A stretch of DNA of 58,967 nucleotides from positions 13,333 through 72,299 of the forward strand of contig CADBVG010000018.1 of NCBI GenBank assembly GCA_902798105.1, written 5' to 3'. This document shows, piece after piece, positions 1 to 58,967 of the stretch. Position 1 is the first letter of the stretch. The number at the start of each line of letters is the position of its first letter. Under the pieces are notes generated by a model. The model ran no database searches and was not told where the DNA came from. It saw nothing but the letters and a program-made list of their open reading frames with translations. The stretch comes from an uncultured Eubacteriales bacterium (GTDB lineage: Bacteria > Bacillota > Clostridia > Christensenellales > Aristaeellaceae). A program made the position numbers and the translations under genes.

Positions 1-122
1 TCGGCCGTTTCCATTCAATCAAACAAATCCCGTAGGGATTTGCTCCACCACTGGTCACTAGCCACTAGCCACTAATCACTCAATTCTGATTTATCGAGCA
101 TCAACTCGATAAATCAGAATTC
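1..122. repeat. Inverted copy of a ~120-bp palindromic repeat, left copy
   Basis: Bases 1-103 are the reverse complement of about 8415-8516, apart from trivial edge differences. Bases 82-121 form a perfect 17-bp inverted repeat (AATTCTGATTTATCGAG arms, 6-nt loop). Short direct repeats of the type ACTAGCC/ACT lie at 54-78. No coding capacity is visible. It looks like a non-autonomous repeat (REP/MITE-like), and the element may continue to the left of the window. Confidence 0.8.
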
Positions 123-157
123 ACATGCAACTGGAACAGTTGCCGGATACCCAAAAC

Positions 158-199
158 AAAGCCACCCCCTGCGGCACAATGCCGCAGGGGGTGGCTTTG
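158..199 (-). terminator. Rho-independent terminator of the 1771-212 operon
   Basis: An almost perfect GC-rich hairpin (GCCACCCCCTGCGGCA arms around a CAAT loop) lies just after the stop codon of the 268-aa exported protein. On the minus strand it is followed by a T-rich tract (TTTGTTTTG). It probably ends the small minus-strand operon. Confidence 0.8.
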
Positions 200-211
200 T
201 CAATCCTTCCG

Positions 212-1018
212 TCAACCCTCGGAATTGCCAAGGGTCAGGGTGTTGGCCTTCAGGGTGTTCCATGCGTCGCGGTACAGGGGCTCGGCCAGCAGCTCGTCCA
301 TGCGCCCGTCGCGGCCGTCGGTGAAGGTGGCGCGGTTGGCGTCCCAGTCCTCGAAGCAGGCGTCCAACAGATAAACCACGTCCATGAAGCTGCCGTCAAA
401 GGCAGCCTGCTGTTCCTCGGTCAGCCCCTCCCAGGCCTTGAACATGTTATCCCGCATGGCATCCACGTCGGCGCGCCACAGCTCGCTGGCCGCGGCAAAG
501 TTCATGGCCTCGCAGGCCTTTTTGTCCAGGCTCAGCCCGGCGTCGCCGATCATGCTGAAGTAACTGACGGTAAAGTCGTCGGCATCGGGGGCGAAGCCGG
601 CCATCTGGTCCCGGTCGAAGGCCATGCCATCGCCGGCGTTTTCCTTCGCGTCGGCCCAGGTCAGCTTGTCGTTGGCGTCGATGGTGAAGGTGGCCTGGCC
701 GTCCTCGTAGACGGTCTCGCTCTTGGCCACTTCGCCATCCTCCCCGTAGGTCTCGTGGACCAGCACGCCGGTGGGCTCGCTCACCAGGCTGCCGTCTACC
801 AGCTCGTAGGGGCAGTAGTAGGTCCAGGTGCTGACCTCAGCGGCGCTGTCGGACCAGCTGATCTGAACCCGGTAGCCGGGGTGCTCGTCGGTGATGTCGA
901 GCATGGCGCGCCCGCAGATCCAGGGCCCCAGGTAGGCGGGGCCGGTGGCCTCGGCGATGCCCGCCGCCGACAGGGCCAGCAGGGCCACGATCATGGCGAT
1001 GCAAAATATCTTCTTCAT
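212..1018 (-). CDS. Exported protein of unknown function, 268 aa
   Basis: I do not recognise this family. The protein starts MKKIFCIAMIVALLALSAAG and has a classical signal peptide (about residues 1-22, cleavage near GIAEA) with no lipobox cysteine, so it is predicted to be secreted or released outside the membrane. The mature part is acidic and rich in Trp, Tyr and Asp, with no transmembrane segment. The start at 1018 is chosen because AAGGAGGAG sits 6 nt upstream; the longer frame reaching 1150 would bury the signal peptide. It is the last gene of a three-gene minus-strand unit with the Nudix protein and the small membrane protein, and a strong terminator follows it. Confidence 0.75.
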   Translation of the reverse strand: MKKIFCIAMIVALLALSAAGIAEATGPAYLGPWICGRAMLDITDEHPGYRVQISWSDSAAEVSTWTYYCPYELVDGSLVSEPTGVLVHETYGEDGEVAKSETVYEDGQATFTIDANDKLTWADAKENAGDGMAFDRDQMAGFAPDADDFTVSYFSMIGDAGLSLDKKACEAMNFAAASELWRADVDAMRDNMFKAWEGLTEEQQAAFDGSFMDVVYLLDACFEDWDANRATFTDGRDGRMDELLAEPLYRDAWNTLKANTLTLGNSEG

Positions 1019-1053
1019 GTATGCTCCTCCTTGTTGTGCCGAACGCTGCCCCT

Positions 1054-1332
1054 TCAATCGTCGATCAGGCAGACGTTTGTATAGTGGGTCAGGTAGGTCT
1101 TGCCGTCGATGGTGACCTGTACCGCGTCGGAATCGTCGTAATCCAGCCACGAGGTCACCTTGCCGTCGACCACCTCGCCGTTGGGCAGCCGTATGATGGC
1201 CCGGTCGAAGCGGTACTTTGTGTCGATCAGGCTGCGGTTGCCGTGGGTGGACTCCCAGTAGATGACCACGGCCGCCACCAGCAGCACGACGATGACGCCG
1301 ATGATAACGATGATCTTGGTTTTGGTCTTCAT
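1054..1332 (-). CDS. Small single-pass membrane protein, 92 aa
   Basis: This is an unrecognised small protein. Residues about 5-26 (IIVIIGVIVVLLVAAVVIYW core) form one strongly hydrophobic segment after a Lys-rich start, so it is an N-terminally anchored protein with about 65 residues outside the helix. The external part has a compact beta-like pattern (VDGKVTSWLDYDDSDAV, then a YLTHYTNVC stretch). The start lies 10 nt after the Nudix stop without a clear Shine-Dalgarno sequence, suggesting translational coupling. The function is unknown. Confidence 0.65.
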   Translation of the reverse strand: MKTKTKIIVIIGVIVVLLVAAVVIYWESTHGNRSLIDTKYRFDRAIIRLPNGEVVDGKVTSWLDYDDSDAVQVTIDGKTYLTHYTNVCLIDD

Positions 1333-1342
1333 AACTGCACGC

Positions 1343-1771
1343 TCATGCCCGTTTAAGGCTCTGTCTGTAGATGTCCCAGGCGTTGTCCAGTATGGGCCTG
1401 TCCCCGGGGTAGGTCAGCATCTCCCGGGCCTTTTCCACGGGGTAGTAGTTGCCGTTCAGGAAGCCCTGGTCGTAGGAGACGTGGAACGTTCGGTCCAGGG
1501 CCCGCATTACGAACCACTGTATGCGGTTGCTGATCTCCTTGCCCCGGCCCTCGGAGAAGAAATCGTAGCGGGTGTTTCCGGCGATGCCGATGATCTCAGC
1601 GTGTATGCCCGCCTCGTCCTCCACGCGCCAAAGCGCCACGTCGTTGGATCGGTTGCAGTTGCGTATGACGCCCTTGGGCATCACCCACTCGCCGCGGTCG
1701 CTCATCAGCAGGAATACCTCGTCGCCGTAGAAAACGACGCCGCCCGCACAGCTGCGAATCGCACCTGACAT
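1343..1771 (-). CDS. Nudix-fold protein with degenerate Nudix box
   Basis: The 142-aa sequence has the overall pattern of clostridial Nudix hydrolases (strand GGVVFY, WVMPKG turn, and the IQWFVMRAL strand typical of the diadenosine/NTP Nudix subgroup). The Nudix box should read Gx5Ex7REUxEExGU. Here, from Gly34, the first Glu is Asn40, the Arg-Glu pair is Trp48-Arg49, and only Asp52, Glu53 and Gly55 are kept. Several metal-binding and catalytic positions are therefore lost, and hydrolase activity is doubtful; it may be a binding protein. AAGGAAGGTG precedes the ATG. It is the first gene of the minus-strand unit. Confidence 0.8.
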   Translation of the reverse strand: MSGAIRSCAGGVVFYGDEVFLLMSDRGEWVMPKGVIRNCNRSNDVALWRVEDEAGIHAEIIGIAGNTRYDFFSEGRGKEISNRIQWFVMRALDRTFHVSYDQGFLNGNYYPVEKAREMLTYPGDRPILDNAWDIYRQSLKRA

Positions 1772-1799
1772 AGTGTATCACCTTCCTTTGGACGCACAT

Positions 1800-1828
1800 A
1801 TCATAGCATAAATACGTTAAGAAATCAA
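1800..1828 (-). promoter_or_regulatory. Sigma-A-type promoter of the Nudix operon
   Basis: On the minus strand a TTGATT -35 box (1828-1823) and a TATGAT -10 box (1805-1800) are separated by 17 nt. The -10 box lies 29 nt before the Nudix start codon at 1771. Confidence 0.65.
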
Positions 1829-1993
1829 ATGGAAAATCCAGCGCGCCGCGCCTGTAATGCGCCGCTGACCGTGCACGCGGAGGCCCGCGCCGTCATACTG
1901 TTAAATATAGCGCCTTTTCAGAAAACAGGCTGTTGCGGGGCGGCTTTTATGATATAATCCAAACATTAATGTATTATTGGAGGCGAATCGCCT

Positions 1994-3040
1994 ATGAATA
2001 TCGTGGTGCTGTGCGGCGGTCTGAGCATGGAGCGCAATGTTTCCCTGTCCAGCGGTACGCTGATCTGCGGCGCGCTGCGCAAGCTGGGCCACCGCGCCGT
2101 GATGGTGGACATGTTCTACGGGCTGGAGGATTTCGACGGCGAACCCGCAAGGCTGTTTGATGCGCTGCCCCCGCTGTCGGAGGCGCGGGTTTCCGAACAG
2201 GCCCCCGACCTGGCGGCCGTGCGCGCGTCCCGCAAATGGCAAAGCCCCAGCAAGGTTGGCAAGGGCGTGTTCGAGCTGTGCGCCGTGGCGGACGTGGTGT
2301 TCCTGGCCCTGCACGGGGCTTGCGGCGAGGATGGCCGCATACAGGCCGCGCTTGACCTGATGGGCGTGCCCTACACCGGCAGCGGCTACCTGGGCAGCGC
2401 CATCGCCATGGACAAGGACCTGACCAAGCAGCTGGTGATGGCCGCGGGCGTTAAGACGCCCCAGTGGCGGGTGCTCTACTACAACGACAGCCAGATCGGC
2501 GCGCTGTGCGGCGAAGTGAAGCTGCCCTGCGTGGTCAAGCCCGTGGACAGCGGCTCCAGCATCGGCGTGGCCATTGCCTACAGCCGCGAGGAGCTGGAAA
2601 AGGCCCTGCGGGAGAACGTGGGCCTGGGCCGGGTCATCGTCGAGCAGTACGTGCACGGCCGGGAGATCCAGGTCGGCGTGCTGCAAAACCGGGCGCTGCC
2701 CTCCATCGAGATCATCCCCAAGCAGGGCTTCTACGATTACAAGAACAAGTACCAGGCCGGAGCGGCGGTGGAAATCTGTCCCGCGCCGGTGGATGCCGAG
2801 GTCGAGCGGATGCTGGGGGCCACGGCGCTGAAGGTGCACAAGCTGCTGGAGCTGCGCACCTATTCCCGCACCGATTTCATACTCACCGAGGCGGGGGAGA
2901 TCTACTTCCTGGAGATCAACACGCTGCCGGGCATGACGCCCACCAGCCTGGTGCCCCAGGAGGCCGCCGCCGCGGGCATCGATTACAACACCCTCTGCCA
3001 GAGAATCGTGGACGACGCCATGGGAGGTGCCAACGCCTGA
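1994..3040 (+). CDS. ddl: D-alanine--D-alanine ligase
   Basis: The enzyme joins two D-alanines with ATP in the cytoplasm, giving the dipeptide that MurF adds to the peptidoglycan precursor. The 348-aa length is normal. Visible ATP-grasp features include the N-terminal VLCGGLSMERNVSLSSG loop, the VVKPVDSGSSIGVAIA nucleotide-binding segment, EQYVHGREIQVGVL, and the C-terminal metal/substrate signature FLEINTLPGMTPTSLVPQ. GGAGG lies 9 nt before the ATG, and a TATAAT element at 1953-1958 could serve as the -10 box. Its stop codon overlaps the murF start (TGATG), so the two are co-transcribed and translationally coupled. I see nothing that suggests D-Ala-D-Lac specificity, but I cannot settle specificity by eye. 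Confidence 0.95.
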   Translation: MNIVVLCGGLSMERNVSLSSGTLICGALRKLGHRAVMVDMFYGLEDFDGEPARLFDALPPLSEARVSEQAPDLAAVRASRKWQSPSKVGKGVFELCAVADVVFLALHGACGEDGRIQAALDLMGVPYTGSGYLGSAIAMDKDLTKQLVMAAGVKTPQWRVLYYNDSQIGALCGEVKLPCVVKPVDSGSSIGVAIAYSREELEKALRENVGLGRVIVEQYVHGREIQVGVLQNRALPSIEIIPKQGFYDYKNKYQAGAAVEICPAPVDAEVERMLGATALKVHKLLELRTYSRTDFILTEAGEIYFLEINTLPGMTPTSLVPQEAAAAGIDYNTLCQRIVDDAMGGANA

Positions 3041-4401
3041 TGAAGCCCTTTACATTGCGCGACGCGCTGAACGCCGTGAACGGCCGCTACTTCGGCGACG
3101 AGGCCGCGCTGGACCGCGCCATCGACCGCGTGACCAGCGACAGCCGCACGGCGGGCCCCGGGGCGCTGTTCATCGCCCTGAAGGGCACCCGGGTGGACGG
3201 CCACGACTTCATGGCCGGCTGCATCGCCGCCGGGGCCCTCGCCTGCCTCACCGAGCGGGAGCCCGCCCCGCAGGAGCGCCCCGCCATACAGGTGGAATCC
3301 ACCTTCCGGGCCACCGGCGCGCTGGCGGCATGGCACCGTTCGCGCTTCAATATTCCCGTAATCGGCATCACCGGCAGCGTGGGCAAGACCACCACCAAGG
3401 AAATGATCGCCGCGGTGCTTAGCCAGCGCTTCAACACCCACAAGACCCAGAAGAATCTGAACAACGAGTTGGGCGTGCCGTGGACGCTGCTGAGGCTGGA
3501 CGACGGCCACCAGGTGTCCGTGGTGGAGATGGGCATCAGCGACTTTGGCGAGATGCGCCGCCTGACGCACATGGTGCGGCCCACCATCGCCGTGTTCAGC
3601 GTCATCGGCGACGCCCACCTGGAATTCCTGGGCGACCGCCAGGGCGTGATGCGGGCGAAGGGGGAGATCTTCGAGGGCATGGACGGAAGCGGCCTCGCGG
3701 TGCTCAACGGCGACGACCCCATCCAGCAAAAATGCCACCCCGACATGCGCCGCATCACCTACGGCCTGGGCGAGGGCTGCGACGTGCGGGGCGCGGACGT
3801 GCGCAACCTGGGCGAGGCGGGTATGCGCATGACCGTCCGCCATTCGGGCGGTGCCTTCGAGCTGGCCATCCCCGCCTTCGGCAGCCACCTGGCCAGCGCG
3901 GCGCTGGCCGCCGCCGCCGTGGGGCTTGAGCTGGGCCTGACCGGCGAGGAAATCGCCCGGGGCGTGGCCCAGTACCACACCGTGGGGGACAGGGCGCGGG
4001 TCATCCACGCCGGCGACATGACCATCGTCAGCGACTGCTACAACGCCAACCCCAATTCCTGCCAGGCCGCGGTGGATTCCCTGATGCGCCTGGCGGGGAA
4101 GCGCCGGGTGTGCATCCTGGGGGACATGCTGGAATTGGGGCCCCGCACGGCGGAGCTGCACCGGGGCGTGGGCGCATACGCGGCGAAGGCCGGGGTGGAC
4201 CTGGTGATCGGCTGCGGGGCGCTGTCAAAGGCCATCGCCGACGGCGCAAAGGCGGCCGGCGGCGACGTGCTGTACTATGAAGACAAGGCGGGCCTGATCG
4301 ACGCGCTGGGCGACATACTGCGCCCCGGCGACTGCGTGCTGGTCAAGGCCAGCCACAGCATGGCCTTCGAGGAGATCGTAGAGCGGTTGACGGGGGAATA
4401 G
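3040..4401 (+). CDS. murF: UDP-N-acetylmuramoyl-tripeptide--D-alanyl-D-alanine ligase
   Basis: MurF adds the D-Ala-D-Ala made by the upstream Ddl to UDP-MurNAc-tripeptide, the last cytoplasmic step of the pentapeptide precursor. The 453-aa protein shows the Mur ligase order: an N-terminal uridine-binding domain (SDSRTAGPGALFIALKG), a central ATPase domain with the P-loop GITGSVGKTTTKE, a conserved VEMGISDFGEM segment, and a C-terminal domain with SDCYNANPNS and LGDMLELG. The start at 3040 overlaps the ddl stop by one base and is preceded by GGGAGGTG. The same frame is open upstream to 2464, but that part is the antisense-like reading of ddl. A terminator follows. Confidence 0.95.
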   Translation: MKPFTLRDALNAVNGRYFGDEAALDRAIDRVTSDSRTAGPGALFIALKGTRVDGHDFMAGCIAAGALACLTEREPAPQERPAIQVESTFRATGALAAWHRSRFNIPVIGITGSVGKTTTKEMIAAVLSQRFNTHKTQKNLNNELGVPWTLLRLDDGHQVSVVEMGISDFGEMRRLTHMVRPTIAVFSVIGDAHLEFLGDRQGVMRAKGEIFEGMDGSGLAVLNGDDPIQQKCHPDMRRITYGLGEGCDVRGADVRNLGEAGMRMTVRHSGGAFELAIPAFGSHLASAALAAAAVGLELGLTGEEIARGVAQYHTVGDRARVIHAGDMTIVSDCYNANPNSCQAAVDSLMRLAGKRRVCILGDMLELGPRTAELHRGVGAYAAKAGVDLVIGCGALSKAIADGAKAAGGDVLYYEDKAGLIDALGDILRPGDCVLVKASHSMAFEEIVERLTGE

Positions 4402-4421
4402 GGAATAAGGATTAGGAATGG

Positions 4422-4447
4422 CGGCGGCACTATGCCGCCGTTTTTTA
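4422..4447 (+). terminator. Terminator after ddl-murF
   Basis: The hairpin has CGGCGGC/GCCGCCG arms with a short loop, followed by six T residues, and starts about 20 nt after the murF stop. Confidence 0.85.
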
Positions 4448-4483
4448 TGTTGCGGCGTTGCGCCGTCCGCCGGGTAAGCAAAA

Positions 4484-4640
4484 CCTTCCCCTATGGGGAA
4501 GGTGGCCGTGGCCGAAGGCCTGGCGAAGCGTCCATACAGTCCACTGGACTGTTTTCCGGGCGCTCGATGCCCCTGAACCGGCAGCTCCGCTGCCTGGGGA
4601 AGGCTTTAGGCGGGCGAGTCACCCCTACAAATCAGATTAT
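4484..4640. repeat. Interspersed CCTTCCCC/GGGGAAGG repeat
   Basis: The block opens with a hairpin (CCTTCCCC-tat-GGGGAAGG) and ends with CTGGGGAAGGCTTTAGGCGGGCG. The same opening and closing motifs recur at 38825-38980. It carries no convincing ORF and fills most of the 4402-4708 gap between murF and the convergent adaptor-like gene. Confidence 0.65.
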
Positions 4641-4708
4641 GCCGCGCATATGGAGATGCGCCGCCCATGCAATTACCGAACCTATATCGGCGCGAATATC
4701 CGGCGACG

Positions 4709-5707
4709 CTATTCCTCCGCCGTTCGCACGGTGACGCTCAGGCCCAGGGGCAGGGCGACGCCCGCTTCCGGCAGGATGCGCACGGTATAGGCCCCGTCCT
4801 CCGCAACCCACGCGCTTTCCACGACCGTGCCGTCGAAGGTGGTTTCATCGGGGTCACGGGTGAGGGTCAGCGTCACCCGCTGGCCGGTTTTGAACCGCGC
4901 GGCATCGGTCTCGCTCACTTCGATCTCAACGCACACCTGGCCGTCGGGCACGATTTCAGCCAAGACCTGGCCTTCCTCCACGCCGTCGCCTTTCCGCACG
5001 CCCAGGCTGGCCAGTATGCCGCAGACGGGGGCGGCGATTTCGCCGCCGTTGATCTCGCAGAGCAGCTGGCCGCGCTCCACGGCGTCGCCCTCGCCGACGG
5101 CCAGCCGGGTAACGGTGCCGCTGGCTTCATAACCATGGGTGTCGCTGGCCACCGCGGTGCCGATGCCCACGCGCTGGCTGGTGGTGAATGCCGCGTCCCG
5201 GTACAGGTAGACGGTCTCGCCCATGTACAGCTCGCCGCCTACGGTGACGACCAGGTACTCCCCGCCGTCCACCTGGGTCACCACACCCACGGCCCGGTGG
5301 GTGCCGTCGGCGGTGCAGCGCACATACAGCGTCTCGCCGCTGTGCACCAGCGTGGATTCGGCGCTCTGGTAGGCCTTGTCCACCGTGCAGTGGATCGTGT
5401 AGCGCTCCAGCGGGGCGATTTCCATAAGCGTGCCGTCAATCGCGTCTCCCGCGTGGGCGTTGACCAGCGAGACCGTGCCGTCCTGGGCGGCGTAGATCCG
5501 CTCGCCCTTCAGCGACAGCAGGCTATCGCCGGCGTCAACGTGGTCGCCCACCGCGGCGTCGATCCCCTGGACCAGGCCCGGGACGTCGGCGACCACCACC
5601 TGCGTGGACAGGGCCGCCGTCGCGCCCTCATAGACCTCGGCCAGCGCAGGCGCGCAGATCGCCAGCGCCATCAGCGCCGCCAACAGGGCCGTCAGCTTCT
5701 TCAACAT
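4709..5707 (-). CDS. Exported HlyD/RND-adaptor-like protein (copy 1)
   Basis: This 332-aa protein has a signal peptide (MLKKLTALLAALMALAICAP, cleavage after ALA) and no membrane anchor. Two lipoyl/barrel-sandwich half motifs are visible: VPGLVQGIDAAVGDHVDAGD near residue 35 and a second set around EASGTVTRLAVGEGDAVERG with GILASLGVRKGDGVEEGQVL. A later stretch resembles an adaptor beta-barrel (TDAARFKTGQRVTLTL). The long coiled-coil hairpin of MacA/HlyD is absent. The start at 5707 is preferred over 5713 because AAAGGA is then 8 nt away. It is a paralogue of the 7210-8361 product. It probably bridges or binds envelope components, but no transport function can be shown from sequence. Confidence 0.75.
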   Translation of the reverse strand: MLKKLTALLAALMALAICAPALAEVYEGATAALSTQVVVADVPGLVQGIDAAVGDHVDAGDSLLSLKGERIYAAQDGTVSLVNAHAGDAIDGTLMEIAPLERYTIHCTVDKAYQSAESTLVHSGETLYVRCTADGTHRAVGVVTQVDGGEYLVVTVGGELYMGETVYLYRDAAFTTSQRVGIGTAVASDTHGYEASGTVTRLAVGEGDAVERGQLLCEINGGEIAAPVCGILASLGVRKGDGVEEGQVLAEIVPDGQVCVEIEVSETDAARFKTGQRVTLTLTRDPDETTFDGTVVESAWVAEDGAYTVRILPEAGVALPLGLSVTVRTAEE

Positions 5708-5720
5708 GTTCATCGTCCTT

Positions 5721-7223
5721 TCAGGCCAGTTCGCCCGTGTCCGCCAGCGCATAGGTCCGGTCGCCCACCGTCAGGGTGACGCCGTTCGCGGTCACGGCGT
5801 AGCGGTAGTCGCCGGAGGCCCAGCCCGCGGAGCGCAGCGCGGCGTAGTTGCTGCCGGACAGGGTCGGCTGGGTGGGGAAGTCCACCGTAGCGTCGTTCAG
5901 AATCAGTTTCAGGGTATCTATGCCGCTGCGCGCCAGCGTCTTTAACGCCCCGCCGTTCAGCAGCCACGCCTCGGCATTGCCCGCCGGGGTCAGTGCCAGC
6001 GCGCCGTCCTCTATGGACGCGGTGAAGGGGCTGTCGTCGCTGAGGCGGATGTCCAGCGCCGTGCCGTCCAGGGTCAGGCGCGTCATGGCTGCCGCGTCGT
6101 CCAGCGCCAGGGTCACCGCGCCGTAGAGGCGCATGTCCTTGTCGCCGGAGGTGTGTGTGTTGGTCAGCGCCTCGCCGGGGGTGATGGTGAAGCCCTGATC
6201 CTGCGCCGCGTCCGCGCCGCCGCCCTTCGCGCCGCCGCCGGAAGACCTGCCGCCGCCGGAGGGCTTGCCTTCGCCCTGCTGCTGGCCTTCGCCCTGCTGC
6301 TCCTGGGACTGCTCGTCCCCGGACTTTTCCTCTTCGGATTTTTCTTCTTCGGACTTTTCTTCTTCGGATTCCTTTTCCTCCGATTTTTCGTCCTCTTTGC
6401 CTTCGTCCGTGGGCTGATCCGCGGCCTCTTCGCTCTCCTCGAGCTCGGGTTCCACTACCTCCAGACCTTCCCCGGGCACGTCGTCGATCGGTTCGGCTTC
6501 GGCATCCTCCGCGGCCTCAACCTCCACCTCGACTTCTGATTCCCCCGGCGATTCCTCGGCGGGGGTTTCTTCTGTGGGCGTTTCTTCGGTGGGCGTTTCT
6601 TCCACAGGGGCTTCCTCGGCCGGGGTCCCTTCGGTGGGCGTTTCTTCCGCAGGGGCTTCCTCTGTGGTGGCCTCTTCGGCGGGGGTTTCTTCCTTCGGCG
6701 CAGGCTCGATGACCCTGAACACCAGCTTCGCCTTGGCGACCGCCTTGCCGTCCACGATGGCCTTGACGGTGGCGGTGTACTTGCCCGGGGCGAGGTCGCC
6801 CACGGACAGTTTCGCCGACTTCTTCTTCGTGGTGGCGCTGTAGACGCCGCCGGACACGCTGATTTCGTATTCGTCGCAGTCGCCCTTGACGCTCCAGGCC
6901 AGGACGATGGCCTTCACCTCCGACGGGTCCACCTGGTACGCGCCGCCGGAGACCTCCAGGCCGCCGGGCTTTGAGATGGACAGGCTCAGGCTGACCTCGG
7001 CGCTGTTCTTCGATTTGGCCTTGTCGCCGGAGGATGTCTTTTCCGCCTCAGAGGCGGCCTTTTCGCTGGCGATTTTGCGCTTGATCGCCGCTGCCGCCTC
7101 CGCCGCGGACGCCGCGGAATCGTCCCCGGTTGACCGGAGGCTGCCGGCAAGGGCCGCGGGCAGGGTCGCGGCCAGCGCCAGCGCTATCGCCACAGCCAGG
7201 CACAGCAGCTTATTCATCCGCAT
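5721..7223 (-). CDS. Exported, highly acidic modular surface protein
   Basis: This 500-aa protein has a signal peptide (about residues 1-26, ending LPAALAG). It is followed by an Ala/Lys/Glu-rich helical stretch, an Ig/fibronectin-like beta domain (about 78-172), and a long Pro/Thr/Glu repeat region (EETPTEETPTEETPAEE type). Next come Lys-Ser-Glu repeats (EEKSEEEKSEEEKS), a Gln/Gly-rich linker (GGGRSSGGGAKGGG) and a beta-rich C-terminal domain (about 335-500). There is no LPxTG sorting signal. The start overlaps the 3' end of the 7210-8361 gene by 14 nt and GAGGTG precedes it, so it is co-translated between two adaptor-like genes. The acidic spacer could bind cations or span the wall; the function is unknown. 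Confidence 0.75.
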   Translation of the reverse strand: MRMNKLLCLAVAIALALAATLPAALAGSLRSTGDDSAASAAEAAAAIKRKIASEKAASEAEKTSSGDKAKSKNSAEVSLSLSISKPGGLEVSGGAYQVDPSEVKAIVLAWSVKGDCDEYEISVSGGVYSATTKKKSAKLSVGDLAPGKYTATVKAIVDGKAVAKAKLVFRVIEPAPKEETPAEEATTEEAPAEETPTEGTPAEEAPVEETPTEETPTEETPAEESPGESEVEVEVEAAEDAEAEPIDDVPGEGLEVVEPELEESEEAADQPTDEGKEDEKSEEKESEEEKSEEEKSEEEKSGDEQSQEQQGEGQQQGEGKPSGGGRSSGGGAKGGGADAAQDQGFTITPGEALTNTHTSGDKDMRLYGAVTLALDDAAAMTRLTLDGTALDIRLSDDSPFTASIEDGALALTPAGNAEAWLLNGGALKTLARSGIDTLKLILNDATVDFPTQPTLSGSNYAALRSAGWASGDYRYAVTANGVTLTVGDRTYALADTGELA

Positions 7224-8361
7224 GGTCCGTCACCTCTTCGTCAGCCGCCTCGGCTTCGGCGGGCTCGGCGTCCTGGGTGGTCACCACGGCGCTCATGCCG
7301 TAGCGGGTGTTTTCATCGGGGGTGAAGCCGACGTAGACGGTGTAAGTGACGCCGTTCTCGGTCTCGGCCTCGCCGCCCTGAGCTTCAGAGGGGTCGGCGA
7401 TGGCGGAGATGCCGGTGATGGTGCCGGGATAGGTGACCTCCTCGTCCTGGTTCCAAAGCAGCTCGACGCTCACCGGATCGCCCACATGGATGGCGGACAG
7501 GTTGGCCTCCTCCACGCTGGCTTCGATGCGCATGGCCCCCTCAGGGTAGATGACGGCCACCACGTCGTCCTTCTGCACGGCGCTGCCCTGAGTGGCGTTC
7601 AGCGCGCTGAGGGTGCCCGGGGTGCCGGCGGTGATGGCGCTGCCGCTCATGTACAGCCCGTCAAAGGCGCCGTCCAGGGTCTCGAACAGCAAATCGCCTC
7701 GCTTTACCGCGTCGCCGGAGGCCACGGCGATGGACACGATGCTGCCGCTGCCGGTCACAGCGGTGGGGCTGGTGCGGCTCAGCGTGCCCCGGCCGATGCG
7801 CTGGGTGGACACGGCGGCGTCGCCCCGGTAGACGTTCACGGTCTCGCCCACCAGGAATTCGCCGGAGGTGACCCGCACGGTGTAATCGGTGCCCTCGATG
7901 GCGGTGATCACGCCTGTGCCGGTGTGGCTGCCGTCGGAATAGCAGCTCAGGTAGACGTTTTCGCCCACGTGGACGAACTTGGTGGCGGTGGTGTTGTAGG
8001 CGTTGGTGGTGGAGGCGGCGATGCTGTACACGCTGCCGCCCTCGATGGACACCACGGCGCCGTAGAGGCCGCTGACCGTCTCGGCGGAGTCCCCGGGCTG
8101 GGCAAACACGCCGGTGACGGTGCCGTCCTCCTCGGCGTAGACCTTGGTGGTGGACAGCTCGACCAGCACCGTGTCGGCGCTGACCTTGTCGCCCACGTCG
8201 CCGTTGACGGCCTGAACCTTGCCGCCGATGGGGGCGTAGACCTCGCAGGTCTCGCTGGCGGTGACGGTGCCGGTGAAGGTGATGCTGTCCGCCAGGGCGG
8301 CGGGGGAGAGCAGCAGCGCAAGGGCGGCGAGCAGGGCGATGGATTTGCGGGTGGACTTCAT
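7210..8361 (-). CDS. Exported HlyD/RND-adaptor-like protein (copy 2)
   Basis: This 383-aa exported protein is paralogous to the 4709-5707 product. It has a signal peptide ending PAALADS. A first lipoyl-type half (EVYAPIGGKVQAVNGDVGDK) is followed by a strand-rich region sharing FVHVGENVYLSCYSDGSHTGTGV with TLVHSGETLYVRCTADGTH in copy 1, and then a second lipoyl half (SGSIVSIAVASGDAVKRGDL). A barrel-like segment (IHVGDPVSVELLWNQDEEVTYPG) precedes a Glu/Ala-rich tail. AAAGGAGG lies 7 nt before the ATG. It is the first gene of the three-gene unit 8361-4709. It lacks a membrane anchor and a coiled coil. Confidence 0.75.
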   Translation of the reverse strand: MKSTRKSIALLAALALLLSPAALADSITFTGTVTASETCEVYAPIGGKVQAVNGDVGDKVSADTVLVELSTTKVYAEEDGTVTGVFAQPGDSAETVSGLYGAVVSIEGGSVYSIAASTTNAYNTTATKFVHVGENVYLSCYSDGSHTGTGVITAIEGTDYTVRVTSGEFLVGETVNVYRGDAAVSTQRIGRGTLSRTSPTAVTGSGSIVSIAVASGDAVKRGDLLFETLDGAFDGLYMSGSAITAGTPGTLSALNATQGSAVQKDDVVAVIYPEGAMRIEASVEEANLSAIHVGDPVSVELLWNQDEEVTYPGTITGISAIADPSEAQGGEAETENGVTYTVYVGFTPDENTRYGMSAVVTTQDAEPAEAEAADEEVTDHADE

Positions 8362-8396
8362 GGTGGAAACCTCCTTTATTGAATGAGAAATGGGGA

Positions 8397-8606
8397 AATT
8401 CTGATTTATCGAGCAGGGCTCGATAAATCAGAATTGAGTGATTAGTGGCTAGTGGCTAGTGACCAGTGGTGGAGCAAATCCCTACGGGATTTGTTTGATT
8501 GAATGGAAACGGCCGATCCGTAAGGATTTCTACAATCACTAGCCACTGATCACTAGCCACTAGCCACTCAAATTCTGATTTGTCGCACCCGCGACAAATC
8601 AGAATT
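8397..8606. repeat. Palindromic repeat cluster, right copy of the 1-122 repeat
   Basis: Two near-perfect hairpins lie at 8397-8435 (AATTCTGATTTATCGAG arms) and 8571-8606 (AATTCTGATTTGTCGC arms, followed by TTTTTA on the plus strand). Between them, inverted blocks of the GTGGCTAGTGGCTAGTGA type face ACTAGCCACTAGCCACT. About 8415-8516 is the inverse of bases 1-103, so the 8.3-kb segment between is flanked by inverted copies. It may also act as a transcription barrier between the exporter operon and the adaptor genes. Confidence 0.85.
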
Positions 8607-8620
8607 TTTACCGTCTGCGC

Positions 8621-9832
8621 TCACGCGGATCGCAGCGCGTCGATGGGGTTGAGCCTGCTGGCCTTGCGGGCCGGGGCCCAGCCGAAGATGATGCCCACGG
8701 CGGCGGAGAAGCCTGCCCCCAGCACAATGGCGAAGGTGGAGATTACGAAGCTGGTGCCCATGACCTTCGACAGCACCAGCGACAGCGTCAGCCCCAACAG
8801 TATGCCCAGCGCGCCGCCGATGATGGACAGCAGGAACGATTCGATCAGGAACTGGGCCTGGATCTGCCACGGGATGGCCCCCAGGGCTTTCTTCAGGCCG
8901 ATCTCGGTGGTGCGCTCGGTGACGGTGGTGAGCATCATGTTCATGATGCCGATGCCGCCCACGATCAGGGCGATGGAGGCAATGCCCGCCAGCAGGGCGC
9001 TGACCATGTTCAGCATATTCTGCATGGTGTCCTCAATGCTGGACATGTTCATGATCTCAAAGCAGTCCTCCTCGTAGCTGAACATGGCCTCCAGCCGGGC
9101 TTCCAGCGCGTCCGAGGCGGTTTCGGAGTCCACGCCCGCCGCCAGGTATACGGTGAAGCTGGTGACCACGTTTGCGCTGTTCAGCTTCAGGGCGGTGGTG
9201 TAGGGGATGAGTATGTCCGGGCTGCCGCTCATCATGTCGCTGATGTTGCCGCTGCCCTCCTCGGTCATCAGGCCCACCACCGTGAAGGGGATGCTGCCGA
9301 TGTACAGGTTTTCGCCGATGGGGTCCACGCCGTAGAAGAATTGTTCGACCATGTCCGGGCTGATGATGCACACCTGGGTCATGTTGTCCTCGTCGGTGAA
9401 GTTGATGGCCCGGCCCCGGGACAGCAGGTCCGGGTTGCGGGTGAAGTAGTAGCCGTTCTTGCCGGAGACCGATATGCCGGTCTCATAGCTGCCGCCCCGG
9501 GAGACGCGGGCATTGAGGGCCACGCTGGGGGTGACGCCGTCCACGATGCCCATGGCGGCGATCTCCGCCAGGTCGTCGGTGGACAGGCCGGATTTCAGGT
9601 CGCTGCCGGTGACCGTGACGGTCAGCGTGCCCGCGCCCATGGCGCTGAAGCTGTTGGACAGCGAGCCGGAGAAGCCGTTGACCGTGGTAATCAGGGCAAT
9701 CACCGCCGCCACGCCGATCAGTATGCCCAGCACCGTCAGAAACGAGCGCACCCGGTTGCCCAGTATGTTGGCGAGGGACATCTTTACGCACTCGCCCAGC
9801 ATGATGAAGGTGGAGCGAATTGAATCAAGCAT
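8621..9832 (-). CDS. MacB-like ABC transporter permease (FtsX fold)
   Basis: This 403-aa integral membrane protein has the MacB/FtsX layout. One N-terminal membrane helix (SFLTVLGILIGVAAVIALITT) is followed by a large extracytoplasmic MacB-PCD-type domain (about residues 50-275) and three C-terminal helices (LLAGIASIALIVGGIGIMNM, FLLSIIGGALGILLGLTLSL, and a last one near VILGAGFSAAVGIIFGW). The conserved TERTTEIGLKKALGA motif contacts the ATPase. It works with the ATPase at 9961 and the adaptor at 10716 in a tripartite-like exporter of peptides or drugs. The GGGAGG site before its start lies inside a duplicated 24-bp segment. Confidence 0.9.
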   Translation of the reverse strand: MLDSIRSTFIMLGECVKMSLANILGNRVRSFLTVLGILIGVAAVIALITTVNGFSGSLSNSFSAMGAGTLTVTVTGSDLKSGLSTDDLAEIAAMGIVDGVTPSVALNARVSRGGSYETGISVSGKNGYYFTRNPDLLSRGRAINFTDEDNMTQVCIISPDMVEQFFYGVDPIGENLYIGSIPFTVVGLMTEEGSGNISDMMSGSPDILIPYTTALKLNSANVVTSFTVYLAAGVDSETASDALEARLEAMFSYEEDCFEIMNMSSIEDTMQNMLNMVSALLAGIASIALIVGGIGIMNMMLTTVTERTTEIGLKKALGAIPWQIQAQFLIESFLLSIIGGALGILLGLTLSLVLSKVMGTSFVISTFAIVLGAGFSAAVGIIFGWAPARKASRLNPIDALRSA

Positions 9833-9960
9833 CTGCCGTGCCGCCTCCCTCCATGTCGGCCGCCCCCGCGCCCTGCGGGCGGGTCGCGGCTACGCGGGCC
9901 GGTGTCCTGCGGAACCGGCAGCCGCTAGTCGGCGGCACTGCCTGTGTTGGATGGAATACA

Positions 9961-9988
<28 letters not shown>
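9829..9988. repeat. 136-bp insertion with a 24-bp direct repeat between ATPase and permease genes
   Basis: An identical 24-bp sequence occurs at 9829-9852 and 9965-9988. One copy holds the permease ribosome binding site and start; the other holds the last codons of the ATPase. Removing one copy plus the 112 bp between them would make the ATPase end in GATGCTTGA with the permease ATG inside it, a typical overlapping operon junction. The insert is GC-rich with several small palindromes and no ORF. This reads as an insertion or duplication event in an ancestrally overlapping gene pair. Confidence 0.8.
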
Positions 9989-10715
<727 letters not shown>

Positions 10716-10719
<4 letters not shown>

Positions 10720-11777
10720 CGGTTGCCACCGCCCCCGCTGGTGCCGCGCTGGCTGCCGGAGCCGCTGCTTCTCTCGCCGCTGTTGCCCCGCTCTCCGTTC
10801 CAGTTGCCCCGGTCGCCGTTCCAGTTGCCGCCGCCGGGCCCGCCGCCGGGGCCGCCCTGGGGCTGGTTGAACTGCTGGCCGCCGAACAGGCCGCTCAGCA
10901 GGCCGCCGGAGGTCGTCTCCTCGGCCTTGGCCTCCACATAGACCTCGTCGCCGTCGGAAAGACCGCTGGTGATTTCGATGTAGTTGCCGTTGGAAACGCC
11001 GGTGGTCACGTTTACCTGTTCCAGCTCGCCCGCGTCGTTCTTCATGTACACGAACGCCTGGTTGGTGTTGTCGAAGCTGAGGGCGTCCACCTTCAGGATC
11101 ACCACGTCCTTCGCCTCCTCCTGGGGGATGGTGACGGTCACCTGCATCCCGGGCAGGGCGCCGCCGTCCACGTCCACATAGGCGGTGGCGGAATAGTAGG
11201 CCACGTTGCCGGTGGAGGCGGAGATGTAGTCGATGGCCGCGATGGTGGAATCGAAGGACTTTTCCAGCGCCGTGACGGTGACGGTGCAGGCCTGGCCCAC
11301 CGCCACGTCGCTGATGTCGTACTCGTCCACCCGGAAGGTGACCCGCAGGTGGGCGAAGTCCGCGATCTGCACCAGCGTGTCCCCGGCGGACACGGCGTCG
11401 CCCTCGGCAAAGTCCAGCACATTCACCCGCCCGTCGAAGCCGGCGGTGACGGTCTCGCCGTTGGCCAGCCGCAGCAGCTTGTCGTCCTCCTTCACATCCG
11501 TGCCCACCGGGGCATAGATGGTCTTGACGGTGCTGGACGACGCGGCGGTGTAGCTGGCACTGTCGATCAGGCTCAGGTTGCCGCTGAAGCTGAGGGCGTT
11601 GGAGATGCTGCCCGTGGTGGCGGTGTAGGTGTCGTAGGTGGTGGTGTACTCCCGCTTGAGGGAGTTGTAGGCAAACCACCCGATCCCGCCCGCCAGCGCC
11701 AGCAGCAATACGATCAGTATGACTCTGCGCACAACCTTCCGCTTGCGGGGCTTGCCGGAATTCATCATGGCATTCAA
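10716..11777 (-). CDS. MacA-like membrane-anchored adaptor protein
   Basis: This 353-aa protein has a single uncleaved N-terminal anchor (about residues 18-38, VILIVLLLALAGGIGWFAYN). A lipoyl/barrel-sandwich region follows (YTAASSSTVKTIYAPVGTDV, NVLDFAEGDAVSAGDTLVQI), then a beta-barrel (VDEYDISDVAVGQACTVTV) and a membrane-proximal domain ending YIEITSGLSDGDEVYV. The last about 50 residues are Gly/Asn/Arg-rich low complexity. The coiled-coil hairpin is essentially absent, as in many Gram-positive efflux adaptors. AAAGGA lies 7 nt before the ATG. It is the first gene of the exporter operon, overlapping the ATPase by 4 nt. Confidence 0.88.
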
Positions 11778-11988
11778 CCATCCTTTCCTTCAATAGCCAT
11801 ATTTTACAGCCGCAACCTAAATTCAAACATAAACAACCAGGTCCTGGACGAAGGCAATTGTGGACAAATTGAAAACATAGCGGGGCAATACGATTATAAC
11901 GCCGGCAAGCACGGCCCCGGGATTGTAATGACACCGTAAAATTACATATGAAAACATATAAGTAATTAATTCTGTAACGTGGGGATGC

Positions 11989-11994
11989 TATAAT
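11989..11994 (+). promoter_or_regulatory. -10 box upstream of the peptide-binding lipoprotein gene
   Basis: A consensus TATAAT lies 40 nt before the ATG at 12034 in an AT-rich stretch (11935-12010) that contrasts with the GC-rich genes. The -35 region (TAATTC type) is weak. The rest of the 11778-12033 gap shows no other feature I can name. Confidence 0.5.
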
Positions 11995-12033
11995 ATAAAA
12001 CTACGCACTATCAGAACGAGGAAGAAAAAACCT

Positions 12034-13686
12034 ATGAGATACAAGAGAGCGGCGCTGGGGCTGCTGTTGGTTCTGTGCTTTGCGCTGTCGGCCTGCGGCA
12101 GCGGGAACGTGGCCGTCGAGGCCGCCGATGCCGCGACGGAGACCGCACAGGCGGGGCTGGACACGTCCCGCTTCCTGCGAATCGTCGATGAGAGTCCGGA
12201 CACGGTGGACCCCCAGTGCACCAGCGGCTATTATAATGTGGCTTTGAACGTGTTCGACCGCCTGGTGGAGGTCCGTGTGGACGCCGACGGGAACAGCGCC
12301 ATCGCGCCGTCCCTGGCCAAGGCCTGGACGATCTCAGACGACGGCCTGACCTATGCCTTCACCCTCCAGGAGGGCGTGCGCTTCAGCAACGGCGCGGCGC
12401 TGACCAGCGCGGATGTGGGCTATACCCTCAGGCGGCTGCTGACCCACCCGGATTCCCGCAACGGTGACATCGCCAGCCAGATCCTCGGCGCGGCCGAGCT
12501 CCGGGACGGCGCGGCGGATGCGCTGGCGGGCTTCACCGCGCTGGACGACACCCACTTTATCATCAAGCTGTCCGAGCCCTACGCGGCCTTCCTGGCCTGC
12601 CTTTCCACGCCCGGAGCCTCCATACTGGACGCCGAGACCACCGAGGCCGCCGGCGAGCGCTTTGGCCGGGAGGCGGAGGCCACCGTCGGCACCGGTCCCT
12701 TCATATTCCGGGAATGGCATAAGGACGAGAGCCTGGTGCTGGTGGCAAACCCGGATTGCTGGTGCGGCGCGCCCCGCTGCGCGGGCATTGTGATCTACAA
12801 CGTCAGCGATCCCGAGGCCTGCCGCCTGATGTTCGAGGAGGGCACCCTGGACATGCTGGACCTGGAGAGCCTGGGGGACGACGCCGAGTACTTCATCCAC
12901 GGCGACATCTACCAGCCGCTGTTGCAGCAGGGCCCCCGGGTGGGCATCACCTATGTGGCGCTGAACGAGGCCTTCGAGCCGCTGGATGACGCCCGGGTGC
13001 GCAAGGCCATGCAGCTGGCCCTGGACCGGGACAGCATCATGCGCGTGGCGTGCAGCGGCCGGGGCAGCGTGGAAAACGGCATACTGCCCCGGGGCCTGAT
13101 CGGCCACAATCCCGCGCTGCCGGAGATTCCCTTCGACCAGGAGTGGGCGAAGCGGCTGCTGGCTGAGGCGGGCCACGACGACGGCTTTGAATTGCCGATG
13201 GTCATGCCCGACACCGCCAACCAGAGCATGCGGGATGTGATGAACCTGCTGATCTTCATGTGGCGGCGAGTGGGCATCTACGCCCGGGTGGCCTACGTCA
13301 GCGAGGAGGAGTTCATCGAAAAGCGCTCGGCGGGGGAGATTGCCTGCTACGCCGCCACCTGGTCGGCGGATTTCAACGACCCGGACAACTTTATGTATAC
13401 GTTCTTCGGCTCGGAGGCAAATACACGCCATCGCGGGCTGAGTTATGGCAACGCCGAGGCAATGGCCCGCGTGGCCAGCGCCCGCTCCATCGTGAATGCG
13501 GCGGACCGCGAGGCAGAGTACCAGGCTTTGGAACAGGCCATCATCCAGCAGGACGCGGCCTGGATTCCGCTGTACTCGCGGCAACACTACTTCGCCGTCA
13601 GCGAGCGGGTGGACGGGTTCCGGGTATCCTGGAACGGCTGGTCCAGCAACCGCTACAGCGATGTGGCCATACTGGAGGATAATTAG
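12034..13686 (+). CDS. Family 5 (OppA/DppA-type) substrate-binding lipoprotein
   Basis: This 550-aa lipoprotein has a lipobox LSAC with the lipidated Cys at residue 21. The SBP_bac_5 fold is recognisable from DESPDTVDPQCTSGYYN, VFDRLVEVR, LAKAWTISDDGLTYAFTLQ, EGVRFSNGAALTSADVGYTL and GTGPFIFREW, and the C-terminal part has PLYSRQHYFAV. It binds oligopeptides or similar solutes outside the cell. No permease or ATPase genes follow. Instead the next gene, 10 nt downstream, is a diguanylate cyclase with an extracellular sensor, so this orphan binding protein may serve signalling rather than uptake. The signalling role is inference. Confidence 0.9.
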   Translation: MRYKRAALGLLLVLCFALSACGSGNVAVEAADAATETAQAGLDTSRFLRIVDESPDTVDPQCTSGYYNVALNVFDRLVEVRVDADGNSAIAPSLAKAWTISDDGLTYAFTLQEGVRFSNGAALTSADVGYTLRRLLTHPDSRNGDIASQILGAAELRDGAADALAGFTALDDTHFIIKLSEPYAAFLACLSTPGASILDAETTEAAGERFGREAEATVGTGPFIFREWHKDESLVLVANPDCWCGAPRCAGIVIYNVSDPEACRLMFEEGTLDMLDLESLGDDAEYFIHGDIYQPLLQQGPRVGITYVALNEAFEPLDDARVRKAMQLALDRDSIMRVACSGRGSVENGILPRGLIGHNPALPEIPFDQEWAKRLLAEAGHDDGFELPMVMPDTANQSMRDVMNLLIFMWRRVGIYARVAYVSEEEFIEKRSAGEIACYAATWSADFNDPDNFMYTFFGSEANTRHRGLSYGNAEAMARVASARSIVNAADREAEYQALEQAIIQQDAAWIPLYSRQHYFAVSERVDGFRVSWNGWSSNRYSDVAILEDN

Positions 13687-13696
13687 GAGGCTTCTA

Positions 13697-15433
13697 TTGA
13701 AATCCATTCAAACCAAAATCACCGCGCTGATCATGGCCGCCATCGTCGTGAGCGTGGTGCTGGCCGGCGGAGCGGGCATATACGCCCTGAAAACTGAAAA
13801 CGACGCGGACACCGCCATGGAGATGGAGATGCTGTGCGCCCACAACGCCCAGGCCATCGACGCCTACCTGAACAGCGTCAAGCAGTCGGTGGACATGATT
13901 TCCCGTTACGCCCGGGAGAACATGTCCAGCGTGGAGCTGATGGAGGGCGGCGTGCTGGGCTTCGACGGCAGCGGCGCGGCCCTGGCAGACCGGGACTGGG
14001 GCACCAACCGCCAGCGGGTGCTGGACAACTACCTGAGCCGGCACATCCGCAGCATCGCACCGATGTTTCTGAGCATCGCCAACCACACCAAGGGCGTCGT
14101 GGCCTTCTACTACAGGCTCAACCCGGAAATCAGCCGGCAGGAGCAGGGTGTGTTCTACTGCAAGACCAGCGCCTCCGCCTTCGCTGAATCGCCCATGACG
14201 GACATCATGGCCTACGCCCCGAACGATATCAACCAAGTCGGCTGGTATTACCAGACACTCCAGCGGGGCCGCCCCTCGTGGCTGCCGCCCGCATTCAATG
14301 AAAACATCGGCCAAAAGACGCTGGCCTACACCACGCCGATCTACATGGCGGGCACCTTTGTGGGTCTCGTGGGCATGGACATCAGCTTCGACGCGCTGGT
14401 CAGCCAGGTGCAGGATATCCATATCTTTGAAACCGGCTACGCCTGCCTCACCGACGACCAGGGCCGCGTGCTCTACCACCCGGAGGCGGCGCAGGGCAGT
14501 AGCATTGAGACGATCAGCCCCGACCTGATGGACACCGCCCGGCTGATCCGGCAGGACGGCAGCCAGGGCCTCGCCAGCTATTCCATCGGCGGCCAGGTCA
14601 AGCACATGGCCTTCACGACGCTATCCAACGGCATGCGGCTGGCCGTGGTGGCCCCCGTCCGTGAGATCAACCGGCGCTGGCACAGGCTGGTGAATGGCGT
14701 CATCTTCATTACAATGCTGGTAATGCTGGTGTTCATACCGTTGATCACGCTGATGACCACGCGCATCATCAACCCGCTGAAGCGGCTCACCGCCGCCGCC
14801 GGCCAGCTGACCGACGGCAATTACGATGTGAAACTGGATTACCGGGGCGAGGACGAGGTGGGCATACTCACGGAGACCGTTCGACACCTGGTTTCCCACC
14901 TGAAGGTGTACATCAGCGACCTGAACAGCATGGCCTACAAGGACGCCCTGACCGGCATCAAGAACAAGAGCGCCTTCGACCTGTTTGCCCGGAAGCTGGA
15001 CGACATGATCGCCACGGCTCCCGCGGACCAGGCGCCCCGGTTCGCCATCGTCATGTTCGACTGCAACGAGCTGAAGGAGATCAACGACCACTACGGCCAC
15101 GACAAGGGCGACGTCTACCTGAGGACGGCCAGCCAACAGATCTGCAACACCTTCAACCACAGCCCGGTTTTCCGGCTGGGCGGCGACGAGTTCGCCGTGG
15201 TGCTGCAACAGGCCGACTTCCTGCGGCGGGAAAAGCTTCTGGAGGAATTCGACAGGACCAGCGCCACGATCAATGCCGAAAACGCGGATAGCTGGAATCG
15301 CGTGAGCATCGCCAAGGGCTGCGCGGTGTACGACCCCGCCATCGACGCGAACACCGCCGACGTGCTGCGCCGCGCCGACGAGGCCATGTACCGGGACAAG
15401 AACGCCCACCACGCGGGCGCGGAGGGTAAGTAA
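13697..15433 (+). CDS. dCache-HAMP-GGDEF diguanylate cyclase
   Basis: This 578-aa membrane receptor is predicted to make cyclic di-GMP. Layout: N-terminal helix (about 8-30), an extracellular double-Cache region (about 35-325, with WYYQTLQRGRPSW and AYTTPIYMAGTFVGLVGMDI), a second helix (VNGVIFITMLVMLVFIPLI), a HAMP domain, and a GGDEF domain with an intact FRLGGDEFAVVL motif near residue 495. The inhibitory I-site RxxD is absent (FNHS at that place), so product inhibition is not expected. The start is a TTG at 13697 with AGGAGG 6 nt upstream; the frame is open further left only inside the SBP gene. It is co-transcribed with the binding lipoprotein. Confidence 0.92.
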   Translation: MKSIQTKITALIMAAIVVSVVLAGGAGIYALKTENDADTAMEMEMLCAHNAQAIDAYLNSVKQSVDMISRYARENMSSVELMEGGVLGFDGSGAALADRDWGTNRQRVLDNYLSRHIRSIAPMFLSIANHTKGVVAFYYRLNPEISRQEQGVFYCKTSASAFAESPMTDIMAYAPNDINQVGWYYQTLQRGRPSWLPPAFNENIGQKTLAYTTPIYMAGTFVGLVGMDISFDALVSQVQDIHIFETGYACLTDDQGRVLYHPEAAQGSSIETISPDLMDTARLIRQDGSQGLASYSIGGQVKHMAFTTLSNGMRLAVVAPVREINRRWHRLVNGVIFITMLVMLVFIPLITLMTTRIINPLKRLTAAAGQLTDGNYDVKLDYRGEDEVGILTETVRHLVSHLKVYISDLNSMAYKDALTGIKNKSAFDLFARKLDDMIATAPADQAPRFAIVMFDCNELKEINDHYGHDKGDVYLRTASQQICNTFNHSPVFRLGGDEFAVVLQQADFLRREKLLEEFDRTSATINAENADSWNRVSIAKGCAVYDPAIDANTADVLRRADEAMYRDKNAHHAGAEGK

Positions 15434-15451
15434 ACCTGCGCCGAATGAAAA

Positions 15452-15525
15452 GAAGATCCCTCGATTGCGCTCGGGATATCAACAGAGACAGCGCTGTCAT
15501 CCCGAGCAAAGTCGAGGGATCTTTT
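15452..15525. repeat. Palindromic GATCCCTCGA repeat, possible terminator
   Basis: The arms GATCCCTCGAttgcGCTCGGGA and TCCCGAGCaaagTCGAGGGATC pair around a ~25-nt loop, followed by TTTT on the plus strand. It lies between the convergent GGDEF and aroE genes and could stop transcription from both sides. Its AAGATCC/GGATCTTT ends resemble those of the repeat at 17596-17753. Confidence 0.75.
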
Positions 15526-15551
15526 CCAACTATATATTGGATAGAGAAGCA

Positions 15552-16409
15552 CTACACCCCGAATTCCGCCTTCAGCTTCGCGTACATCACGTTCCTGGGG
15601 GCCTTCCGCCCCGTCCACAGGGTGTAATTGATCGCGCCCTGGTTTACCAGCATCCCCAGGCCGTCGATGGTCCTCGCGCCGCGCCGGGCGCAGCGGCTTA
15701 AAAAGGGCGTATCCACCGGGTTGAAGATCACGTCGCAGGCCACCATGCCGGGGCGCACGCCGTCGAAGTCCACGTCCGGGCATTCGTCCCCGTGGGGATG
15801 CAGCCCCACGCAGGTGGCGTTGATCAGTATGTCCGTGCCGTCGGGGATCTTCGCCGCGCCCTGCCAGGGGATGAACCGGGCCCCGGCCCTCGTGTTCTCC
15901 CGGATGACCGCAGCCAGGGCCTCGCCCCGGTCGGCGTTCCGGTTGATGATGGTAATGGCGGCTGCCCCGGCCAGCGCGCACTCCACGCCGATGCTCCGGG
16001 CCGCGCCGCCCGCCCCCAGCAGGCAGATGGCCTTGCCCGCCAGCGGTATGCCGGCGTCCGCCAGCGACTGCACGAAGCCCTTGCCGTCGGTGTTTTCGCC
16101 GAACAGCGTGCCGTCCTCCCGGCAGACTACGGTGTTCACCGCGCCGATGACCCGGGCGGCCTCGGACAGCGCGTCCATGTGTTTGAGCACATTGATCTTG
16201 TGGGGCATGGTCAGGTTGACGCCCCGCATGTTGAACGCCCGCACCCCAGCCATGGCGGCGTCCAGGTCGCCGGGCAGCACCTTTACCGTGATGTAGCGCC
16301 AGTTCAGGCCGTCGTGCTCGAAGCCCGCTTCCTCCATGACGCCGGTGGGGTTGCCGTCCACGGGGTCGCCCAGCACGCCCACCAGTTCCGCGCGATAGTT
16401 CTTCTCCAC
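15552..16409 (-). CDS. aroE: Shikimate/quinate dehydrogenase-family protein (AroE-like)
   Basis: This 285-aa NADPH-dependent dehydrogenase is of the AroE fold. The substrate-domain lysine motif NLTMPHK, the GENTDGKGF aspartate segment, the dinucleotide loop LLGAGGAARS and the NRN turn are all present. The usual HSxSP substrate serines near the N terminus are replaced (GDPVDGNPTG), so the substrate may differ from shikimate. The start is a GTG at 16409 with AAGGAGG 7 nt upstream; the frame open to 16559 lacks a good site. No other shikimate genes are nearby. Confidence 0.82.
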   Translation of the reverse strand: MEKNYRAELVGVLGDPVDGNPTGVMEEAGFEHDGLNWRYITVKVLPGDLDAAMAGVRAFNMRGVNLTMPHKINVLKHMDALSEAARVIGAVNTVVCREDGTLFGENTDGKGFVQSLADAGIPLAGKAICLLGAGGAARSIGVECALAGAAAITIINRNADRGEALAAVIRENTRAGARFIPWQGAAKIPDGTDILINATCVGLHPHGDECPDVDFDGVRPGMVACDVIFNPVDTPFLSRCARRGARTIDGLGMLVNQGAINYTLWTGRKAPRNVMYAKLKAEFGV

Positions 16410-16552
16410 AGCCGTACCTCCTTGATATCCTTCATTCCATGCTATCCTGTACAGTCCGATCAAACGTGTCGAGTGTAGTGGCGGCCCAGCGGAATCGCGC
16501 GCTTCCCGCGAACGGGATAACGTCGCCGCTGCATTTTCCTCCGGCTGGACAG

Positions 16553-17011
16553 TTACCATTCCTTTTTTATAGCGTCGGTCAACGCCTTCGCGTCCGCCTC
16601 GCTGTACACCGTTATTCCCATGGCGGCGAGGGCTTCCGCGGTCACGCCGCTGCCGGGGACCCTGCGCCCGGTAAAGCTGCCGTCGTAAATTTCACCATGG
16701 CCGCAGGAGGGGCTTCGGGCCTTCAGGAGGGCCAGCTTCACGCCATACAGCCGCGCGATATGACAGGCCTGGGCCGCGCCGCGCCGGAAGGTTTCGGTCA
16801 CGTCGGCGCCGTCCCTTGTCACCACGCGCCCGCACCGCCGCTCGGAGGGCGTGCGGGGCGTGGACAGGCCGCCCAGCTGTTCGGGGCAGATGGGGATCAG
16901 CTGGTAGCGCGCCATCAGCGCTTCCAACCAGGGCAGGGCCTGGCCGCCGCCGTCGTAGCGGCACGCGACGCCCATCAGGCAGGCGCTGATCAGCATGGGC
17001 GGTCTGTTCAT
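16553..17011 (-). CDS. DUF523 family protein
   Basis: This 152-aa protein is of the DUF523 (YbbK-type) family. Visible signature elements are ISACLMGVACRYDGG at the N terminus, PICPEQLGGLSTPR, and the cysteine motif LKARSPSCGHGEIYDG followed by FTG. The conserved cysteines suggest a metal or Fe-S site; the function is unknown. The start at 17011 is chosen over 17029 because a GGAG stretch precedes it and the family begins close to this Met. It is read in the same direction as aroE, 143 nt upstream of it. Confidence 0.85.
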   Translation of the reverse strand: MNRPPMLISACLMGVACRYDGGGQALPWLEALMARYQLIPICPEQLGGLSTPRTPSERRCGRVVTRDGADVTETFRRGAAQACHIARLYGVKLALLKARSPSCGHGEIYDGSFTGRRVPGSGVTAEALAAMGITVYSEADAKALTDAIKKEW

Positions 17012-17217
17012 CGTGCGATCATCTCCCATCCAGGTCGCTGGTTGATCTACAATGACAGTTTACCATGCCTGGGCGGGAATGTAAATCCCATATCGGGGGA
17101 TTTTTGAGGATGGGGCGGTGGGGGATGGATCGTTCGTTGCGTGACCGATTAAAAGCGCTTATGATGGGTTCATAACAAATCGTTTGTTAAAAAGTATAAT
17201 TTTGAGTGAAAAACAGG

Positions 17218-17246
17218 TTGACAACAAGGCCGAAACATGCTATTAT
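17218..17246 (+). promoter_or_regulatory. Strong consensus promoter of the putative ncRNA
   Basis: A perfect TTGACA -35 box (17218-17223), 17-nt spacer and TATTAT -10 box (17241-17246). Transcription would start near 17253. No credible ORF with a ribosome binding site follows. Confidence 0.8.
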
Positions 17247-17252
17247 ATTCCT

Positions 17253-17555
17253 AGAGAGAGGGAGAACACAAAACCTCTTAAGGAGATGCCAGATCTCCAA
17301 TCCAGAACAGAAAGGGAGGCGGTGCCATTGTACTATAGCGAAGCACAGTCCCTGGCCTGCATTTCCCGACTGAATAACAGATGACAATTTCTCTCGGGAC
17401 CAAGTTTCCAGCATGATGCGACAGGTCCACAATGTGAAGCGGAAATGATTGCTCATGGGAAATGCAGGCGCCCGATACTCCGGGTCAGAGAGTTTCAAAT
17501 AAAAAAACTCAATAGCCACATATAATTCCCGCCGACAGCAGATGTCGGCGGGTTT
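17253..17555 (+). ncRNA. Candidate structured non-coding RNA, ~300 nt
   Basis: The segment follows a strong promoter and ends at a 10-bp GC hairpin (17528-17552, loop GCAGA) followed by a short T run. Internal pairing is extensive. GGAGAT/ATCTCC forms a small hairpin at 17282-17298. A 12-bp perfect pairing links about 17360-17371 (CCTGCATTTCCC) with about 17458-17469, enclosing ~86 nt in which GGACC/GGTCC can pair. There is no good coding frame. A 6S RNA-like regulator or another clostridial structured RNA is possible; I could not match tmRNA, RNase P or SRP RNA hallmarks. The identity is open. Confidence 0.5.
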
Positions 17556-17595
17556 CATGTTGCTACAATCAGATTGAAGGGCCGTGCGCCTGGTC

Positions 17596-17753
17596 AAAGA
17601 TCCTTAAGCTCCGTTTCTCTCAGGATGACAGGGCCTATCGATGTCATCCTGAGAGAAACGGAGGGGACCGTTGCGTGAGCGTCGGTAAAATGACGACCAT
17701 ATATCGATACCATCCTTGGCGGAGTCACATCGCGGCGCAGCCGAAGGATCTTT
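17596..17753. repeat. Palindromic repeat with AAAGATCCTT ends
   Basis: The ends AAAGATCCTT and AAGGATCTTT are inverted. Inside lies a perfect 22-bp inverted repeat (17609-17630 with 17642-17663, CTCCGTTTCTCTCAGGATGA type). No ORF is credible. It is a non-autonomous, MITE-like element of the same general type as 15452-15525. Confidence 0.75.
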
Positions 17754-17776
17754 TTTTGAAATACTGATACAGTACA

Positions 17777-17808
17777 ACAAAAAGCCTGTCCCGATGCGAG
17801 ACAGGCTT
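17777..17808 (-). terminator. Terminator of the tRNA cluster
   Basis: A hairpin with AAAGCCTGTC/GACAGGCTTT arms lies directly after the tRNA-Cys CCA end. On the minus strand it is followed by TTTGTTGT. Confidence 0.8.
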
Positions 17809-17883
17809 TGGAGGTGCCACCCGGATTCGGACCGGGGAATGAAGGTTTTGCAGACCTTTGCCTTACCACTTGGCTATGGCACC
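17809..17883 (-). tRNA. tRNA-Cys (GCA)
   Basis: The minus strand folds as a cloverleaf with acceptor GGTGCCA/TGGCACC, anticodon loop CTGCAAA (anticodon GCA), discriminator U73 typical of tRNA-Cys and an encoded CCA. It is the last of five tRNAs transcribed Val-Asp-Phe-Gly-Cys. Confidence 0.95.
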
Positions 17884-17919
17884 AAATCGCGGCGCACGCT
17901 ATGGCGTTCGCCGTAATTA

Positions 17920-17995
17920 TGGAGCGGTAGACGAGACTCGGACTCGCGACCTCCACCTTGGCAAGGTGGCGCTCTACCAACTGAGCTACTACCGC
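17920..17995 (-). tRNA. tRNA-Gly (GCC)
   Basis: Acceptor GCGGTAG/CTACCGC, D-arm TAGCTCAGTTGGTAGAGC, anticodon loop TTGCCAA (GCC), discriminator U and encoded CCA. Confidence 0.95.
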
Positions 17996-18001
17996 AAAAG
18001 G

Positions 18002-18154
<153 letters not shown>

Positions 18155-18157
18155 ACA

Positions 18158-18233
18158 TGGTGGGAACAACAGGGCTCGAACCTGTGACCCTTTGCTTGTA
18201 AGGCAAATGCTCTCCCAGCTGAGCTATGCTCCC
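18158..18233 (-). tRNA. tRNA-Val (TAC)
   Basis: Acceptor GGGAGCA/TGTTCCC, anticodon loop CTTACAA (TAC), discriminator A and encoded CCA. It is the first tRNA of the minus-strand cluster; the AT-rich stretch upstream (18240-18350) probably holds the promoter. Confidence 0.95.
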
Positions 18234-18427
18234 AATTGTTCCTCGTTCGTCGCTCGCGGCGACATTTGATATATTACAACAAATCCGATCTTTTGTCAAT
18301 ACCAAAATCCATATTTTACGAATTTAAACCGCATCTTAAAAATATAGTGGCATGAATCGTCGCGGCGATGGGGCGGGGAAGGATGTTTTTTACAGATGCC
18401 CCGGCGCCGTTTCGCGGTCGCGCGCCC

Positions 18428-18994
18428 TCAGCCCAGATCCGCCTCGAAGGCCTCGCCGAAGTCGGATGCCTCGTCGCCCTCTGTCAGCGGCACATCGTCA
18501 TCGTCCCACAGCTCGCAGGCGCTGCCCACGATTTGCAGGGCGAAGGGGAGACTCAGGGCTTCCTCGCCGGCGCGGGTGAAGTCGAAGGCGAGCACCCGGT
18601 TGTCGGAAATGATCAGGTATACGCTCAGGGCGTCCTTGCTGCCAGTGAGCAGCACGCTGTAGAAGTTGGCGGTACCCGGCTGGCTGTCCTTCAGGTTCGC
18701 GCTGCCCCAGGCGGCCAGGTCATCCACATTCTCAGCCGCGAGGCGGATGCCCAGCGTCGCGTCGCCGGTGGATTTCGCCGCGGCATAGGCAGCGCCATCA
18801 GGGGCTGCGGTCTCGCTCCAGCCCTCCGGCAGGCAGAATTCAAAGCCCAGGGCGTTTACCTGGACCCAGTTTCCGTCGTACCCGTCGTCAAACTCGCCAA
18901 AGCCCACGTCGTTTTCGTTCCATACGTCCTCCGCAAAGCCGCAGCCGCACAGCAGCATCAGTACGGCCAGCAGCGCCGATAGCCATCTCTTCAT
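18428..18994 (-). CDS. Putative lipoprotein of unknown function, 188 aa
   Basis: The protein begins MKRWLSALLAVLMLLCGCG, a short signal sequence with a lipobox-like LLCGC, so membrane anchoring at Cys17 or Cys19 is likely. The mature part is acidic. It includes GFEFCLPEGWSE followed by a beta-rich domain ending in a very acidic tail (DDDDVPLTEGDE). That pattern recalls the broad PsbP/DcrB-like beta fold of clostridial lipoproteins, but this is only an impression. AAGGGAG lies 8 nt before the ATG at 18994. It is monocistronic, divergent from lon. Confidence 0.7.
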   Translation of the reverse strand: MKRWLSALLAVLMLLCGCGFAEDVWNENDVGFGEFDDGYDGNWVQVNALGFEFCLPEGWSETAAPDGAAYAAAKSTGDATLGIRLAAENVDDLAAWGSANLKDSQPGTANFYSVLLTGSKDALSVYLIISDNRVLAFDFTRAGEEALSLPFALQIVGSACELWDDDDVPLTEGDEASDFGEAFEADLG

Positions 18995-19171
18995 TCCAAT
19001 CGCTCCCTTCGCAGGTCCTCGCTGGCAAAGCCGGCATACCATGCCAACATTATATATGAAATCTGCCGGATTGTCCATACGGTATCGGCACTTTGACGCT
19101 GCCTGGCGGCAAATGGTTCACTTTATACCCACCATTTACATTGCAAGGATGAAATCACCAGGGCAAATCCT

Positions 19172-19199
19172 TTGCAACTTAACAAATATAAGGTATACT
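19172..19199 (+). promoter_or_regulatory. Promoter of lon-engB
   Basis: A TTGCAA -35 box (19172-19177), 16-nt spacer and TATACT -10 box (19194-19199), 33 nt before the TTG start of lon. I see no clear CIRCE element. Confidence 0.65.
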
Positions 19200-19231
19200 G
19201 TTGTCACCATTGTAAACGGGGGAAACTATCA

Positions 19232-21589
19232 TTGAGCAAGGTGACGCGCCAAAACCATACGGACAGGCTGCCGCTGCTGCCGCTGCGGGGCCTGGCGATG
19301 TTTCCGAATACGGTTATCACGATCGATATCGCGAGGGACCGGTCCCTGGCCGCGGTGCGCGAAGCGGCCCAGGGCGACGACCAGCGCCTGTTTGTGGTGG
19401 CCCAGCGGGACAGCACCGTGGACCATCCCAGTCTGGAGGAGCTGTACACCGTCGGCACCGTCGCCGTGATCAAGCAGCTGCTGCACATGCCTGACGGCAC
19501 CGCGCGGGTGCTGCTGGAGGGACATGGCCGGGCCATGCTCATCAACGTGCTCGAGGCGGGGGAGATGCAGCGCGCGGAGATCGTCGAAGTCAACCTTGCG
19601 CCCCTGCCCTACACCGACGCCCAGCAGCGGGCGATGATGGGCGCGATCCGCAACCTGGCGGCCCAGACCGCAAGGAGCAGGGGACAGTCCATGCCTGAGC
19701 TGCTGCACGCTGTGGAGGGCGAGCGCAGCCCTTCAGTGCTTTGCGACGTAGTGGCCTCCAACATGCTCACCCGGCTGGAGGACAAGCAGACCGTGCTTGA
19801 ATGCCTTGACGTGGACCAGCGCATGAAGCTGTTGCTGGAAAAGCTGGCCGACGAGATACAGATCAGCGAGCTGGAGGAGCGCATTCACGCCCGGGTCCAG
19901 GAGTATATGGACAAGGCCAACCATGAATACTACCTCCGTGAACAGATTCACGCCATCCAGGAGGAGCTGGGGGAGGACGAGGACGAGGAGGTGGCCGAGC
20001 TGCGCCGCCGCATCAAGGCGTCCAAGCTGCCCCCCGTTGCCCGGGAGCATGTGGAAAAGGAATTGAAGCGCCTCGCCCGGAGCTCCGTCCATGCCCCCGA
20101 GAGCGGCGTCAGCCAGAACTACATCGAATACATGCTGGAGCTGCCCTGGGAGGTCTACGATACTTCCAATATAGATATCAAAAAGGCCCGAAAGGTGCTC
20201 GAAACCGATCACTACGGCATGGAGGACGTGAAGAAGCGCCTGATCGAATACCTGGCGGTGCGCTCGGTGGCCTCCGATAAACTCAAGAGCCCCATCATCT
20301 GCCTGGTGGGCCCGCCCGGCGTGGGCAAGACCTCCATCGCCCAGTCCATCGCAAGGGCGCTGGACCGCAAGTTCACCCGCCTGTCCCTGGGCGGCGTGCA
20401 CGACGAGGCCGAGATCCGCGGCCACCGAAAGACCTATGTGGGGGCGATGCCGGGGCGCATCATCTCCGCCATCCGCCAGTGCAAGACCATGAACCCGGTG
20501 TTCCTGCTGGACGAGATCGACAAGCTGTCCCGTGACATGCGGGGTGACCCGGCCTCGGCGATGCTGGAGGCCCTGGACCCGGCCCAGAACAACGCCTTTC
20601 GGGATCACTACCTGGAAGTGCCCTTCGACCTGTCGGACGTGCTGTTCATCACCACGGCCAACTCGCTGGACACCATCGACCGGGCGCTGCTGGACCGCAT
20701 GGAGGTCATCGAGGTGCCCAGCTACACCAGCGAGGAGAAGCTGGAAATCGCCAAGCGCCACCTGCTGCCCAAGCAGCGAGACGCCCACAACCTGGCCCGG
20801 AGCCAGCTGAAGGTGTCCGACAAGGCCATCGCCGCGCTGATCGACGGCTACACCCGGGAATCCGGCGTGCGCACGCTGGAGCGCCAGATCGCCCAGCTTT
20901 GCCGCCGGGCGACGCTGCACCTGGTGGAGCGCCCGGAGGACAAGTTCGTCTCCATTAAGCCGAAGGATTTGAAGGAATACCTGGGCGCGCCCCGCTACCT
21001 GCGCCAGCCCGTGACCGACAAGCGGGAGGTGGGCGTGGTCAATGGCCTCGCCTGGACCAGCGTCGGCGGCGAGGTCATGCCCGTGGAGGCACTGTGCTTC
21101 CCCGGCAAGGGCAACATGAAGCTGACCGGCAAGCTGGGAGAAGTGATGAAGGAATCGGCGGAGCTGGCCCGAAGCGTGGTTCGCGCCCGCTTGCCCCGGT
21201 GGGGTATGGAGCCCGATTATTTCGAAAAGCACGACATACACATACACGTGCCCGAGGGCGCGGTGCCCAAGGACGGCCCCTCCGCCGGCGTGGCCCTCAG
21301 CTGCGCGCTGATGTCCGCAGTGACCGGGCTGTCCGCCAGCGGGGCGCTGGCCATGACCGGCGAAATCACGCTGCATGGCCGGGTGCTGCCCATCGGCGGC
21401 GTGAAGGAGAAGCTGCTGGCCGCGTACCGGCTGGGCATCAACCACATACTGCTGCCCCGGGAGAACGAAAAGGATCTGGAGAAGATCGACGCCGCGATAC
21501 TCGAAAGGATGGACATCCGCCTGATGGACCAGGTGGACGACGCGCTGGAGGTCGTGCTTGAAAAGCAGGATCAGCGCAAGGCGGGGTGA
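19232..21589 (+). CDS. lon: ATP-dependent protease Lon
   Basis: This 785-aa cytoplasmic AAA+ protease degrades misfolded and regulatory proteins. The order is the LON substrate-binding domain (about 10-200, LPLLPLRGLAMFPN), a coiled linker (REQIHAIQEELGEDED), the ATPase module with Walker A GPPGVGKTS near residue 360 and Walker B VFLLDEIDKLS, and the C-terminal protease. The catalytic Ser is in PKDGPSAGVAL (about 685) and the Lys in GGVKEKLLAA (about 725). The start is TTG at 19232, 9 nt after GGGGG. The length is normal for bacterial LonA. engB follows after 7 nt, the arrangement known from Bacillus. Confidence 0.96.
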   Translation: MSKVTRQNHTDRLPLLPLRGLAMFPNTVITIDIARDRSLAAVREAAQGDDQRLFVVAQRDSTVDHPSLEELYTVGTVAVIKQLLHMPDGTARVLLEGHGRAMLINVLEAGEMQRAEIVEVNLAPLPYTDAQQRAMMGAIRNLAAQTARSRGQSMPELLHAVEGERSPSVLCDVVASNMLTRLEDKQTVLECLDVDQRMKLLLEKLADEIQISELEERIHARVQEYMDKANHEYYLREQIHAIQEELGEDEDEEVAELRRRIKASKLPPVAREHVEKELKRLARSSVHAPESGVSQNYIEYMLELPWEVYDTSNIDIKKARKVLETDHYGMEDVKKRLIEYLAVRSVASDKLKSPIICLVGPPGVGKTSIAQSIARALDRKFTRLSLGGVHDEAEIRGHRKTYVGAMPGRIISAIRQCKTMNPVFLLDEIDKLSRDMRGDPASAMLEALDPAQNNAFRDHYLEVPFDLSDVLFITTANSLDTIDRALLDRMEVIEVPSYTSEEKLEIAKRHLLPKQRDAHNLARSQLKVSDKAIAALIDGYTRESGVRTLERQIAQLCRRATLHLVERPEDKFVSIKPKDLKEYLGAPRYLRQPVTDKREVGVVNGLAWTSVGGEVMPVEALCFPGKGNMKLTGKLGEVMKESAELARSVVRARLPRWGMEPDYFEKHDIHIHVPEGAVPKDGPSAGVALSCALMSAVTGLSASGALAMTGEITLHGRVLPIGGVKEKLLAAYRLGINHILLPRENEKDLEKIDAAILERMDIRLMDQVDDALEVVLEKQDQRKAG

Positions 21590-21596
21590 GCGGCCC

Positions 21597-22199
21597 ATGA
21601 TCGTAAGGAAATCGAAGTTTGTAAAATCCCTCAACGCCTTTGGGGATTACCCCGGCCAGGGCATGCCCGAGATTGCCATGGTGGGAAAGTCCAACGTGGG
21701 CAAATCCTCGCTGATCAACAGCATGACGGGCAATTCCAAGCTGGCCAGGACCTCCTCGGAGCCCGGCAAGACGCGCCTGGTGAACCTGTACCTGATCAAC
21801 GAGGCCTTCTTTCTGGTGGACCTGCCGGGCTACGGCTTTGCCCGGGCCCCGAAGCAGGAGAAGCAGAAGTGGGCCGACATGATCGAGGGCTACCTGCGCA
21901 ATTCCCGGAACCTGAAGCGGGTGTTCCAGCTGGTGGACATCCGTCACGCCCCCACCGAGGACGACCAGCTGATGGTGGAATACCTGCGGCACTACGACAT
22001 CCCCTTTACCGTGGTGGCCACCAAGGCGGACAAGCTGTCCAAGGCCCAGCGGGGGAGGAGCATCCCGGTGATCTGCCGCACCCTGGGCGTACAGCCCTGG
22101 GAGGTCATGGTCCATTCGTCGAAGGACGGCACCGGCAGGGAACGGCTGCTGGACCTGATCGAGGGCGAGGTCATGCCGACGGTTGAAACCGAACAATAG
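21597..22199 (+). CDS. engB: Ribosome biogenesis GTPase EngB/YsxC
   Basis: This 200-aa GTPase is needed for late 50S subunit assembly. G1 motif GKSNVGKSS, G3 DLPGYG, G4 TKADK and the SSKDGTG region are all present. ATG 21597 lies 7 nt after the lon stop, with a GGGGTGAG site overlapping the lon end. The open frame back to 21558 is part of lon. It is co-transcribed with lon; no classic terminator follows, only a repeat block. Confidence 0.95.
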   Translation: MIVRKSKFVKSLNAFGDYPGQGMPEIAMVGKSNVGKSSLINSMTGNSKLARTSSEPGKTRLVNLYLINEAFFLVDLPGYGFARAPKQEKQKWADMIEGYLRNSRNLKRVFQLVDIRHAPTEDDQLMVEYLRHYDIPFTVVATKADKLSKAQRGRSIPVICRTLGVQPWEVMVHSSKDGTGRERLLDLIEGEVMPTVETEQ

Positions 22200-22206
22200 C
22201 CCATAA

Positions 22207-22450
22207 TGTAGCGGCGCCATCTCGTGCGCGGGCAGCGCGCGCGATTCCGCTTCTCGTGCGCGGGTAGCGCGCGCGATTCCGCTTCTCGTGCGCGGGCAGC
22301 GCCCGCGATTGGGCAGCACACGCGATTCCGCTTCCCGTGCGCGGGCAGCGCCCGCGATTGGGCAGCACACGCGATTCCGCTTCTCGTGCGCGGGCAGCGC
22401 CCGCGATTTGGATTTGCCGCCGCCATGGCGGTCCGGGGGCCGCCGCTACA
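22207..22450. repeat. Tandem 32/49-bp repeats inside a TGTAGCGGCG-bounded element
   Basis: Five imperfect copies of a unit starting TCGTGCGCGGGCAGCGC lie at about 22222-22409: two of 32 bp, two of 49 bp with a 17-bp internal addition, and one partial. The block is bounded by TGTAGCGGCGCC on the left and GGCCGCCGCTACA on the right, an inverted pair. It fills the 315-bp gap between engB and the aspartokinase gene. There are no unique spacers, so it is not a CRISPR array. Confidence 0.8.
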
Positions 22451-22514
22451 AGGGAAGGCACATAATCATCGTTACTACACGCCGCGTCTGTCGGCCTGAA
22501 AGGGAGTTATCAAC

Positions 22515-23837
22515 TTGGGAATCAAAGTGGCAAAGTTTGGCGGTTCTTCACTGTGCGACGCGGAGCACTTCCGCAAGGTCAAGGCCATCATCGAATCGGA
22601 TCCGGACTATCATTACGTGGTGCCCAGCGCCCCCGGCAAACGATTTGACGCGGACGAGAAGATCACCGATATGCTGTACCAGTGCCACCGCCTGGTGGAG
22701 CGCGGCCAGAGCCATGAGGAGCTGTTCCGCAAGATCGCAGACCGTTACCTGGGCATCGCCCGGGAGCTGGAGCTGGATTTTGACATCGATGGCCTGCTGA
22801 TCGATACCTGCAACGCCATACGCCAGTACAAAAACCCCGATTTTGCCGCCAGCCGCGGGGAATACCTGAACGGTATGCTGCTGTCCAAGTACCTGGGCTG
22901 GGATTTCATCGACGCCCAGGACGTGGTCAAGTTCGATCGGCAGGGCAACTTCGCCTCCGAGTGGACCAACGAGATCATGGCCGAGGCCCTGAAGGTCCAC
23001 GAACACGCGGTCATTCCCGGCTTCTACGGCGCTTATCCAAACGGCGACGTGCACACCTTCTCCCGGGGCGGCAGCGACATCTCCGGCGCCATCGTGGCCC
23101 GGGCCGCGAAGGCCGACCTGTACGTGAACTGGACCGACGTGTCCGGCTTCCTGATGGCCGACCCCCGCATCGTCAAGAACCCGAAGTGCATCCGCGAGCT
23201 CAGCTACCGGGAGCTGCGGGAGCTTTCCTACATGGGCGCGACCGTGCTGCACGAGGACTCCATCTTCCCGGTGCACAAGGCGGGCATTCCCACGAACATA
23301 CGCAATACCAACGCCCCCGAGGACCCGGGCACGATGATCGTGATGAACCCCTCCGAGTCCCATGAAAACGGCCAGGTCATCACCGGCATCGCCGGCCACA
23401 AGAACTTCACGCTGCTGAGCATAGAGAAGGCCATGATGAACGCCGAGCTGGGCTTTGGCCGCCGGGTGCTCCAGGCGCTGGAGGACTTCGGCGTCTCCTT
23501 CGAGCACCTGCCCACCGGTATCGATACGATGTCCGTGGTGGTGGCGGACAAGGAGCTGGTGACCCGCAAGGAGCAGATCATACAACGCATCCAGCAGACC
23601 TGCCAGCCCGATTCCATCGACATCAGCGCGGGCATCGCCCTGATCGCCACCGTGGGCCACGGCATGACCAGCGCCCCTGGCACCGCCGCGCGATTGTTCT
23701 CCGCCCTGTACAGGGCGGGCGTGAACATCCGCATGATCGACCAGGGCTCCAGCGAGATGAACATCATCGTCGGCATCAACATCGAGGATTTCGAGACCGC
23801 GATGAACGCCATCTACAACGAATTCGTGAAGGACTGA
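22515..23837 (+). CDS. lysC: Aspartate kinase
   Basis: This 440-aa enzyme phosphorylates aspartate, the entry to Lys/Thr/Met and diaminopimelate synthesis. The N-terminal kinase domain has VAKFGGSSLCD and HTFSRGGSDISGAI, and the conserved NWTDVSGFLMADPR stretch. Two ACT regulatory domains follow (about 305-440, including ISAGIALIATVGHGM and GVNIRMIDQGSSEMNIIVG), so feedback control by an amino acid is expected. The start is TTG at 22515, 8 nt after AGGGAG. Monocistronic or read with the next pair of genes. Confidence 0.93.
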   Translation: MGIKVAKFGGSSLCDAEHFRKVKAIIESDPDYHYVVPSAPGKRFDADEKITDMLYQCHRLVERGQSHEELFRKIADRYLGIARELELDFDIDGLLIDTCNAIRQYKNPDFAASRGEYLNGMLLSKYLGWDFIDAQDVVKFDRQGNFASEWTNEIMAEALKVHEHAVIPGFYGAYPNGDVHTFSRGGSDISGAIVARAAKADLYVNWTDVSGFLMADPRIVKNPKCIRELSYRELRELSYMGATVLHEDSIFPVHKAGIPTNIRNTNAPEDPGTMIVMNPSESHENGQVITGIAGHKNFTLLSIEKAMMNAELGFGRRVLQALEDFGVSFEHLPTGIDTMSVVVADKELVTRKEQIIQRIQQTCQPDSIDISAGIALIATVGHGMTSAPGTAARLFSALYRAGVNIRMIDQGSSEMNIIVGINIEDFETAMNAIYNEFVKD

Positions 23838-23890
23838 ACCTGAATCGGGCGGGGCGCGCCGTTCCGCCGACAGCTTTGGGAGGCTTGTCA

Positions 23891-24490
23891 ATGCAACAGA
23901 AGAGGCGGACGACAGGCGCGATTGACATGAGCGCGCTGATCATGGCGCTGCTGTTCGCGGTGTGCGTGGCGCTGTTTGCGCTTACCAGCTCAGGCCGCTT
24001 GTCGCACCTGTTCAAGCCGCTGTTCGTCTTTTTGCGCATGGCCTCCATCGTGGGCATCATCGGCATCGCCGCCTTCTTCATCGGCGAGAGCGTGCCCCGG
24101 TCCTGGTACGACTACCGGCGCTTCCCATTCAAGTGCTATGCCTGGGAAAAGAACGGCCAGATCTACGAGAAGCTTGGCGTGCGCTGGCTCAAGACCCACA
24201 GCATCGACATGAGCCGCATCATGCCGAAGGCCTTTCCCAAGCAGAACACCATGACCAGGGACAAGGCACACCTGGAACGGCTGGTACAGGAGATGTGCAA
24301 CGCCGAGATGGTACACTGGGTGCTCGCATTCATCAGTCCCGTATTCTGGCTGCTGATCGATGGCTGGTATGGCGTGGCCATCACCATCGGCTACGCCTTG
24401 AGCAACCTGGGGGACATCATGATCCAGCGGTACAACCGACCGCGCATAATAATGATACTCAAGAGGATTGAAGCATGCGAAAGTTGTTGA
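23891..24490 (+). CDS. CrtO-type glycosyl-diaponeurosporenoate acyltransferase-family membrane protein
   Basis: This 199-aa protein has N-terminal hydrophobic segments (about 12-35 and 45-65) and a C-terminal one (VLAFISPVFWLLIDGWYG, then VAITIGYALSNLGDI). Between them lies the family pattern: FPFKCYAWEKNGQIYEKLGV, WLKTHSIDMSRIMPK, and a HLERLVQEMCNAEMVHW segment. These match the staphylococcal CrtO acyltransferase family by eye; clostridia use such proteins without staphyloxanthin, so the true acceptor is unknown. GGGAGG lies 7 nt before ATG 23891. It overlaps the next glycosyltransferase gene by 16 nt, suggesting joint action on a glycolipid. Confidence 0.78.
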   Translation: MQQKRRTTGAIDMSALIMALLFAVCVALFALTSSGRLSHLFKPLFVFLRMASIVGIIGIAAFFIGESVPRSWYDYRRFPFKCYAWEKNGQIYEKLGVRWLKTHSIDMSRIMPKAFPKQNTMTRDKAHLERLVQEMCNAEMVHWVLAFISPVFWLLIDGWYGVAITIGYALSNLGDIMIQRYNRPRIIMILKRIEACESC

Positions 24491-25578
24491 TCATTACATC
24501 GATGTACACGGGGCACGGCCACAAGAGCATCGCCGACGCCCTGGCGGAGCGGCTGTCCGCCTACGACGATATAGAGATCAAGATCATCGACGGCTTTTCA
24601 CTGATGAACCGCTTTGAACAGTACATGGCCGAATACACCTATGGACCGATCACCCGTATGCCCGGCAAGGCGTGGGAGTGGAACTTTTTAGCGGGGTTGA
24701 CCTTCAGGAAGCCGGTGGTTTCCGTGGTGGCCGCGATGATCCGCGCAAAGCTGCTGGCCCTGCTGGACAGCTTTCGCCCGGACGCCATACTGTCCGCGCA
24801 CCCTATTTTTTTGGCTACGGTGCTGGACGTGTTGGACGACGCCGGGCTGAATATTCCGCTGATCGCCCACGAGGTGGACCTGATCGACATCACCGAGTAC
24901 TGGTACGACCCCCGCATCTACAGGGTGCTCGCGCCGTCCCGGGAATCCTATGAGTGCACCGTCGCCCACGTAAAGGACCCCAGCCGGGTGATCGAGGTGG
25001 GCTTTCCCGTGCGCAGCCGCTTCATGAACGTGCCTGCGCCCGCCCCTCACGAGGGCATTGTCGTCACCGTCATGAGCGGCTCCGAGGGCAGCGGCATCAT
25101 CCGCGCCGTCGTTCGCGTGTTGCTCAAGCGCACCGATGCCCACGTAAACGTGGTCTGCGGTCGAAACAAGAAGCTGCGCAAGAAGCTGAAAAAGGCATTT
25201 GCCGAGCACTACCATGGCCGCCTGAGCGTCATGGGCTTCGTCGAGGACATCCAGAACGTGATGGTCGCCAGCGACGTGCTGGTGATGCGGGCCAGCCCCA
25301 ATGCCGCCATGGAGGCGGTGGCGCTGAACGTGCCGATGATACTGTTCGGCCAGCTTGCGGGGCAGGAGCAGCACAACCCGGACCTGTTGCAGGCCCACGG
25401 CCTGGCGAAGTACTGTTCCGCGCCCGAGGCGCTGCCCGACTGCGTCAGGGCGTTGTTCGCCGACGATGGGGCCGAGATCAGGGCCATGCGCGCCGCCCAG
25501 CGGGCCTACGCGCCCGCGGACTGCGCCGCCGAGACCGCGAAGCTGCTGGACAGCCTCATCAAGCCGCTGGAGAAATGA
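24475..25578 (+). CDS. MGDG synthase/MurG-like glycosyltransferase
   Basis: This 367-aa GT28-type enzyme is predicted to transfer a sugar to diacylglycerol or a similar lipid at the inner face of the membrane. The MGDG-synthase N-terminal pattern is clear (LLIITSMYTGHGHKSIADAL and DAILSAHPIFLATVL). The C-terminal half shows VVTVMSGSEGSGII, VMGFVEDIQNVMVASDVLV and the nucleotide-sugar motif RASPNAAMEAVALNVPMI with GQEQHN. The gene overlaps the acyltransferase-family gene by 16 nt, pointing to sequential steps on one glycolipid. Donor and acceptor cannot be read from sequence. Confidence 0.88.
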   Translation: MRKLLIITSMYTGHGHKSIADALAERLSAYDDIEIKIIDGFSLMNRFEQYMAEYTYGPITRMPGKAWEWNFLAGLTFRKPVVSVVAAMIRAKLLALLDSFRPDAILSAHPIFLATVLDVLDDAGLNIPLIAHEVDLIDITEYWYDPRIYRVLAPSRESYECTVAHVKDPSRVIEVGFPVRSRFMNVPAPAPHEGIVVTVMSGSEGSGIIRAVVRVLLKRTDAHVNVVCGRNKKLRKKLKKAFAEHYHGRLSVMGFVEDIQNVMVASDVLVMRASPNAAMEAVALNVPMILFGQLAGQEQHNPDLLQAHGLAKYCSAPEALPDCVRALFADDGAEIRAMRAAQRAYAPADCAAETAKLLDSLIKPLEK

Positions 25579-25710
25579 AGGCTTTACATACAGGATATGG
25601 CAGTTTTGACGGCATATCACCGGTCGTGGTCCACGCTTTTGCAGGATGGCGTTACGGGTCGTTCAAATGAGAAATAACGTAAAATACCCGAAAACGCGCA
25701 TAACATGCTC

Positions 25711-25739
25711 TTGACAATAATTTGATGTAATTGTATAGT
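25711..25739 (+). promoter_or_regulatory. Promoter of the liv operon
   Basis: A perfect TTGACA (25711-25716), 17-nt spacer and TATAGT (25734-25739), with an untranslated leader of ~60 nt before livJ. The stretch 25600-25800 is AT-rich and otherwise shows no feature. Confidence 0.8.
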
Positions 25740-25805
25740 AGCGTTTAACGATATGCGCATATCCCGTATGCGCGTAGCGCAATTCTGATTGGGAGGAATC
25801 CGATT

Positions 25806-26948
25806 ATGAAGTTCAACAAGGCTATCGTTGCAATGATCCTCGCCATCGTGATGGTCATGGGGCTGGCTTCCGCCGCCATGGCCGAGGACGCCCTGAAGAT
25901 CGGCGTCATTGGCCCTTTCACCGGCGCGGCCGCGATCTACGGCAATGCCTGCAAGTTTGGCGCCCAGGTGGCCGCCGAGCAGATCAATGCCGAGGGCGGC
26001 ATGCAGATCGAGCTGCTGAACCAGGACGACGAGCATGACCCCGAGAAGTCCCTGAACGCCTACAACAAGGTGCTGGACGATGGCGCCCAGATGATCGCCG
26101 GTACCACCACCACCACCCCCTGCATCGCCGTTGGCGCGCAGGCCAATGAGGACCGCGTGTTCATGCTGACCCCCTCCGCGTCTTCCCCCGACGTGACCGC
26201 GGACAAGGACAACGTGTTCCAGGTGTGCTTCACCGATCCCGCGCAGGGCACCGCTTCGGCCCAGTATATCAAGGCCCACAGCCTGGGCGAGAAGATCGCC
26301 ATCATCTACAACAACGCTGACGCCTATTCCACCGGCATCTACCAGACCTTCGTAGAGGAGGCCAAGGTGCAGGGCATAGAGGTTGTCTCCGAGACCACCT
26401 TCACCGATGACACTACTGACTTCTCCGTGCAGGTTTCCGCGGCGAAGGACGCCGGCGCCGACCTGGTGTTCCTGCCCATCTACTACACCCCCGCTTCCAT
26501 GATCCTGCAGACCGCGAAGTCCATCGGCTACGCGCCCGTGTTCTTCGGCGTGGACGGCATGGACGGCATCCTGACCATGGAGGGCTTTGACACCAGCCTG
26601 GCCGAGGGCGTGTTCATGCTGACTCCCTTCTCCGCGGATGCCCAGGACGAGCGCACCCAGGCCTTCGTGGCCCGCTATCAGGAGATCACCGGCGAAATCC
26701 CGAACCAGTTCGCCGCTGACTGCTACGACGCCGTGTACGCCCTGTACACCGCCTCCATGGCCGCTGGCATCGACGGCAGCACCGACTATGCCGACGCCTG
26801 CGAAAAGCTGATCGCCCAGTTCACCAGCGCCGATTTCCAGATCGACGGCCTGACTGGCAGCATGACCTGGGACGCCTCCGGCGCGGTCACCAAGACCCCC
26901 ACCGCCGTCGTCATCAAGGACGGCGCCTACGTGGGCTTCAACGACTGA
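25806..26948 (+). CDS. livJ: Branched-chain amino-acid ABC transporter substrate-binding protein
   Basis: This 380-aa extracytoplasmic receptor is of the LivJ/Peripla_BP_6 type and captures Leu/Ile/Val or related amino acids. The mature protein opens LKIGVIGPFTGAAAIYGNAC, with the usual VTADKDNVFQVCF and GVDGMDGILTMEGFD segments. The signal peptide ends SAAMA and has no lipobox Cys, which is unusual for a Gram-positive binding protein. GGGAGG lies ~8 nt before the ATG. It is first in livJ-H-M-G-F; a strong hairpin and a repeat element separate it from livH, which would favour a higher level of the receptor. Confidence 0.93.
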   Translation: MKFNKAIVAMILAIVMVMGLASAAMAEDALKIGVIGPFTGAAAIYGNACKFGAQVAAEQINAEGGMQIELLNQDDEHDPEKSLNAYNKVLDDGAQMIAGTTTTTPCIAVGAQANEDRVFMLTPSASSPDVTADKDNVFQVCFTDPAQGTASAQYIKAHSLGEKIAIIYNNADAYSTGIYQTFVEEAKVQGIEVVSETTFTDDTTDFSVQVSAAKDAGADLVFLPIYYTPASMILQTAKSIGYAPVFFGVDGMDGILTMEGFDTSLAEGVFMLTPFSADAQDERTQAFVARYQEITGEIPNQFAADCYDAVYALYTASMAAGIDGSTDYADACEKLIAQFTSADFQIDGLTGSMTWDASGAVTKTPTAVVIKDGAYVGFND

Positions 26949-26957
26949 CGGATTTGG

Positions 26958-26995
26958 CTTATCCTGCCCCATGGCGGTTCATGGGGCAGGATAAG
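26958..26995 (+). terminator. Perfect 16-bp hairpin after livJ
   Basis: The CTTATCCTGCCCCATG arm and its exact complement surround a 6-nt loop directly after the livJ stop. The T tract is poor (GCTTTATT), so it may act as a partial terminator or mRNA stabiliser. Confidence 0.75.
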
Positions 26996-27010
26996 GCTTT
27001 ATTCCCCGCG

Positions 27011-27299
27011 AGGTAACTGACGATTGTCAACAGGAGGGTCCCTCTAAAAAAACGCTCATCGCCGCCAGACGGCTGAATTTCAGCCATCGAAGTGAGAATC
27101 CCTTTGGGATTCTCAGTCGGCTTTGCCGACCGATTTGGCTCAATCACAGATTGAGGCAAATCGCTTTCGCCTTGCAAAAACCTTGACTGCCCGCCAGGCA
27201 GCCTGCGTCCTTTGCAAGTCAAATCTGACTAAATCTCGTCGGGCGACACGATAGTTATTAGAGGTACGCTAATGGCGTGTTGATAATGGTCAGTTACCT
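27011..27299. mobile_element. 289-bp MITE-like element with terminal inverted repeats
   Basis: The left end AGGTAACTGACgATTgTCAACA and the right end read inward are inverted copies with two mismatches over 22 bp. Inside are small palindromes (GAGAATCCCTTTGGGATTCTC) and the block CCTTGACTGCCCGCCAGGCAG, variants of which recur at about 46990-47030 and 56375-56405. There is no transposase and no clear target duplication. It lies within the liv operon, between livJ and livH. Confidence 0.7.
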
Positions 27300-27328
27300 T
27301 ATACTACTTTTCAAGGAGTTGGAATCAC

Positions 27329-28213
27329 ATGGTTTCGTTCCTGCGATTTCTGATCAACGGCATCAGCCTCGGCAGCGTCTACGCCATCATCGCCCTGGGC
27401 TACACGATGGTCTACGGCATTGCCAAGATGCTGAACTTCGCCCATGGCGATGTCATCATGGTGGGCGCCTACATCGCGTTCTGCGCCATGTCCTACCTGG
27501 CGCTGCCGCCGCTGCTGGCGGTGCTGTGCGCCATGGCGGTGTGCACGGTGCTGGGCGTGCTCATCGAGGGGCTGGCCTACCGGCCCCTGCGCGACGCCAC
27601 CAAGCTGGCCGTGCTGATCACGGCCATCGGCGTCAGCTACCTGCTGCAAAATACGGCCCTGCTGATCTGGTCGGCGAACCCCAAGGTGTTCCCGTCCGTG
27701 TTCAATGTGGGCTCCATCAAGCTGTTTGACGGCAACCTGGTCATCACCAGCGAGATCATACTGACCATCGTGGCAAACATCGTCATCATGATCGTGCTGA
27801 CGCTGTTCACCGGAAGGACCAAGATGGGCAAGGCCATGCGCGCGGTGTCCGAGGACCGCGGGGCCGCGGAGCTGATGGGCATCAACGTGAACCGCACCAT
27901 CTCCGTCACCTTCGCTATCGGCTCGGCCCTGGCGGCCATCGCCGGCGTGCTGCTGTGCTCCTCCTATCCCACGCTGATGCCCACTACCGGCTCCATGCCG
28001 GGCATCAAGGCGTTCACGGCGGCGGTGTTCGGCGGCATCGGCTCCATCCCCGGGGCGATGATCGGCGGCCTGCTGCTGGGCGTCATCGAGATCCTGGGCA
28101 AGGCGTACATCTCCACCGAGCTGGGCGACGCCATCGTGTTCGCCGTGCTGATCATCGTGCTGCTGTTCAAGCCGGCCGGCCTGCTGGGCAAGCCGGTGCA
28201 CGAGAAAGTGTGA
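27329..28213 (+). CDS. livH: Branched-chain amino-acid ABC transporter permease LivH
   Basis: This 294-aa membrane permease has about eight hydrophobic segments. The family signature GISLGSVYAIIALGYTMVYG at the N terminus, followed by LNFAHGDVIMVGAYI, is typical of LivH. The later EAA-like loop has RAVSEDRGAAELMGINVNRT and the C-terminal FGGIGSIPGAMIGGLLLGV. AAGGAG lies ~10 nt before the ATG. It pairs with LivM to form the transport channel for amino acids delivered by LivJ. Confidence 0.94.
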   Translation: MVSFLRFLINGISLGSVYAIIALGYTMVYGIAKMLNFAHGDVIMVGAYIAFCAMSYLALPPLLAVLCAMAVCTVLGVLIEGLAYRPLRDATKLAVLITAIGVSYLLQNTALLIWSANPKVFPSVFNVGSIKLFDGNLVITSEIILTIVANIVIMIVLTLFTGRTKMGKAMRAVSEDRGAAELMGINVNRTISVTFAIGSALAAIAGVLLCSSYPTLMPTTGSMPGIKAFTAAVFGGIGSIPGAMIGGLLLGVIEILGKAYISTELGDAIVFAVLIIVLLFKPAGLLGKPVHEKV

Positions 28214-28223
28214 GGTGAGGCAT

Positions 28224-29278
28224 ATGAAGAAGCTGAAAAAGAGCACGATCAACAACATCATATCCTTCGGCATCGTCATCATCGCCTTCATCATCTGCCA
28301 GTCGATGATTTCCTCCGGCGCGATGAAGCGCTCTTTGAAGGGCCAGCTGGTGCCCATCTGCGTGTACATCGTGATGGCCATATCGCTGAACCTGGTGGTG
28401 GGCATTTCCGGCGAGCTGAGCCTGGGCCATGCAGGCTTCATGAGCATCGGCGCGTTTTCCGGCATCATCGCCGCGGCGTGGCTGAACGCGCTGTTCAACA
28501 TTGAAAGCGAACTGCTGCGGCTGATCCTGGCCATGTTGGTGGGCGGCGTGTTCGCGGGCATCGCGGGCGTGCTGATCGGCATACCGGTGTTGCGCCTGCG
28601 AGGCGACTACCTGGCCATCGTGACGCTGGCCTTCGGCGAGATCATCCGCAACGTGCTGAACTGCCTGTACTTCTCGCTGGATGGCAAACGCCTCATCGTT
28701 TCCTTCAACAACCCGAATATCCCCGGCACGATATTGGTCAACGGTCCTGCCGGCGCGACGGTCGCCGACAAGATTGCCACGTTCCCGATGGGCTTCGCGC
28801 TGATCATATTCACGCTGATCGTGGTGATGAACCTGATCAACAGCCGCTCGGGCCGCGCCATCATGGCCACCCGGGACAATCGCATCGCGGCGGAGGCCAT
28901 GGGCATCAACGTCACCAAGTACAAGATGATGGCCTTCGTCACCGCGGCGGTGCTGGCCGGCATGGCCGGCGCGCTGTACGGCCTTAATTTCTCCACCGTG
29001 GCGGCGTCGAAGTTCAAGTTTGACACGTCCATACTGGTGCTGGTGTTCGTCGTGTTGGGCGGCATCGGCAACATCTGGGGCTCCATCATCGCGGCGACGC
29101 TGCTGACCGTGCTGCCGGAGCTGCTGAGGACCTTCGCCGATTATCGTATGCTGGTCTATGCCATCGTGCTGATCCTGGTGATGCTGGTCACCAACAACCC
29201 GATTCTGCGCTCAGTGTTCAGCCGGATCGGGCGGCGGGGGAGCCGCGACGCCCAGACGCAGGTGGGAGGTGCTGACGA

Positions 29279-29282
<4 letters not shown>
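28224..29282 (+). CDS. livM: Branched-chain amino-acid ABC transporter permease LivM
   Basis: This 352-aa permease is the partner of LivH. About nine membrane segments; recognisable stretches are MAISLNLVVGISGELSLGHA, GIPVLRLRGDYLAIVTLAFG and, near the C terminus, VLGGIGNIWGSIIAATLLTV. The ATG at 28224 is preferred over the in-frame GTG at 28215 because AGGTG is then 6 nt upstream. The stop overlaps livG by 4 nt (ATGA), so translation is coupled. The last ~20 residues are a basic/polar tail. Confidence 0.94.
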
Positions 29283-30142
<860 letters not shown>

Positions 30143-30145
30143 GCC

Positions 30146-30874
30146 ATGAGCGAAGCGAGCAACAAGAAGAGCCTGCTGCGGGTGGACGACATACACGTCT
30201 ACTACGGCAGCATACACGCCATCAAGGGCATCTCCTTCGAGGTGAACGAGGGCGAGATCGTCACGCTGATCGGCGCGAACGGCGCGGGCAAGTCCACCAC
30301 GCTGAATACCGTGTCCGGCCTGCTCAAACCCCGCAGCGGCCTGATCACCTTCGAGGGCAAGGGCATTGTGGGCATCGGCGCCAGCCGCATCGTGGGCCTG
30401 GGCATGGCCCTGTGCCCCGAGGGACGCCGGGTCTTCCAGCAGATGACCGTGCGGGAGAACCTGGAGATGGGCGGCTATTCCCGCCCGAATGAGGAGATTC
30501 CGGCCTCGCTGGAGGACGTGTTCATGCGCTTCCCCCGGCTGAAGGAGCGCGAGAAGCAGATCGCGGGCACGCTGTCCGGCGGCGAGCAGCAGATGCTGGC
30601 CATGGGCCGCGCACTGATGAGCAAGCCTAAGCTGCTGATGCTGGACGAGCCGTCCATGGGTCTGGCCCCGATCCTGGTGGAGCAGATCTTCGATATCATC
30701 AAGGAGCTGCACCATGCGGGCACCACGATCCTGCTGGTGGAGCAGAACGCCCAGATGGCGCTGTCCATCGCCGACCGGGCCTACGTGCTGGGTACGGGCA
30801 AGATCACCATCTCCGGCCCCGCCGCCGAGGTGCTGGCCGACGACCGCGTCCGCGAGGCGTACCTGGGCGGCTGA
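30146..30874 (+). CDS. livF: Branched-chain amino-acid ABC transporter ATPase LivF
   Basis: This 242-aa second ATPase of the system has Walker A GANGAGKST, LCPEGRRVFQQMTVRENLEMG (a LivF hallmark), signature LSGGEQQMLAMGRAL, Walker B LLMLDEPSMGLAP and VEQNA as the H-loop equivalent. It starts 3 nt after the livG stop. Confidence 0.95.
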   Translation: MSEASNKKSLLRVDDIHVYYGSIHAIKGISFEVNEGEIVTLIGANGAGKSTTLNTVSGLLKPRSGLITFEGKGIVGIGASRIVGLGMALCPEGRRVFQQMTVRENLEMGGYSRPNEEIPASLEDVFMRFPRLKEREKQIAGTLSGGEQQMLAMGRALMSKPKLLMLDEPSMGLAPILVEQIFDIIKELHHAGTTILLVEQNAQMALSIADRAYVLGTGKITISGPAAEVLADDRVREAYLGG

Positions 30875-30876
30875 GC

Positions 30877-31425
30877 ATGGACAGACAGAAGCTGGAGGCG
30901 CAGCTGGCCGAGCTGCCGCTGTACGAATACGCCTTTATCGGCACCGACGAGCTGCTGTTTTCCGAGCGGGTGCGCTACATCTGTGAAACAGAATGCCCGA
31001 TGTACAACACCACCTGGGCCTGTCCGCCCGCGGTGGGCACCGTGAAGGCCTGCCAGGAGCGGGTGATGGCCTTCAAGGAGGGCCTGCTCATTGCCACCAT
31101 CACCGAGGTCAGCGACATTGCCAACATCCAGGAGACGCTGGCCACCCGGGCCGACCACGAGGCGATCACCCGGCAGGCGCTTAATATGGTGCGCCAGCAG
31201 GCGACGGACACGCTGACGCTGTCCACCGAGGCCTGCGCCCACTGCGAGCACTGCACCTGGCCCGACGCGCCCTGCCGCTTTCCCGACCGCATGTTTCCAT
31301 GCGTGGAGAGCCACGGCATACTGGTCACCGATCTGGCGGAGAAGCACGGCATAGAGTTCCTCGCCCAGGGCAACATCGTCACCTGGTTTTCGCTGATACT
31401 GTATAAGGAAATACCGCGCAATTAA
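30877..31425 (+). CDS. DUF2284 family cysteine-rich protein
   Basis: This 182-aa protein is of the DUF2284 family, annotated elsewhere as a predicted metal-binding protein. Cysteines form two clusters: CETECPMYNTTWACPPAVG (about residues 34-52) and CAHCEHCTWPDAPCRFPDRMFPC (about 123-145), consistent with an Fe-S or zinc site. It starts 2 nt after the livF stop, so it belongs to the liv operon, though its link to amino-acid transport is unknown. Residues around SHGILVTDLAEKHGI follow the second cluster as in the family. Confidence 0.82.
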   Translation: MDRQKLEAQLAELPLYEYAFIGTDELLFSERVRYICETECPMYNTTWACPPAVGTVKACQERVMAFKEGLLIATITEVSDIANIQETLATRADHEAITRQALNMVRQQATDTLTLSTEACAHCEHCTWPDAPCRFPDRMFPCVESHGILVTDLAEKHGIEFLAQGNIVTWFSLILYKEIPRN

Positions 31426-31429
31426 GGTG

Positions 31430-31620
31430 GTCAGCTGGCGAGTGAATTTTTCGACAGATGCAATTGCAGATTTCGAAGGTTTACTGGGTTCGAGCGCCCG
31501 GATGGAGCGTTTTCAGCAAGAACGGGCTGGTAAGCCCCGGAGGTAAATCGAGAAATCTGCAAGCAGCAGATGTCGGAAAAGGCACCGCCAGATGCGCCGC
31601 CGTATTGTGCGGTATTTCCA
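31430..31620. repeat. Interspersed repeat sharing the GGAAAAGGCACCG block
   Basis: No ORF fits this gap. The right part holds GTCGGAAAAGGCACCGCC, nearly identical to GACGGAAAAGGCACCGCA at about 56423-56440, and the left part (GCAATTGCAGATTTCGAAGG) resembles GCATGCAATTTCGGCGTC near 56336. The two blocks look like members of one family. Confidence 0.5.
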
Positions 31621-31635
31621 TAAGTAACAAATAAA

Positions 31636-31679
31636 CGGACAGTCCCGGAAAACGCTGTTTTTCCGGGACTGTCCGCTTT
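31636..31679. terminator. Bidirectional terminator between the liv operon and the 131-aa membrane protein gene
   Basis: A perfect 17-bp stem (CGGACAGTCCCGGAAAA arm) is followed by CTTTTG on the plus strand and by TTTATTTG on the minus strand. It separates convergent genes. Confidence 0.88.
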
Positions 31680-31688
31680 TGCCGGGGC

Positions 31689-32084
31689 TCATGCCTCGGC
31701 GCTCTCCTCCGCCACGGGTTCGGGCTTTTCCTCGGTGGACTGGGCCTCGATGGTATCGGCATGGGCCTCATCCTCTGCCGCTTCGGGCTGTACCTCGTGG
31801 TCGATCATCTCTTCAGGCACCTCGCCGATCTCCAGGTCGTAACCCACGGTGTGCATCGAGATGTCGTGCACGTCCTCCACCAATGAGCCAAGGCCGATGA
31901 TCACGCTGCCGGACACGATGCCGCTGCAAATGCCGAACAGCGACCACCAGAAGTTGGTAAATTCCAACCCAAAGTGGATGAACAGGTAGGGGAAGGGGAC
32001 AACCAGCACGCCGATGACGATCAGCATGATGGAGAGGGGATAGCGTTTGCGGGCGAGATCCGCGAGTATGGCCTTGTACCTCAT
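31689..32084 (-). CDS. Small two-helix membrane protein with acidic tail, 131 aa
   Basis: I do not recognise this protein. Two hydrophobic segments are visible (SIMLIVIGVLVVPFPYLFIHFG, about 18-39, and WWSLFGICSGIVSGSVIIGLG, about 47-67). They are followed by a cytoplasmic or external tail of ~60 residues rich in Glu and Ala. The start at 32084 has AGGAGG 7 nt upstream; the frame open to 32204 lacks a signal for starting there. Monocistronic, convergent with the liv operon. Confidence 0.7.
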   Translation of the reverse strand: MRYKAILADLARKRYPLSIMLIVIGVLVVPFPYLFIHFGLEFTNFWWSLFGICSGIVSGSVIIGLGSLVEDVHDISMHTVGYDLEIGEVPEEMIDHEVQPEAAEDEAHADTIEAQSTEEKPEPVAEESAEA

Positions 32085-32263
32085 GTGGGAACCTCCTTGT
32101 TGATGTTGGATGACTACTGTGATGGCGGCAGGATGACGCCGCTGTTTATCAATTGAGTAACCGTTCAGTCCAGGCGGATGCAGCGGCGGCGCCTGCGCCG
32201 CCACTGTGGCGGCCTTGAGGCCATCGCCACGGACGATGCAGCTTGATTGGGACCGAACAGCTG

Positions 32264-32839
32264 CTATATCGGTTCAAACCGGATGGGCGTGTGCCCCTTG
32301 AATACTACGCGCCAGCCCCCGCAGGCGGCGGGCTGCCATTCGTAGAAGCCCCGGTCTTCCGACGGAAACCAGCCCCCCATCAGGTTGACGATCACGCCGC
32401 CGTGGCACACCACCAGGGCGGTGTCCCAGTCCAACGCCAGCAGGGCCGAGCCTCCGGCGAACACCCGCTTCCTGAACGCGCCCGTGGATTCGCCGCCAGG
32501 GCAGGGGAACGCGCCGCTTTCATCCCCGATCCAGCGCTGGTAGTCCGGGTCGTGACACAGCGTCTCATACCCCAGCATCTCAAACCGACCGAAGTCCATT
32601 TCAGATAATTCCGGGAGAATGCGGTCGGGACTTCGCCCTGTCAGGATCTCAAGCGTTTCGTTAGCCCGGGCCATGCCGCTGGAGAGATAGATATCGCAGA
32701 CGGGCAGCGGGCGGCTGACGGCGATTTCCCGGGCCATGCGCCGACCGTTTTCCGACAATGGGCTGTCGGTGCTGCCGCCGTAAAGGCGCTTTTCGTTGGC
32801 CTCGGTGACGCCGTGGCGCAGCAGGTAAAGCGCCCTCAT
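32264..32839 (-). CDS. cobC: Histidine phosphatase, probable alpha-ribazole-phosphatase
   Basis: This 191-aa enzyme is of the histidine-phosphatase superfamily. The catalytic motif LLRHGVTEANEKRLYGG is at the N terminus. The acid/base region SEMDFGRFEMLGYETL, and the second histidine in VVCHGGVIVNLMGGW, are intact. Its place as last gene of the cobT-cobU-cobS-cobU-like set points to removal of the phosphate from alpha-ribazole-5'-phosphate or cobalamin-phosphate. It overlaps the preceding gene by 4 nt. Without that context, phosphoglycerate-mutase-like activity on another substrate would be possible. Confidence 0.85.
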   Translation of the reverse strand: MRALYLLRHGVTEANEKRLYGGSTDSPLSENGRRMAREIAVSRPLPVCDIYLSSGMARANETLEILTGRSPDRILPELSEMDFGRFEMLGYETLCHDPDYQRWIGDESGAFPCPGGESTGAFRKRVFAGGSALLALDWDTALVVCHGGVIVNLMGGWFPSEDRGFYEWQPAACGGWRVVFKGHTPIRFEPI

Positions 32840-33216
32840 TTGATGCGCTGCGGTATGCCGCAGAACAGCCGCCAGACCTCGTCGGCCTGGCTCGCCAGCT
32901 TCATGTTCATGCGCCCGCAGGCTTCCCGCCAGGCCCGCAGCACCGGGTCCATGGGCACCACGCCGCCGGAGACGTCGTTCGCGATGAAAATAACGTCCCT
33001 GTACAGACCGGGGTCCGTACCGAATGCCTCTACAGGGTCGAAACCCGACCGGATTCTGTTCAGGGCAAAGCGGTCGATGCAGGCGATGCAGCGGCGGGAG
33101 AAATCCAAGGCCATTGTCGTCTCGTCACAGACCTGTATTTCATCGTCCGCGAGGCCAAAGCGCTGCCGGGCATAGTCCAGTTTGCCCTGGTAGCTGCCCC
33201 CGATGATCAGTATCAT
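32836..33216 (-). CDS. Short CobU-like protein, 126 aa
   Basis: This second, shortened member of the adenosylcobinamide kinase/guanylyltransferase family is encoded next to a full CobU. The N terminus has a P-loop-like GGSYQGKLDYA in which the usual Ser/Thr after Gly-Lys is Leu. The C-terminal half keeps the conserved FIANDVSGGVVPMDPVLR and WREACGRMNMKLASQADEVW elements. The middle of the CobU fold is missing. Whether it is catalytic or an accessory subunit is unknown. It sits between cobS and cobC, overlapping cobC by 4 nt. Confidence 0.75.
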   Translation of the reverse strand: MILIIGGSYQGKLDYARQRFGLADDEIQVCDETTMALDFSRRCIACIDRFALNRIRSGFDPVEAFGTDPGLYRDVIFIANDVSGGVVPMDPVLRAWREACGRMNMKLASQADEVWRLFCGIPQRIK

Positions 33217-33228
33217 GCTCCGGTCCTC

Positions 33229-33975
33229 CTATGCAAATTGATGGATGCTTGCCAGGGCGATCAGCGCGGCGCACTCGGCGGCGCTCAGGGCGAACCCGGC
33301 CAAGTCGCCGGAGACACCCTTCAGCGTGCGGCAGGCCCAGGCCATCGCAGCGGCATAGACCGCCGTCTCCGCCAGCAGCGCAATCGCAGGCCGCTTCAGC
33401 CAAATGGCACAGGCGGTCACGGCGATCAACCATATGGCCACAACGGCGACGCGCTGGGCGGTCTTGCCCTCGGTTTTCGCGTATTCGCTGTGGCCGATGG
33501 GCTGTAGCGTCAGCACACAGAAGGCCGAGCCGCACCGGGAAACCACCGGCACGAACAACAGCGCCCGCAGGTCGCCCCATTCCAAACCCATTGCGGCGGA
33601 ATGGCTGAATATCATCAGCAGGCCCAGCCCCACCACGGCAAACGCCCCGGTGTGCACGTCCTTGAGGATGCGCAGCCGCTGCTCCAGCGGTCGCCAGGAC
33701 AGTATGGCGTCGCAGGTGTCCATGTAGCCGTCCAGGTGGATGAATCCGGTCAGCAGCCAGGGCAGGGCGGCGATCAGCGCTGAGCGCAGCGCAGGCGTCA
33801 GCCACGCCATGCCCAGCGCCCCCAGCCCCGCCCACAACAGTCCCAGCAGCGCCCCCACGATGGGCAGGCAAACCAGCATCATGTCCCGGGCGTCCTCGTC
33901 CCAGGGCCGGCAGGGGCATGGCAGGGCGGTGAACATGCCGTAGCACATGCAGAAGGCGTTCCAGAATCGCTTCAT
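33229..33975 (-). CDS. cobS: Adenosylcobinamide-GDP ribazoletransferase (cobalamin synthase)
   Basis: This 248-aa integral membrane enzyme joins AdoCbi-GDP with alpha-ribazole(-phosphate), the final assembly step of cobalamin. The signature FTALPCPCRPWDEDARDM near the N terminus and LLTGFIHLDGYMDTCDAILS, with the Asp-rich active-site motif, are clear; hydrophobic segments follow (TGAFAVVGLGLLMIF, VAIWLIAVTACAIWL). It overlaps cobU by 4 nt. Confidence 0.92.
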   Translation of the reverse strand: MKRFWNAFCMCYGMFTALPCPCRPWDEDARDMMLVCLPIVGALLGLLWAGLGALGMAWLTPALRSALIAALPWLLTGFIHLDGYMDTCDAILSWRPLEQRLRILKDVHTGAFAVVGLGLLMIFSHSAAMGLEWGDLRALLFVPVVSRCGSAFCVLTLQPIGHSEYAKTEGKTAQRVAVVAIWLIAVTACAIWLKRPAIALLAETAVYAAAMAWACRTLKGVSGDLAGFALSAAECAALIALASIHQFA

Positions 33976-34502
33976 ACCGGCAAGGCCCCCTTGTGGACGA
34001 TGAATTGTCCGGCGACCACCTCGATCACGTTGTCACACCGGGCGGCGAGGCGGCGGTCGATGAGGGCCAGTCCCCGGCGGTAGGCCTCGGTCAGTTCGTC
34101 GTACAGCATGGCGTCGGAGAAGATGTAGTCCGACACCAGTACCGTGTTGGGCGCGCGGTCGACAAAGGTCTCCAGCGCCCCGGCGATTCGCTCCGGCGCG
34201 TCCATGTCGACGCCTCCGGGCGCAAACATCTCGTTGGAGAGCAGCGCGGTCACGCTGTCCAGCAGGAAGGCGCCCGAAGGATCGGCCGAATCGAGGCAGG
34301 AGAGTATATCCCGACCGCATTCCAGCGTCTCAAAGCCCCAGCCCGCCCGCTCCTCGCGGTGGCGGCGGATGCGGGCCAGGTCTTCATCGTCACTCGGGAT
34401 CATCGTGGCGATGTAGTACAGCGGACTGCCGCCGGCCTTCGCCACCCTCTGGGCGTAGAATGACTTGCCGTTCTTGCAGCCGCCGGAGATGTAGGTGCTC
34501 AT
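33972..34502 (-). CDS. cobU: Adenosylcobinamide kinase/adenosylcobinamide-phosphate guanylyltransferase
   Basis: This 176-aa bifunctional enzyme phosphorylates adenosylcobinamide and then transfers GMP to it. The P-loop SGGCKNGKSFYA, the YIATMIPSDDEDLARIRRHRE segment with the guanylylated His, and the DSVTALLSNEM Walker B-like stretch are intact. The ATG at 34502 overlaps the cobT stop by 1 nt (TAATG). The longer frame to 34859 is antisense-like coding inside cobT. Confidence 0.92.
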   Translation of the reverse strand: MSTYISGGCKNGKSFYAQRVAKAGGSPLYYIATMIPSDDEDLARIRRHREERAGWGFETLECGRDILSCLDSADPSGAFLLDSVTALLSNEMFAPGGVDMDAPERIAGALETFVDRAPNTVLVSDYIFSDAMLYDELTEAYRRGLALIDRRLAARCDNVIEVVAGQFIVHKGALPV

Positions 34503-35599
34503 TACGCCTCTCCCAGGTAGGTCTTGTTGCCGCGAATCTCCTCCAGGTAGCCGTCGTCGATGGCGGCTTCCTCGAAGGTGGCCATGTTGCGGATCACGCT
34601 CTGGGACGCGGCCACCAGCTCGAAGGCGATGGGGCAGCCGCTGCCCTCGCCCAGCCGCATGTTCATCAGTAGCATTGGCTCCAGGCCCATGGCCTCCATG
34701 GCCAGGCGATAGCCCTTTTCCGCCGAGGCGTGGGAGGGGATCATATAGGCCGCGGCCAGCGGGTTCAACCTGAAAGCGCACAGCGCTGCCACGGCGCTGA
34801 TAAAGCCGTCGATGACCGCGGGCACCCGCGCCGCCGCCGCGCCCAGGAACGCGCCGCACATGGCGGCCAGGTCGAACCCGCCCACCTTCATCAGCACGTC
34901 CACCGGGTCGGCGGGGTCGGGCTGCCAGCGGGCGATGGCCTCGTCGATTACCGCGATCTTCCGGGCATAGGCGGCATTGTTGATGCCCGCGCCCCGGCTG
35001 ACGGTCTGCTTTGCGGGCAGGCCCAGCAGCGCGGACAGCACCGCGCTGGAGGTGGAGGTGTTGCCGATGCCCATTTCGCCCACGCCGATGATCTGTATGC
35101 CTTCGTCCGCGGCGCGCCGGGCCGCCTCGATGCCGATCTGCAGGGCGCGGTTCGCCTGCTCCCGGCTCATGGCGTGTTCCTTCGCAAAATTGCGGGTGCC
35201 GTGGGCAATCTTCACGTCCCGAACGCCGGACTGGTGGAAGTCAGCATTGATACCCACGTCCATCACGTCCAGCTCGGTGTGGAAGTGCCGCGCCAGCACG
35301 GCCACCCCGGTCAGCCCCCGGGTAAAGTTGATGGTCTGGCTCAGCGTCACGCTCTGGGGGCAGCTGGCCACGCCCTCCTCCACAATGCCGTTGTCGGAGG
35401 CGAATATCAGTACCCGGCGGCGGTCCACCGGGTTGTAGATTTTGCCCGTCATGCCGGCCAGCTTGATGGAGAGGTCCTCCAGCTTGCCCAGACTGTGGGG
35501 CGGCTTGGCGAGGCTCTCCTGGCGTTTCAGGGCCTGTCGCATGGCCTCCCGGTCGGGTTCGCGTATCTGGTTCAGGGTTTCCTGAAGAAACTGTTCCAT
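34502..35599 (-). CDS. cobT: Nicotinate-nucleotide--dimethylbenzimidazole phosphoribosyltransferase
   Basis: This 365-aa enzyme activates the lower-ligand base (dimethylbenzimidazole or an analogue) as alpha-ribazole-5'-phosphate. Typical segments are LAKPPHSLGKLEDLSIKLAG, ILIFASDNGIVEEGVASCPQ (here starting VLIFASDNG), NFTRGLTGVAVLAR, IGVGEMGIGNTSTSSAVL and, near the C terminus, the catalytic Glu region LRLGEGSGCPIAFELV. It overlaps the upstream NlpC/P60 gene by 28 nt. First dedicated gene of the cobalamin set. Confidence 0.95.
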   Translation of the reverse strand: MEQFLQETLNQIREPDREAMRQALKRQESLAKPPHSLGKLEDLSIKLAGMTGKIYNPVDRRRVLIFASDNGIVEEGVASCPQSVTLSQTINFTRGLTGVAVLARHFHTELDVMDVGINADFHQSGVRDVKIAHGTRNFAKEHAMSREQANRALQIGIEAARRAADEGIQIIGVGEMGIGNTSTSSAVLSALLGLPAKQTVSRGAGINNAAYARKIAVIDEAIARWQPDPADPVDVLMKVGGFDLAAMCGAFLGAAAARVPAVIDGFISAVAALCAFRLNPLAAAYMIPSHASAEKGYRLAMEAMGLEPMLLMNMRLGEGSGCPIAFELVAASQSVIRNMATFEEAAIDDGYLEEIRGNKTYLGEA

Positions 35600-36237
35600 A
35601 GGTCAATGATTTTTCCTTTCAGTACTTCGATCTTTTCCGGGATTTTGAGGCCGTCGAACCAGTCCCGCACCGGCTTCAGCTTTTCGGGGATGCCGGTGCT
35701 GTCCAGCCATTCGCCAATCTGCTTGCCGGTGGGAAGGTAGGTGTAGACCTGGGCGTAACGCCTCGCGCCGGTGAACTTTTCCAGGTAGAAATCCTCAAGG
35801 GCACTGATCTTTACCTCGCCAGTGGAGGAGGCGTGGACAAAGCGGTTGCCGCCCATCCAGAAGCCCATGTGGTCGCTGGGGTCACTGTCGCGCACGGTGT
35901 CAAAGCAGACCACGTCGCCGGGCAGCAGCTCCCGGGGATTTTTGATCAGCGGATAGCGTTCGTCGGTGCCGATGATTGCCGCGGCGTGATAGGGAAATTC
36001 AAACCCCTCCGGCTTGAGGCAGTACATCACCAGGCCGCTGCAATCGAAGCGGTCCGGCCCCGCCGCCCCCAGCACGTAGGGCTTGCCCAGGTGCTCCAGC
36101 GCCCGCATCACCACCACCTCGCCCTGGGTCAGGCCCGAGCAGGTCAGACAGATCAGCATCAGGCACAGCCACAGCGCGACGGTCTGGATCAGGAAAAAGC
36201 GGGCCTTCCGAAAGGGGCGAAAGCGGGGACGCTGCAT
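35572..36237 (-). CDS. Exported NlpC/P60 peptidoglycan hydrolase
   Basis: This 221-aa protein has an N-terminal hydrophobic segment (about 14-35, FFLIQTVALWLCLMLICLT) acting as signal or anchor, then one NlpC/P60 domain. The catalytic Cys66 is in DRFDCSGLVMY, and His123 (DHMGFWMG) and His135 (FVHASS) follow. Such enzymes cleave gamma-D-Glu-diaminopimelate bonds or related links in cell-wall peptides. About 50 residues follow the domain (KLKPVRDWFDGLKIPEK). The cobT start lies inside its 3' end (28-nt overlap), so a functional link to cobalamin genes may be only transcriptional. Confidence 0.87.
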   Translation of the reverse strand: MQRPRFRPFRKARFFLIQTVALWLCLMLICLTCSGLTQGEVVVMRALEHLGKPYVLGAAGPDRFDCSGLVMYCLKPEGFEFPYHAAAIIGTDERYPLIKNPRELLPGDVVCFDTVRDSDPSDHMGFWMGGNRFVHASSTGEVKISALEDFYLEKFTGARRYAQVYTYLPTGKQIGEWLDSTGIPEKLKPVRDWFDGLKIPEKIEVLKGKIIDLWNSFFRKP

Positions 36238-36303
36238 AGCGAGGGTTCTCCTTTGTAAACGTGGTCATGGTAGTAGCGGCGGCCCCTGGGCCGCCAGGGC
36301 CAT

Positions 36304-37383
36304 TTATTTGCCCGCAAGCGATTTGCGGTACTTCTCGCTCTCCCAGTTGGCGATGAAGGCCTTGGCGGCCTCGCCCATGGTGGACAGGGTGTAACCCTTT
36401 TTCTCGATGGCGCGGCAGATGAACAGCACGGCGGTCAGCGTCTCGGCGATCACCTGGGCCTTTGCGGCGGGCATGTTGAAGGTCACGACGCCGGTCTGCG
36501 GGTTGCAGACGGCCATGCCCTCCTGAGGCTTGCCCTCGCCGAAGCTGAACACGCCGGTCAGGAATACCAGCTGGTCGGGGTAGAGGGGGGACTCCAGCAG
36601 GAACTTCTCGCTGAAATCGCCGGAGGCCAGCTGCTGGGCCAGGAAGGGGCAGTCCGCTTCGAACAGGCCGTCGCCGACGTCCTTTACGCCCACCTTCGGG
36701 AAGCTGCCGTTTTCGATGCCGAAGGCCCTTGCGATGCGGTCGTTGACGTCGGTGTGGACGCGCAGGCACTCGTCCGGGTCGTCGCTGTGGGCGATCAGGC
36801 CGTGGTTCTGCATGAATATGGCGGCGGGTCGGCGGCCGGTCTCGGCCTCCACGCGGCGCACCTCGTCGCGGATGGAGAAGGTCAGCCGCGCGCCGGGATC
36901 CACATAGCTGACCCAGCCCCAGCTGTAGTCGGCGTCGGCCAGCGCGACCTTGACGATGCTCTCCAGCTCGGCGCTGCACGCGGCCAGGTTGGCGTAGACG
37001 CTGTGGCTGTGGGCCACATAGGTGTCCAGGATCGAATGGAAGCCCGCCTCCACGGAGGGGCGCAGCGCCGCCAGGCCTTCGACGGCCTTTGTGTTGGCCT
37101 TGGCCTGTTCGCTGCCCGCCTTTTCCACGTCCGGGAGGGTGGCGGGATCGGTATTGTTGTAGAAGCCGCGCAGCGCCTCGTAGTCCAGCACGGCGTAGGC
37201 CTTGTCGGGGCGGATGTCCTTCAGGCAGTAGCCGGAGGCCTTGATGGCCATCAGGCCGCCCTCCAGCTTTGCCGAGGTATTGCCGCCGCCGCCCTGCACA
37301 TAGTCCGCCCGTGCGCCGACGCTGGTGGAGATGCGGGTGAAGTTGTCCAGCCGCGCCTTGTTGCGCTCAAAGAAATTGCTCAT
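36304..37383 (-). CDS. Class II aldolase/adducin-family protein (internal start)
   Basis: This 359-aa product starts at the internal ATG with its own GGAGG. It resembles the aldolase half of rhamnulose-1-phosphate aldolase/dehydrogenase proteins: the phosphate loop DYVQGGGGNTSAKL, IKASGYCLKDI, zinc histidines in VAHSHSVYANLAACS, and a further His in FMQNHGLIAHSDD. The C-terminal ~100 residues (FGEGKPQEGMAVCNPQTGVV, then VLFICRAIEKKGYTLSTMG) lie outside the core. It probably cleaves or forms a phosphorylated sugar; the true substrate is unknown. No rhamnose genes are near. Confidence 0.82.
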   Translation of the reverse strand: MSNFFERNKARLDNFTRISTSVGARADYVQGGGGNTSAKLEGGLMAIKASGYCLKDIRPDKAYAVLDYEALRGFYNNTDPATLPDVEKAGSEQAKANTKAVEGLAALRPSVEAGFHSILDTYVAHSHSVYANLAACSAELESIVKVALADADYSWGWVSYVDPGARLTFSIRDEVRRVEAETGRRPAAIFMQNHGLIAHSDDPDECLRVHTDVNDRIARAFGIENGSFPKVGVKDVGDGLFEADCPFLAQQLASGDFSEKFLLESPLYPDQLVFLTGVFSFGEGKPQEGMAVCNPQTGVVTFNMPAAKAQVIAETLTAVLFICRAIEKKGYTLSTMGEAAKAFIANWESEKYRKSLAGK

Positions 37384-38082
37384 GTCCGTTCCTCCGTTTG
37401 TCGTTTTGTCCTCAGCGCCGGTCAGCGGCGCCATTTTCGCGATCAAAAAGTGTATGGCCTTGCCCTGGCCGACGTACAGCCGCTCGTGCTCGGACACGTA
37501 GTTTGGGGTAAAACCCGAGGCATGCAGGTCGTCGGTCAGGTAGGTGATTTCAAAGCCGCACGCGCCCATGTAGCGCTTTGTGGCGGTGAACAGGGCGTCG
37601 TTGTCCGTCTTGAACCAGATTTCGCCGCCGGGGACCAGAAATTCCCGGTACTGGAACAGCTGCCGCGGGTGGGTCAGGCGGCGCTTGTGGTGCTTCGCCC
37701 GCTCATCCCACGGGTTGGGAAAGTTGATGTAGATGCGCCCGATGCCGTCCGCGACGCAGAAGGTGTCATAGATGCGCATGGCGTCCACCTCGGAAAAAAC
37801 GAGGTTTTCCGGCGCGCCATCCTCGTATTCCCGCTCGGTGTTGCGCACGGACACCGCCAGCACGGTGCGCACCTCATCGATGGCGATGTAGTTGATATCC
37901 GGGTTGGCGTGGGCCATTCGCACCGTGGATACGCCCTTGCCACACCCGATTTCCAGGTGCAGCGGCCTGTCGGGGTGGGTGAAGCATTCCCGCCAGTGAC
38001 CCCGATGACTGGATGGCGCTTCGATGAAGTAGGGGCAGGCGGCCAGCTTCGGCTCGGTCCAGGGCTTTCTCCTCATCCGCAT
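36304..38082 (-). CDS. trmB: TrmB tRNA methyltransferase running in frame into a class II aldolase
   Basis: Residues 1-213 are a complete tRNA (guanine-46-N7)-methyltransferase: LHLEIGCGKGVSTVR (SAM site), AIDEVRTVLA, the RNA-binding INFPNPWDERAKHHKRRLTH and the terminal SEHERLYVGQGKAIHFLI. No stop codon follows. A ~20-residue linker (APLTGAEDKTTNGGTD) leads straight into the aldolase, giving a possible 592-aa fusion. A GGAGG lies 7 nt before the internal ATG at 37383, so separate translation of the aldolase is also likely. ATG 38082 lies 5 nt after the stop of the upstream gene. A lost stop codon or a base error are alternatives. Confidence 0.8.
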   Translation of the reverse strand: MRMRRKPWTEPKLAACPYFIEAPSSHRGHWRECFTHPDRPLHLEIGCGKGVSTVRMAHANPDINYIAIDEVRTVLAVSVRNTEREYEDGAPENLVFSEVDAMRIYDTFCVADGIGRIYINFPNPWDERAKHHKRRLTHPRQLFQYREFLVPGGEIWFKTDNDALFTATKRYMGACGFEITYLTDDLHASGFTPNYVSEHERLYVGQGKAIHFLIAKMAPLTGAEDKTTNGGTDMSNFFERNKARLDNFTRISTSVGARADYVQGGGGNTSAKLEGGLMAIKASGYCLKDIRPDKAYAVLDYEALRGFYNNTDPATLPDVEKAGSEQAKANTKAVEGLAALRPSVEAGFHSILDTYVAHSHSVYANLAACSAELESIVKVALADADYSWGWVSYVDPGARLTFSIRDEVRRVEAETGRRPAAIFMQNHGLIAHSDDPDECLRVHTDVNDRIARAFGIENGSFPKVGVKDVGDGLFEADCPFLAQQLASGDFSEKFLLESPLYPDQLVFLTGVFSFGEGKPQEGMAVCNPQTGVVTFNMPAAKAQVIAETLTAVLFICRAIEKKGYTLSTMGEAAKAFIANWESEKYRKSLAGK

Positions 38083-38087
38083 GGCGG

Positions 38088-38327
38088 TCAGTGCTCCCCG
38101 GAGGCGTCCTCGCCCCGCGCGGCCTTTTCGGCTTCTTCCTTGCGCTTCGTCACCGTGCGCATCCAGTAAAGCAGCCCGATGCCGCCCAGCGTGGAAACCA
38201 CCCACAGAATCAGCGCAACCTGCACCCGCCCGGTCATCATCGCAACCAGCCCAAGTATATACATCGCCACCAGCACCAGCGCCGCGATGGCCCGCAGCCT
38301 GCGCAACAGCGCGTTGCGATCGTTCAT
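38088..38327 (-). CDS. Small two-helix membrane protein, 79 aa
   Basis: Unrecognised protein with two predicted helices (AIAALVLVAMYILGLVAMM and VALILWVVSTLGGIGLLYWM), a basic stretch (RTVTKRKEEAEKA) and an acidic tail. ATG 38327 is taken; an in-frame GTG at 38339 is possible and neither has an ideally spaced ribosome site. It lies 5 nt before trmB and is probably co-transcribed. Confidence 0.6.
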   Translation of the reverse strand: MNDRNALLRRLRAIAALVLVAMYILGLVAMMTGRVQVALILWVVSTLGGIGLLYWMRTVTKRKEEAEKAARGEDASGEH

Positions 38328-38420
38328 GTCCTCGTTCACATCCCTGAAAGTATATCGTTATAATATTCGATCATCGAATCCGTTTGTCCTGCCAAATTGG
38401 GTGTAAACCAAAGATTTTTC

Positions 38421-38449
38421 TTGCGCGAAGGGGCGTTGGGCGGTATACT
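38421..38449 (+). promoter_or_regulatory. Promoter of the 92-aa protein gene
   Basis: TTGCGC (38421-38426), 17-nt spacer and TATACT (38444-38449), 31 nt before the ATG at 38481. Confidence 0.6.
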
Positions 38450-38480
38450 TGTTTTATTGCGTCAAGGGAGGAAGAGGATC

Positions 38481-38759
38481 ATGATCAAGGATACCATTGA
38501 GCGCCTGGAGGCGGTGCTGGAGGCGTTGGACGCGCTGGCCGGGGAATGCGGAGACCCGGAGGCGCTGGAGGACCTGAACGCCGAATTCGAGGACGCGCTG
38601 ATGCTTCTGTCGGAAATCGACCCCCGGGAGGACGGCGGGCAGGAGGAGCTCTCAGACGCGCTGGAGGAGCTGCGCGCCCTGGCCAGGGACTACCGGGGGA
38701 CGGGCATTCCCGGCGTCGAAGCGCTGGCAGGGAAGCTGGAGGCAGCGGCGCAAGAATGA
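38481..38759 (+). CDS. Small acidic helical protein, 92 aa
   Basis: I do not recognise this protein. It is almost entirely predicted helix, very rich in Glu, Leu and Asp (IERLEAVLEALDALAGECG, then ALEDLNAEFEDALMLLSEID), with a heptad-like pattern suggesting a coiled coil or helical bundle. It has no signal peptide, so it is cytoplasmic. GGGAGG lies upstream at normal spacing and a promoter precedes it. Monocistronic. A structural or partner-binding role is possible, but nothing in the sequence shows it. Confidence 0.65.
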   Translation: MIKDTIERLEAVLEALDALAGECGDPEALEDLNAEFEDALMLLSEIDPREDGGQEELSDALEELRALARDYRGTGIPGVEALAGKLEAAAQE

Positions 38760-38796
38760 GGGGGGAATTTGGCAGCGGGTGGATGTTCGGCTTGGC

Positions 38797-39013
38797 AAAT
38801 TCTGATTTATCGAGCTGTTGACGAAGGCCCCAAAAGTAGCCTTCCCCCGGTGGGGAAGGTGGATTTCCCCGAAAACGCTTGCGTTGTTCGGGGCATTTTT
38901 CAGCAGAGGCGCGAGGCGCATCGTAAGGGGACCTCATCCGCCTCGCTACGCTCGGCACCTTCCCCAAAGGGGAAGGCTTTGGGCTGCCGCATCTCCCCGC
39001 CAAATCAGAATTT
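38797..39013. repeat. Composite repeat bounded by AAATTCTGATTT ends
   Basis: The ends AAATTCTGATTT and AAATCAGAATTT are inverted and match the arms of the palindromes at 82-121 and 8397-8606. Inside lie CCTTCCCCCGGTGGGGAAGGTGG and CACCTTCCCCAAAGGGGAAGG, the same block family as 4484-4640. This fills the 38760-39080 gap; short ORFs here are not credible. Confidence 0.75.
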
Positions 39014-39019
39014 CCCCGC

Positions 39020-39048
39020 TTGTGTTTTCCCACCCCTTGCGGTATAAT
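39020..39048 (+). promoter_or_regulatory. Promoter of the 191-aa membrane protein gene
   Basis: TTGTGT (39020-39025), 17-nt spacer and a consensus TATAAT (39043-39048), 33 nt before the ATG. Confidence 0.65.
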
Positions 39049-39080
39049 GGTTCATATCGATTTTACGGAGGCGGTTGTCT

Positions 39081-39656
39081 ATGAAGCGCTACAGGCCCCA
39101 TGCGCCGGGCTACATTGTGCTGTACGTGCTGACGCTTTTGAGCCTGGGGGACGTGATCTACACCATCGTGCGGCAGGTCAAGGGCGCGAACAACGACATG
39201 ATGGGAAGCTTCTCATTCTTTTCCTACCTGATATTCGCCATGGCATGTTGCTATACTTGGCAATACATCCGGGCCCAGGTGGTCATCGACGGCACGAAGA
39301 TGCGCGTGGCCTTCCCGGCCAACATTCGCCCCAGACAGGGCCAGCCCCGGGCGATGATTATCTTCCGCCAGGGCGATTTGGACCTGAAGTTCATCGACAA
39401 GACCTTCGATTTGAAGCTGGTCACCCGTTACGGCTATGTGGAGGACCTGGGTTACGACAGGCTGGACCAGAGCCAGGGCGGCGACAAGAGCAAGCTGTTC
39501 CCGGTGCACGAGGTGGCCTTCATCACCAGCGAAAACAAGCGCTATCACATGAACGCCGGCATCTACAACGCCCAGCAGAACCGGGAGATATTCACCCAGG
39601 TGCGGGATATTTCAGGCGTCGAGCCGGAGGGGAAGCTGGCGGAAGTGCTGAAATGA
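39081..39656 (+). CDS. Two-helix membrane protein of unknown function, 191 aa
   Basis: Two N-terminal hydrophobic segments (YIVLYVLTLLSLGDVIYTI and FSYLIFAMACCYTWQYI) are followed by a soluble domain of ~130 residues. It begins VVIDGTKMRVAFPANI, has a basic-acidic alternation (DLDLKFIDKTFDLKLVTRYG) and ends in a helical AGIYNAQQNREIFTQV stretch. This resembles PH-like membrane domain proteins (bPH type) in general shape only. ACGGAGG lies 9 nt before the ATG at 39081. Monocistronic, convergent with leuS. Confidence 0.7.
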   Translation: MKRYRPHAPGYIVLYVLTLLSLGDVIYTIVRQVKGANNDMMGSFSFFSYLIFAMACCYTWQYIRAQVVIDGTKMRVAFPANIRPRQGQPRAMIIFRQGDLDLKFIDKTFDLKLVTRYGYVEDLGYDRLDQSQGGDKSKLFPVHEVAFITSENKRYHMNAGIYNAQQNREIFTQVRDISGVEPEGKLAEVLK

Positions 39657-39670
39657 TTCCAAAACGATCA

Positions 39671-39706
39671 ATTCCCCCGGGAATCGCTTGTGAATCCCGG
39701 GGGAAT
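39671..39706. terminator. Hairpin between convergent genes
   Basis: A perfect 12-bp stem (ATTCCCCCGGGA arm) with a 12-nt loop lies between the 39656 stop and the leuS stop at 39721. There is no T tract, so it may act as a bidirectional mRNA end by processing or simple roadblock. Confidence 0.55.
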
Positions 39707-39720
39707 GTCATACAAGACCG

Positions 39721-42141
39721 TTATCCCACCACGATATTGACCAGCCTGCCCGGCACGAAGATCAGCTTCCGGACGGTCTTGCCGTCGATCAGCTTCTTCA
39801 CCTCGTCCAGGGCCAGGAAGTAGTCGTTCGCGGCCTCGCGGGTCAGGTCGGAGGGCACGTCCATGCGGCCGCGCAGCTTGCCGTTGATCTGCAGGGCCAC
39901 CTCCACGGTGTCCTTGACCAGCGCGGCCTCGTCGTATTGCGGCCAGGCGGCGTACATCAGCTCGGCGTCCGACAGCTTGCACAGCTGGTTAATCTCCTCG
40001 GTGATGTGGGGCGCGACGGGGTTGAGCAGCTTCACCAGCGCCAGCAGCTCGCCCCGGGTGACGCTGCCCTTGGCGTAGATGGCGTTCACCAGGGTCATCA
40101 TGGCGGCGATGGCGGTGTTGTACTTCATCTTCTCGTAGTCCTCGCCGACCTTCTTGATGCAGGTGCTCACGTCGTAGGCCAGGTCCTTCGAGATGCCCGC
40201 CCCGTCGCTCAGCATCTCCATCAGGCGCCATACGCGGTCCAGGAAGCGCTTGCAGCCCTTCACGGAATCGTCGTTCCAGGGCGCGGCAGCGGTGTAATCG
40301 CCCATGAACAGCACGTACAGGCGCAGCGTGTCCGCGCCGTACTGCTTGACGATGTCCAGCGGGTCCACCACGTTGCCCTTGCTCTTGGACATCTTCTCGC
40401 CGTCGCTGCCCAGGATCAGGCCCTGGTAGCTGCGCTTGGCGTAGGGCTCGGGGGTGTTGACCTCGCCGATGTCGTACAGGAAGCGGTGCCAGAAGCGGGA
40501 GTACAGCAGGTGGCGGGTGACGTGCTCCATGCCGCCGTTGTACCAGTCCACGGGCATCCAGTACTTCATCTCGTCCATCGATGCGAAGGCCTTGTCGTTG
40601 TGGGGGTCCACAAACCGCAGGAAGTACCAGGATGAGCCGGCCCACTGGGGCATGGTGTCGGTCTCGCGCTTGGCGGGGCCGCCGCACTTGGGGCAGGTGC
40701 AGTTTACGAAGGATTCGATGCGGGCCAGGGGGGACTGGCCGTCAGTGCCGGGCTCAAAGTTCTCCACGTCCGGAAGCCGCAGCGGCAGCTCATCGTAGGG
40801 CACGCCCACGGTGCCGCACTTCGGGCAGTGGATCAGCGGGATGGGCTCGCCCCAGTAGCGCTGGCGGTTGAAGGCCCAGTCCTTCATCTTGTACTGTATG
40901 CCCTTGCGGCCGATGCCCTTCTCCTCCAGGAACGCCAGCATCGCGGCGATGGAATCCGCCTTGTTGTCGTACTGGTTCAGGAATTCGGAATTGACCATCG
41001 GGCCGTTGCCGGTGTAGGCCTCCACGGCGATGTCGCCGCCCTTGATGACCTCGATGATGTCCACGCCGAACTTGGTGGCGAATTCCCAGTCGCGCTGGTC
41101 GTGGGCGGGTACGGCCATGATCGCGCCGGTGCCGTAGCCCATCATCACGTAATCGGCGATGAATATCGGGATCCGATTGCCGTTGACGGGGTTCACGGCC
41201 TCCAGTCCCATAAGCTTCACACCGGTCTTGTCCTTCGCCAGCTGGGTGCGCTCGAACTCAGTCTTCTTTGCGCAGGCCTCGCGGTAGGCTTCGACCTCGT
41301 TCCAGTTGGAAATGCGGTCCTTGTACTTGTCCAGCAGCGGATGCTCCGGGGCCATGACCATGAAGGTGACACCGAACAGGGTGTCCGGGCGGGTGGTGTA
41401 GATCTCCAGTTTTTCGTCAATGCCGTCGATGGCGAAGTCCACGAACGCGCCGGTGGAGCGGCCGATCCAGGTGACCTGCTGCTGCTTGATGCTTTCGGGG
41501 TAGTCCACGGTCTCCAGACCCTCCAGCAGCTTGTCGGCGTACTGTGTAATGCGCAGGTACCAGACGTCCTTGGGCAGCTGCACCACATCGCTGTGGCACA
41601 CGTCGCATTTGCCGCCCTGGCTGTCCTCGTTGGACAGCACCACCTTGCAGTGGGGGCAGTAGTTCACCAGTGTCTTGGCGCGGAACACCAGGCCGTGGTC
41701 GAACAGCTTCAGGAAGATCCACTGGGTCCACTTGTAGTAGTCCGGCAGGGAGGTGGAGATTTCCCGGCTCCAGTCGAAGGAGAAGCCGATCTGCTTCATC
41801 TGGTCCTTGAAGTGCTCCACGTTCCTGGTGGTGATGACGTGGGGATGGGTGTTGGTCTTGATGGCGTAGTTCTCCGCGGGCAGGCCGAAGGAGTCAAAGC
41901 CCATGGGGAACAGCACGTTGTAGCCCTCCATGCGGCGCTTGCGGGCGACGACCTCCAAACCGGAATAGGCCTTGATGTGGCCCACGTGCATGCCCGCGCC
42001 CGAGGGGTAGGGGAATTCCACCAGCGCGTAGAACTTCGGCTTGGCGTGGCTGCTCTCGGCCTCGAAGGCATGGGTGTCGTCCCAGTGGCGCTGCCATTTG
42101 GTTTCGATTTCGGACGGCGAATAGACGGGGATGTTTTTCAT
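39721..42141 (-). CDS. leuS: Leucyl-tRNA synthetase
   Basis: This 806-aa class I synthetase has the HIGH-type motif PYPSGAGMHVGHIKAYS, the connective editing domain (TRPDTLFGVTFMVMAPEHPL), zinc-type cysteines (CPHCKVVLSNEDSQGGKCDVC, shown in part; and CPKCGTVGVPYDELPLRLPD), and KMSKS as GEKMSKSKGNVVDP. The C-terminal anticodon-binding and Leu-specific domains are present. ATG 42141 is preferred over GTG 42150 because GAGG is 8 nt upstream. No T-box leader is seen upstream. Confidence 0.96.
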   Translation of the reverse strand: MKNIPVYSPSEIETKWQRHWDDTHAFEAESSHAKPKFYALVEFPYPSGAGMHVGHIKAYSGLEVVARKRRMEGYNVLFPMGFDSFGLPAENYAIKTNTHPHVITTRNVEHFKDQMKQIGFSFDWSREISTSLPDYYKWTQWIFLKLFDHGLVFRAKTLVNYCPHCKVVLSNEDSQGGKCDVCHSDVVQLPKDVWYLRITQYADKLLEGLETVDYPESIKQQQVTWIGRSTGAFVDFAIDGIDEKLEIYTTRPDTLFGVTFMVMAPEHPLLDKYKDRISNWNEVEAYREACAKKTEFERTQLAKDKTGVKLMGLEAVNPVNGNRIPIFIADYVMMGYGTGAIMAVPAHDQRDWEFATKFGVDIIEVIKGGDIAVEAYTGNGPMVNSEFLNQYDNKADSIAAMLAFLEEKGIGRKGIQYKMKDWAFNRQRYWGEPIPLIHCPKCGTVGVPYDELPLRLPDVENFEPGTDGQSPLARIESFVNCTCPKCGGPAKRETDTMPQWAGSSWYFLRFVDPHNDKAFASMDEMKYWMPVDWYNGGMEHVTRHLLYSRFWHRFLYDIGEVNTPEPYAKRSYQGLILGSDGEKMSKSKGNVVDPLDIVKQYGADTLRLYVLFMGDYTAAAPWNDDSVKGCKRFLDRVWRLMEMLSDGAGISKDLAYDVSTCIKKVGEDYEKMKYNTAIAAMMTLVNAIYAKGSVTRGELLALVKLLNPVAPHITEEINQLCKLSDAELMYAAWPQYDEAALVKDTVEVALQINGKLRGRMDVPSDLTREAANDYFLALDEVKKLIDGKTVRKLIFVPGRLVNIVVG

Positions 42142-42171
42142 GCGATGCACCTCAAATTATTATTGTAGAAA

Positions 42172-42201
42172 ACCGGTCAGGCGAATGCGTCCTGACCGGT
42201 G
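42172..42201 (-). terminator. Terminator between secG and leuS
   Basis: A 10-bp perfect stem (ACCGGTCAGG arm) followed on the minus strand by TTTTCTACAAT. It separates secG from leuS, so leuS may need its own promoter or read-through. Confidence 0.75.
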
Positions 42202-42222
42202 ATTGTTTCCATACGGCGCGCC

Positions 42223-42840
42223 TCAGTTGGCTTTGGTGGCGTCCTCGGCGGTCTCGGCAGCGTCAGCAACCGCGGTAGCCGCCGCGTCGGCAGCCTCTTC
42301 AACTGCGTCCTGCGCGGTCTCGGCAGCTTCCTCAACCTTTTCCTCGGCAGTGTCGGCAGCGTTGCTGACGGCGTCAGCGGCCTCCTCGGCCTTCTCCCCG
42401 ACGGTGTCGGCGGCTTCCTCAGCCTTCTCCTCGACGGTGTCGGCGGCTTCTTCAGCTGCGTCAACGGCGGCGTCGGCAGCCTCGCCGGCGGTATCCTCAG
42501 CGGCCTCCTTGGCCTCCTCCACGGCGTCCTCAGCCTGTTCGGCGGCGTTGGCGGCTTCCTCAACGATGGCGTCATTGATGGAGATGGGCGCCTCGGTGTT
42601 GTGGGCGTTGATGATGGTGGCTGCGATGGCAAGCACGATGAAAACGACCGCGGCGATCTTGGTGTACTTCTGCAGCCGGCCCTCCATGCTCTTGGCCTTG
42701 TTCTTGCCGAAGAATGTTTCAGCGCCGCCGCCAATCGCGCCCAGGCCCTGGCGCTGGCCTTCCTGCATCAGCACAGTGACGATGAGAACGATGGAGATCA
42801 GAATCAGTACGATATCGACGATAATGGACAAAGCGGTCAT
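42223..42840 (-). CDS. secG: SecG with long Ala/Glu-rich C-terminal tail
   Basis: Residues 1-75 are a normal SecG subunit of the Sec translocon: a first helix (IIVDIVLILISIVLIVTVLM), the QEGQRQGLGAIGGGAETFFG loop, and a second helix (IAAVVFIVLAIAATII). The usual length is ~75 aa; here ~125 residues follow, a nearly pure Ala/Glu/Asp/Val repeat region (EEKAEEAADTVGEKAEEAAD type) predicted to be a long acidic helix or coiled coil. AAGGAGG lies 7 nt before the ATG. The tail could be cytoplasmic or external depending on SecG topology. Confidence 0.88.
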   Translation of the reverse strand: MTALSIIVDIVLILISIVLIVTVLMQEGQRQGLGAIGGGAETFFGKNKAKSMEGRLQKYTKIAAVVFIVLAIAATIINAHNTEAPISINDAIVEEAANAAEQAEDAVEEAKEAAEDTAGEAADAAVDAAEEAADTVEEKAEEAADTVGEKAEEAADAVSNAADTAEEKVEEAAETAQDAVEEAADAAATAVADAAETAEDATKAN

Positions 42841-42946
42841 GGAACATCCTCCTTAAAGTATAAAACACATATCCTTTGATCCTTGCCGGGATGTAAATCT
42901 GCCCGAAACGCGCAAAAAAAGCACGCTGATCAAAACACGCTGGACT

Positions 42947-42975
42947 ATTATAGCACGCTTCCCATCAAAACGCAA
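42947..42975 (-). promoter_or_regulatory. Promoter of secG
   Basis: On the minus strand TTGCGT (42975-42970) and a consensus TATAAT (42952-42947) are separated by 17 nt. The leader to the secG ATG is ~100 nt. Confidence 0.8.
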
Positions 42976-43068
42976 CCATATTTTCGCAGAAAAGCGGCGA
43001 TTTTGTCCATAAAATGACGGTTAATTCTTGGTTTATGGCATATACGGGCTGCCAGGAGCCCCGCATCG

Positions 43069-43926
43069 TCATTCCTCTTCAAACATTCGAGCGATTTTCA
43101 GCTTCGCCCGATAGACCTCGTTGCGCGCATAGCCCGCCTCCTGGGCCTCCAGCGCGGCCGCGGAGAGCGCCGCGCCATCCAGCAGCCTTGCGAGCATCCA
43201 CGCTTCCACCGTGGGCTTTTCCGCCTGGGCGGGAGCGGGCGGCAGCATGGAGATGTCCGCCGCGAGACAGTATTCGCCCTTTTCCACACCGGGATTGGCG
43301 CGAAGCTGCTCGAGTACCTGGCCTGCCTGGCCCCGGTAGAGGCGCTCATAGCGCTTGGTCAGGTCGCTGCACACGCACAGCAGGCACTCCGGCCACTTTT
43401 CGGCGATGGCAGCCACCAGGTCCACCACGCGGTGGGGGGATTCATACAGCACGAATACCGGTATGCCCGTGCGGCGGATGGCCTCCAGCTTGTCGTTGAG
43501 CGCCTTTTTCTCCCGGGGCAGGAAGCCGCAGAAGGCAAACTCCCGGGCGTCGAAGCCCGAGGCGGACAGGCATGTCACCACGGCCGAGGGGCCGCACACC
43601 GGCTCCACCGGAATGCCGGCCTCCCAGCAGGCGCGCACCAGCAGGTGCCCGGGGTCGGATATGCCCGGGGTGCCCGCGTCGCAGGTCAGGGCCACGGTCA
43701 AATCCTCCGCCAGCATCTTCTCTACAATCTGCGGGGCCTTGTCTTCCTCGTTGTGCCGGTGGCAGGAGGTCATGGGCCGCCTGATGTCGAACTGGTTCAA
43801 CAGCTTCATCGTCACGCGAGTGTCCTCCGCGGCAATCAGGTCGGCGTCCTCCAGCGCCTGGCGCATCCGGGGCGTCAGGTCGTTCAGGTTGCCGATAGGT
43901 GTGGCGACGACATAAAGCCTGGGCAT
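43069..43926 (-). CDS. rsmI: 16S rRNA (cytidine-1402-2'-O)-methyltransferase
   Basis: This 285-aa SAM-dependent enzyme is of the tetrapyrrole-methylase fold and 2'-O-methylates C1402 in the ribosomal P-site region. Diagnostic stretches are YVVATPIGNLNDLTPRMRQA, LIAAEDTRVTMKLL, TCDAGTPGISDPGHLLVR, VCGPSAVVTCLSASGF and FVLYESPHRVVDLV. The last ~50 residues are a normal C-terminal extension. It lies downstream of the ArmA/Rmt-like gene on the same strand, close to rsmH, which modifies the same nucleotide on its base. Confidence 0.95.
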   Translation of the reverse strand: MPRLYVVATPIGNLNDLTPRMRQALEDADLIAAEDTRVTMKLLNQFDIRRPMTSCHRHNEEDKAPQIVEKMLAEDLTVALTCDAGTPGISDPGHLLVRACWEAGIPVEPVCGPSAVVTCLSASGFDAREFAFCGFLPREKKALNDKLEAIRRTGIPVFVLYESPHRVVDLVAAIAEKWPECLLCVCSDLTKRYERLYRGQAGQVLEQLRANPGVEKGEYCLAADISMLPPAPAQAEKPTVEAWMLARLLDGAALSAAALEAQEAGYARNEVYRAKLKIARMFEEE

Positions 43927-43978
43927 CTGCGGATTCTCCTGTCTTTCTAATACTGTAGCGGCGACGCCTGTGCCGCCA

Positions 43979-44764
43979 TTACTTCGCTATGATATAGAAC
44001 AATTCGTTTCCGGTTTCAAACTGCTCCAGAACCGACATGCCCTTTGGCAGGTGTTCCTCCATCCAGCGGGCATAGTTACCCGCCATGCCCACGCTGCGCC
44101 CGCCCAGGGTTTTGGTGGGGAAGGACACGACCAGCCGGGGGGCGTCCACGGCTTCCATGACCCTTGCCGCGCCGCCAGCGCCCTGGCGCTCCAGCAGCGG
44201 CAACAGCTTGAACAGCAGCGCCGCGTCAAAACGCGCCTTCGGAATCGTGCCGGGAGAAAGCAGGTCTGCGCAAACGGCGGAGACGGGCATACCGTATACC
44301 TCGTGGAAGGCGTTGATGGCACCGACAGCGGCGCCTGATATGTCCACACCGACGGTTCCGATCCCCCTTGCGCCCAGATAGATGGGATTGATGCCACAGG
44401 CGAGGTCAAGAACCGACCGGGGTCTTCCGGCAATGTTGAAGATGCGGTCGTACATCGCGTCCATGTCGGAAAGCGGCAGGCGTTCCCGGGTGGACGCGTG
44501 ACGGCTGAGCATCCTTTCAAGACCGATGTCGGTTTTATCGACGCACCACGCCTGCATGTCCCAGGCCAGCTGGCGCGCCTCCTGGGGCGACATAAACGCG
44601 CCGGTGATGCCGTGCAGCGCTTCCCGGGCTGCCTTCTCCACGTCTTTGGCCTTCTTGTAGCGCTTTTCACAGTCCGCCCACACACGCCGTACTGTGTCCG
44701 GGCAGACATCGCGGTAGTTCTTTGCGTTCAGCAGCTTATCGAGCAGGTCGTTATGGTCGGGCAT
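43979..44764 (-). CDS. ArmA/Rmt-like 16S rRNA (guanine-1405-N7)-methyltransferase
   Basis: This 261-aa protein aligns by eye along its whole length with the ArmA/RmtB (FmrO) family, which methylates G1405 and blocks 4,6-disubstituted deoxystreptamine aminoglycosides. Shared landmarks: YRDVCPDTVRR (17-27), RHASTRERLP (88-97), SAM motif VLDLACGINPI (118-128), DAALLFKLLPLLER (180-193) and VVSFPTKTLGGRSVGMAGNY (212-231). It is intact, with AAGGAG 6 nt before the ATG. It lies between tgt and rsmI with no mobile sequence beside it, so it looks resident. G1405 specificity is inferred from family, not shown. Confidence 0.88.
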   Translation of the reverse strand: MPDHNDLLDKLLNAKNYRDVCPDTVRRVWADCEKRYKKAKDVEKAAREALHGITGAFMSPQEARQLAWDMQAWCVDKTDIGLERMLSRHASTRERLPLSDMDAMYDRIFNIAGRPRSVLDLACGINPIYLGARGIGTVGVDISGAAVGAINAFHEVYGMPVSAVCADLLSPGTIPKARFDAALLFKLLPLLERQGAGGAARVMEAVDAPRLVVSFPTKTLGGRSVGMAGNYARWMEEHLPKGMSVLEQFETGNELFYIIAK

Positions 44765-44851
44765 GGGGAACTCCTTCGTTGCGATATGTCCGATGGAAGC
44801 CAGGAGGCCATTCTACGACCGATTCGGCGCAGGTAAGCTCGGAAGCCATCG

Positions 44852-45943
44852 TCAATGGGCACTACCGCCCAACAGTTCCATCAGACGCCCGTAGAAGCGC
44901 AGGTTGTGGGCCGTGGCCAGGCGCAGGGCGTAGGGGTCGTTCACCTTGAACAGGTGGTGCAGGTACGCCCGGGAGTGGTTGCGGCAGAGAATGCAGTCGC
45001 AGGCCGGGTCCACGGGACCTGCCTCCCGACGATGTTCCTCGTCCAGTATGTACAGGAATCTGTAGAATTTGCCGTCCTCCCGGCGCACGCCGTCCGGCGT
45101 ATCCATGCCGGGCAGCCAGGTGTACAGGCGCTGGTGCCGCGCCTCCCGGGTGGGAATCACGCAGTCGAACAGCGTGTAGCCCATGCCCACCAGCATGGCG
45201 ATCTCCTCGGGGCGGCCCAGGCCCATGGCGTACTTCACCTTGCCGTCGGGCATGGCATCCGCGGCCATCTTCAGTATGTCGGGCCGGAACGCCCCGCTTT
45301 GGTCCAGGGGCCAGCCGCCGAAGCCGTAGCCGTCGAAGCCGATGGCCTCCAGCCGCCTGCCGCACTCCATGCGCAGACCGGGGTCGCTTCCGCCCTGGAC
45401 GATGCCGAACAGCAGTGGCTTCTTCTCCAGCTTCCGGGCCAGCTTGTCGAACTCTGCCCGGCAGCGCTCGCCCCACTTCACGGTCAGCTCCACACTGCGC
45501 CGCTGGACCTCCGGCGGGTCGTCGGGGTGGGTACACATGTCCAGCGCCATCATGATGTCGCTGCCGTACTGGAACTGTACCTGTACGCACTTTTCCGGCG
45601 TAAAGGTCAGCTTATCCCGACCGCGGTCGGGCCTGAATATGATCTCCTTGTCCCGAATCTCGCCGTACTCCGGGTTTTCCCGAATCAGGGAATACAGCTG
45701 AAAGCCGCCGGAATCGGTGAGTATCGCACCCCTGTAGCCGGTAAAACCGTGCAGCCCGCCCAGGCTTTTGATCAGCTTGGCCCCTGGCTTGGTCATCAGG
45801 TGGTAGCTGTTCATCTCGCAGCCCTGCAGACCGGCGTCATAGACGTCCTCAAAGGCCCCGGCGCGGATGGCCCCATAGGTGGCGTCAGGGAAGAAGGCGG
45901 GCAGCTTCACGGCGCCCGACGGGGTTTCAAGCGTATTCATCAT
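44852..45943 (-). CDS. tgt: Queuine/preQ1 tRNA-ribosyltransferase
   Basis: This 363-aa enzyme exchanges guanine-34 for a queuosine precursor in tRNAs with GUN anticodons. It shows the nucleophile/acid region AILTDSGGFQLYSL, the GIVQGGSDPGLR segment, FGGWPLDQSG, the second catalytic Asp in LFDCVIPTREARHQRLYTW, and the zinc ligands in DCILCRNHSRAYLHHLF. It overlaps rsmH by 4 nt (ATGA). An ATG at 45940 is an alternative start. It starts more abruptly than typical Tgt proteins (the usual first ~20 residues are trimmed) but all active-site parts are kept. Confidence 0.9.
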   Translation of the reverse strand: MMNTLETPSGAVKLPAFFPDATYGAIRAGAFEDVYDAGLQGCEMNSYHLMTKPGAKLIKSLGGLHGFTGYRGAILTDSGGFQLYSLIRENPEYGEIRDKEIIFRPDRGRDKLTFTPEKCVQVQFQYGSDIMMALDMCTHPDDPPEVQRRSVELTVKWGERCRAEFDKLARKLEKKPLLFGIVQGGSDPGLRMECGRRLEAIGFDGYGFGGWPLDQSGAFRPDILKMAADAMPDGKVKYAMGLGRPEEIAMLVGMGYTLFDCVIPTREARHQRLYTWLPGMDTPDGVRREDGKFYRFLYILDEEHRREAGPVDPACDCILCRNHSRAYLHHLFKVNDPYALRLATAHNLRFYGRLMELLGGSAH

Positions 45944-46887
45944 AGCTTCTCCACGATGCGCAGGCTGGCGCTTCTGGCCCGGGGGTTCTGTTTCAGCTCT
46001 TCCGCAGAAGCGGTGATAGGCTTGCGGGTGATGAGCTTCACCACGGGCTTTTTACCGCATACGCAAACGGGGAAGGACTTGGGGCAGGTGCAGGGGTCGG
46101 CCAGGTTTCGGAAGGTGTTCTTGACGATGCGGTCCTCCAGCGAGTGGAAGGTGATCACGCACAGACGCCCGCCGGGAATCAATAAACCGACCAGGGTCCG
46201 CAACGCGGGCTCCAGCGGGTCCAGCTCGTCGTTCACAGCGATGCGCAGCGCCTGGAAGGTGCGGCGGGCCGGGTGGCTGCCGTCGCCGGCGCGGAACTTC
46301 TTCGGTATGGCGGCATCCACGATGCCAACCAGCTGCCCGGTGGTTTCGATGGGACCGGCCTTGCGCCGGTCGCAGATCACCCTAGCGACCTGCCGCGCCC
46401 ACTTCTCCTCGCCATAGTCCCGCAGGACGCGGTTCAATTCGTCCTCGGACCAGCCGTTCACGATATCCCTGGCGCTCAGGGCCTGTTCCTGGTCCATGCG
46501 CATGTCCAGCGGCGCGTCGTCGTGATAGGAAAAGCCCCGTTCCCGCACGTCCAGCTGGTGGCTGGAAACGCCCAGGTCCGCAAGAATCCCGTCAAGACTA
46601 CGGTCTATTCCCGCGCTTTCCAGCAGCGCCGGAGCGTCATGGAAATTGCCCCGAAGGCAACAAAAGCGCGCCTGCGTCCCAATGGAGGACAGGCGCTGGC
46701 CCGCGGCCTCGATGGCGTCGGCGTCCCGGTCGATGCCGACAAGCAGACCGCCGGGGCCAAGCCGCTTCAATATCTCGCTGGAATGGCCCGCGCCGCCCAG
46801 CGTGCAATCCAAATAGACGCCGGTCGATTTTATCGCCAGGCCATCCAGGCATTCGTTCAACAGCACCGGAAGGTGGTGAAATGACAT
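45940..46887 (-). CDS. rsmH: 16S rRNA (cytosine-1402-N4)-methyltransferase
   Basis: This 315-aa enzyme (formerly MraW) methylates N4 of C1402. Clear family stretches are HLPVLLNECLDGLAIKSTGV, the SAM motif DCTLGGAGHSSEIL, LADLGVSSHQLDVRERGFSY, RRTFQALRIAVNDELDPLE and CVITFHSLEDRIVKNTFR, with the cysteine-containing C-terminal CTCPKSFPVCVCGKK. ATG 46887 is chosen (GAGG 6 nt upstream); an in-frame ATG at 46899 is possible. In many Firmicutes it heads the division/cell-wall cluster; here it is linked to tgt instead. Confidence 0.95.
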   Translation of the reverse strand: MSFHHLPVLLNECLDGLAIKSTGVYLDCTLGGAGHSSEILKRLGPGGLLVGIDRDADAIEAAGQRLSSIGTQARFCCLRGNFHDAPALLESAGIDRSLDGILADLGVSSHQLDVRERGFSYHDDAPLDMRMDQEQALSARDIVNGWSEDELNRVLRDYGEEKWARQVARVICDRRKAGPIETTGQLVGIVDAAIPKKFRAGDGSHPARRTFQALRIAVNDELDPLEPALRTLVGLLIPGGRLCVITFHSLEDRIVKNTFRNLADPCTCPKSFPVCVCGKKPVVKLITRKPITASAEELKQNPRARSASLRIVEKL

Positions 46888-46954
46888 GGCATACCTCATC
46901 ACTGTGTGGGCTGAAAATCGCCGCCCACCACGCAAGCAGGTTTTATACTCCTCT

Positions 46955-47075
46955 CAGTTTAAACCAGCGATTCTGTGGGCATCTTTTCCGCCCTGACTGC
47001 GTCAAGCCTCCTTGACTTGCCGCCAGCAAGCCTGCGGAGCGGGCGACGTATCATCGCCCCTGCAAATCATTGGCG
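46955..47075. repeat. Interspersed CTTGACTTGCCGCCAG repeat
   Basis: GCATCTTTTCCGCC...CTGCGTCAAG and CCTTGACTTGCCGCCAGCAAG closely match blocks at about 56350-56400. No ORF lies in the 46888-47082 gap. It is a member of the same family as parts of 27011-27299 and 56294-56593. Confidence 0.6.
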
Positions 47076-47082
47076 GAATCTC

Positions 47083-48093
47083 TTACAGCTTCCATGGGGC
47101 GATGCCCAGCTTCTTGCGCACCTTCAGCATCGTGCGGTGGGCGATGGCGGATGCCCTGTCCCGACCGGAGTCCATGACCTGTTGCAGATAGGCCTTGTCG
47201 GCGCTGATGCGGTCGTACTCGGCCTGTATCGGCTCCAGCACGGCGATTACGCTGTCGGCCACGGCGTCCTTGAACCTGCCGTAGCCCTGGCCGTCGTATT
47301 CAGCGGAGATCTCATCCATGGTTTTGCCGGTCAGCGCGGACATGATGCTCATCAGGTTGGCCACGCCGGGCTTCTCCTCGGGGTCGAAGCGGATGGTGCT
47401 GTCGCAGTCCGTCACGGCGCGGCGGATCTTTTTGCGGATCACGTCGGGCTTGTCCAGTATGGCGATGTAGGTCTCCTCGGGGTCGGACTTGGACATCTTG
47501 CGGGTGGGCTCCTGGAGGGACATCACCCGTGCGCCCACCTTCGGGAAGTAGCCCTCGGGGATGGTGAACACGTCGCCATAGACGCCGTTGAAGCGCTCGG
47601 CGATGTCCCGGCAGATCTCCAGGTGCTGCTTCTGGTCGGCGCCGATGGGCACCAGGTCGGTCTGGTACAGCAGTATGTCGCTGGCCATCAGCACCGGGTA
47701 GGTGAACAGGCCGCAGTTGATGTTGTCCGCGTGCTTGGCGGACTTGTCCTTGAACTGGGTCATGCGGGACATCTCGCCCATGTAGGTAAAGCAGTTCAGT
47801 ATCCAGCCCAGTTCGGCATGGGCGGGCACCTGGCTCTGGAAGTAGATGATGTTCTTTTCCGGGTCCAGGCCGCTGGCCAGGAAGATGGCCATCGTGCGCA
47901 GGCAGGCCTTGCGAAGCTCCGAGGGATTCTGGCGCACCGTCAGGGCGTGCAGGTCCACGATGGAGTACAGGCAGTCGTATTCGTCCTGCAACAGGCCGAA
48001 GTTGCGCAGCGCGCCGATGTAATTGCCCAGGGTCAGGTTGCCCGTGGGCTGAATGCCGGAAAAGATACGTTTTTTCTGAACTTGCTGTTCCAT
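47083..48093 (-). CDS. trpS: Tryptophanyl-tRNA synthetase
   Basis: This 336-aa class I synthetase charges tRNA-Trp. The HIGH-type region is IFSGIQPTGNLTLGNYIGAL, followed by SIVDLHALTV, DQKQHLEICRDIAERFN and the KMSKS motif RKMSKSDPEE. The start at 48093 has GGAGG 8 nt upstream; an in-frame start at 48108 would lack one. The length is normal. Monocistronic or co-read with the AEC transporter gene upstream. Confidence 0.95.
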   Translation of the reverse strand: MEQQVQKKRIFSGIQPTGNLTLGNYIGALRNFGLLQDEYDCLYSIVDLHALTVRQNPSELRKACLRTMAIFLASGLDPEKNIIYFQSQVPAHAELGWILNCFTYMGEMSRMTQFKDKSAKHADNINCGLFTYPVLMASDILLYQTDLVPIGADQKQHLEICRDIAERFNGVYGDVFTIPEGYFPKVGARVMSLQEPTRKMSKSDPEETYIAILDKPDVIRKKIRRAVTDCDSTIRFDPEEKPGVANLMSIMSALTGKTMDEISAEYDGQGYGRFKDAVADSVIAVLEPIQAEYDRISADKAYLQQVMDSGRDRASAIAHRTMLKVRKKLGIAPWKL

Positions 48094-48165
48094 TTCAATA
48101 ACCTCCATTGATCCGCAGAGGGAATAATCTGACCCATTATACCATGAAATGATAAATTACGTCAA

Positions 48166-49086
48166 TCATATCAGCAGCAGCATCAGCGGTATCGTGACCA
48201 TGCTCAGCATCGTGCTCAGCAGCACCACGTTCGCCGCCACGTCCTGCCCCTCGCCCAGCATCTCGGCAAAGGAGAGCACGTTGTTGCCCACCGGCACCGT
48301 GCTGAGTATGAACACGCCCCGCACGAAGTCGCGCTCCACCGGCAGCAGGCTGCACACCGCCAGCACAGCCAGCGGAAAGACGATCAGCTTGAGGAAAACC
48401 GCGATGTATTGTATCCTGCTGGTGAACATGGCCTTCCAGGGCACCGTGGCCAGCCGCATACCCAGTATGATCATGCATACCGGCGTGGACATGCGCCCCA
48501 TCAGCTCCACCATGCCGCCCACCTGCCCGGAAAGCCGCACATGCCCCAGCAGCAGCCCCAGGCCCATGCCCACGGCGATGGTGGCGGGGTTCAGGAACAC
48601 CTTCCTGAGGCTCATGTAGCGCCGGTCGCGGGTGGTGATCCAGGAGCCCAGCGTCCACATGATGATGTTCAGCGACATGAAGAACATGCTGGCGAAGATC
48701 TGCATCTGGGGGTAGTGGGGCAGCAGCGCCTGGAGCAGCGGCAACCCGATGAAGCCCACGTTGCCCAGCGCGGAGGCCAGCACGCATATGCGGTACACCG
48801 GTTCCTCCTGGCGCTTGCGCAGGAAGAAATAGACGATGCCCAGCATGCCCGACATCGACCCCAGCGCCACCACCAGCGCAATGCCCATGTATTTGGCCAT
48901 GTAGGGCGAAAAATCCGCCTGTTGCATGGCGTAGACGATCTGGAACGGCGTCAGCACATAGATCAGGAACGTGGCGAAGGCGGCGATGGCCGTGGGCGGG
49001 ATCTTACGGAATCTGACCAGAAGATAGCCCGGCACGGCGTAGGCCAGCATGACCAGCACGGTGGACAGCGTTACGGTAAAGCTCAT
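48166..49086 (-). CDS. AEC-family transporter (auxin efflux carrier-like)
   Basis: This 306-aa integral membrane protein has about ten hydrophobic segments in two halves. AEC-type features include LAYAVPGYLLVRFRKIP at the N terminus, ALGNVGFIGLPLLQALLP (the conserved N-G-x-P region) and, in the second half, FILSTVPVGNNVLSFAEMLG. It likely exports or imports small organic acids (malate-like) or amino acids; the direction cannot be read from sequence. It lies 39 nt before the GNAT protein stop. Confidence 0.9.
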   Translation of the reverse strand: MSFTVTLSTVLVMLAYAVPGYLLVRFRKIPPTAIAAFATFLIYVLTPFQIVYAMQQADFSPYMAKYMGIALVVALGSMSGMLGIVYFFLRKRQEEPVYRICVLASALGNVGFIGLPLLQALLPHYPQMQIFASMFFMSLNIIMWTLGSWITTRDRRYMSLRKVFLNPATIAVGMGLGLLLGHVRLSGQVGGMVELMGRMSTPVCMIILGMRLATVPWKAMFTSRIQYIAVFLKLIVFPLAVLAVCSLLPVERDFVRGVFILSTVPVGNNVLSFAEMLGEGQDVAANVVLLSTMLSMVTIPLMLLLI

Positions 49087-49125
49087 GGGTCACCTCGTAT
49101 GGCGGGGGGAACGGCTTGTGTCTTG

Positions 49126-50253
49126 TCAGGTCAACACCTTTATGAAGCAGCGGCGGCGCTTGTGCTGCTCGGTCTTGAAGAAGTTCCACTGGCTCTGTAC
49201 CTTGTGGTTGGTCTCCAGCTGGGGGCCGGTCTCGGCCTTTATGATGCCCATATTGTGGCAGCCCTTCAGCACGTGGTTCAGTATGATGGCGTTGACGGCC
49301 TTGTCCTGGTATTCGCGCTTCAGGGCGATCAGGAAAAGGTCGAGGGTGTCGTTTTGCTTCAGGGCGCGCAGCACCCGGAGCCAGCCGACAGGGAACAGAC
49401 GGCCATGGCTCTTTTTCAGCGCGTCGGCCATGCTGGGCGCGGAAACGCCGAAGCCCACAAGCTCGTCCCGCTCGTCCATGACGAAGCAGGCCAGCTCGGG
49501 GTTGATCAGGGGGATGAACTTCTTCGCGTAGCGCCGGATCTGCGCCTCGTCCAGCGGCACCGTGCCGTAGAGGTGGTCGTAGGCGGTGTTCACCAGGTGG
49601 AACACCTTCTCCACCAGGGGCCTGTAGTCCCGGCGGGACTTCACCTCGGCCACGTGCAGGTTGGAATAGCGCTTGACCCGCTCGGCCAGCTTGTCCATGC
49701 GGGTGCAGGTGCGCTCGTCGTAGGGCACATCGATCAGGAATTCCACCCAGTCCACATCCTTCACATAGCCCAGCCGGGTCAGGTGGTCGATGTAGTAGGG
49801 GTGGTTGTAGTAGGTGATGAACATGCCCCGGCGATCGAAGCCTTCCACCAGCATGCCCTCCCGGTCCAGGTCGGTAAAGCCCAGGGGACCGTGGACCTCG
49901 TCGCAGCCCATCTGCCGGGCGTAGTCCTCGACGGTTCTGAACAGCGCGGAGGACACCGCTTCGTCGTCAATGAAATCAGCCTGGGTGAAGCGCATCCGAT
50001 TGGTGTCCCACTTTTCGTTGGCCCGGCGGCTGAGGATTGCGCCGATGCGGCCCACGATTTCGCCGTCCCGCAGCGCCAGCCAGCACTTCGCGTCGCAATA
50101 GGAGAAGGCGGGGTTTTTCTTCGGGTCCCAGTCGCCCATGTCTTCGGAGAGCAACGGCGGTATGTATTGGGGCACATCCCGGTAAAGTATATTCGGATAG
50201 TTGACAAATTGCCTGAGCATGCGCCTTGTCGTAACCTCTTTGATTTCAATCAT
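49126..50253 (-). CDS. GNAT-fold N-acyltransferase-like protein (YghO-type)
   Basis: This 375-aa protein is of the YghO-type GNAT group, which is longer than simple acetyltransferases. It starts IEIKEVTTRRMLRQFVNYPN, then YIPPLLSEDMGDWDPKKNPA and GEIVGRIGAILSRRANE, with the acetyl-CoA fold near MGCDEVHGPLGFTDLDREGM. The C-terminal half holds a second fold with DELVGFGVSAPS. The GNAT-like coenzyme-binding loop is recognisable but substrates are unknown. ATG 50253 follows AAGGGGA. Confidence 0.8.
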   Translation of the reverse strand: MIEIKEVTTRRMLRQFVNYPNILYRDVPQYIPPLLSEDMGDWDPKKNPAFSYCDAKCWLALRDGEIVGRIGAILSRRANEKWDTNRMRFTQADFIDDEAVSSALFRTVEDYARQMGCDEVHGPLGFTDLDREGMLVEGFDRRGMFITYYNHPYYIDHLTRLGYVKDVDWVEFLIDVPYDERTCTRMDKLAERVKRYSNLHVAEVKSRRDYRPLVEKVFHLVNTAYDHLYGTVPLDEAQIRRYAKKFIPLINPELACFVMDERDELVGFGVSAPSMADALKKSHGRLFPVGWLRVLRALKQNDTLDLFLIALKREYQDKAVNAIILNHVLKGCHNMGIIKAETGPQLETNHKVQSQWNFFKTEQHKRRRCFIKVLT

Positions 50254-50448
50254 ACAGATCCCCTTGATTTTTATTCCCCTGTGGCAGTATAGCACATCCG
50301 GCGCCAATGTGCAATCGCTTGTGACGGAAAAAAGGCGAAAGCGGCTGTCGCCGCCGTCCGTTCACCCCGACTTTGGACGCTGGTTTGCCGCGCGCTTGCC
50401 GCTACGCCGCGCGCCATATTATTTTTGAATTCAATTTTTGAAAATACG

Positions 50449-50477
50449 TTGGATTTTGAACGGTTTTGTATTATAAT
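50449..50477 (+). promoter_or_regulatory. Promoter of the cdaA-cdaR operon
   Basis: TTGGAT (50449-50454), 17-nt spacer and consensus TATAAT (50472-50477) in an AT-rich island (50420-50500). Confidence 0.75.
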
Positions 50478-50514
50478 ATACGTGGATAGGAATATAACGA
50501 CGGAGGTGGCAAAC

Positions 50515-51393
50515 ATGGTGCAGATTCGGGAGATGTTTACTTCCGTCGGCATGCTGTTTACCAATCTCTTTGAACACCCGGATTGGCACAATATCGTCGA
50601 CGTGGCCATACTGGCCATTTTGATATACAACGTCATCAAGCTGGTTATCCACACCCGCTCAAATTCCCTGTTCAAGGGCATCGCCGTGGTGCTGATCATG
50701 GCCTGGGTCTCCAGCGCCCTGCGCTTCAACGCGGTTTCATGGCTGCTGAACCAGATCATCAGCATGGGCCTGCTTGTGCTGGTGATACTGTTCCAGCCCG
50801 AATTCAGGCGTGGCCTGGACCAGATTGGCCGCTCGAAGTTCATGCGCCGGGTCTTCGGCCCGATGGGGCGGCAGGAGGAGGCCGAGCAGGTCGAAAAGCC
50901 CGTGACGGAGATCGTCCGGGCGATGAACGACATGGCCCGCAAGAAGATCGGCGCGCTGATCGTCATCGAGCGCGTGACCGGCCTGGGCGACGTGATCGAG
51001 ACGGGCACCCGGGTGGACGCGGAGATATCAGCCCCGCTGATCGAGAACATATTCGAGCCCAACACGCCGCTGCACGACGGCGCGATGATCATACGCAACC
51101 GGCGCATCAACGCCGCCGCCTGCATACTGCCGCTGTCCTCCGATCCCTCCATCAGCAAGGACCTGGGCACCCGCCACCGCGCCGCCATCGGCATCACCGA
51201 GACCACCGACGCCGTGTCGCTGATCGTTTCCGAGGAGACGGGCATCATCTCCATGGCCAGGGAGGGCCGGCTCACCCGGCACCTGGATGCCCGCTCGCTG
51301 AACATCCTGTTGACCGAGCTGTTTACGCCGGAGCGCAACATGTATTCCTGGCTCAGCACACTGCGCAGGGAGGAACAGGAAGATGAAAAATAG
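50515..51393 (+). CDS. cdaA: Diadenylate cyclase CdaA
   Basis: This 292-aa membrane enzyme makes cyclic di-AMP, the essential potassium/osmotic signal of Firmicutes. Three N-terminal helices (about 27-45, 54-72, 82-96) precede the DAC domain with DGA at 188-190 (PLHDGAMII) and RHR at 220-222 (GTRHRAAIG). CGGAGG lies 8 nt before the ATG at 50515. It overlaps cdaR by 11 nt, the standard pairing. A phosphoglucosamine mutase gene (glmM), usual third member, is not present downstream. Confidence 0.96.
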   Translation: MVQIREMFTSVGMLFTNLFEHPDWHNIVDVAILAILIYNVIKLVIHTRSNSLFKGIAVVLIMAWVSSALRFNAVSWLLNQIISMGLLVLVILFQPEFRRGLDQIGRSKFMRRVFGPMGRQEEAEQVEKPVTEIVRAMNDMARKKIGALIVIERVTGLGDVIETGTRVDAEISAPLIENIFEPNTPLHDGAMIIRNRRINAAACILPLSSDPSISKDLGTRHRAAIGITETTDAVSLIVSEETGIISMAREGRLTRHLDARSLNILLTELFTPERNMYSWLSTLRREEQEDEK

Positions 51394-52741
51394 GCTGATC
51401 GGGCTGCGCGAAAAGCTGTTTGCCAGCAGCTTCTATAAAAACGCCCCCCGGCCGGTGCGCTGGATCATCGGCTCGCTTTCCAACAACCTGGGCTACAAGC
51501 TGCTGTCGCTGCTGCTGGCCATACTGCTGTGGAACTATGTGATCGCCACCAATACGTCCATCACCCGGACGAAGGCGATCTACAACCTGACCGGCACCGT
51601 CAGCGGGCTTTCCACGCTGTCGGAGAACAAGCTGGCGCTGTCCCAAAGCCCCGAGGAGGCGCTTTCGGGCATCACGGTGACCGTCGAAGCGCCCCAGGCG
51701 GACTATTCAAAGGTCTCCGCCGACAACGTGCAGGTGGCGCTGGACCTGTCCAACGTGCGGGCCACCGGCACCCAGGAGGTGCCCCTGCGGGCCACCACAA
51801 GCTACGGGCGCGTGCGCAATATCAGCCCCGAGACGCTGACGCTGACCTTCGAGAAGCTGGATTCCCGCAACGTGGCGGTCAATTCCGTAATCGAGGGCGA
51901 TTCGGATGGCTACTGGTACAGCGTCAGCCGCAGCAACCCCTCGATACTGACCATCTCCGGCGCGGCCTCCGTGGTGCAGAGCATCACCTCCGCCCGGGTG
52001 GTGGCGGACGTGCGGGGCATGACCGATTCCACCGTCACGGCGCGGCCCTACGTGCTGCTGGACGCCGCGGGCCAGGTGATTCCCCAGGACATGCTGAACT
52101 GCTCCACGTCCTCGATCTCCGTCAGCGTGGACATCTATCCCTGCCGGGATATTCCCGTCTCCAATGACCTGGAGAGCATCATCACCGGCGCGCCCGCCGA
52201 GGGCTACGAGGTCCAGTCGGTGACGATCCAGCCCCAGAGCATACAAGTGGCCGCCGAGCAGGACCTGTTGGACAGCCTGGACCAACTGGTGATCGAGCCT
52301 GTGTCCGTGGAGGGCGCTTCCCAGAGCTTCTCGGCCAAATCCACGGTGACCCAGCTGTCGGACTTCAAGAACGTGTCCAGCGAACAGGTCTATGTGAACG
52401 TGGCCATCGCCGAAGAGCAGGTCACGGCCTACGTGGACAATGTGAAGGTGCTGTTCACCGGCAAGGCCGAAAACCTGATCGCCAGCTATGATGAGCTGGG
52501 CGTTGAGGTTACCGGTCCCCGCAGCGCCGTGGCGCGCCTGGCCGAGGAAGGCGTGACCGTCACCGTGGACCTGTCGGGCCTGGACGAGGGCTACTATATC
52601 CTCTCGCCCCGTATCGACGAACAGGCCTACGAGGGCTTCACCATCATGTGCGAGGCCGCGTCCGTCACCCTGACGGACATCACTTACGACGAAGACGCCG
52701 ACGAGGTCATCGACATCGGCGCGTTGACGGAAGAAGAGTAG
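51383..52741 (+). CDS. cdaR: CdaA regulator CdaR (YbbR-domain protein)
   Basis: This 452-aa protein has one N-terminal membrane helix (about 37-53, NLGYKLLSLLLAILLWNYVIA) and an extracellular part of four YbbR-type repeats (openings recognisable as YNLTGTVSGLSTLS, FEKLDSRNVAV, VDIYPCRDIPV and VNVAIAEEQVTAYV). It binds CdaA and tunes its activity. The acidic C terminus (DEDADEVIDIGALTEEE) is longer than needed for the fold. Confidence 0.94.
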   Translation: MKNRLIGLREKLFASSFYKNAPRPVRWIIGSLSNNLGYKLLSLLLAILLWNYVIATNTSITRTKAIYNLTGTVSGLSTLSENKLALSQSPEEALSGITVTVEAPQADYSKVSADNVQVALDLSNVRATGTQEVPLRATTSYGRVRNISPETLTLTFEKLDSRNVAVNSVIEGDSDGYWYSVSRSNPSILTISGAASVVQSITSARVVADVRGMTDSTVTARPYVLLDAAGQVIPQDMLNCSTSSISVSVDIYPCRDIPVSNDLESIITGAPAEGYEVQSVTIQPQSIQVAAEQDLLDSLDQLVIEPVSVEGASQSFSAKSTVTQLSDFKNVSSEQVYVNVAIAEEQVTAYVDNVKVLFTGKAENLIASYDELGVEVTGPRSAVARLAEEGVTVTVDLSGLDEGYYILSPRIDEQAYEGFTIMCEAASVTLTDITYDEDADEVIDIGALTEEE

Positions 52742-52798
52742 GGCGCGTTTCCAAACACACACCCTTCCATCCCCGACCGGGAGGTATACGGATAGAAT

Positions 52799-53509
52799 AT
52801 GACAATCAGTGGATATTCCAACGCCATCGTGGATGTGATGCTCGGCTGGCTGAAGGGCCTGGCAAATTGGGTGCTCAGGCTGTTCAACCTGGCGGGCAGC
52901 GCCAGTGGTTCGCCGTTGGTCTGGCTGTCCCAGAACTGGATGAAGCTGCTGATCTTCTTCCTGACTTTGGGCATCGTGCTGGATTTGCTGATCTGGCTGA
53001 TAAGGTGGCGGCCCTACTGGGTATGGTTCAGGAAGGAACGGGTCATCGTCAACGACGACCGGTTCTTCAACGATGCCGACATCGACCGGGCCAGCGACTG
53101 GGAGGGCGATCTGGCCTCCAACTGGGACGAGCACGATTACGTGGTGGCCAGTACCGTCGTCAAGCGGCAGGAGGGCCGGAAGCCTGAGGGGCAGAACTCC
53201 AGGACGAAGCGAAAGACGAGCGCGGACAGGAACGGGAACGGCGCGACGCCCCGTCGGCGCAGCGAGGGCACGAAGGTCAGACGGCACACCGGCGACGCCG
53301 CCAGGCCCGCGGCGGACAAGAGACCCGATAAGGCGGCAGACAGCCGCGAGGGCGATGCCCGTCGGCCGGAGATATTCGCCACGGAGCTCAAAAAGCGGGA
53401 CGTGACCGACAGATATGAGGACGAGGTGTTCAACGTGAACAACCTGCCGGTGTTCGATGAGTTCAGCAGCCGGCAGCCTTCCCGCAGGACGCGCCGCAGG
53501 CGGCGCTGA
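52799..53509 (+). CDS. Membrane protein with strongly basic C-terminal tail, 236 aa
   Basis: This unrecognised protein follows cdaR by 57 nt. An amphipathic N terminus and one clear helix (about 48-69, MKLLIFFLTLGIVLDLLIWLI) are followed by RWRPYWVWFRKERV and a charged soluble part. The tail (about 120-236) is rich in Arg, Lys, Glu, Asp and Ser, low in complexity, and ends in RRTRRRRR, which could bind nucleic acid or lipid head groups. The ribosome site (GGGAGG) is ~14 nt from the ATG, longer than ideal. The function and any link to cyclic di-AMP are open. Confidence 0.65.
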   Translation: MTISGYSNAIVDVMLGWLKGLANWVLRLFNLAGSASGSPLVWLSQNWMKLLIFFLTLGIVLDLLIWLIRWRPYWVWFRKERVIVNDDRFFNDADIDRASDWEGDLASNWDEHDYVVASTVVKRQEGRKPEGQNSRTKRKTSADRNGNGATPRRRSEGTKVRRHTGDAARPAADKRPDKAADSREGDARRPEIFATELKKRDVTDRYEDEVFNVNNLPVFDEFSSRQPSRRTRRRRR

Positions 53510-53542
53510 CGGGCGCAACACTGTATAAAGGAGAGAACGGCA

Positions 53543-54184
53543 TTGCAAAAGCGCATACTGTGCTATGGCGATTCCAATACCTACGGCTACATTCCCACCG
53601 GCGGGCGGTATGACGAGCACACCCGCTGGCCCATGCGGCTACAGGAAATCCTGGGCGATGGCTACGCCGTCATTGAGGAGGGCTTCAACGGCCGCACCTG
53701 CGTGTTCGACGATCCGGTGGAGGGGGGCTACAAGAGCGGCGTCAAATACCTGCCGCCTTGCCTGATGTCCCACAATCCGCTGGACGCCGTCGTCATCATG
53801 CTGGGCAGCAACGACACCAAGGCGCGCTTCGGCATGACGCCGATGACCATCGGCCAGAGCATGATGCAGCTGGTGCGGGTGGCCAAGCAGTACGCCGTGA
53901 ACGAGGCGGGGGAGGTTTCCCACATCATCGTCGCCGCGCCGCCGAAGATCCTGGACAACCTGATGCAGACCCGCCACGCCGAGTGCTTTGGCGAACAGGC
54001 CATCGCCGTGTCCGCGGGCCTGTCCCGGGAGCTTCGCCGCATCACGAAGCTGATGCGCTGCGATTTCTTCGACGCCGTGCCCCATGCCGAGGTCTCGCCC
54101 CTGGACGCCGTTCACATGACCGCGAACGGGCACCTGTGCCTCGCGGAGGCCATGGCCGAAAAGCTAAAGCGGGAAATCGGCTGA
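53543..54184 (+). CDS. SGNH/GDSL-family hydrolase
   Basis: This 213-aa esterase/lipase-fold enzyme has block I ILCYGDSNTYGY with the nucleophile Ser, block III VIMLGSNDTKARFG, and the C-terminal D-x-x-H as SPLDAVHMTANGHLCL. The sequence layout matches cytoplasmic arylesterase-type SGNH enzymes; no signal peptide is present. The start is TTG at 53543, with AAAGGAG 9 nt upstream. It probably removes acyl or acetyl groups from a small substrate. Confidence 0.9.
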   Translation: MQKRILCYGDSNTYGYIPTGGRYDEHTRWPMRLQEILGDGYAVIEEGFNGRTCVFDDPVEGGYKSGVKYLPPCLMSHNPLDAVVIMLGSNDTKARFGMTPMTIGQSMMQLVRVAKQYAVNEAGEVSHIIVAAPPKILDNLMQTRHAECFGEQAIAVSAGLSRELRRITKLMRCDFFDAVPHAEVSPLDAVHMTANGHLCLAEAMAEKLKREIG

Positions 54185-54261
54185 AAAAGTAACGTATATT
54201 CGGCCGCCTGGGGCTTGCAAAAGTGAGTTACATGTGATACAGTAATAGCCGTAAATTGAAT

Positions 54262-54432
54262 AACACAGCGGGTGTCGGACGCGATGCGTCCGGTGAAAAG
54301 GGAAGCGGGTGCGAACCCCGCGCGAACTCGTCACTGTGATCGGGGAATGGAACGGGCAATATGCCACTGGCAACGGGAAGGCCGCCTGTTTCGTGAAGAT
54401 CCGCAAGCCAGGAGACCTGCCCGACTGTATGC
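54262..54432 (+). ncRNA. Cobalamin (B12) riboswitch
   Basis: The classic element is visible in order: GGTGAAAAGGGAAGCGGGTG, GAACCCCGCGCGAACTCGTCA, CTGTGATCGGGGA, GCCACTGG-CAAC-GGGAAGGC, then GAAGATCCGCAAGCCAGGAG and ACCTGCC (the B12-box region). It lies upstream of the exported cobalt chelatase gene, so repression by adenosylcobalamin or a related corrinoid is expected. Confidence 0.95.
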
Positions 54433-54509
54433 GGAGGCCGTTAAGGCGCGCCTCATGCCACGAGAGCCTGGCAGCATAGCAAAGCCGAATCCGTCGGAGC
54501 CTGCTGGAC

Positions 54510-54537
54510 GCCCGTGCGCCCTGCGGGCTTTTATTTT
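54510..54537 (+). terminator. Riboswitch expression-platform terminator
   Basis: A GCCCG...CGGGC hairpin is followed by TTTTATTTT about 75 nt before the cbiK ATG. It is the likely B12-controlled terminator. Confidence 0.6.
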
Positions 54538-54613
54538 GCCCGCGCAGCCGCGTATTGCGGTCCGGCCAGACGGCCGGCTACAATAAAAAACATCATTTCA
54601 GGAGGAAGACACC

Positions 54614-55762
54614 ATGAAGAAACTGCTTTCCATGCTGATCGCGCTGGCGATGCTCGCCACGTGCGCCGTCGCGTTCGCCGAGGACGCCGACAAGACCGCC
54701 GCCGCCGCGGTTGACGAGCTGATCGCCGCCATCCAGGTCCAGGAGCGGACCGAGGACACCGACGCCCAGTGCGAGGCCGCCAAGGCTGCCTGGGACGCCC
54801 TGACCGACGCCCAGAAGGAACTGGTTGAAGAGGCCGACTACTTTGCCCGCGACACCGGCGACGCCGTCAAGGACAATCCGCTGAACGCCGACGGCATCGG
54901 TGAGAACGAGCTGCTGGTGGTCAGCTTCGGCACCTCCTTCAACGACAGCCGCGTCGAGGACATCGGCGGCGTCGAGAAGGCCCTGCAGGCCGCGTATCCG
55001 GACTGGTCCGTGCGCCGCGCCTTCACCGCCCAGATCATCATCAATCACATCCAGGCCCGCGACGGCGAGAAGATCGACAACGTGGCCCAGGCCCTGGACC
55101 GCGCCGTGGCGAACGGCGTCAAGAACCTGCTCGTGCAGCCCACCCACCTGATGCACGGCGCAGAGTACGACGAGCTGATCGGCGTGCTGGAAGGCTATAA
55201 GGACAAGATTGAGAATATCGTCGTGGCCGAGCCCCTGCTGGGCGAGGTCGGCGCGGACGCCACCGTCATCAACGAGGACAAGGCCTATGTCGCCGCGGCC
55301 GTCGTGAGCGAGGCTGTCATCGGTTCTGAATACGATAACATCGATGACGCCGAAAAGGCCGGCGCCGCCTTCGTGCTCATGGGCCATGGCACCAGCCATA
55401 CCGCCAATGTGACCTACGATCAGATGCAGACCCAGATGAACGAGCTGGGCTTCAAGAACGTGTTCATCGGCACCGTTGAGGGCGAGCCGGAGGACACCGC
55501 GTGCGCAGCGGTCATCGAGAAGATCAAGGAAGCCGGCTACAAGAAGATCATCCTGCGGCCCCTGATGGTCGTCGCGGGCGATCATGCCAACAACGACATG
55601 GCCGATCCCGAGGATCCCGAGTCCTGGATCTCCCAGTTCACCGCCTCCGGCGCTTTCGACAGCGTCGAATGCCAGATCGCCGGCCTGGGCCGCATCGATC
55701 TGATTCAGACTCTGTACGTGCTGCACACCGGCGAAGCCGTCGCCGCCGCTGTGCTCGGCTGA
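54614..55762 (+). CDS. cbiK: Exported CbiK-type sirohydrochlorin cobaltochelatase
   Basis: This 382-aa protein has a signal peptide (about 1-22, LLSMLIALAMLATCAVAFAE) and ~75 extra residues before the chelatase fold. The fold includes LLVVSFGTSFNDSR, LVQPTHLMHGAEYDEL, VLMGHGTSHTANVTYDQM (metal-binding His) and RPLMVVAGDHANNDMA (second His). CbiK normally inserts cobalt into sirohydrochlorin in the cytoplasm; exported versions are known from Desulfovibrio. Control by the B12 riboswitch and the neighbouring exported NEAT-like protein point to extracellular tetrapyrrole or cobalt handling. No lipobox is present. The substrate is unknown. Confidence 0.88.
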   Translation: MKKLLSMLIALAMLATCAVAFAEDADKTAAAAVDELIAAIQVQERTEDTDAQCEAAKAAWDALTDAQKELVEEADYFARDTGDAVKDNPLNADGIGENELLVVSFGTSFNDSRVEDIGGVEKALQAAYPDWSVRRAFTAQIIINHIQARDGEKIDNVAQALDRAVANGVKNLLVQPTHLMHGAEYDELIGVLEGYKDKIENIVVAEPLLGEVGADATVINEDKAYVAAAVVSEAVIGSEYDNIDDAEKAGAAFVLMGHGTSHTANVTYDQMQTQMNELGFKNVFIGTVEGEPEDTACAAVIEKIKEAGYKKIILRPLMVVAGDHANNDMADPEDPESWISQFTASGAFDSVECQIAGLGRIDLIQTLYVLHTGEAVAAAVLG

Positions 55763-55831
55763 TCGCGGCAATGACGCCAAAGCCTCCGGCTCCATGGGAT
55801 CGGGGGCTTCGGCCATATTGGAGGTAAGAGT

Positions 55832-56290
55832 ATGAAGAGAATGATCGCCCTCGCGCTGGCGATGCTGCTGGCGCTGTGCGGCATGGCCGCGCTGGCGGAA
55901 TCGGCCGCCGAGCCGCTAACGGACGGCGTGTACAACGCCGAATTCACCACCGACCACAGCATGTTCCATGTGAATGAAGCCTATGACAACATCGGCACCC
56001 TCACCGTTAAGGACGGCCAGATGACCATCCACGTCGTGCTGGCGGGGAAGGGCATCGTGAACCTGTTCCCCGGCCTGGCCGAGGACGCCCAGAAGGAGGG
56101 CGCGGTGCTGCTGCAGCCCACCGAAGAGACCGTGGAATACCCCGACGGAACCACCGGCACCGCCTATGCCTTTGACATCCCCGTGCCCGTCATCGGCGAG
56201 GAATTCGACTGCGCCCTGATCGGCAAGAAGGCCAAGTGGTACGACCACAAGGTCATGGTCAGCAACCCCGTGTTGGTGGAAGCTGAATAA
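55832..56290 (+). CDS. Exported NEAT-like small protein, 152 aa
   Basis: A signal peptide (about 1-22, ending ALAES) precedes a single beta-rich domain: DGVYNAEFTTDHSMFHVNEA, GTLTVKDGQMTIHVVLAGKG, then PVPVIGEEFDCALIG and KWYDHKVMVS. The strand pattern and DG-x-M-TIHV motif recall heme-binding NEAT domains, though I cannot identify the heme Tyr with certainty. It starts 69 nt after cbiK, in the same direction and behind the same riboswitch. A carrier of heme-, corrin- or cobalt-containing ligand would fit; this is inference. Confidence 0.75.
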   Translation: MKRMIALALAMLLALCGMAALAESAAEPLTDGVYNAEFTTDHSMFHVNEAYDNIGTLTVKDGQMTIHVVLAGKGIVNLFPGLAEDAQKEGAVLLQPTEETVEYPDGTTGTAYAFDIPVPVIGEEFDCALIGKKAKWYDHKVMVSNPVLVEAE

Positions 56291-56293
56291 TGG

Positions 56294-56593
56294 GGCTGCC
56301 TGAAAAGCGTTAGGGTTTGTTTCAACAATCCTGAGCATGCAATTTCGGCGTCTTTTCCACCAAAACTGCGTTGTCAAACCTTGACTTGTCTGGCGGCAAG
56401 TCAAGGGGCTTCAACGCCGGTATGACGGAAAAGGCACCGCAGGATTGTATAGGTTTAGGTTGAGATCAGTATAATCGTACAGCAGGAATACCATTGTAGG
56501 GGCGCCGCAACGGCGCCCCTACATCGTTTTTAATGCATGTGCATGTTACATCAGGGTGTATCTACACCGTGAGAATCGCGTTTTGAGACAGCC
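56294..56593. mobile_element. 300-bp MITE-like repeat with GGCTGYCT ends
   Basis: The left end GGCTGCCTGAAAAGCG and the inverted right end GGCTGTCTCAAAACGCG match with two mismatches and one gap. Inside are the family blocks TCTTTTCCACC...CTGCGTTGTCAAACC and GGCGGCAAGTCAAGG, GACGGAAAAGGCACCG, and a perfect hairpin at 56495-56523 (TGTAGGGGCGCCG arms) followed by TCGTTTTTAA. There is no transposase. The hairpin may end the cbiK transcript. Confidence 0.65.
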
Positions 56594-56598
56594 TCCCG

Positions 56599-56886
56599 CT
56601 ATTGATCCATGCGGTTATCGTTCTCCCGCACCAGCTCCATGATTTCCCTGTACCGTCCCGTCACCTTTTCATAATTCTCCGGCATGTGGGGGAACGCGCA
56701 GTTCGTGCAATCCTTGTAGCCCTTTTCGGAATACCTGAAATTGCCGCCGCAGCGCTTGCCCAGCGCGTACAGGGGGCAGTAGCAGAACAGGCAATTGAAT
56801 CGGCCGGGGTCCTCTACCCGATGACAGGGGAAGTATTCGCATTCCCGGTTCTGGAAAAAGGCGTAATGCTTTGTCTGCTTGTCCAA
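56599..56886 (-). CDS. Cysteine-rich small domain protein, 95 aa
   Basis: This protein fits the cysteine-rich small domain family (PF04071-type): HYAFFQNRECEYFPCHRV, NCLFCYCPLYALGKRCGGNF and KGYKDCTNCAFPHMPENY with eight conserved Cys. It is likely a metal-binding protein; in other genomes this domain occurs with cobalamin genes, which fits the cbiK neighbour across the repeat. The start is TTG at 56886, 7 nt after GGAGGG. It follows the frameshifted methyltransferase gene by 29 nt. Confidence 0.85.
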   Translation of the reverse strand: MDKQTKHYAFFQNRECEYFPCHRVEDPGRFNCLFCYCPLYALGKRCGGNFRYSEKGYKDCTNCAFPHMPENYEKVTGRYREIMELVRENDNRMDQ

Positions 56887-56915
56887 AGGATTGTCCCTCC
56901 TGTGATGTCGTTTGG

Positions 56916-57622
56916 CTACGCCCGCTGTGCCGCGATGAACCACGTCGTGCCGTGGTTGTCGCTGTCCAGCAGCAGCCGGTCGGCGCATTGCAGTATGATA
57001 AACCCACGCCGACGCAGAAGGTCGAGGACCGCGTCCACGTCGTGCACCACTTCCCGTATCGTCTCCGAAAACCTGGGCGCGCCGTCTTCAAACATGTCGA
57101 TGTGGAGCGCGATGCGCCCGTCGCCCCGGTCTTCCGTCAGGAACCGGACCAGGCCCTTTTCACCGCAGGGCACCTCGAAGGGTTCGCCCGGGGCCACCTC
57201 GGTGGGGTTCAGCAGGTCGAAGACGAAGTACCCGCCCGGGGTCAGAGTGGCGTGGACATTGCCGAAAACCCGGCCCACGTCGCCCAGGCTGGGGATGTGG
57301 TTGATTGCGTCGCCGGTGCAGGTGGCGAGGTCGAAGCGTCCCAAATCGGGCAGGTCCACGATGTCCGCCACCGCGTAGCGCAGCCCCGGCGAGCGCTGTC
57401 GGGCGATGCCGATCATCTCCCGGGAAAGGTCTACCCCCAGGGTGTCGATGTCCGCGGCATGCAGCGCTTCGCACAGCACGCCGGTGCCGCAGCCCAGATC
57501 GATGGCGGACCCGACGGACGCGCCCCGCTGTTCAGCCACCGGAGCAGCTGCCCGGCAAACACCCGGGGGTATTCGTTCCAACCGAATTCGTTGTACAATC
57601 GGCAAAAGAGACTTGAATACAT
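56916..57622 (-). pseudogene. Class I SAM-dependent methyltransferase, frameshifted
   Basis: The natural start MYSSLFCRLYNEFGWNEYPR at 57622 has AGGAGGG before it, but this frame diverges after QLLRWL at about 57535. The rest of the enzyme continues in another frame: EQRGASVGSAIDLGCGTGVL (SAM motif I), LGVDLSREMI, TCTGDAINHI and FDLLNPTEVAPGEPF. A single missing G (CTGGAACAG to CTGAACAG at about 57530-57535) would explain the break. The open frame reaching 57737 is not the real N terminus. It could be a decayed gene, programmed slippage or a sequence error. Confidence 0.8.
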
Positions 57623-57843
57623 GGGCCCTCCTGTGATGAAAGTGCGGCGGCATGACGGTCGCTGCGCATTTCATTATACTCAGAAACGTTCCATCGGGCA
57701 AGTTGTATTTTGGTTCATCGCGGAAAGCTGAGGCCAACGCCCATCATCCGTCACGCTGAACCGGATAAGGGGTTATCCTTCCCCTGGGTGCCATGTAACA
57801 TCTGCATTATTGCATACGAAAGAGCCTTTATTTATGTTTTGGG

Positions 57844-57873
57844 TTGACCTGAGCGCGCCGGTGTTGGTATAAT
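57844..57873 (+). promoter_or_regulatory. Promoter of the CARF-nuclease gene
   Basis: TTGACC (57844-57849), 18-nt spacer and TATAAT (57868-57873), ~50 nt before the ATG at 57925. Confidence 0.7.
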
Positions 57874-57924
57874 ATCGGCAACGAATTGCACGACAGTTGG
57901 CCTGAAAGGATAAAGTGATGCCGC

Positions 57925-58967
57925 ATGAAGACACTGATTGAACTCTACGATACCGCGCCGATCGAGAATGTGCTGGCGGCAGAGATGTTTCGCCCGAAGG
58001 AGATGATACTGATCTGTCCCCCGGAGGTGGAGCAGAACCGGGAATACCGACGCTCGCTGCGCGCCTATTTCGAATACCGCCAATGCCCGATGAAGCTGAC
58101 CTTCATCCCCGTGAGTATGCTGGACGCGGTGAAGATCGAGCGGGTGCTGCGGGAAGTGATAGAGGCCCACCCGGACTGTGCCATTGACATCGCCGGCGGC
58201 ACAGACGCCTCACTGTTCGCCGCGGGGGCGGTGTCCGGGAACATCGCCGTATTCACCTACAGCCAAAGGCGCAACACCTTCTTCGAGATCAAGAACGCCC
58301 CCTTCGCTCACAGCGTGACCTGCACCGTGCGGCTGGACGTGCGCTCCTGCTTCCTGATGGCGGGCGGCACGCTGCTGAAGGGCCGGGAGGACAACGCGCA
58401 GCTGAAGACCATGCTGCCGCAGATGGAGAAGCTGTTCGAAATCTACACCCAATACCGCCGCGTATGGAACCGGCAGATCAGCTACATCCAGAAGATTTCA
58501 TCCGCAGAGGCGGGGGTGCTGGACGCCGCGGGCGCATGGACGGAGAAGGCGGGGGACCGGCATGTGAACGCCGACGGCGGGCTCTTCGAGGCGCTGGCGA
58601 ACGCGGGGCTTATCCTGGATTTGCAGATGAACGACGAGGGCCTGAGCTTCCGCTTCCCGGACGAGACCGTGCGCTTCTGGCTGCGGGATATCGGCGCGGT
58701 ACTGGAATTGCAGGTCTTTCGCGCCTGCCTCGAGGCGAAGTGCTTTGACGACGTGGTGCTCAGCGCCGTGGTCAACTGGCAGGGCGACGCTATCCAGCGG
58801 GACAGTGTGACTAACGAGATCGACGTGATGGCCGTGCAGGGCATCCAGCCGGTGTTCATCAGCTGCAAGACCAGCGAGATCAGGACCGAGGCCCTGAACG
58901 AGCTGGCGATCCTCCGGGACCGCTTCGGCGGCAAAAACGCCCGGGCCATCATCGCCACCTCCTGCGT
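57925..58967 (+). CDS. Card1/Can2-type CARF-nuclease, 3' end cut by the window
   Basis: 347 codons are visible from ATG 57925; the gene continues past the edge. An N-terminal CARF-like Rossmann domain (about 1-165) shows ILICPPEVEQNREYRRSLRA and a DIAGGTDASLFAAGAV ligand loop. The C-terminal PD-(D/E)xK nuclease of the Card1 (formerly DUF1887) family shows FDDVVLSAVVNW (about 274-285), NEIDVMAVQ with E298/D300, and FISCKTSE with K315. Family members are activated by cyclic oligoadenylate and cut DNA or RNA. No type III CRISPR gene is in view; it is a single gene behind its own promoter. Confidence 0.85.
   Translation, partial: MKTLIELYDTAPIENVLAAEMFRPKEMILICPPEVEQNREYRRSLRAYFEYRQCPMKLTFIPVSMLDAVKIERVLREVIEAHPDCAIDIAGGTDASLFAAGAVSGNIAVFTYSQRRNTFFEIKNAPFAHSVTCTVRLDVRSCFLMAGGTLLKGREDNAQLKTMLPQMEKLFEIYTQYRRVWNRQISYIQKISSAEAGVLDAAGAWTEKAGDRHVNADGGLFEALANAGLILDLQMNDEGLSFRFPDETVRFWLRDIGAVLELQVFRACLEAKCFDDVVLSAVVNWQGDAIQRDSVTNEIDVMAVQGIQPVFISCKTSEIRTEALNELAILRDRFGGKNARAIIATSC

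Follow-up and report, generated by a model that had tools for sequence, protein, structure and literature searches.

A resident Arm/Rmt-family 16S rRNA methyltransferase gene with its own tRNA-guanine transglycosylase paralog in uncultured Clostridia, and its relation to plasmid-borne rmtG and rmtD

We analysed 58,967 nucleotides of contig CADBVG010000018.1 from an uncultured Clostridia genome, a stretch referred to below as the window. Its minus strand carries the gene order trpS, rsmH, tgt, rmt, rsmI, secG and leuS. The rmt gene (43979..44764) encodes a protein of 261 aa that family models place among the Arm/Rmt-family 16S rRNA m7G1405 methyltransferases. Upstream of it lie tgt2 (44852..45943), our own name for an operon-type gene encoding a second tRNA-guanine transglycosylase (TGT) paralog of 363 aa with a GGWPLD pocket motif, and rsmH (45940..46887) for the 16S rRNA m4C1402 methyltransferase, whose listed frame extends to 46935 while matches of relatives begin near residue 17. 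Downstream follows rsmI (43069..43926), which encodes a 16S rRNA C1402 2'-O-methyltransferase of 285 aa. The listed rsmH and tgt2 frames overlap by 4 bases, and tgt2 and rmt are spaced by 87 bases. The flanking genes are mostly kept within the genus; they are trpS (47083..48108), as we label a class I tRNA synthetase of the W/Y type, on the upstream side, and secG (42223..42840) and leuS (39721..42150) on the downstream side.

The surroundings resemble an ordinary chromosome, with ABC and HlyD transporters, cobalamin genes, tRNA synthetases, secG, YbbR and five tRNAs. The statement in an earlier note that rmt does not lie beside mobile DNA was borne out among the 38 window ORFs, part of the total, that were scanned against Pfam: no transposase or integrase family was hit, and 14 of one set of 30 scanned ORFs had no Pfam family at all. 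No antibiotic-biosynthesis, aminoglycoside-pathway or other resistance gene was found among the matched window ORFs, whereas the sisomicin-gentamicin resistance methylase Sgm (PDB 3lcu) belongs to an antibiotic producer (PMC12406665).

The rmt gene is intact, as the earlier note had proposed, with an ATG start, 261 codons and a stop in a frame of exactly 43979-44764 and no internal stop. All the family motifs that it quoted are present (CPDTVRR, HASTRER, DLACGINP, FKLLPLLE and SFPTKTLGGRSVGM), and the profile search that it suggested placed the protein in the family, with 120.8 bits against Pfam FmrO (PF07091; cut-off 27) and 281.6 bits against NCBIfam NF000466, the equivalog for N7 methylation of 16S rRNA G1405 (cut-off 250). 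A phmmer search led to PDB 6pi9, titled RmtF (E 1.6e-62). Given the Pfam, NCBIfam and phmmer scores, the motif match is not a product of chance, and the Arm/Rmt fold spans the full length of the protein, comprising an N-terminal helical part and a SAM-binding part. All seven single-type models, RmtB to RmtH, scored it under their cut-offs (highest for RmtD, 244.4 of 500), so that it is not an allele of these mobile types, and we ruled out the identity with a known mobile allele on this ground. Substitution counts against seven genus relatives gave pN/pS values of 0.19-0.41 for rmt and 0.11-0.19 for tgt, indicating purifying selection on both genes, with rmt less constrained than TGT2. Judged by its sequence, the methyltransferase itself is a further member of the known Arm/Rmt kind, and it is the whole block with TGT2 that appears to set the window system apart as a variant. 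Since the evidence on this enzyme consists of fold and sequence, we also considered that it acts on an rRNA site other than G1405; this is improbable for a protein that passes the cut-off of the G1405 N7 equivalog and whose clade in our trees holds RmtD and RmtG, with RmtB and RmtF in the wider clade.

The neighbouring TGT2 shares 36% identity with the genome's other TGT. In a tree of 117 rows, 25 canonical TGTs were split by a 100% branch from 92 operon-type and plasmid TGTs. TGT2 has the TGT-superfamily fold with conserved catalytic residues, and it keeps D77, D135, C137, Q183 and D260 as well as the zinc ligands C315/C317/C320/H346 (window numbering). Its score of 279.6 against TIGR00449 (cut-off 47.6) makes it a member of the superfamily, and its score against TIGR00430, the canonical queuosine TGT equivalog, was 286, under the cut-off of 306.75. 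The difference from canonical bacterial TGTs (Zymomonas mobilis, PDB 5jsw, and others) lies in the pocket: these enzymes have GGL[AS]VGE, whereas this preQ1 pocket with its Glu is absent from TGT2, which mostly reads GGWPLDx and has lost the Glu that follows. W211 was found in 91 and P212 in all of the 92 TGT2 rows, whereas V and E were found in every one of the 25 canonical rows. Queuine-type TGTs (Chlamydia and others) share the superfamily with TGT2 but differ in the pocket as well; the GG[LS][AS]G motif described for queuine-inserting TGTs (PMC11570991) is absent, with GGWP in the window protein, TgtD, TgtG and TgtB2 and GGFP in TgtE2. The separate clade and the different pocket led us to reject the reading of the operon tgt as a canonical tgt. 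QueA was present in all 24 genomes searched, whether or not they had rmt, and QueC gave a match at E 0.001 in 18 of 24, with 12 of 24 above a low cut-off of 22 bits; the matches were mostly partial and the best reached 28.2 bits (28.9 with neighbours), and we judged them to be related domains rather than real QueC. These weak QueC matches beside a universal QueA make it likely that the 24 genomes obtain queuosine from a salvaged precursor. TGT2 points to a class of RNA base-exchange enzyme that has gone unrecognised and may be hidden under routine annotation.

We then examined how widely the genes occur. Counting the window's own genome, 27 of the 28 genus genomes carry rmt, the sole exception (G012) being 67% complete; together with the ordinary surroundings, this upholds the description of rmt as a resident chromosomal gene of Clostridia. 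The full rsmH-tgt-rmt-rsmI block was found at 22 of the 26 loci from the genus, contig ends truncating it at the remaining four, and the tgt-rmt pair was adjacent at all 26. By sequence, an intact Arm/Rmt gene is thus resident in an uncultured Clostridia genus within a block rsmH-tgt2-rmt-rsmI that has its own TGT paralog. Here our analysis goes beyond the earlier note, which had named rmt only: the resident gene stands, and the neighbours rsmH, second tgt and rsmI and the co-occurrence described below are added. At family level, 70 of 308 genomes from 20 of 50 genera gave an rmt match, or 69 genomes from 19 genera without G518, whose match of 21.6 bits with stops inside we did not count as rmt. 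An order sample yielded 15 Pfam matches, 4 of them under the FmrO cut-off, leaving 11 of 395 genomes above it. The matching family contigs appear to belong to MAGs from the rumen or gut, with goat ileum, roe deer rumen and sheep rumen as named sources, and the other family genera with matches seem to include Candidatus Faecivicinus and Candidatus Pullichristensenella.

These counts bear on the possibility that m7G1405 and the product of TGT2 are made constitutively and serve ordinary decoding in these lineages, and that resistance is a side effect exploited only on plasmids. It is favoured by the presence of rmt in nearly every genus genome and by its setting in a block of housekeeping genes, with no antibiotic-biosynthesis or resistance gene among the matched window ORFs. 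Above the genus, however, rmt is patchy while some TGT occurs in 372 of 395 order genomes, and from the family and order counts most relatives live without rmt. We give this housekeeping role somewhat less than an even chance, and it overlaps with the role in aminoglycoside tolerance that we prefer below.

Outside the genus, tgt and rmt were adjacent at 34 of the 38 family loci fetched, out of 43 further matches (G458, G518, G568, G584 and G609 were left out), and at all 4 loci taken from other families of the order. Another 23 loci, by title mostly from other phyla (Chloroflexota, Armatimonadota, Gemmatimonadota and others), had the two genes side by side in 19 cases, counting L192, where the TGT is a piece at the edge of a contig, and a further locus had tgt after rsmI. 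In the Chloroflexus islandicus record (L189) the pair is adjacent. Two RMT-like genes near one TGT were seen at three loci from other phyla (L186, L194 and L199). The median tgt-rmt distance over 69 loci, plasmid loci included, was -8 bases, an overlap, with unreliable gap values for L115, L086 and L112, where gene ends are badly set.

TGT2 also followed rmt in presence and absence. In the order sample it was detected in 11 genomes (at least 451 bits; next best 213), exactly the 11 with rmt. All 67 of the 308 family genomes that contained TGT2 had an rmt match, and the three rmt matches without TGT2 were the false G518, G530 with rmt at a contig end, and the fragment G568. Among 22 further RMT genomes searched, TGT2 was present in 20, in one as two pieces (G678, contig C102, perhaps a frameshift); G681 had a canonical TGT only and G686 no TGT at all. 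Tight or overlapping genes remain joined in transfer, and TGT2 could therefore be a hitch-hiker that lies beside rmt by descent and has no role for it. In line with this, the plasmid loci of the mobile rmtB1 and rmtF1 (RmtF and RmtB, PDB 6pi9 and 3frh) that we examined had no tgt match within ~4 kb, and yet RmtB confers a kanamycin MIC of > 1,024 mg/L in E. coli (PMC12406665). However, G473, G474 and G492 hold TGT2 and rmt on different contigs, so that the co-occurrence is not merely adjacency, every one of the 67 family genomes that hold TGT2 also has rmt, and TGT2 is more constrained than rmt and has a conserved pocket of its own. We consider mere hitch-hiking unlikely.

The same genes were found around mobile rmt genes. 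In the plasmid rmtG locus (NZ_CP004000), the order is a trpS piece, rsmH, tgt, rmtG and an rsmI piece. The trpS piece is the 3' end (window residues 247-341, 75% identity), rsmH and tgt are 77% and 76% identical to the window genes, and the rsmI piece consists of the first 79 residues (81%), after which an IS91-like transposase begins. The plasmid rmtD1 locus (NZ_KT935445) has an rsmH piece (residues 287-331, 63%) and a tgt (79%); the protein downstream of rmtD1 was considered as an RsmI piece and rejected, as it is not one. Two mis-framed RsmH rows (L055 and L057) were left out of the locus comparison. RmtD1 and RmtG, plasmid m7G1405 enzymes to which the window RMT is 48% and 47% identical, thus resemble it in family, in the same type of tgt immediately upstream and in the neighbour pieces, and differ from it in that the window rmt is chromosomal, scores below both their models and lies in the full rsmH-tgt2-rmt-rsmI block with no IS among the scanned ORFs. 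The truncated operon genes at the plasmid ends make the plasmid rmtG and rmtD1 loci look like pieces cut from such chromosomal operons. Elsewhere, a phosphoesterase gene separates rmtB2 of Providencia rettgeri from its tgt (64%), and a truncated tgt (53%) lies beside plasmid rmtE2. A chromosomal rmtB1 of 100% identity in Providencia rettgeri NZ_CP059348 (L168) had no tgt match in the 12.7 kb fetched. Two stretches flanking rmtF1 at its plasmid locus (L125:3787-3861 and 4735-4833) match RMT residues 35-59 (72%) and 215-247 (42%), as if they were remnants of further rmt copies. Among viral contigs, 62 stretches fitted a pattern and none was a relative; a phage collection gave two records of a single Acinetobacter 'phage', whose FmrO-annotated gene is 27.7% identical, the same value as ArmA.

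Trees of both proteins were consistent with the locus comparison. A quick RMT tree placed RmtD1 and RmtG as sisters within a clade of 36 rows from the Clostridia family (support 99), while ArmA remained unplaced and neither RmtC nor ArmA was tied to the family. In a careful tree of 41 of the 96 rows, for which the bootstrap had not settled, RmtD1, RmtG, G478, G479, G582 and G583 formed a clade of six rows (99/95) nested in one that includes the window genus (100/99), RmtF1 paired with the long-branched G411 (97/93), and RmtB1 was unresolved within the family clade. The grouping inside the enzyme family, for which the earlier note had suggested a tree, is seen with RmtD1 and RmtG, which share a clade with the window genus inside the Clostridia family. 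In a TGT tree of 41 of the 117 rows, the plasmid TgtG was sister to G582 and G583 (97/97), TgtD fell within the family rows (93/89) and TgtB2 branched immediately outside the main group of the family (99/97); TgtE2 joined G490, near G114 and G132 (99/90 and 99/93). We read the title word 'Lapin' of the G582 and G583 contigs as rabbit.

A transfer in the opposite direction, by which gut Clostridia gained rmt from Gram-negative plasmids, would fit the abundance of mobile forms in Enterobacteria, with matches in 1582 of 72,556 plasmid records. Against it, the diversity is chromosomal, extending over several phyla and, within the family, over 19 of its 50 genera (20 if the weak G518 is counted), RmtD1 and RmtG are nested inside it, and the plasmid copies bear truncated trpS, rsmH and rsmI pieces in chromosomal order. 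We rejected this direction, which is highly improbable, on the tree nesting and the truncated neighbours. By sequence, no sampled relatives of mobile rmtG and rmtD are closer than the chromosomes of the family, which also share their gene neighbours, and we infer that this Clostridia family is the source lineage of the two genes. The 'ancestor-type reservoir' that the earlier note had suggested thereby gains a concrete form, in plasmid segments that hold pieces of the same operon and nest in the family trees. The sampled genomes are not the donor itself, because the best family matches reach about 56-57% for RmtD1 (best 80 of 307 relatives), 82% for TgtD and 81% for full-length TgtG (84% partial). 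As the wider contig scan used only these best-scoring 80 of 307, the sample of relatives leans towards the window family.

We consider it likely that the block is a chromosomal operon for decoding-site and anticodon modification that serves aminoglycoside tolerance, in the lineage from which rmtD and rmtG came. RMT would methylate N7 of 16S G1405 and so block 4,6-disubstituted deoxystreptamine aminoglycosides, and the window RsmH and RsmI would methylate C1402, their known target (PMC12406665), three bases away. TGT2 would replace a guanine, most probably the one at position 34 of GUN tRNAs, with a base that differs from the usual preQ1. RMTases alter translational fidelity in E. coli (PMC12406665), and a tRNA wobble change could offset this effect; the joint changes of ribosome and anticodon may keep decoding accurate on G1405-methylated ribosomes under aminoglycoside exposure. 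In the Vibrio cholerae TN-seq data available at sub-MIC tobramycin, loss of tgt (-15.8), rsmH (-8.4) and rsmI (-8.4) was detrimental; the MIC of the tgt mutant, which concerns the canonical Tgt, was nearly unchanged, and rsmH and rsmI appeared in TN-seq only. These data may be taken as independent support for a shared theme of the operon genes, from other enzymes in other bacteria. No 16S rRNA gene was found in the 28 genus MAGs, with the control positive in 9 of 14, and a 16S decoding-site pattern matched in 1 of 44 genomes.

To our knowledge, the origin of mobile 16S-RMTase genes is unsettled. Antibiotic producers are the usual suspects (PMC12406665), and our results would confine the lineage that donated rmtG and rmtD to a single family of uncultured Clostridia from ruminant and other animal guts. 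Plasmids are already described as carrying rmtG together with rsmH, tgt and a third gene (a passage of PMC9311965, citing Passarelli-Araujo 2019), and a tRNA ribosyltransferase gene upstream of rmtG is noted in PMC3904158. Among the literature matches listed, which covered few subscription journals, none named a Clostridia operon as the source of rmtD or rmtG, and none paired a TGT paralog with RMTases. The TGT2 partner also offers an idea of why rmt genes may bear a cost once separated. More tentatively, with the odds a little against it, TGT2 may form a third class, specific for neither preQ1 nor queuine, that inserts another base into tRNA or the decoding region as the partner of m7G1405 ribosomes; tgt2-rmt would then be an ancient two-part self-protection module of several phyla, and some hospital Rmt enzymes its detached halves.

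Three minor features of the window may be added. At 36304-38205 (minus strand), a putative methyltransferase domain (PF02390, TrmB type) and a class II aldolase domain share a single open frame, which reflects either a fusion or a missing stop. The Pfam match of SecG (42223-42840, minus strand) ends at residue 77 of 205 and is followed by a long Ala/Glu-rich tail. A cobalamin riboswitch lies at 54256-54438 (plus strand, 103.2 bits), and cobalamin synthesis genes are found at ~33-36 kb.
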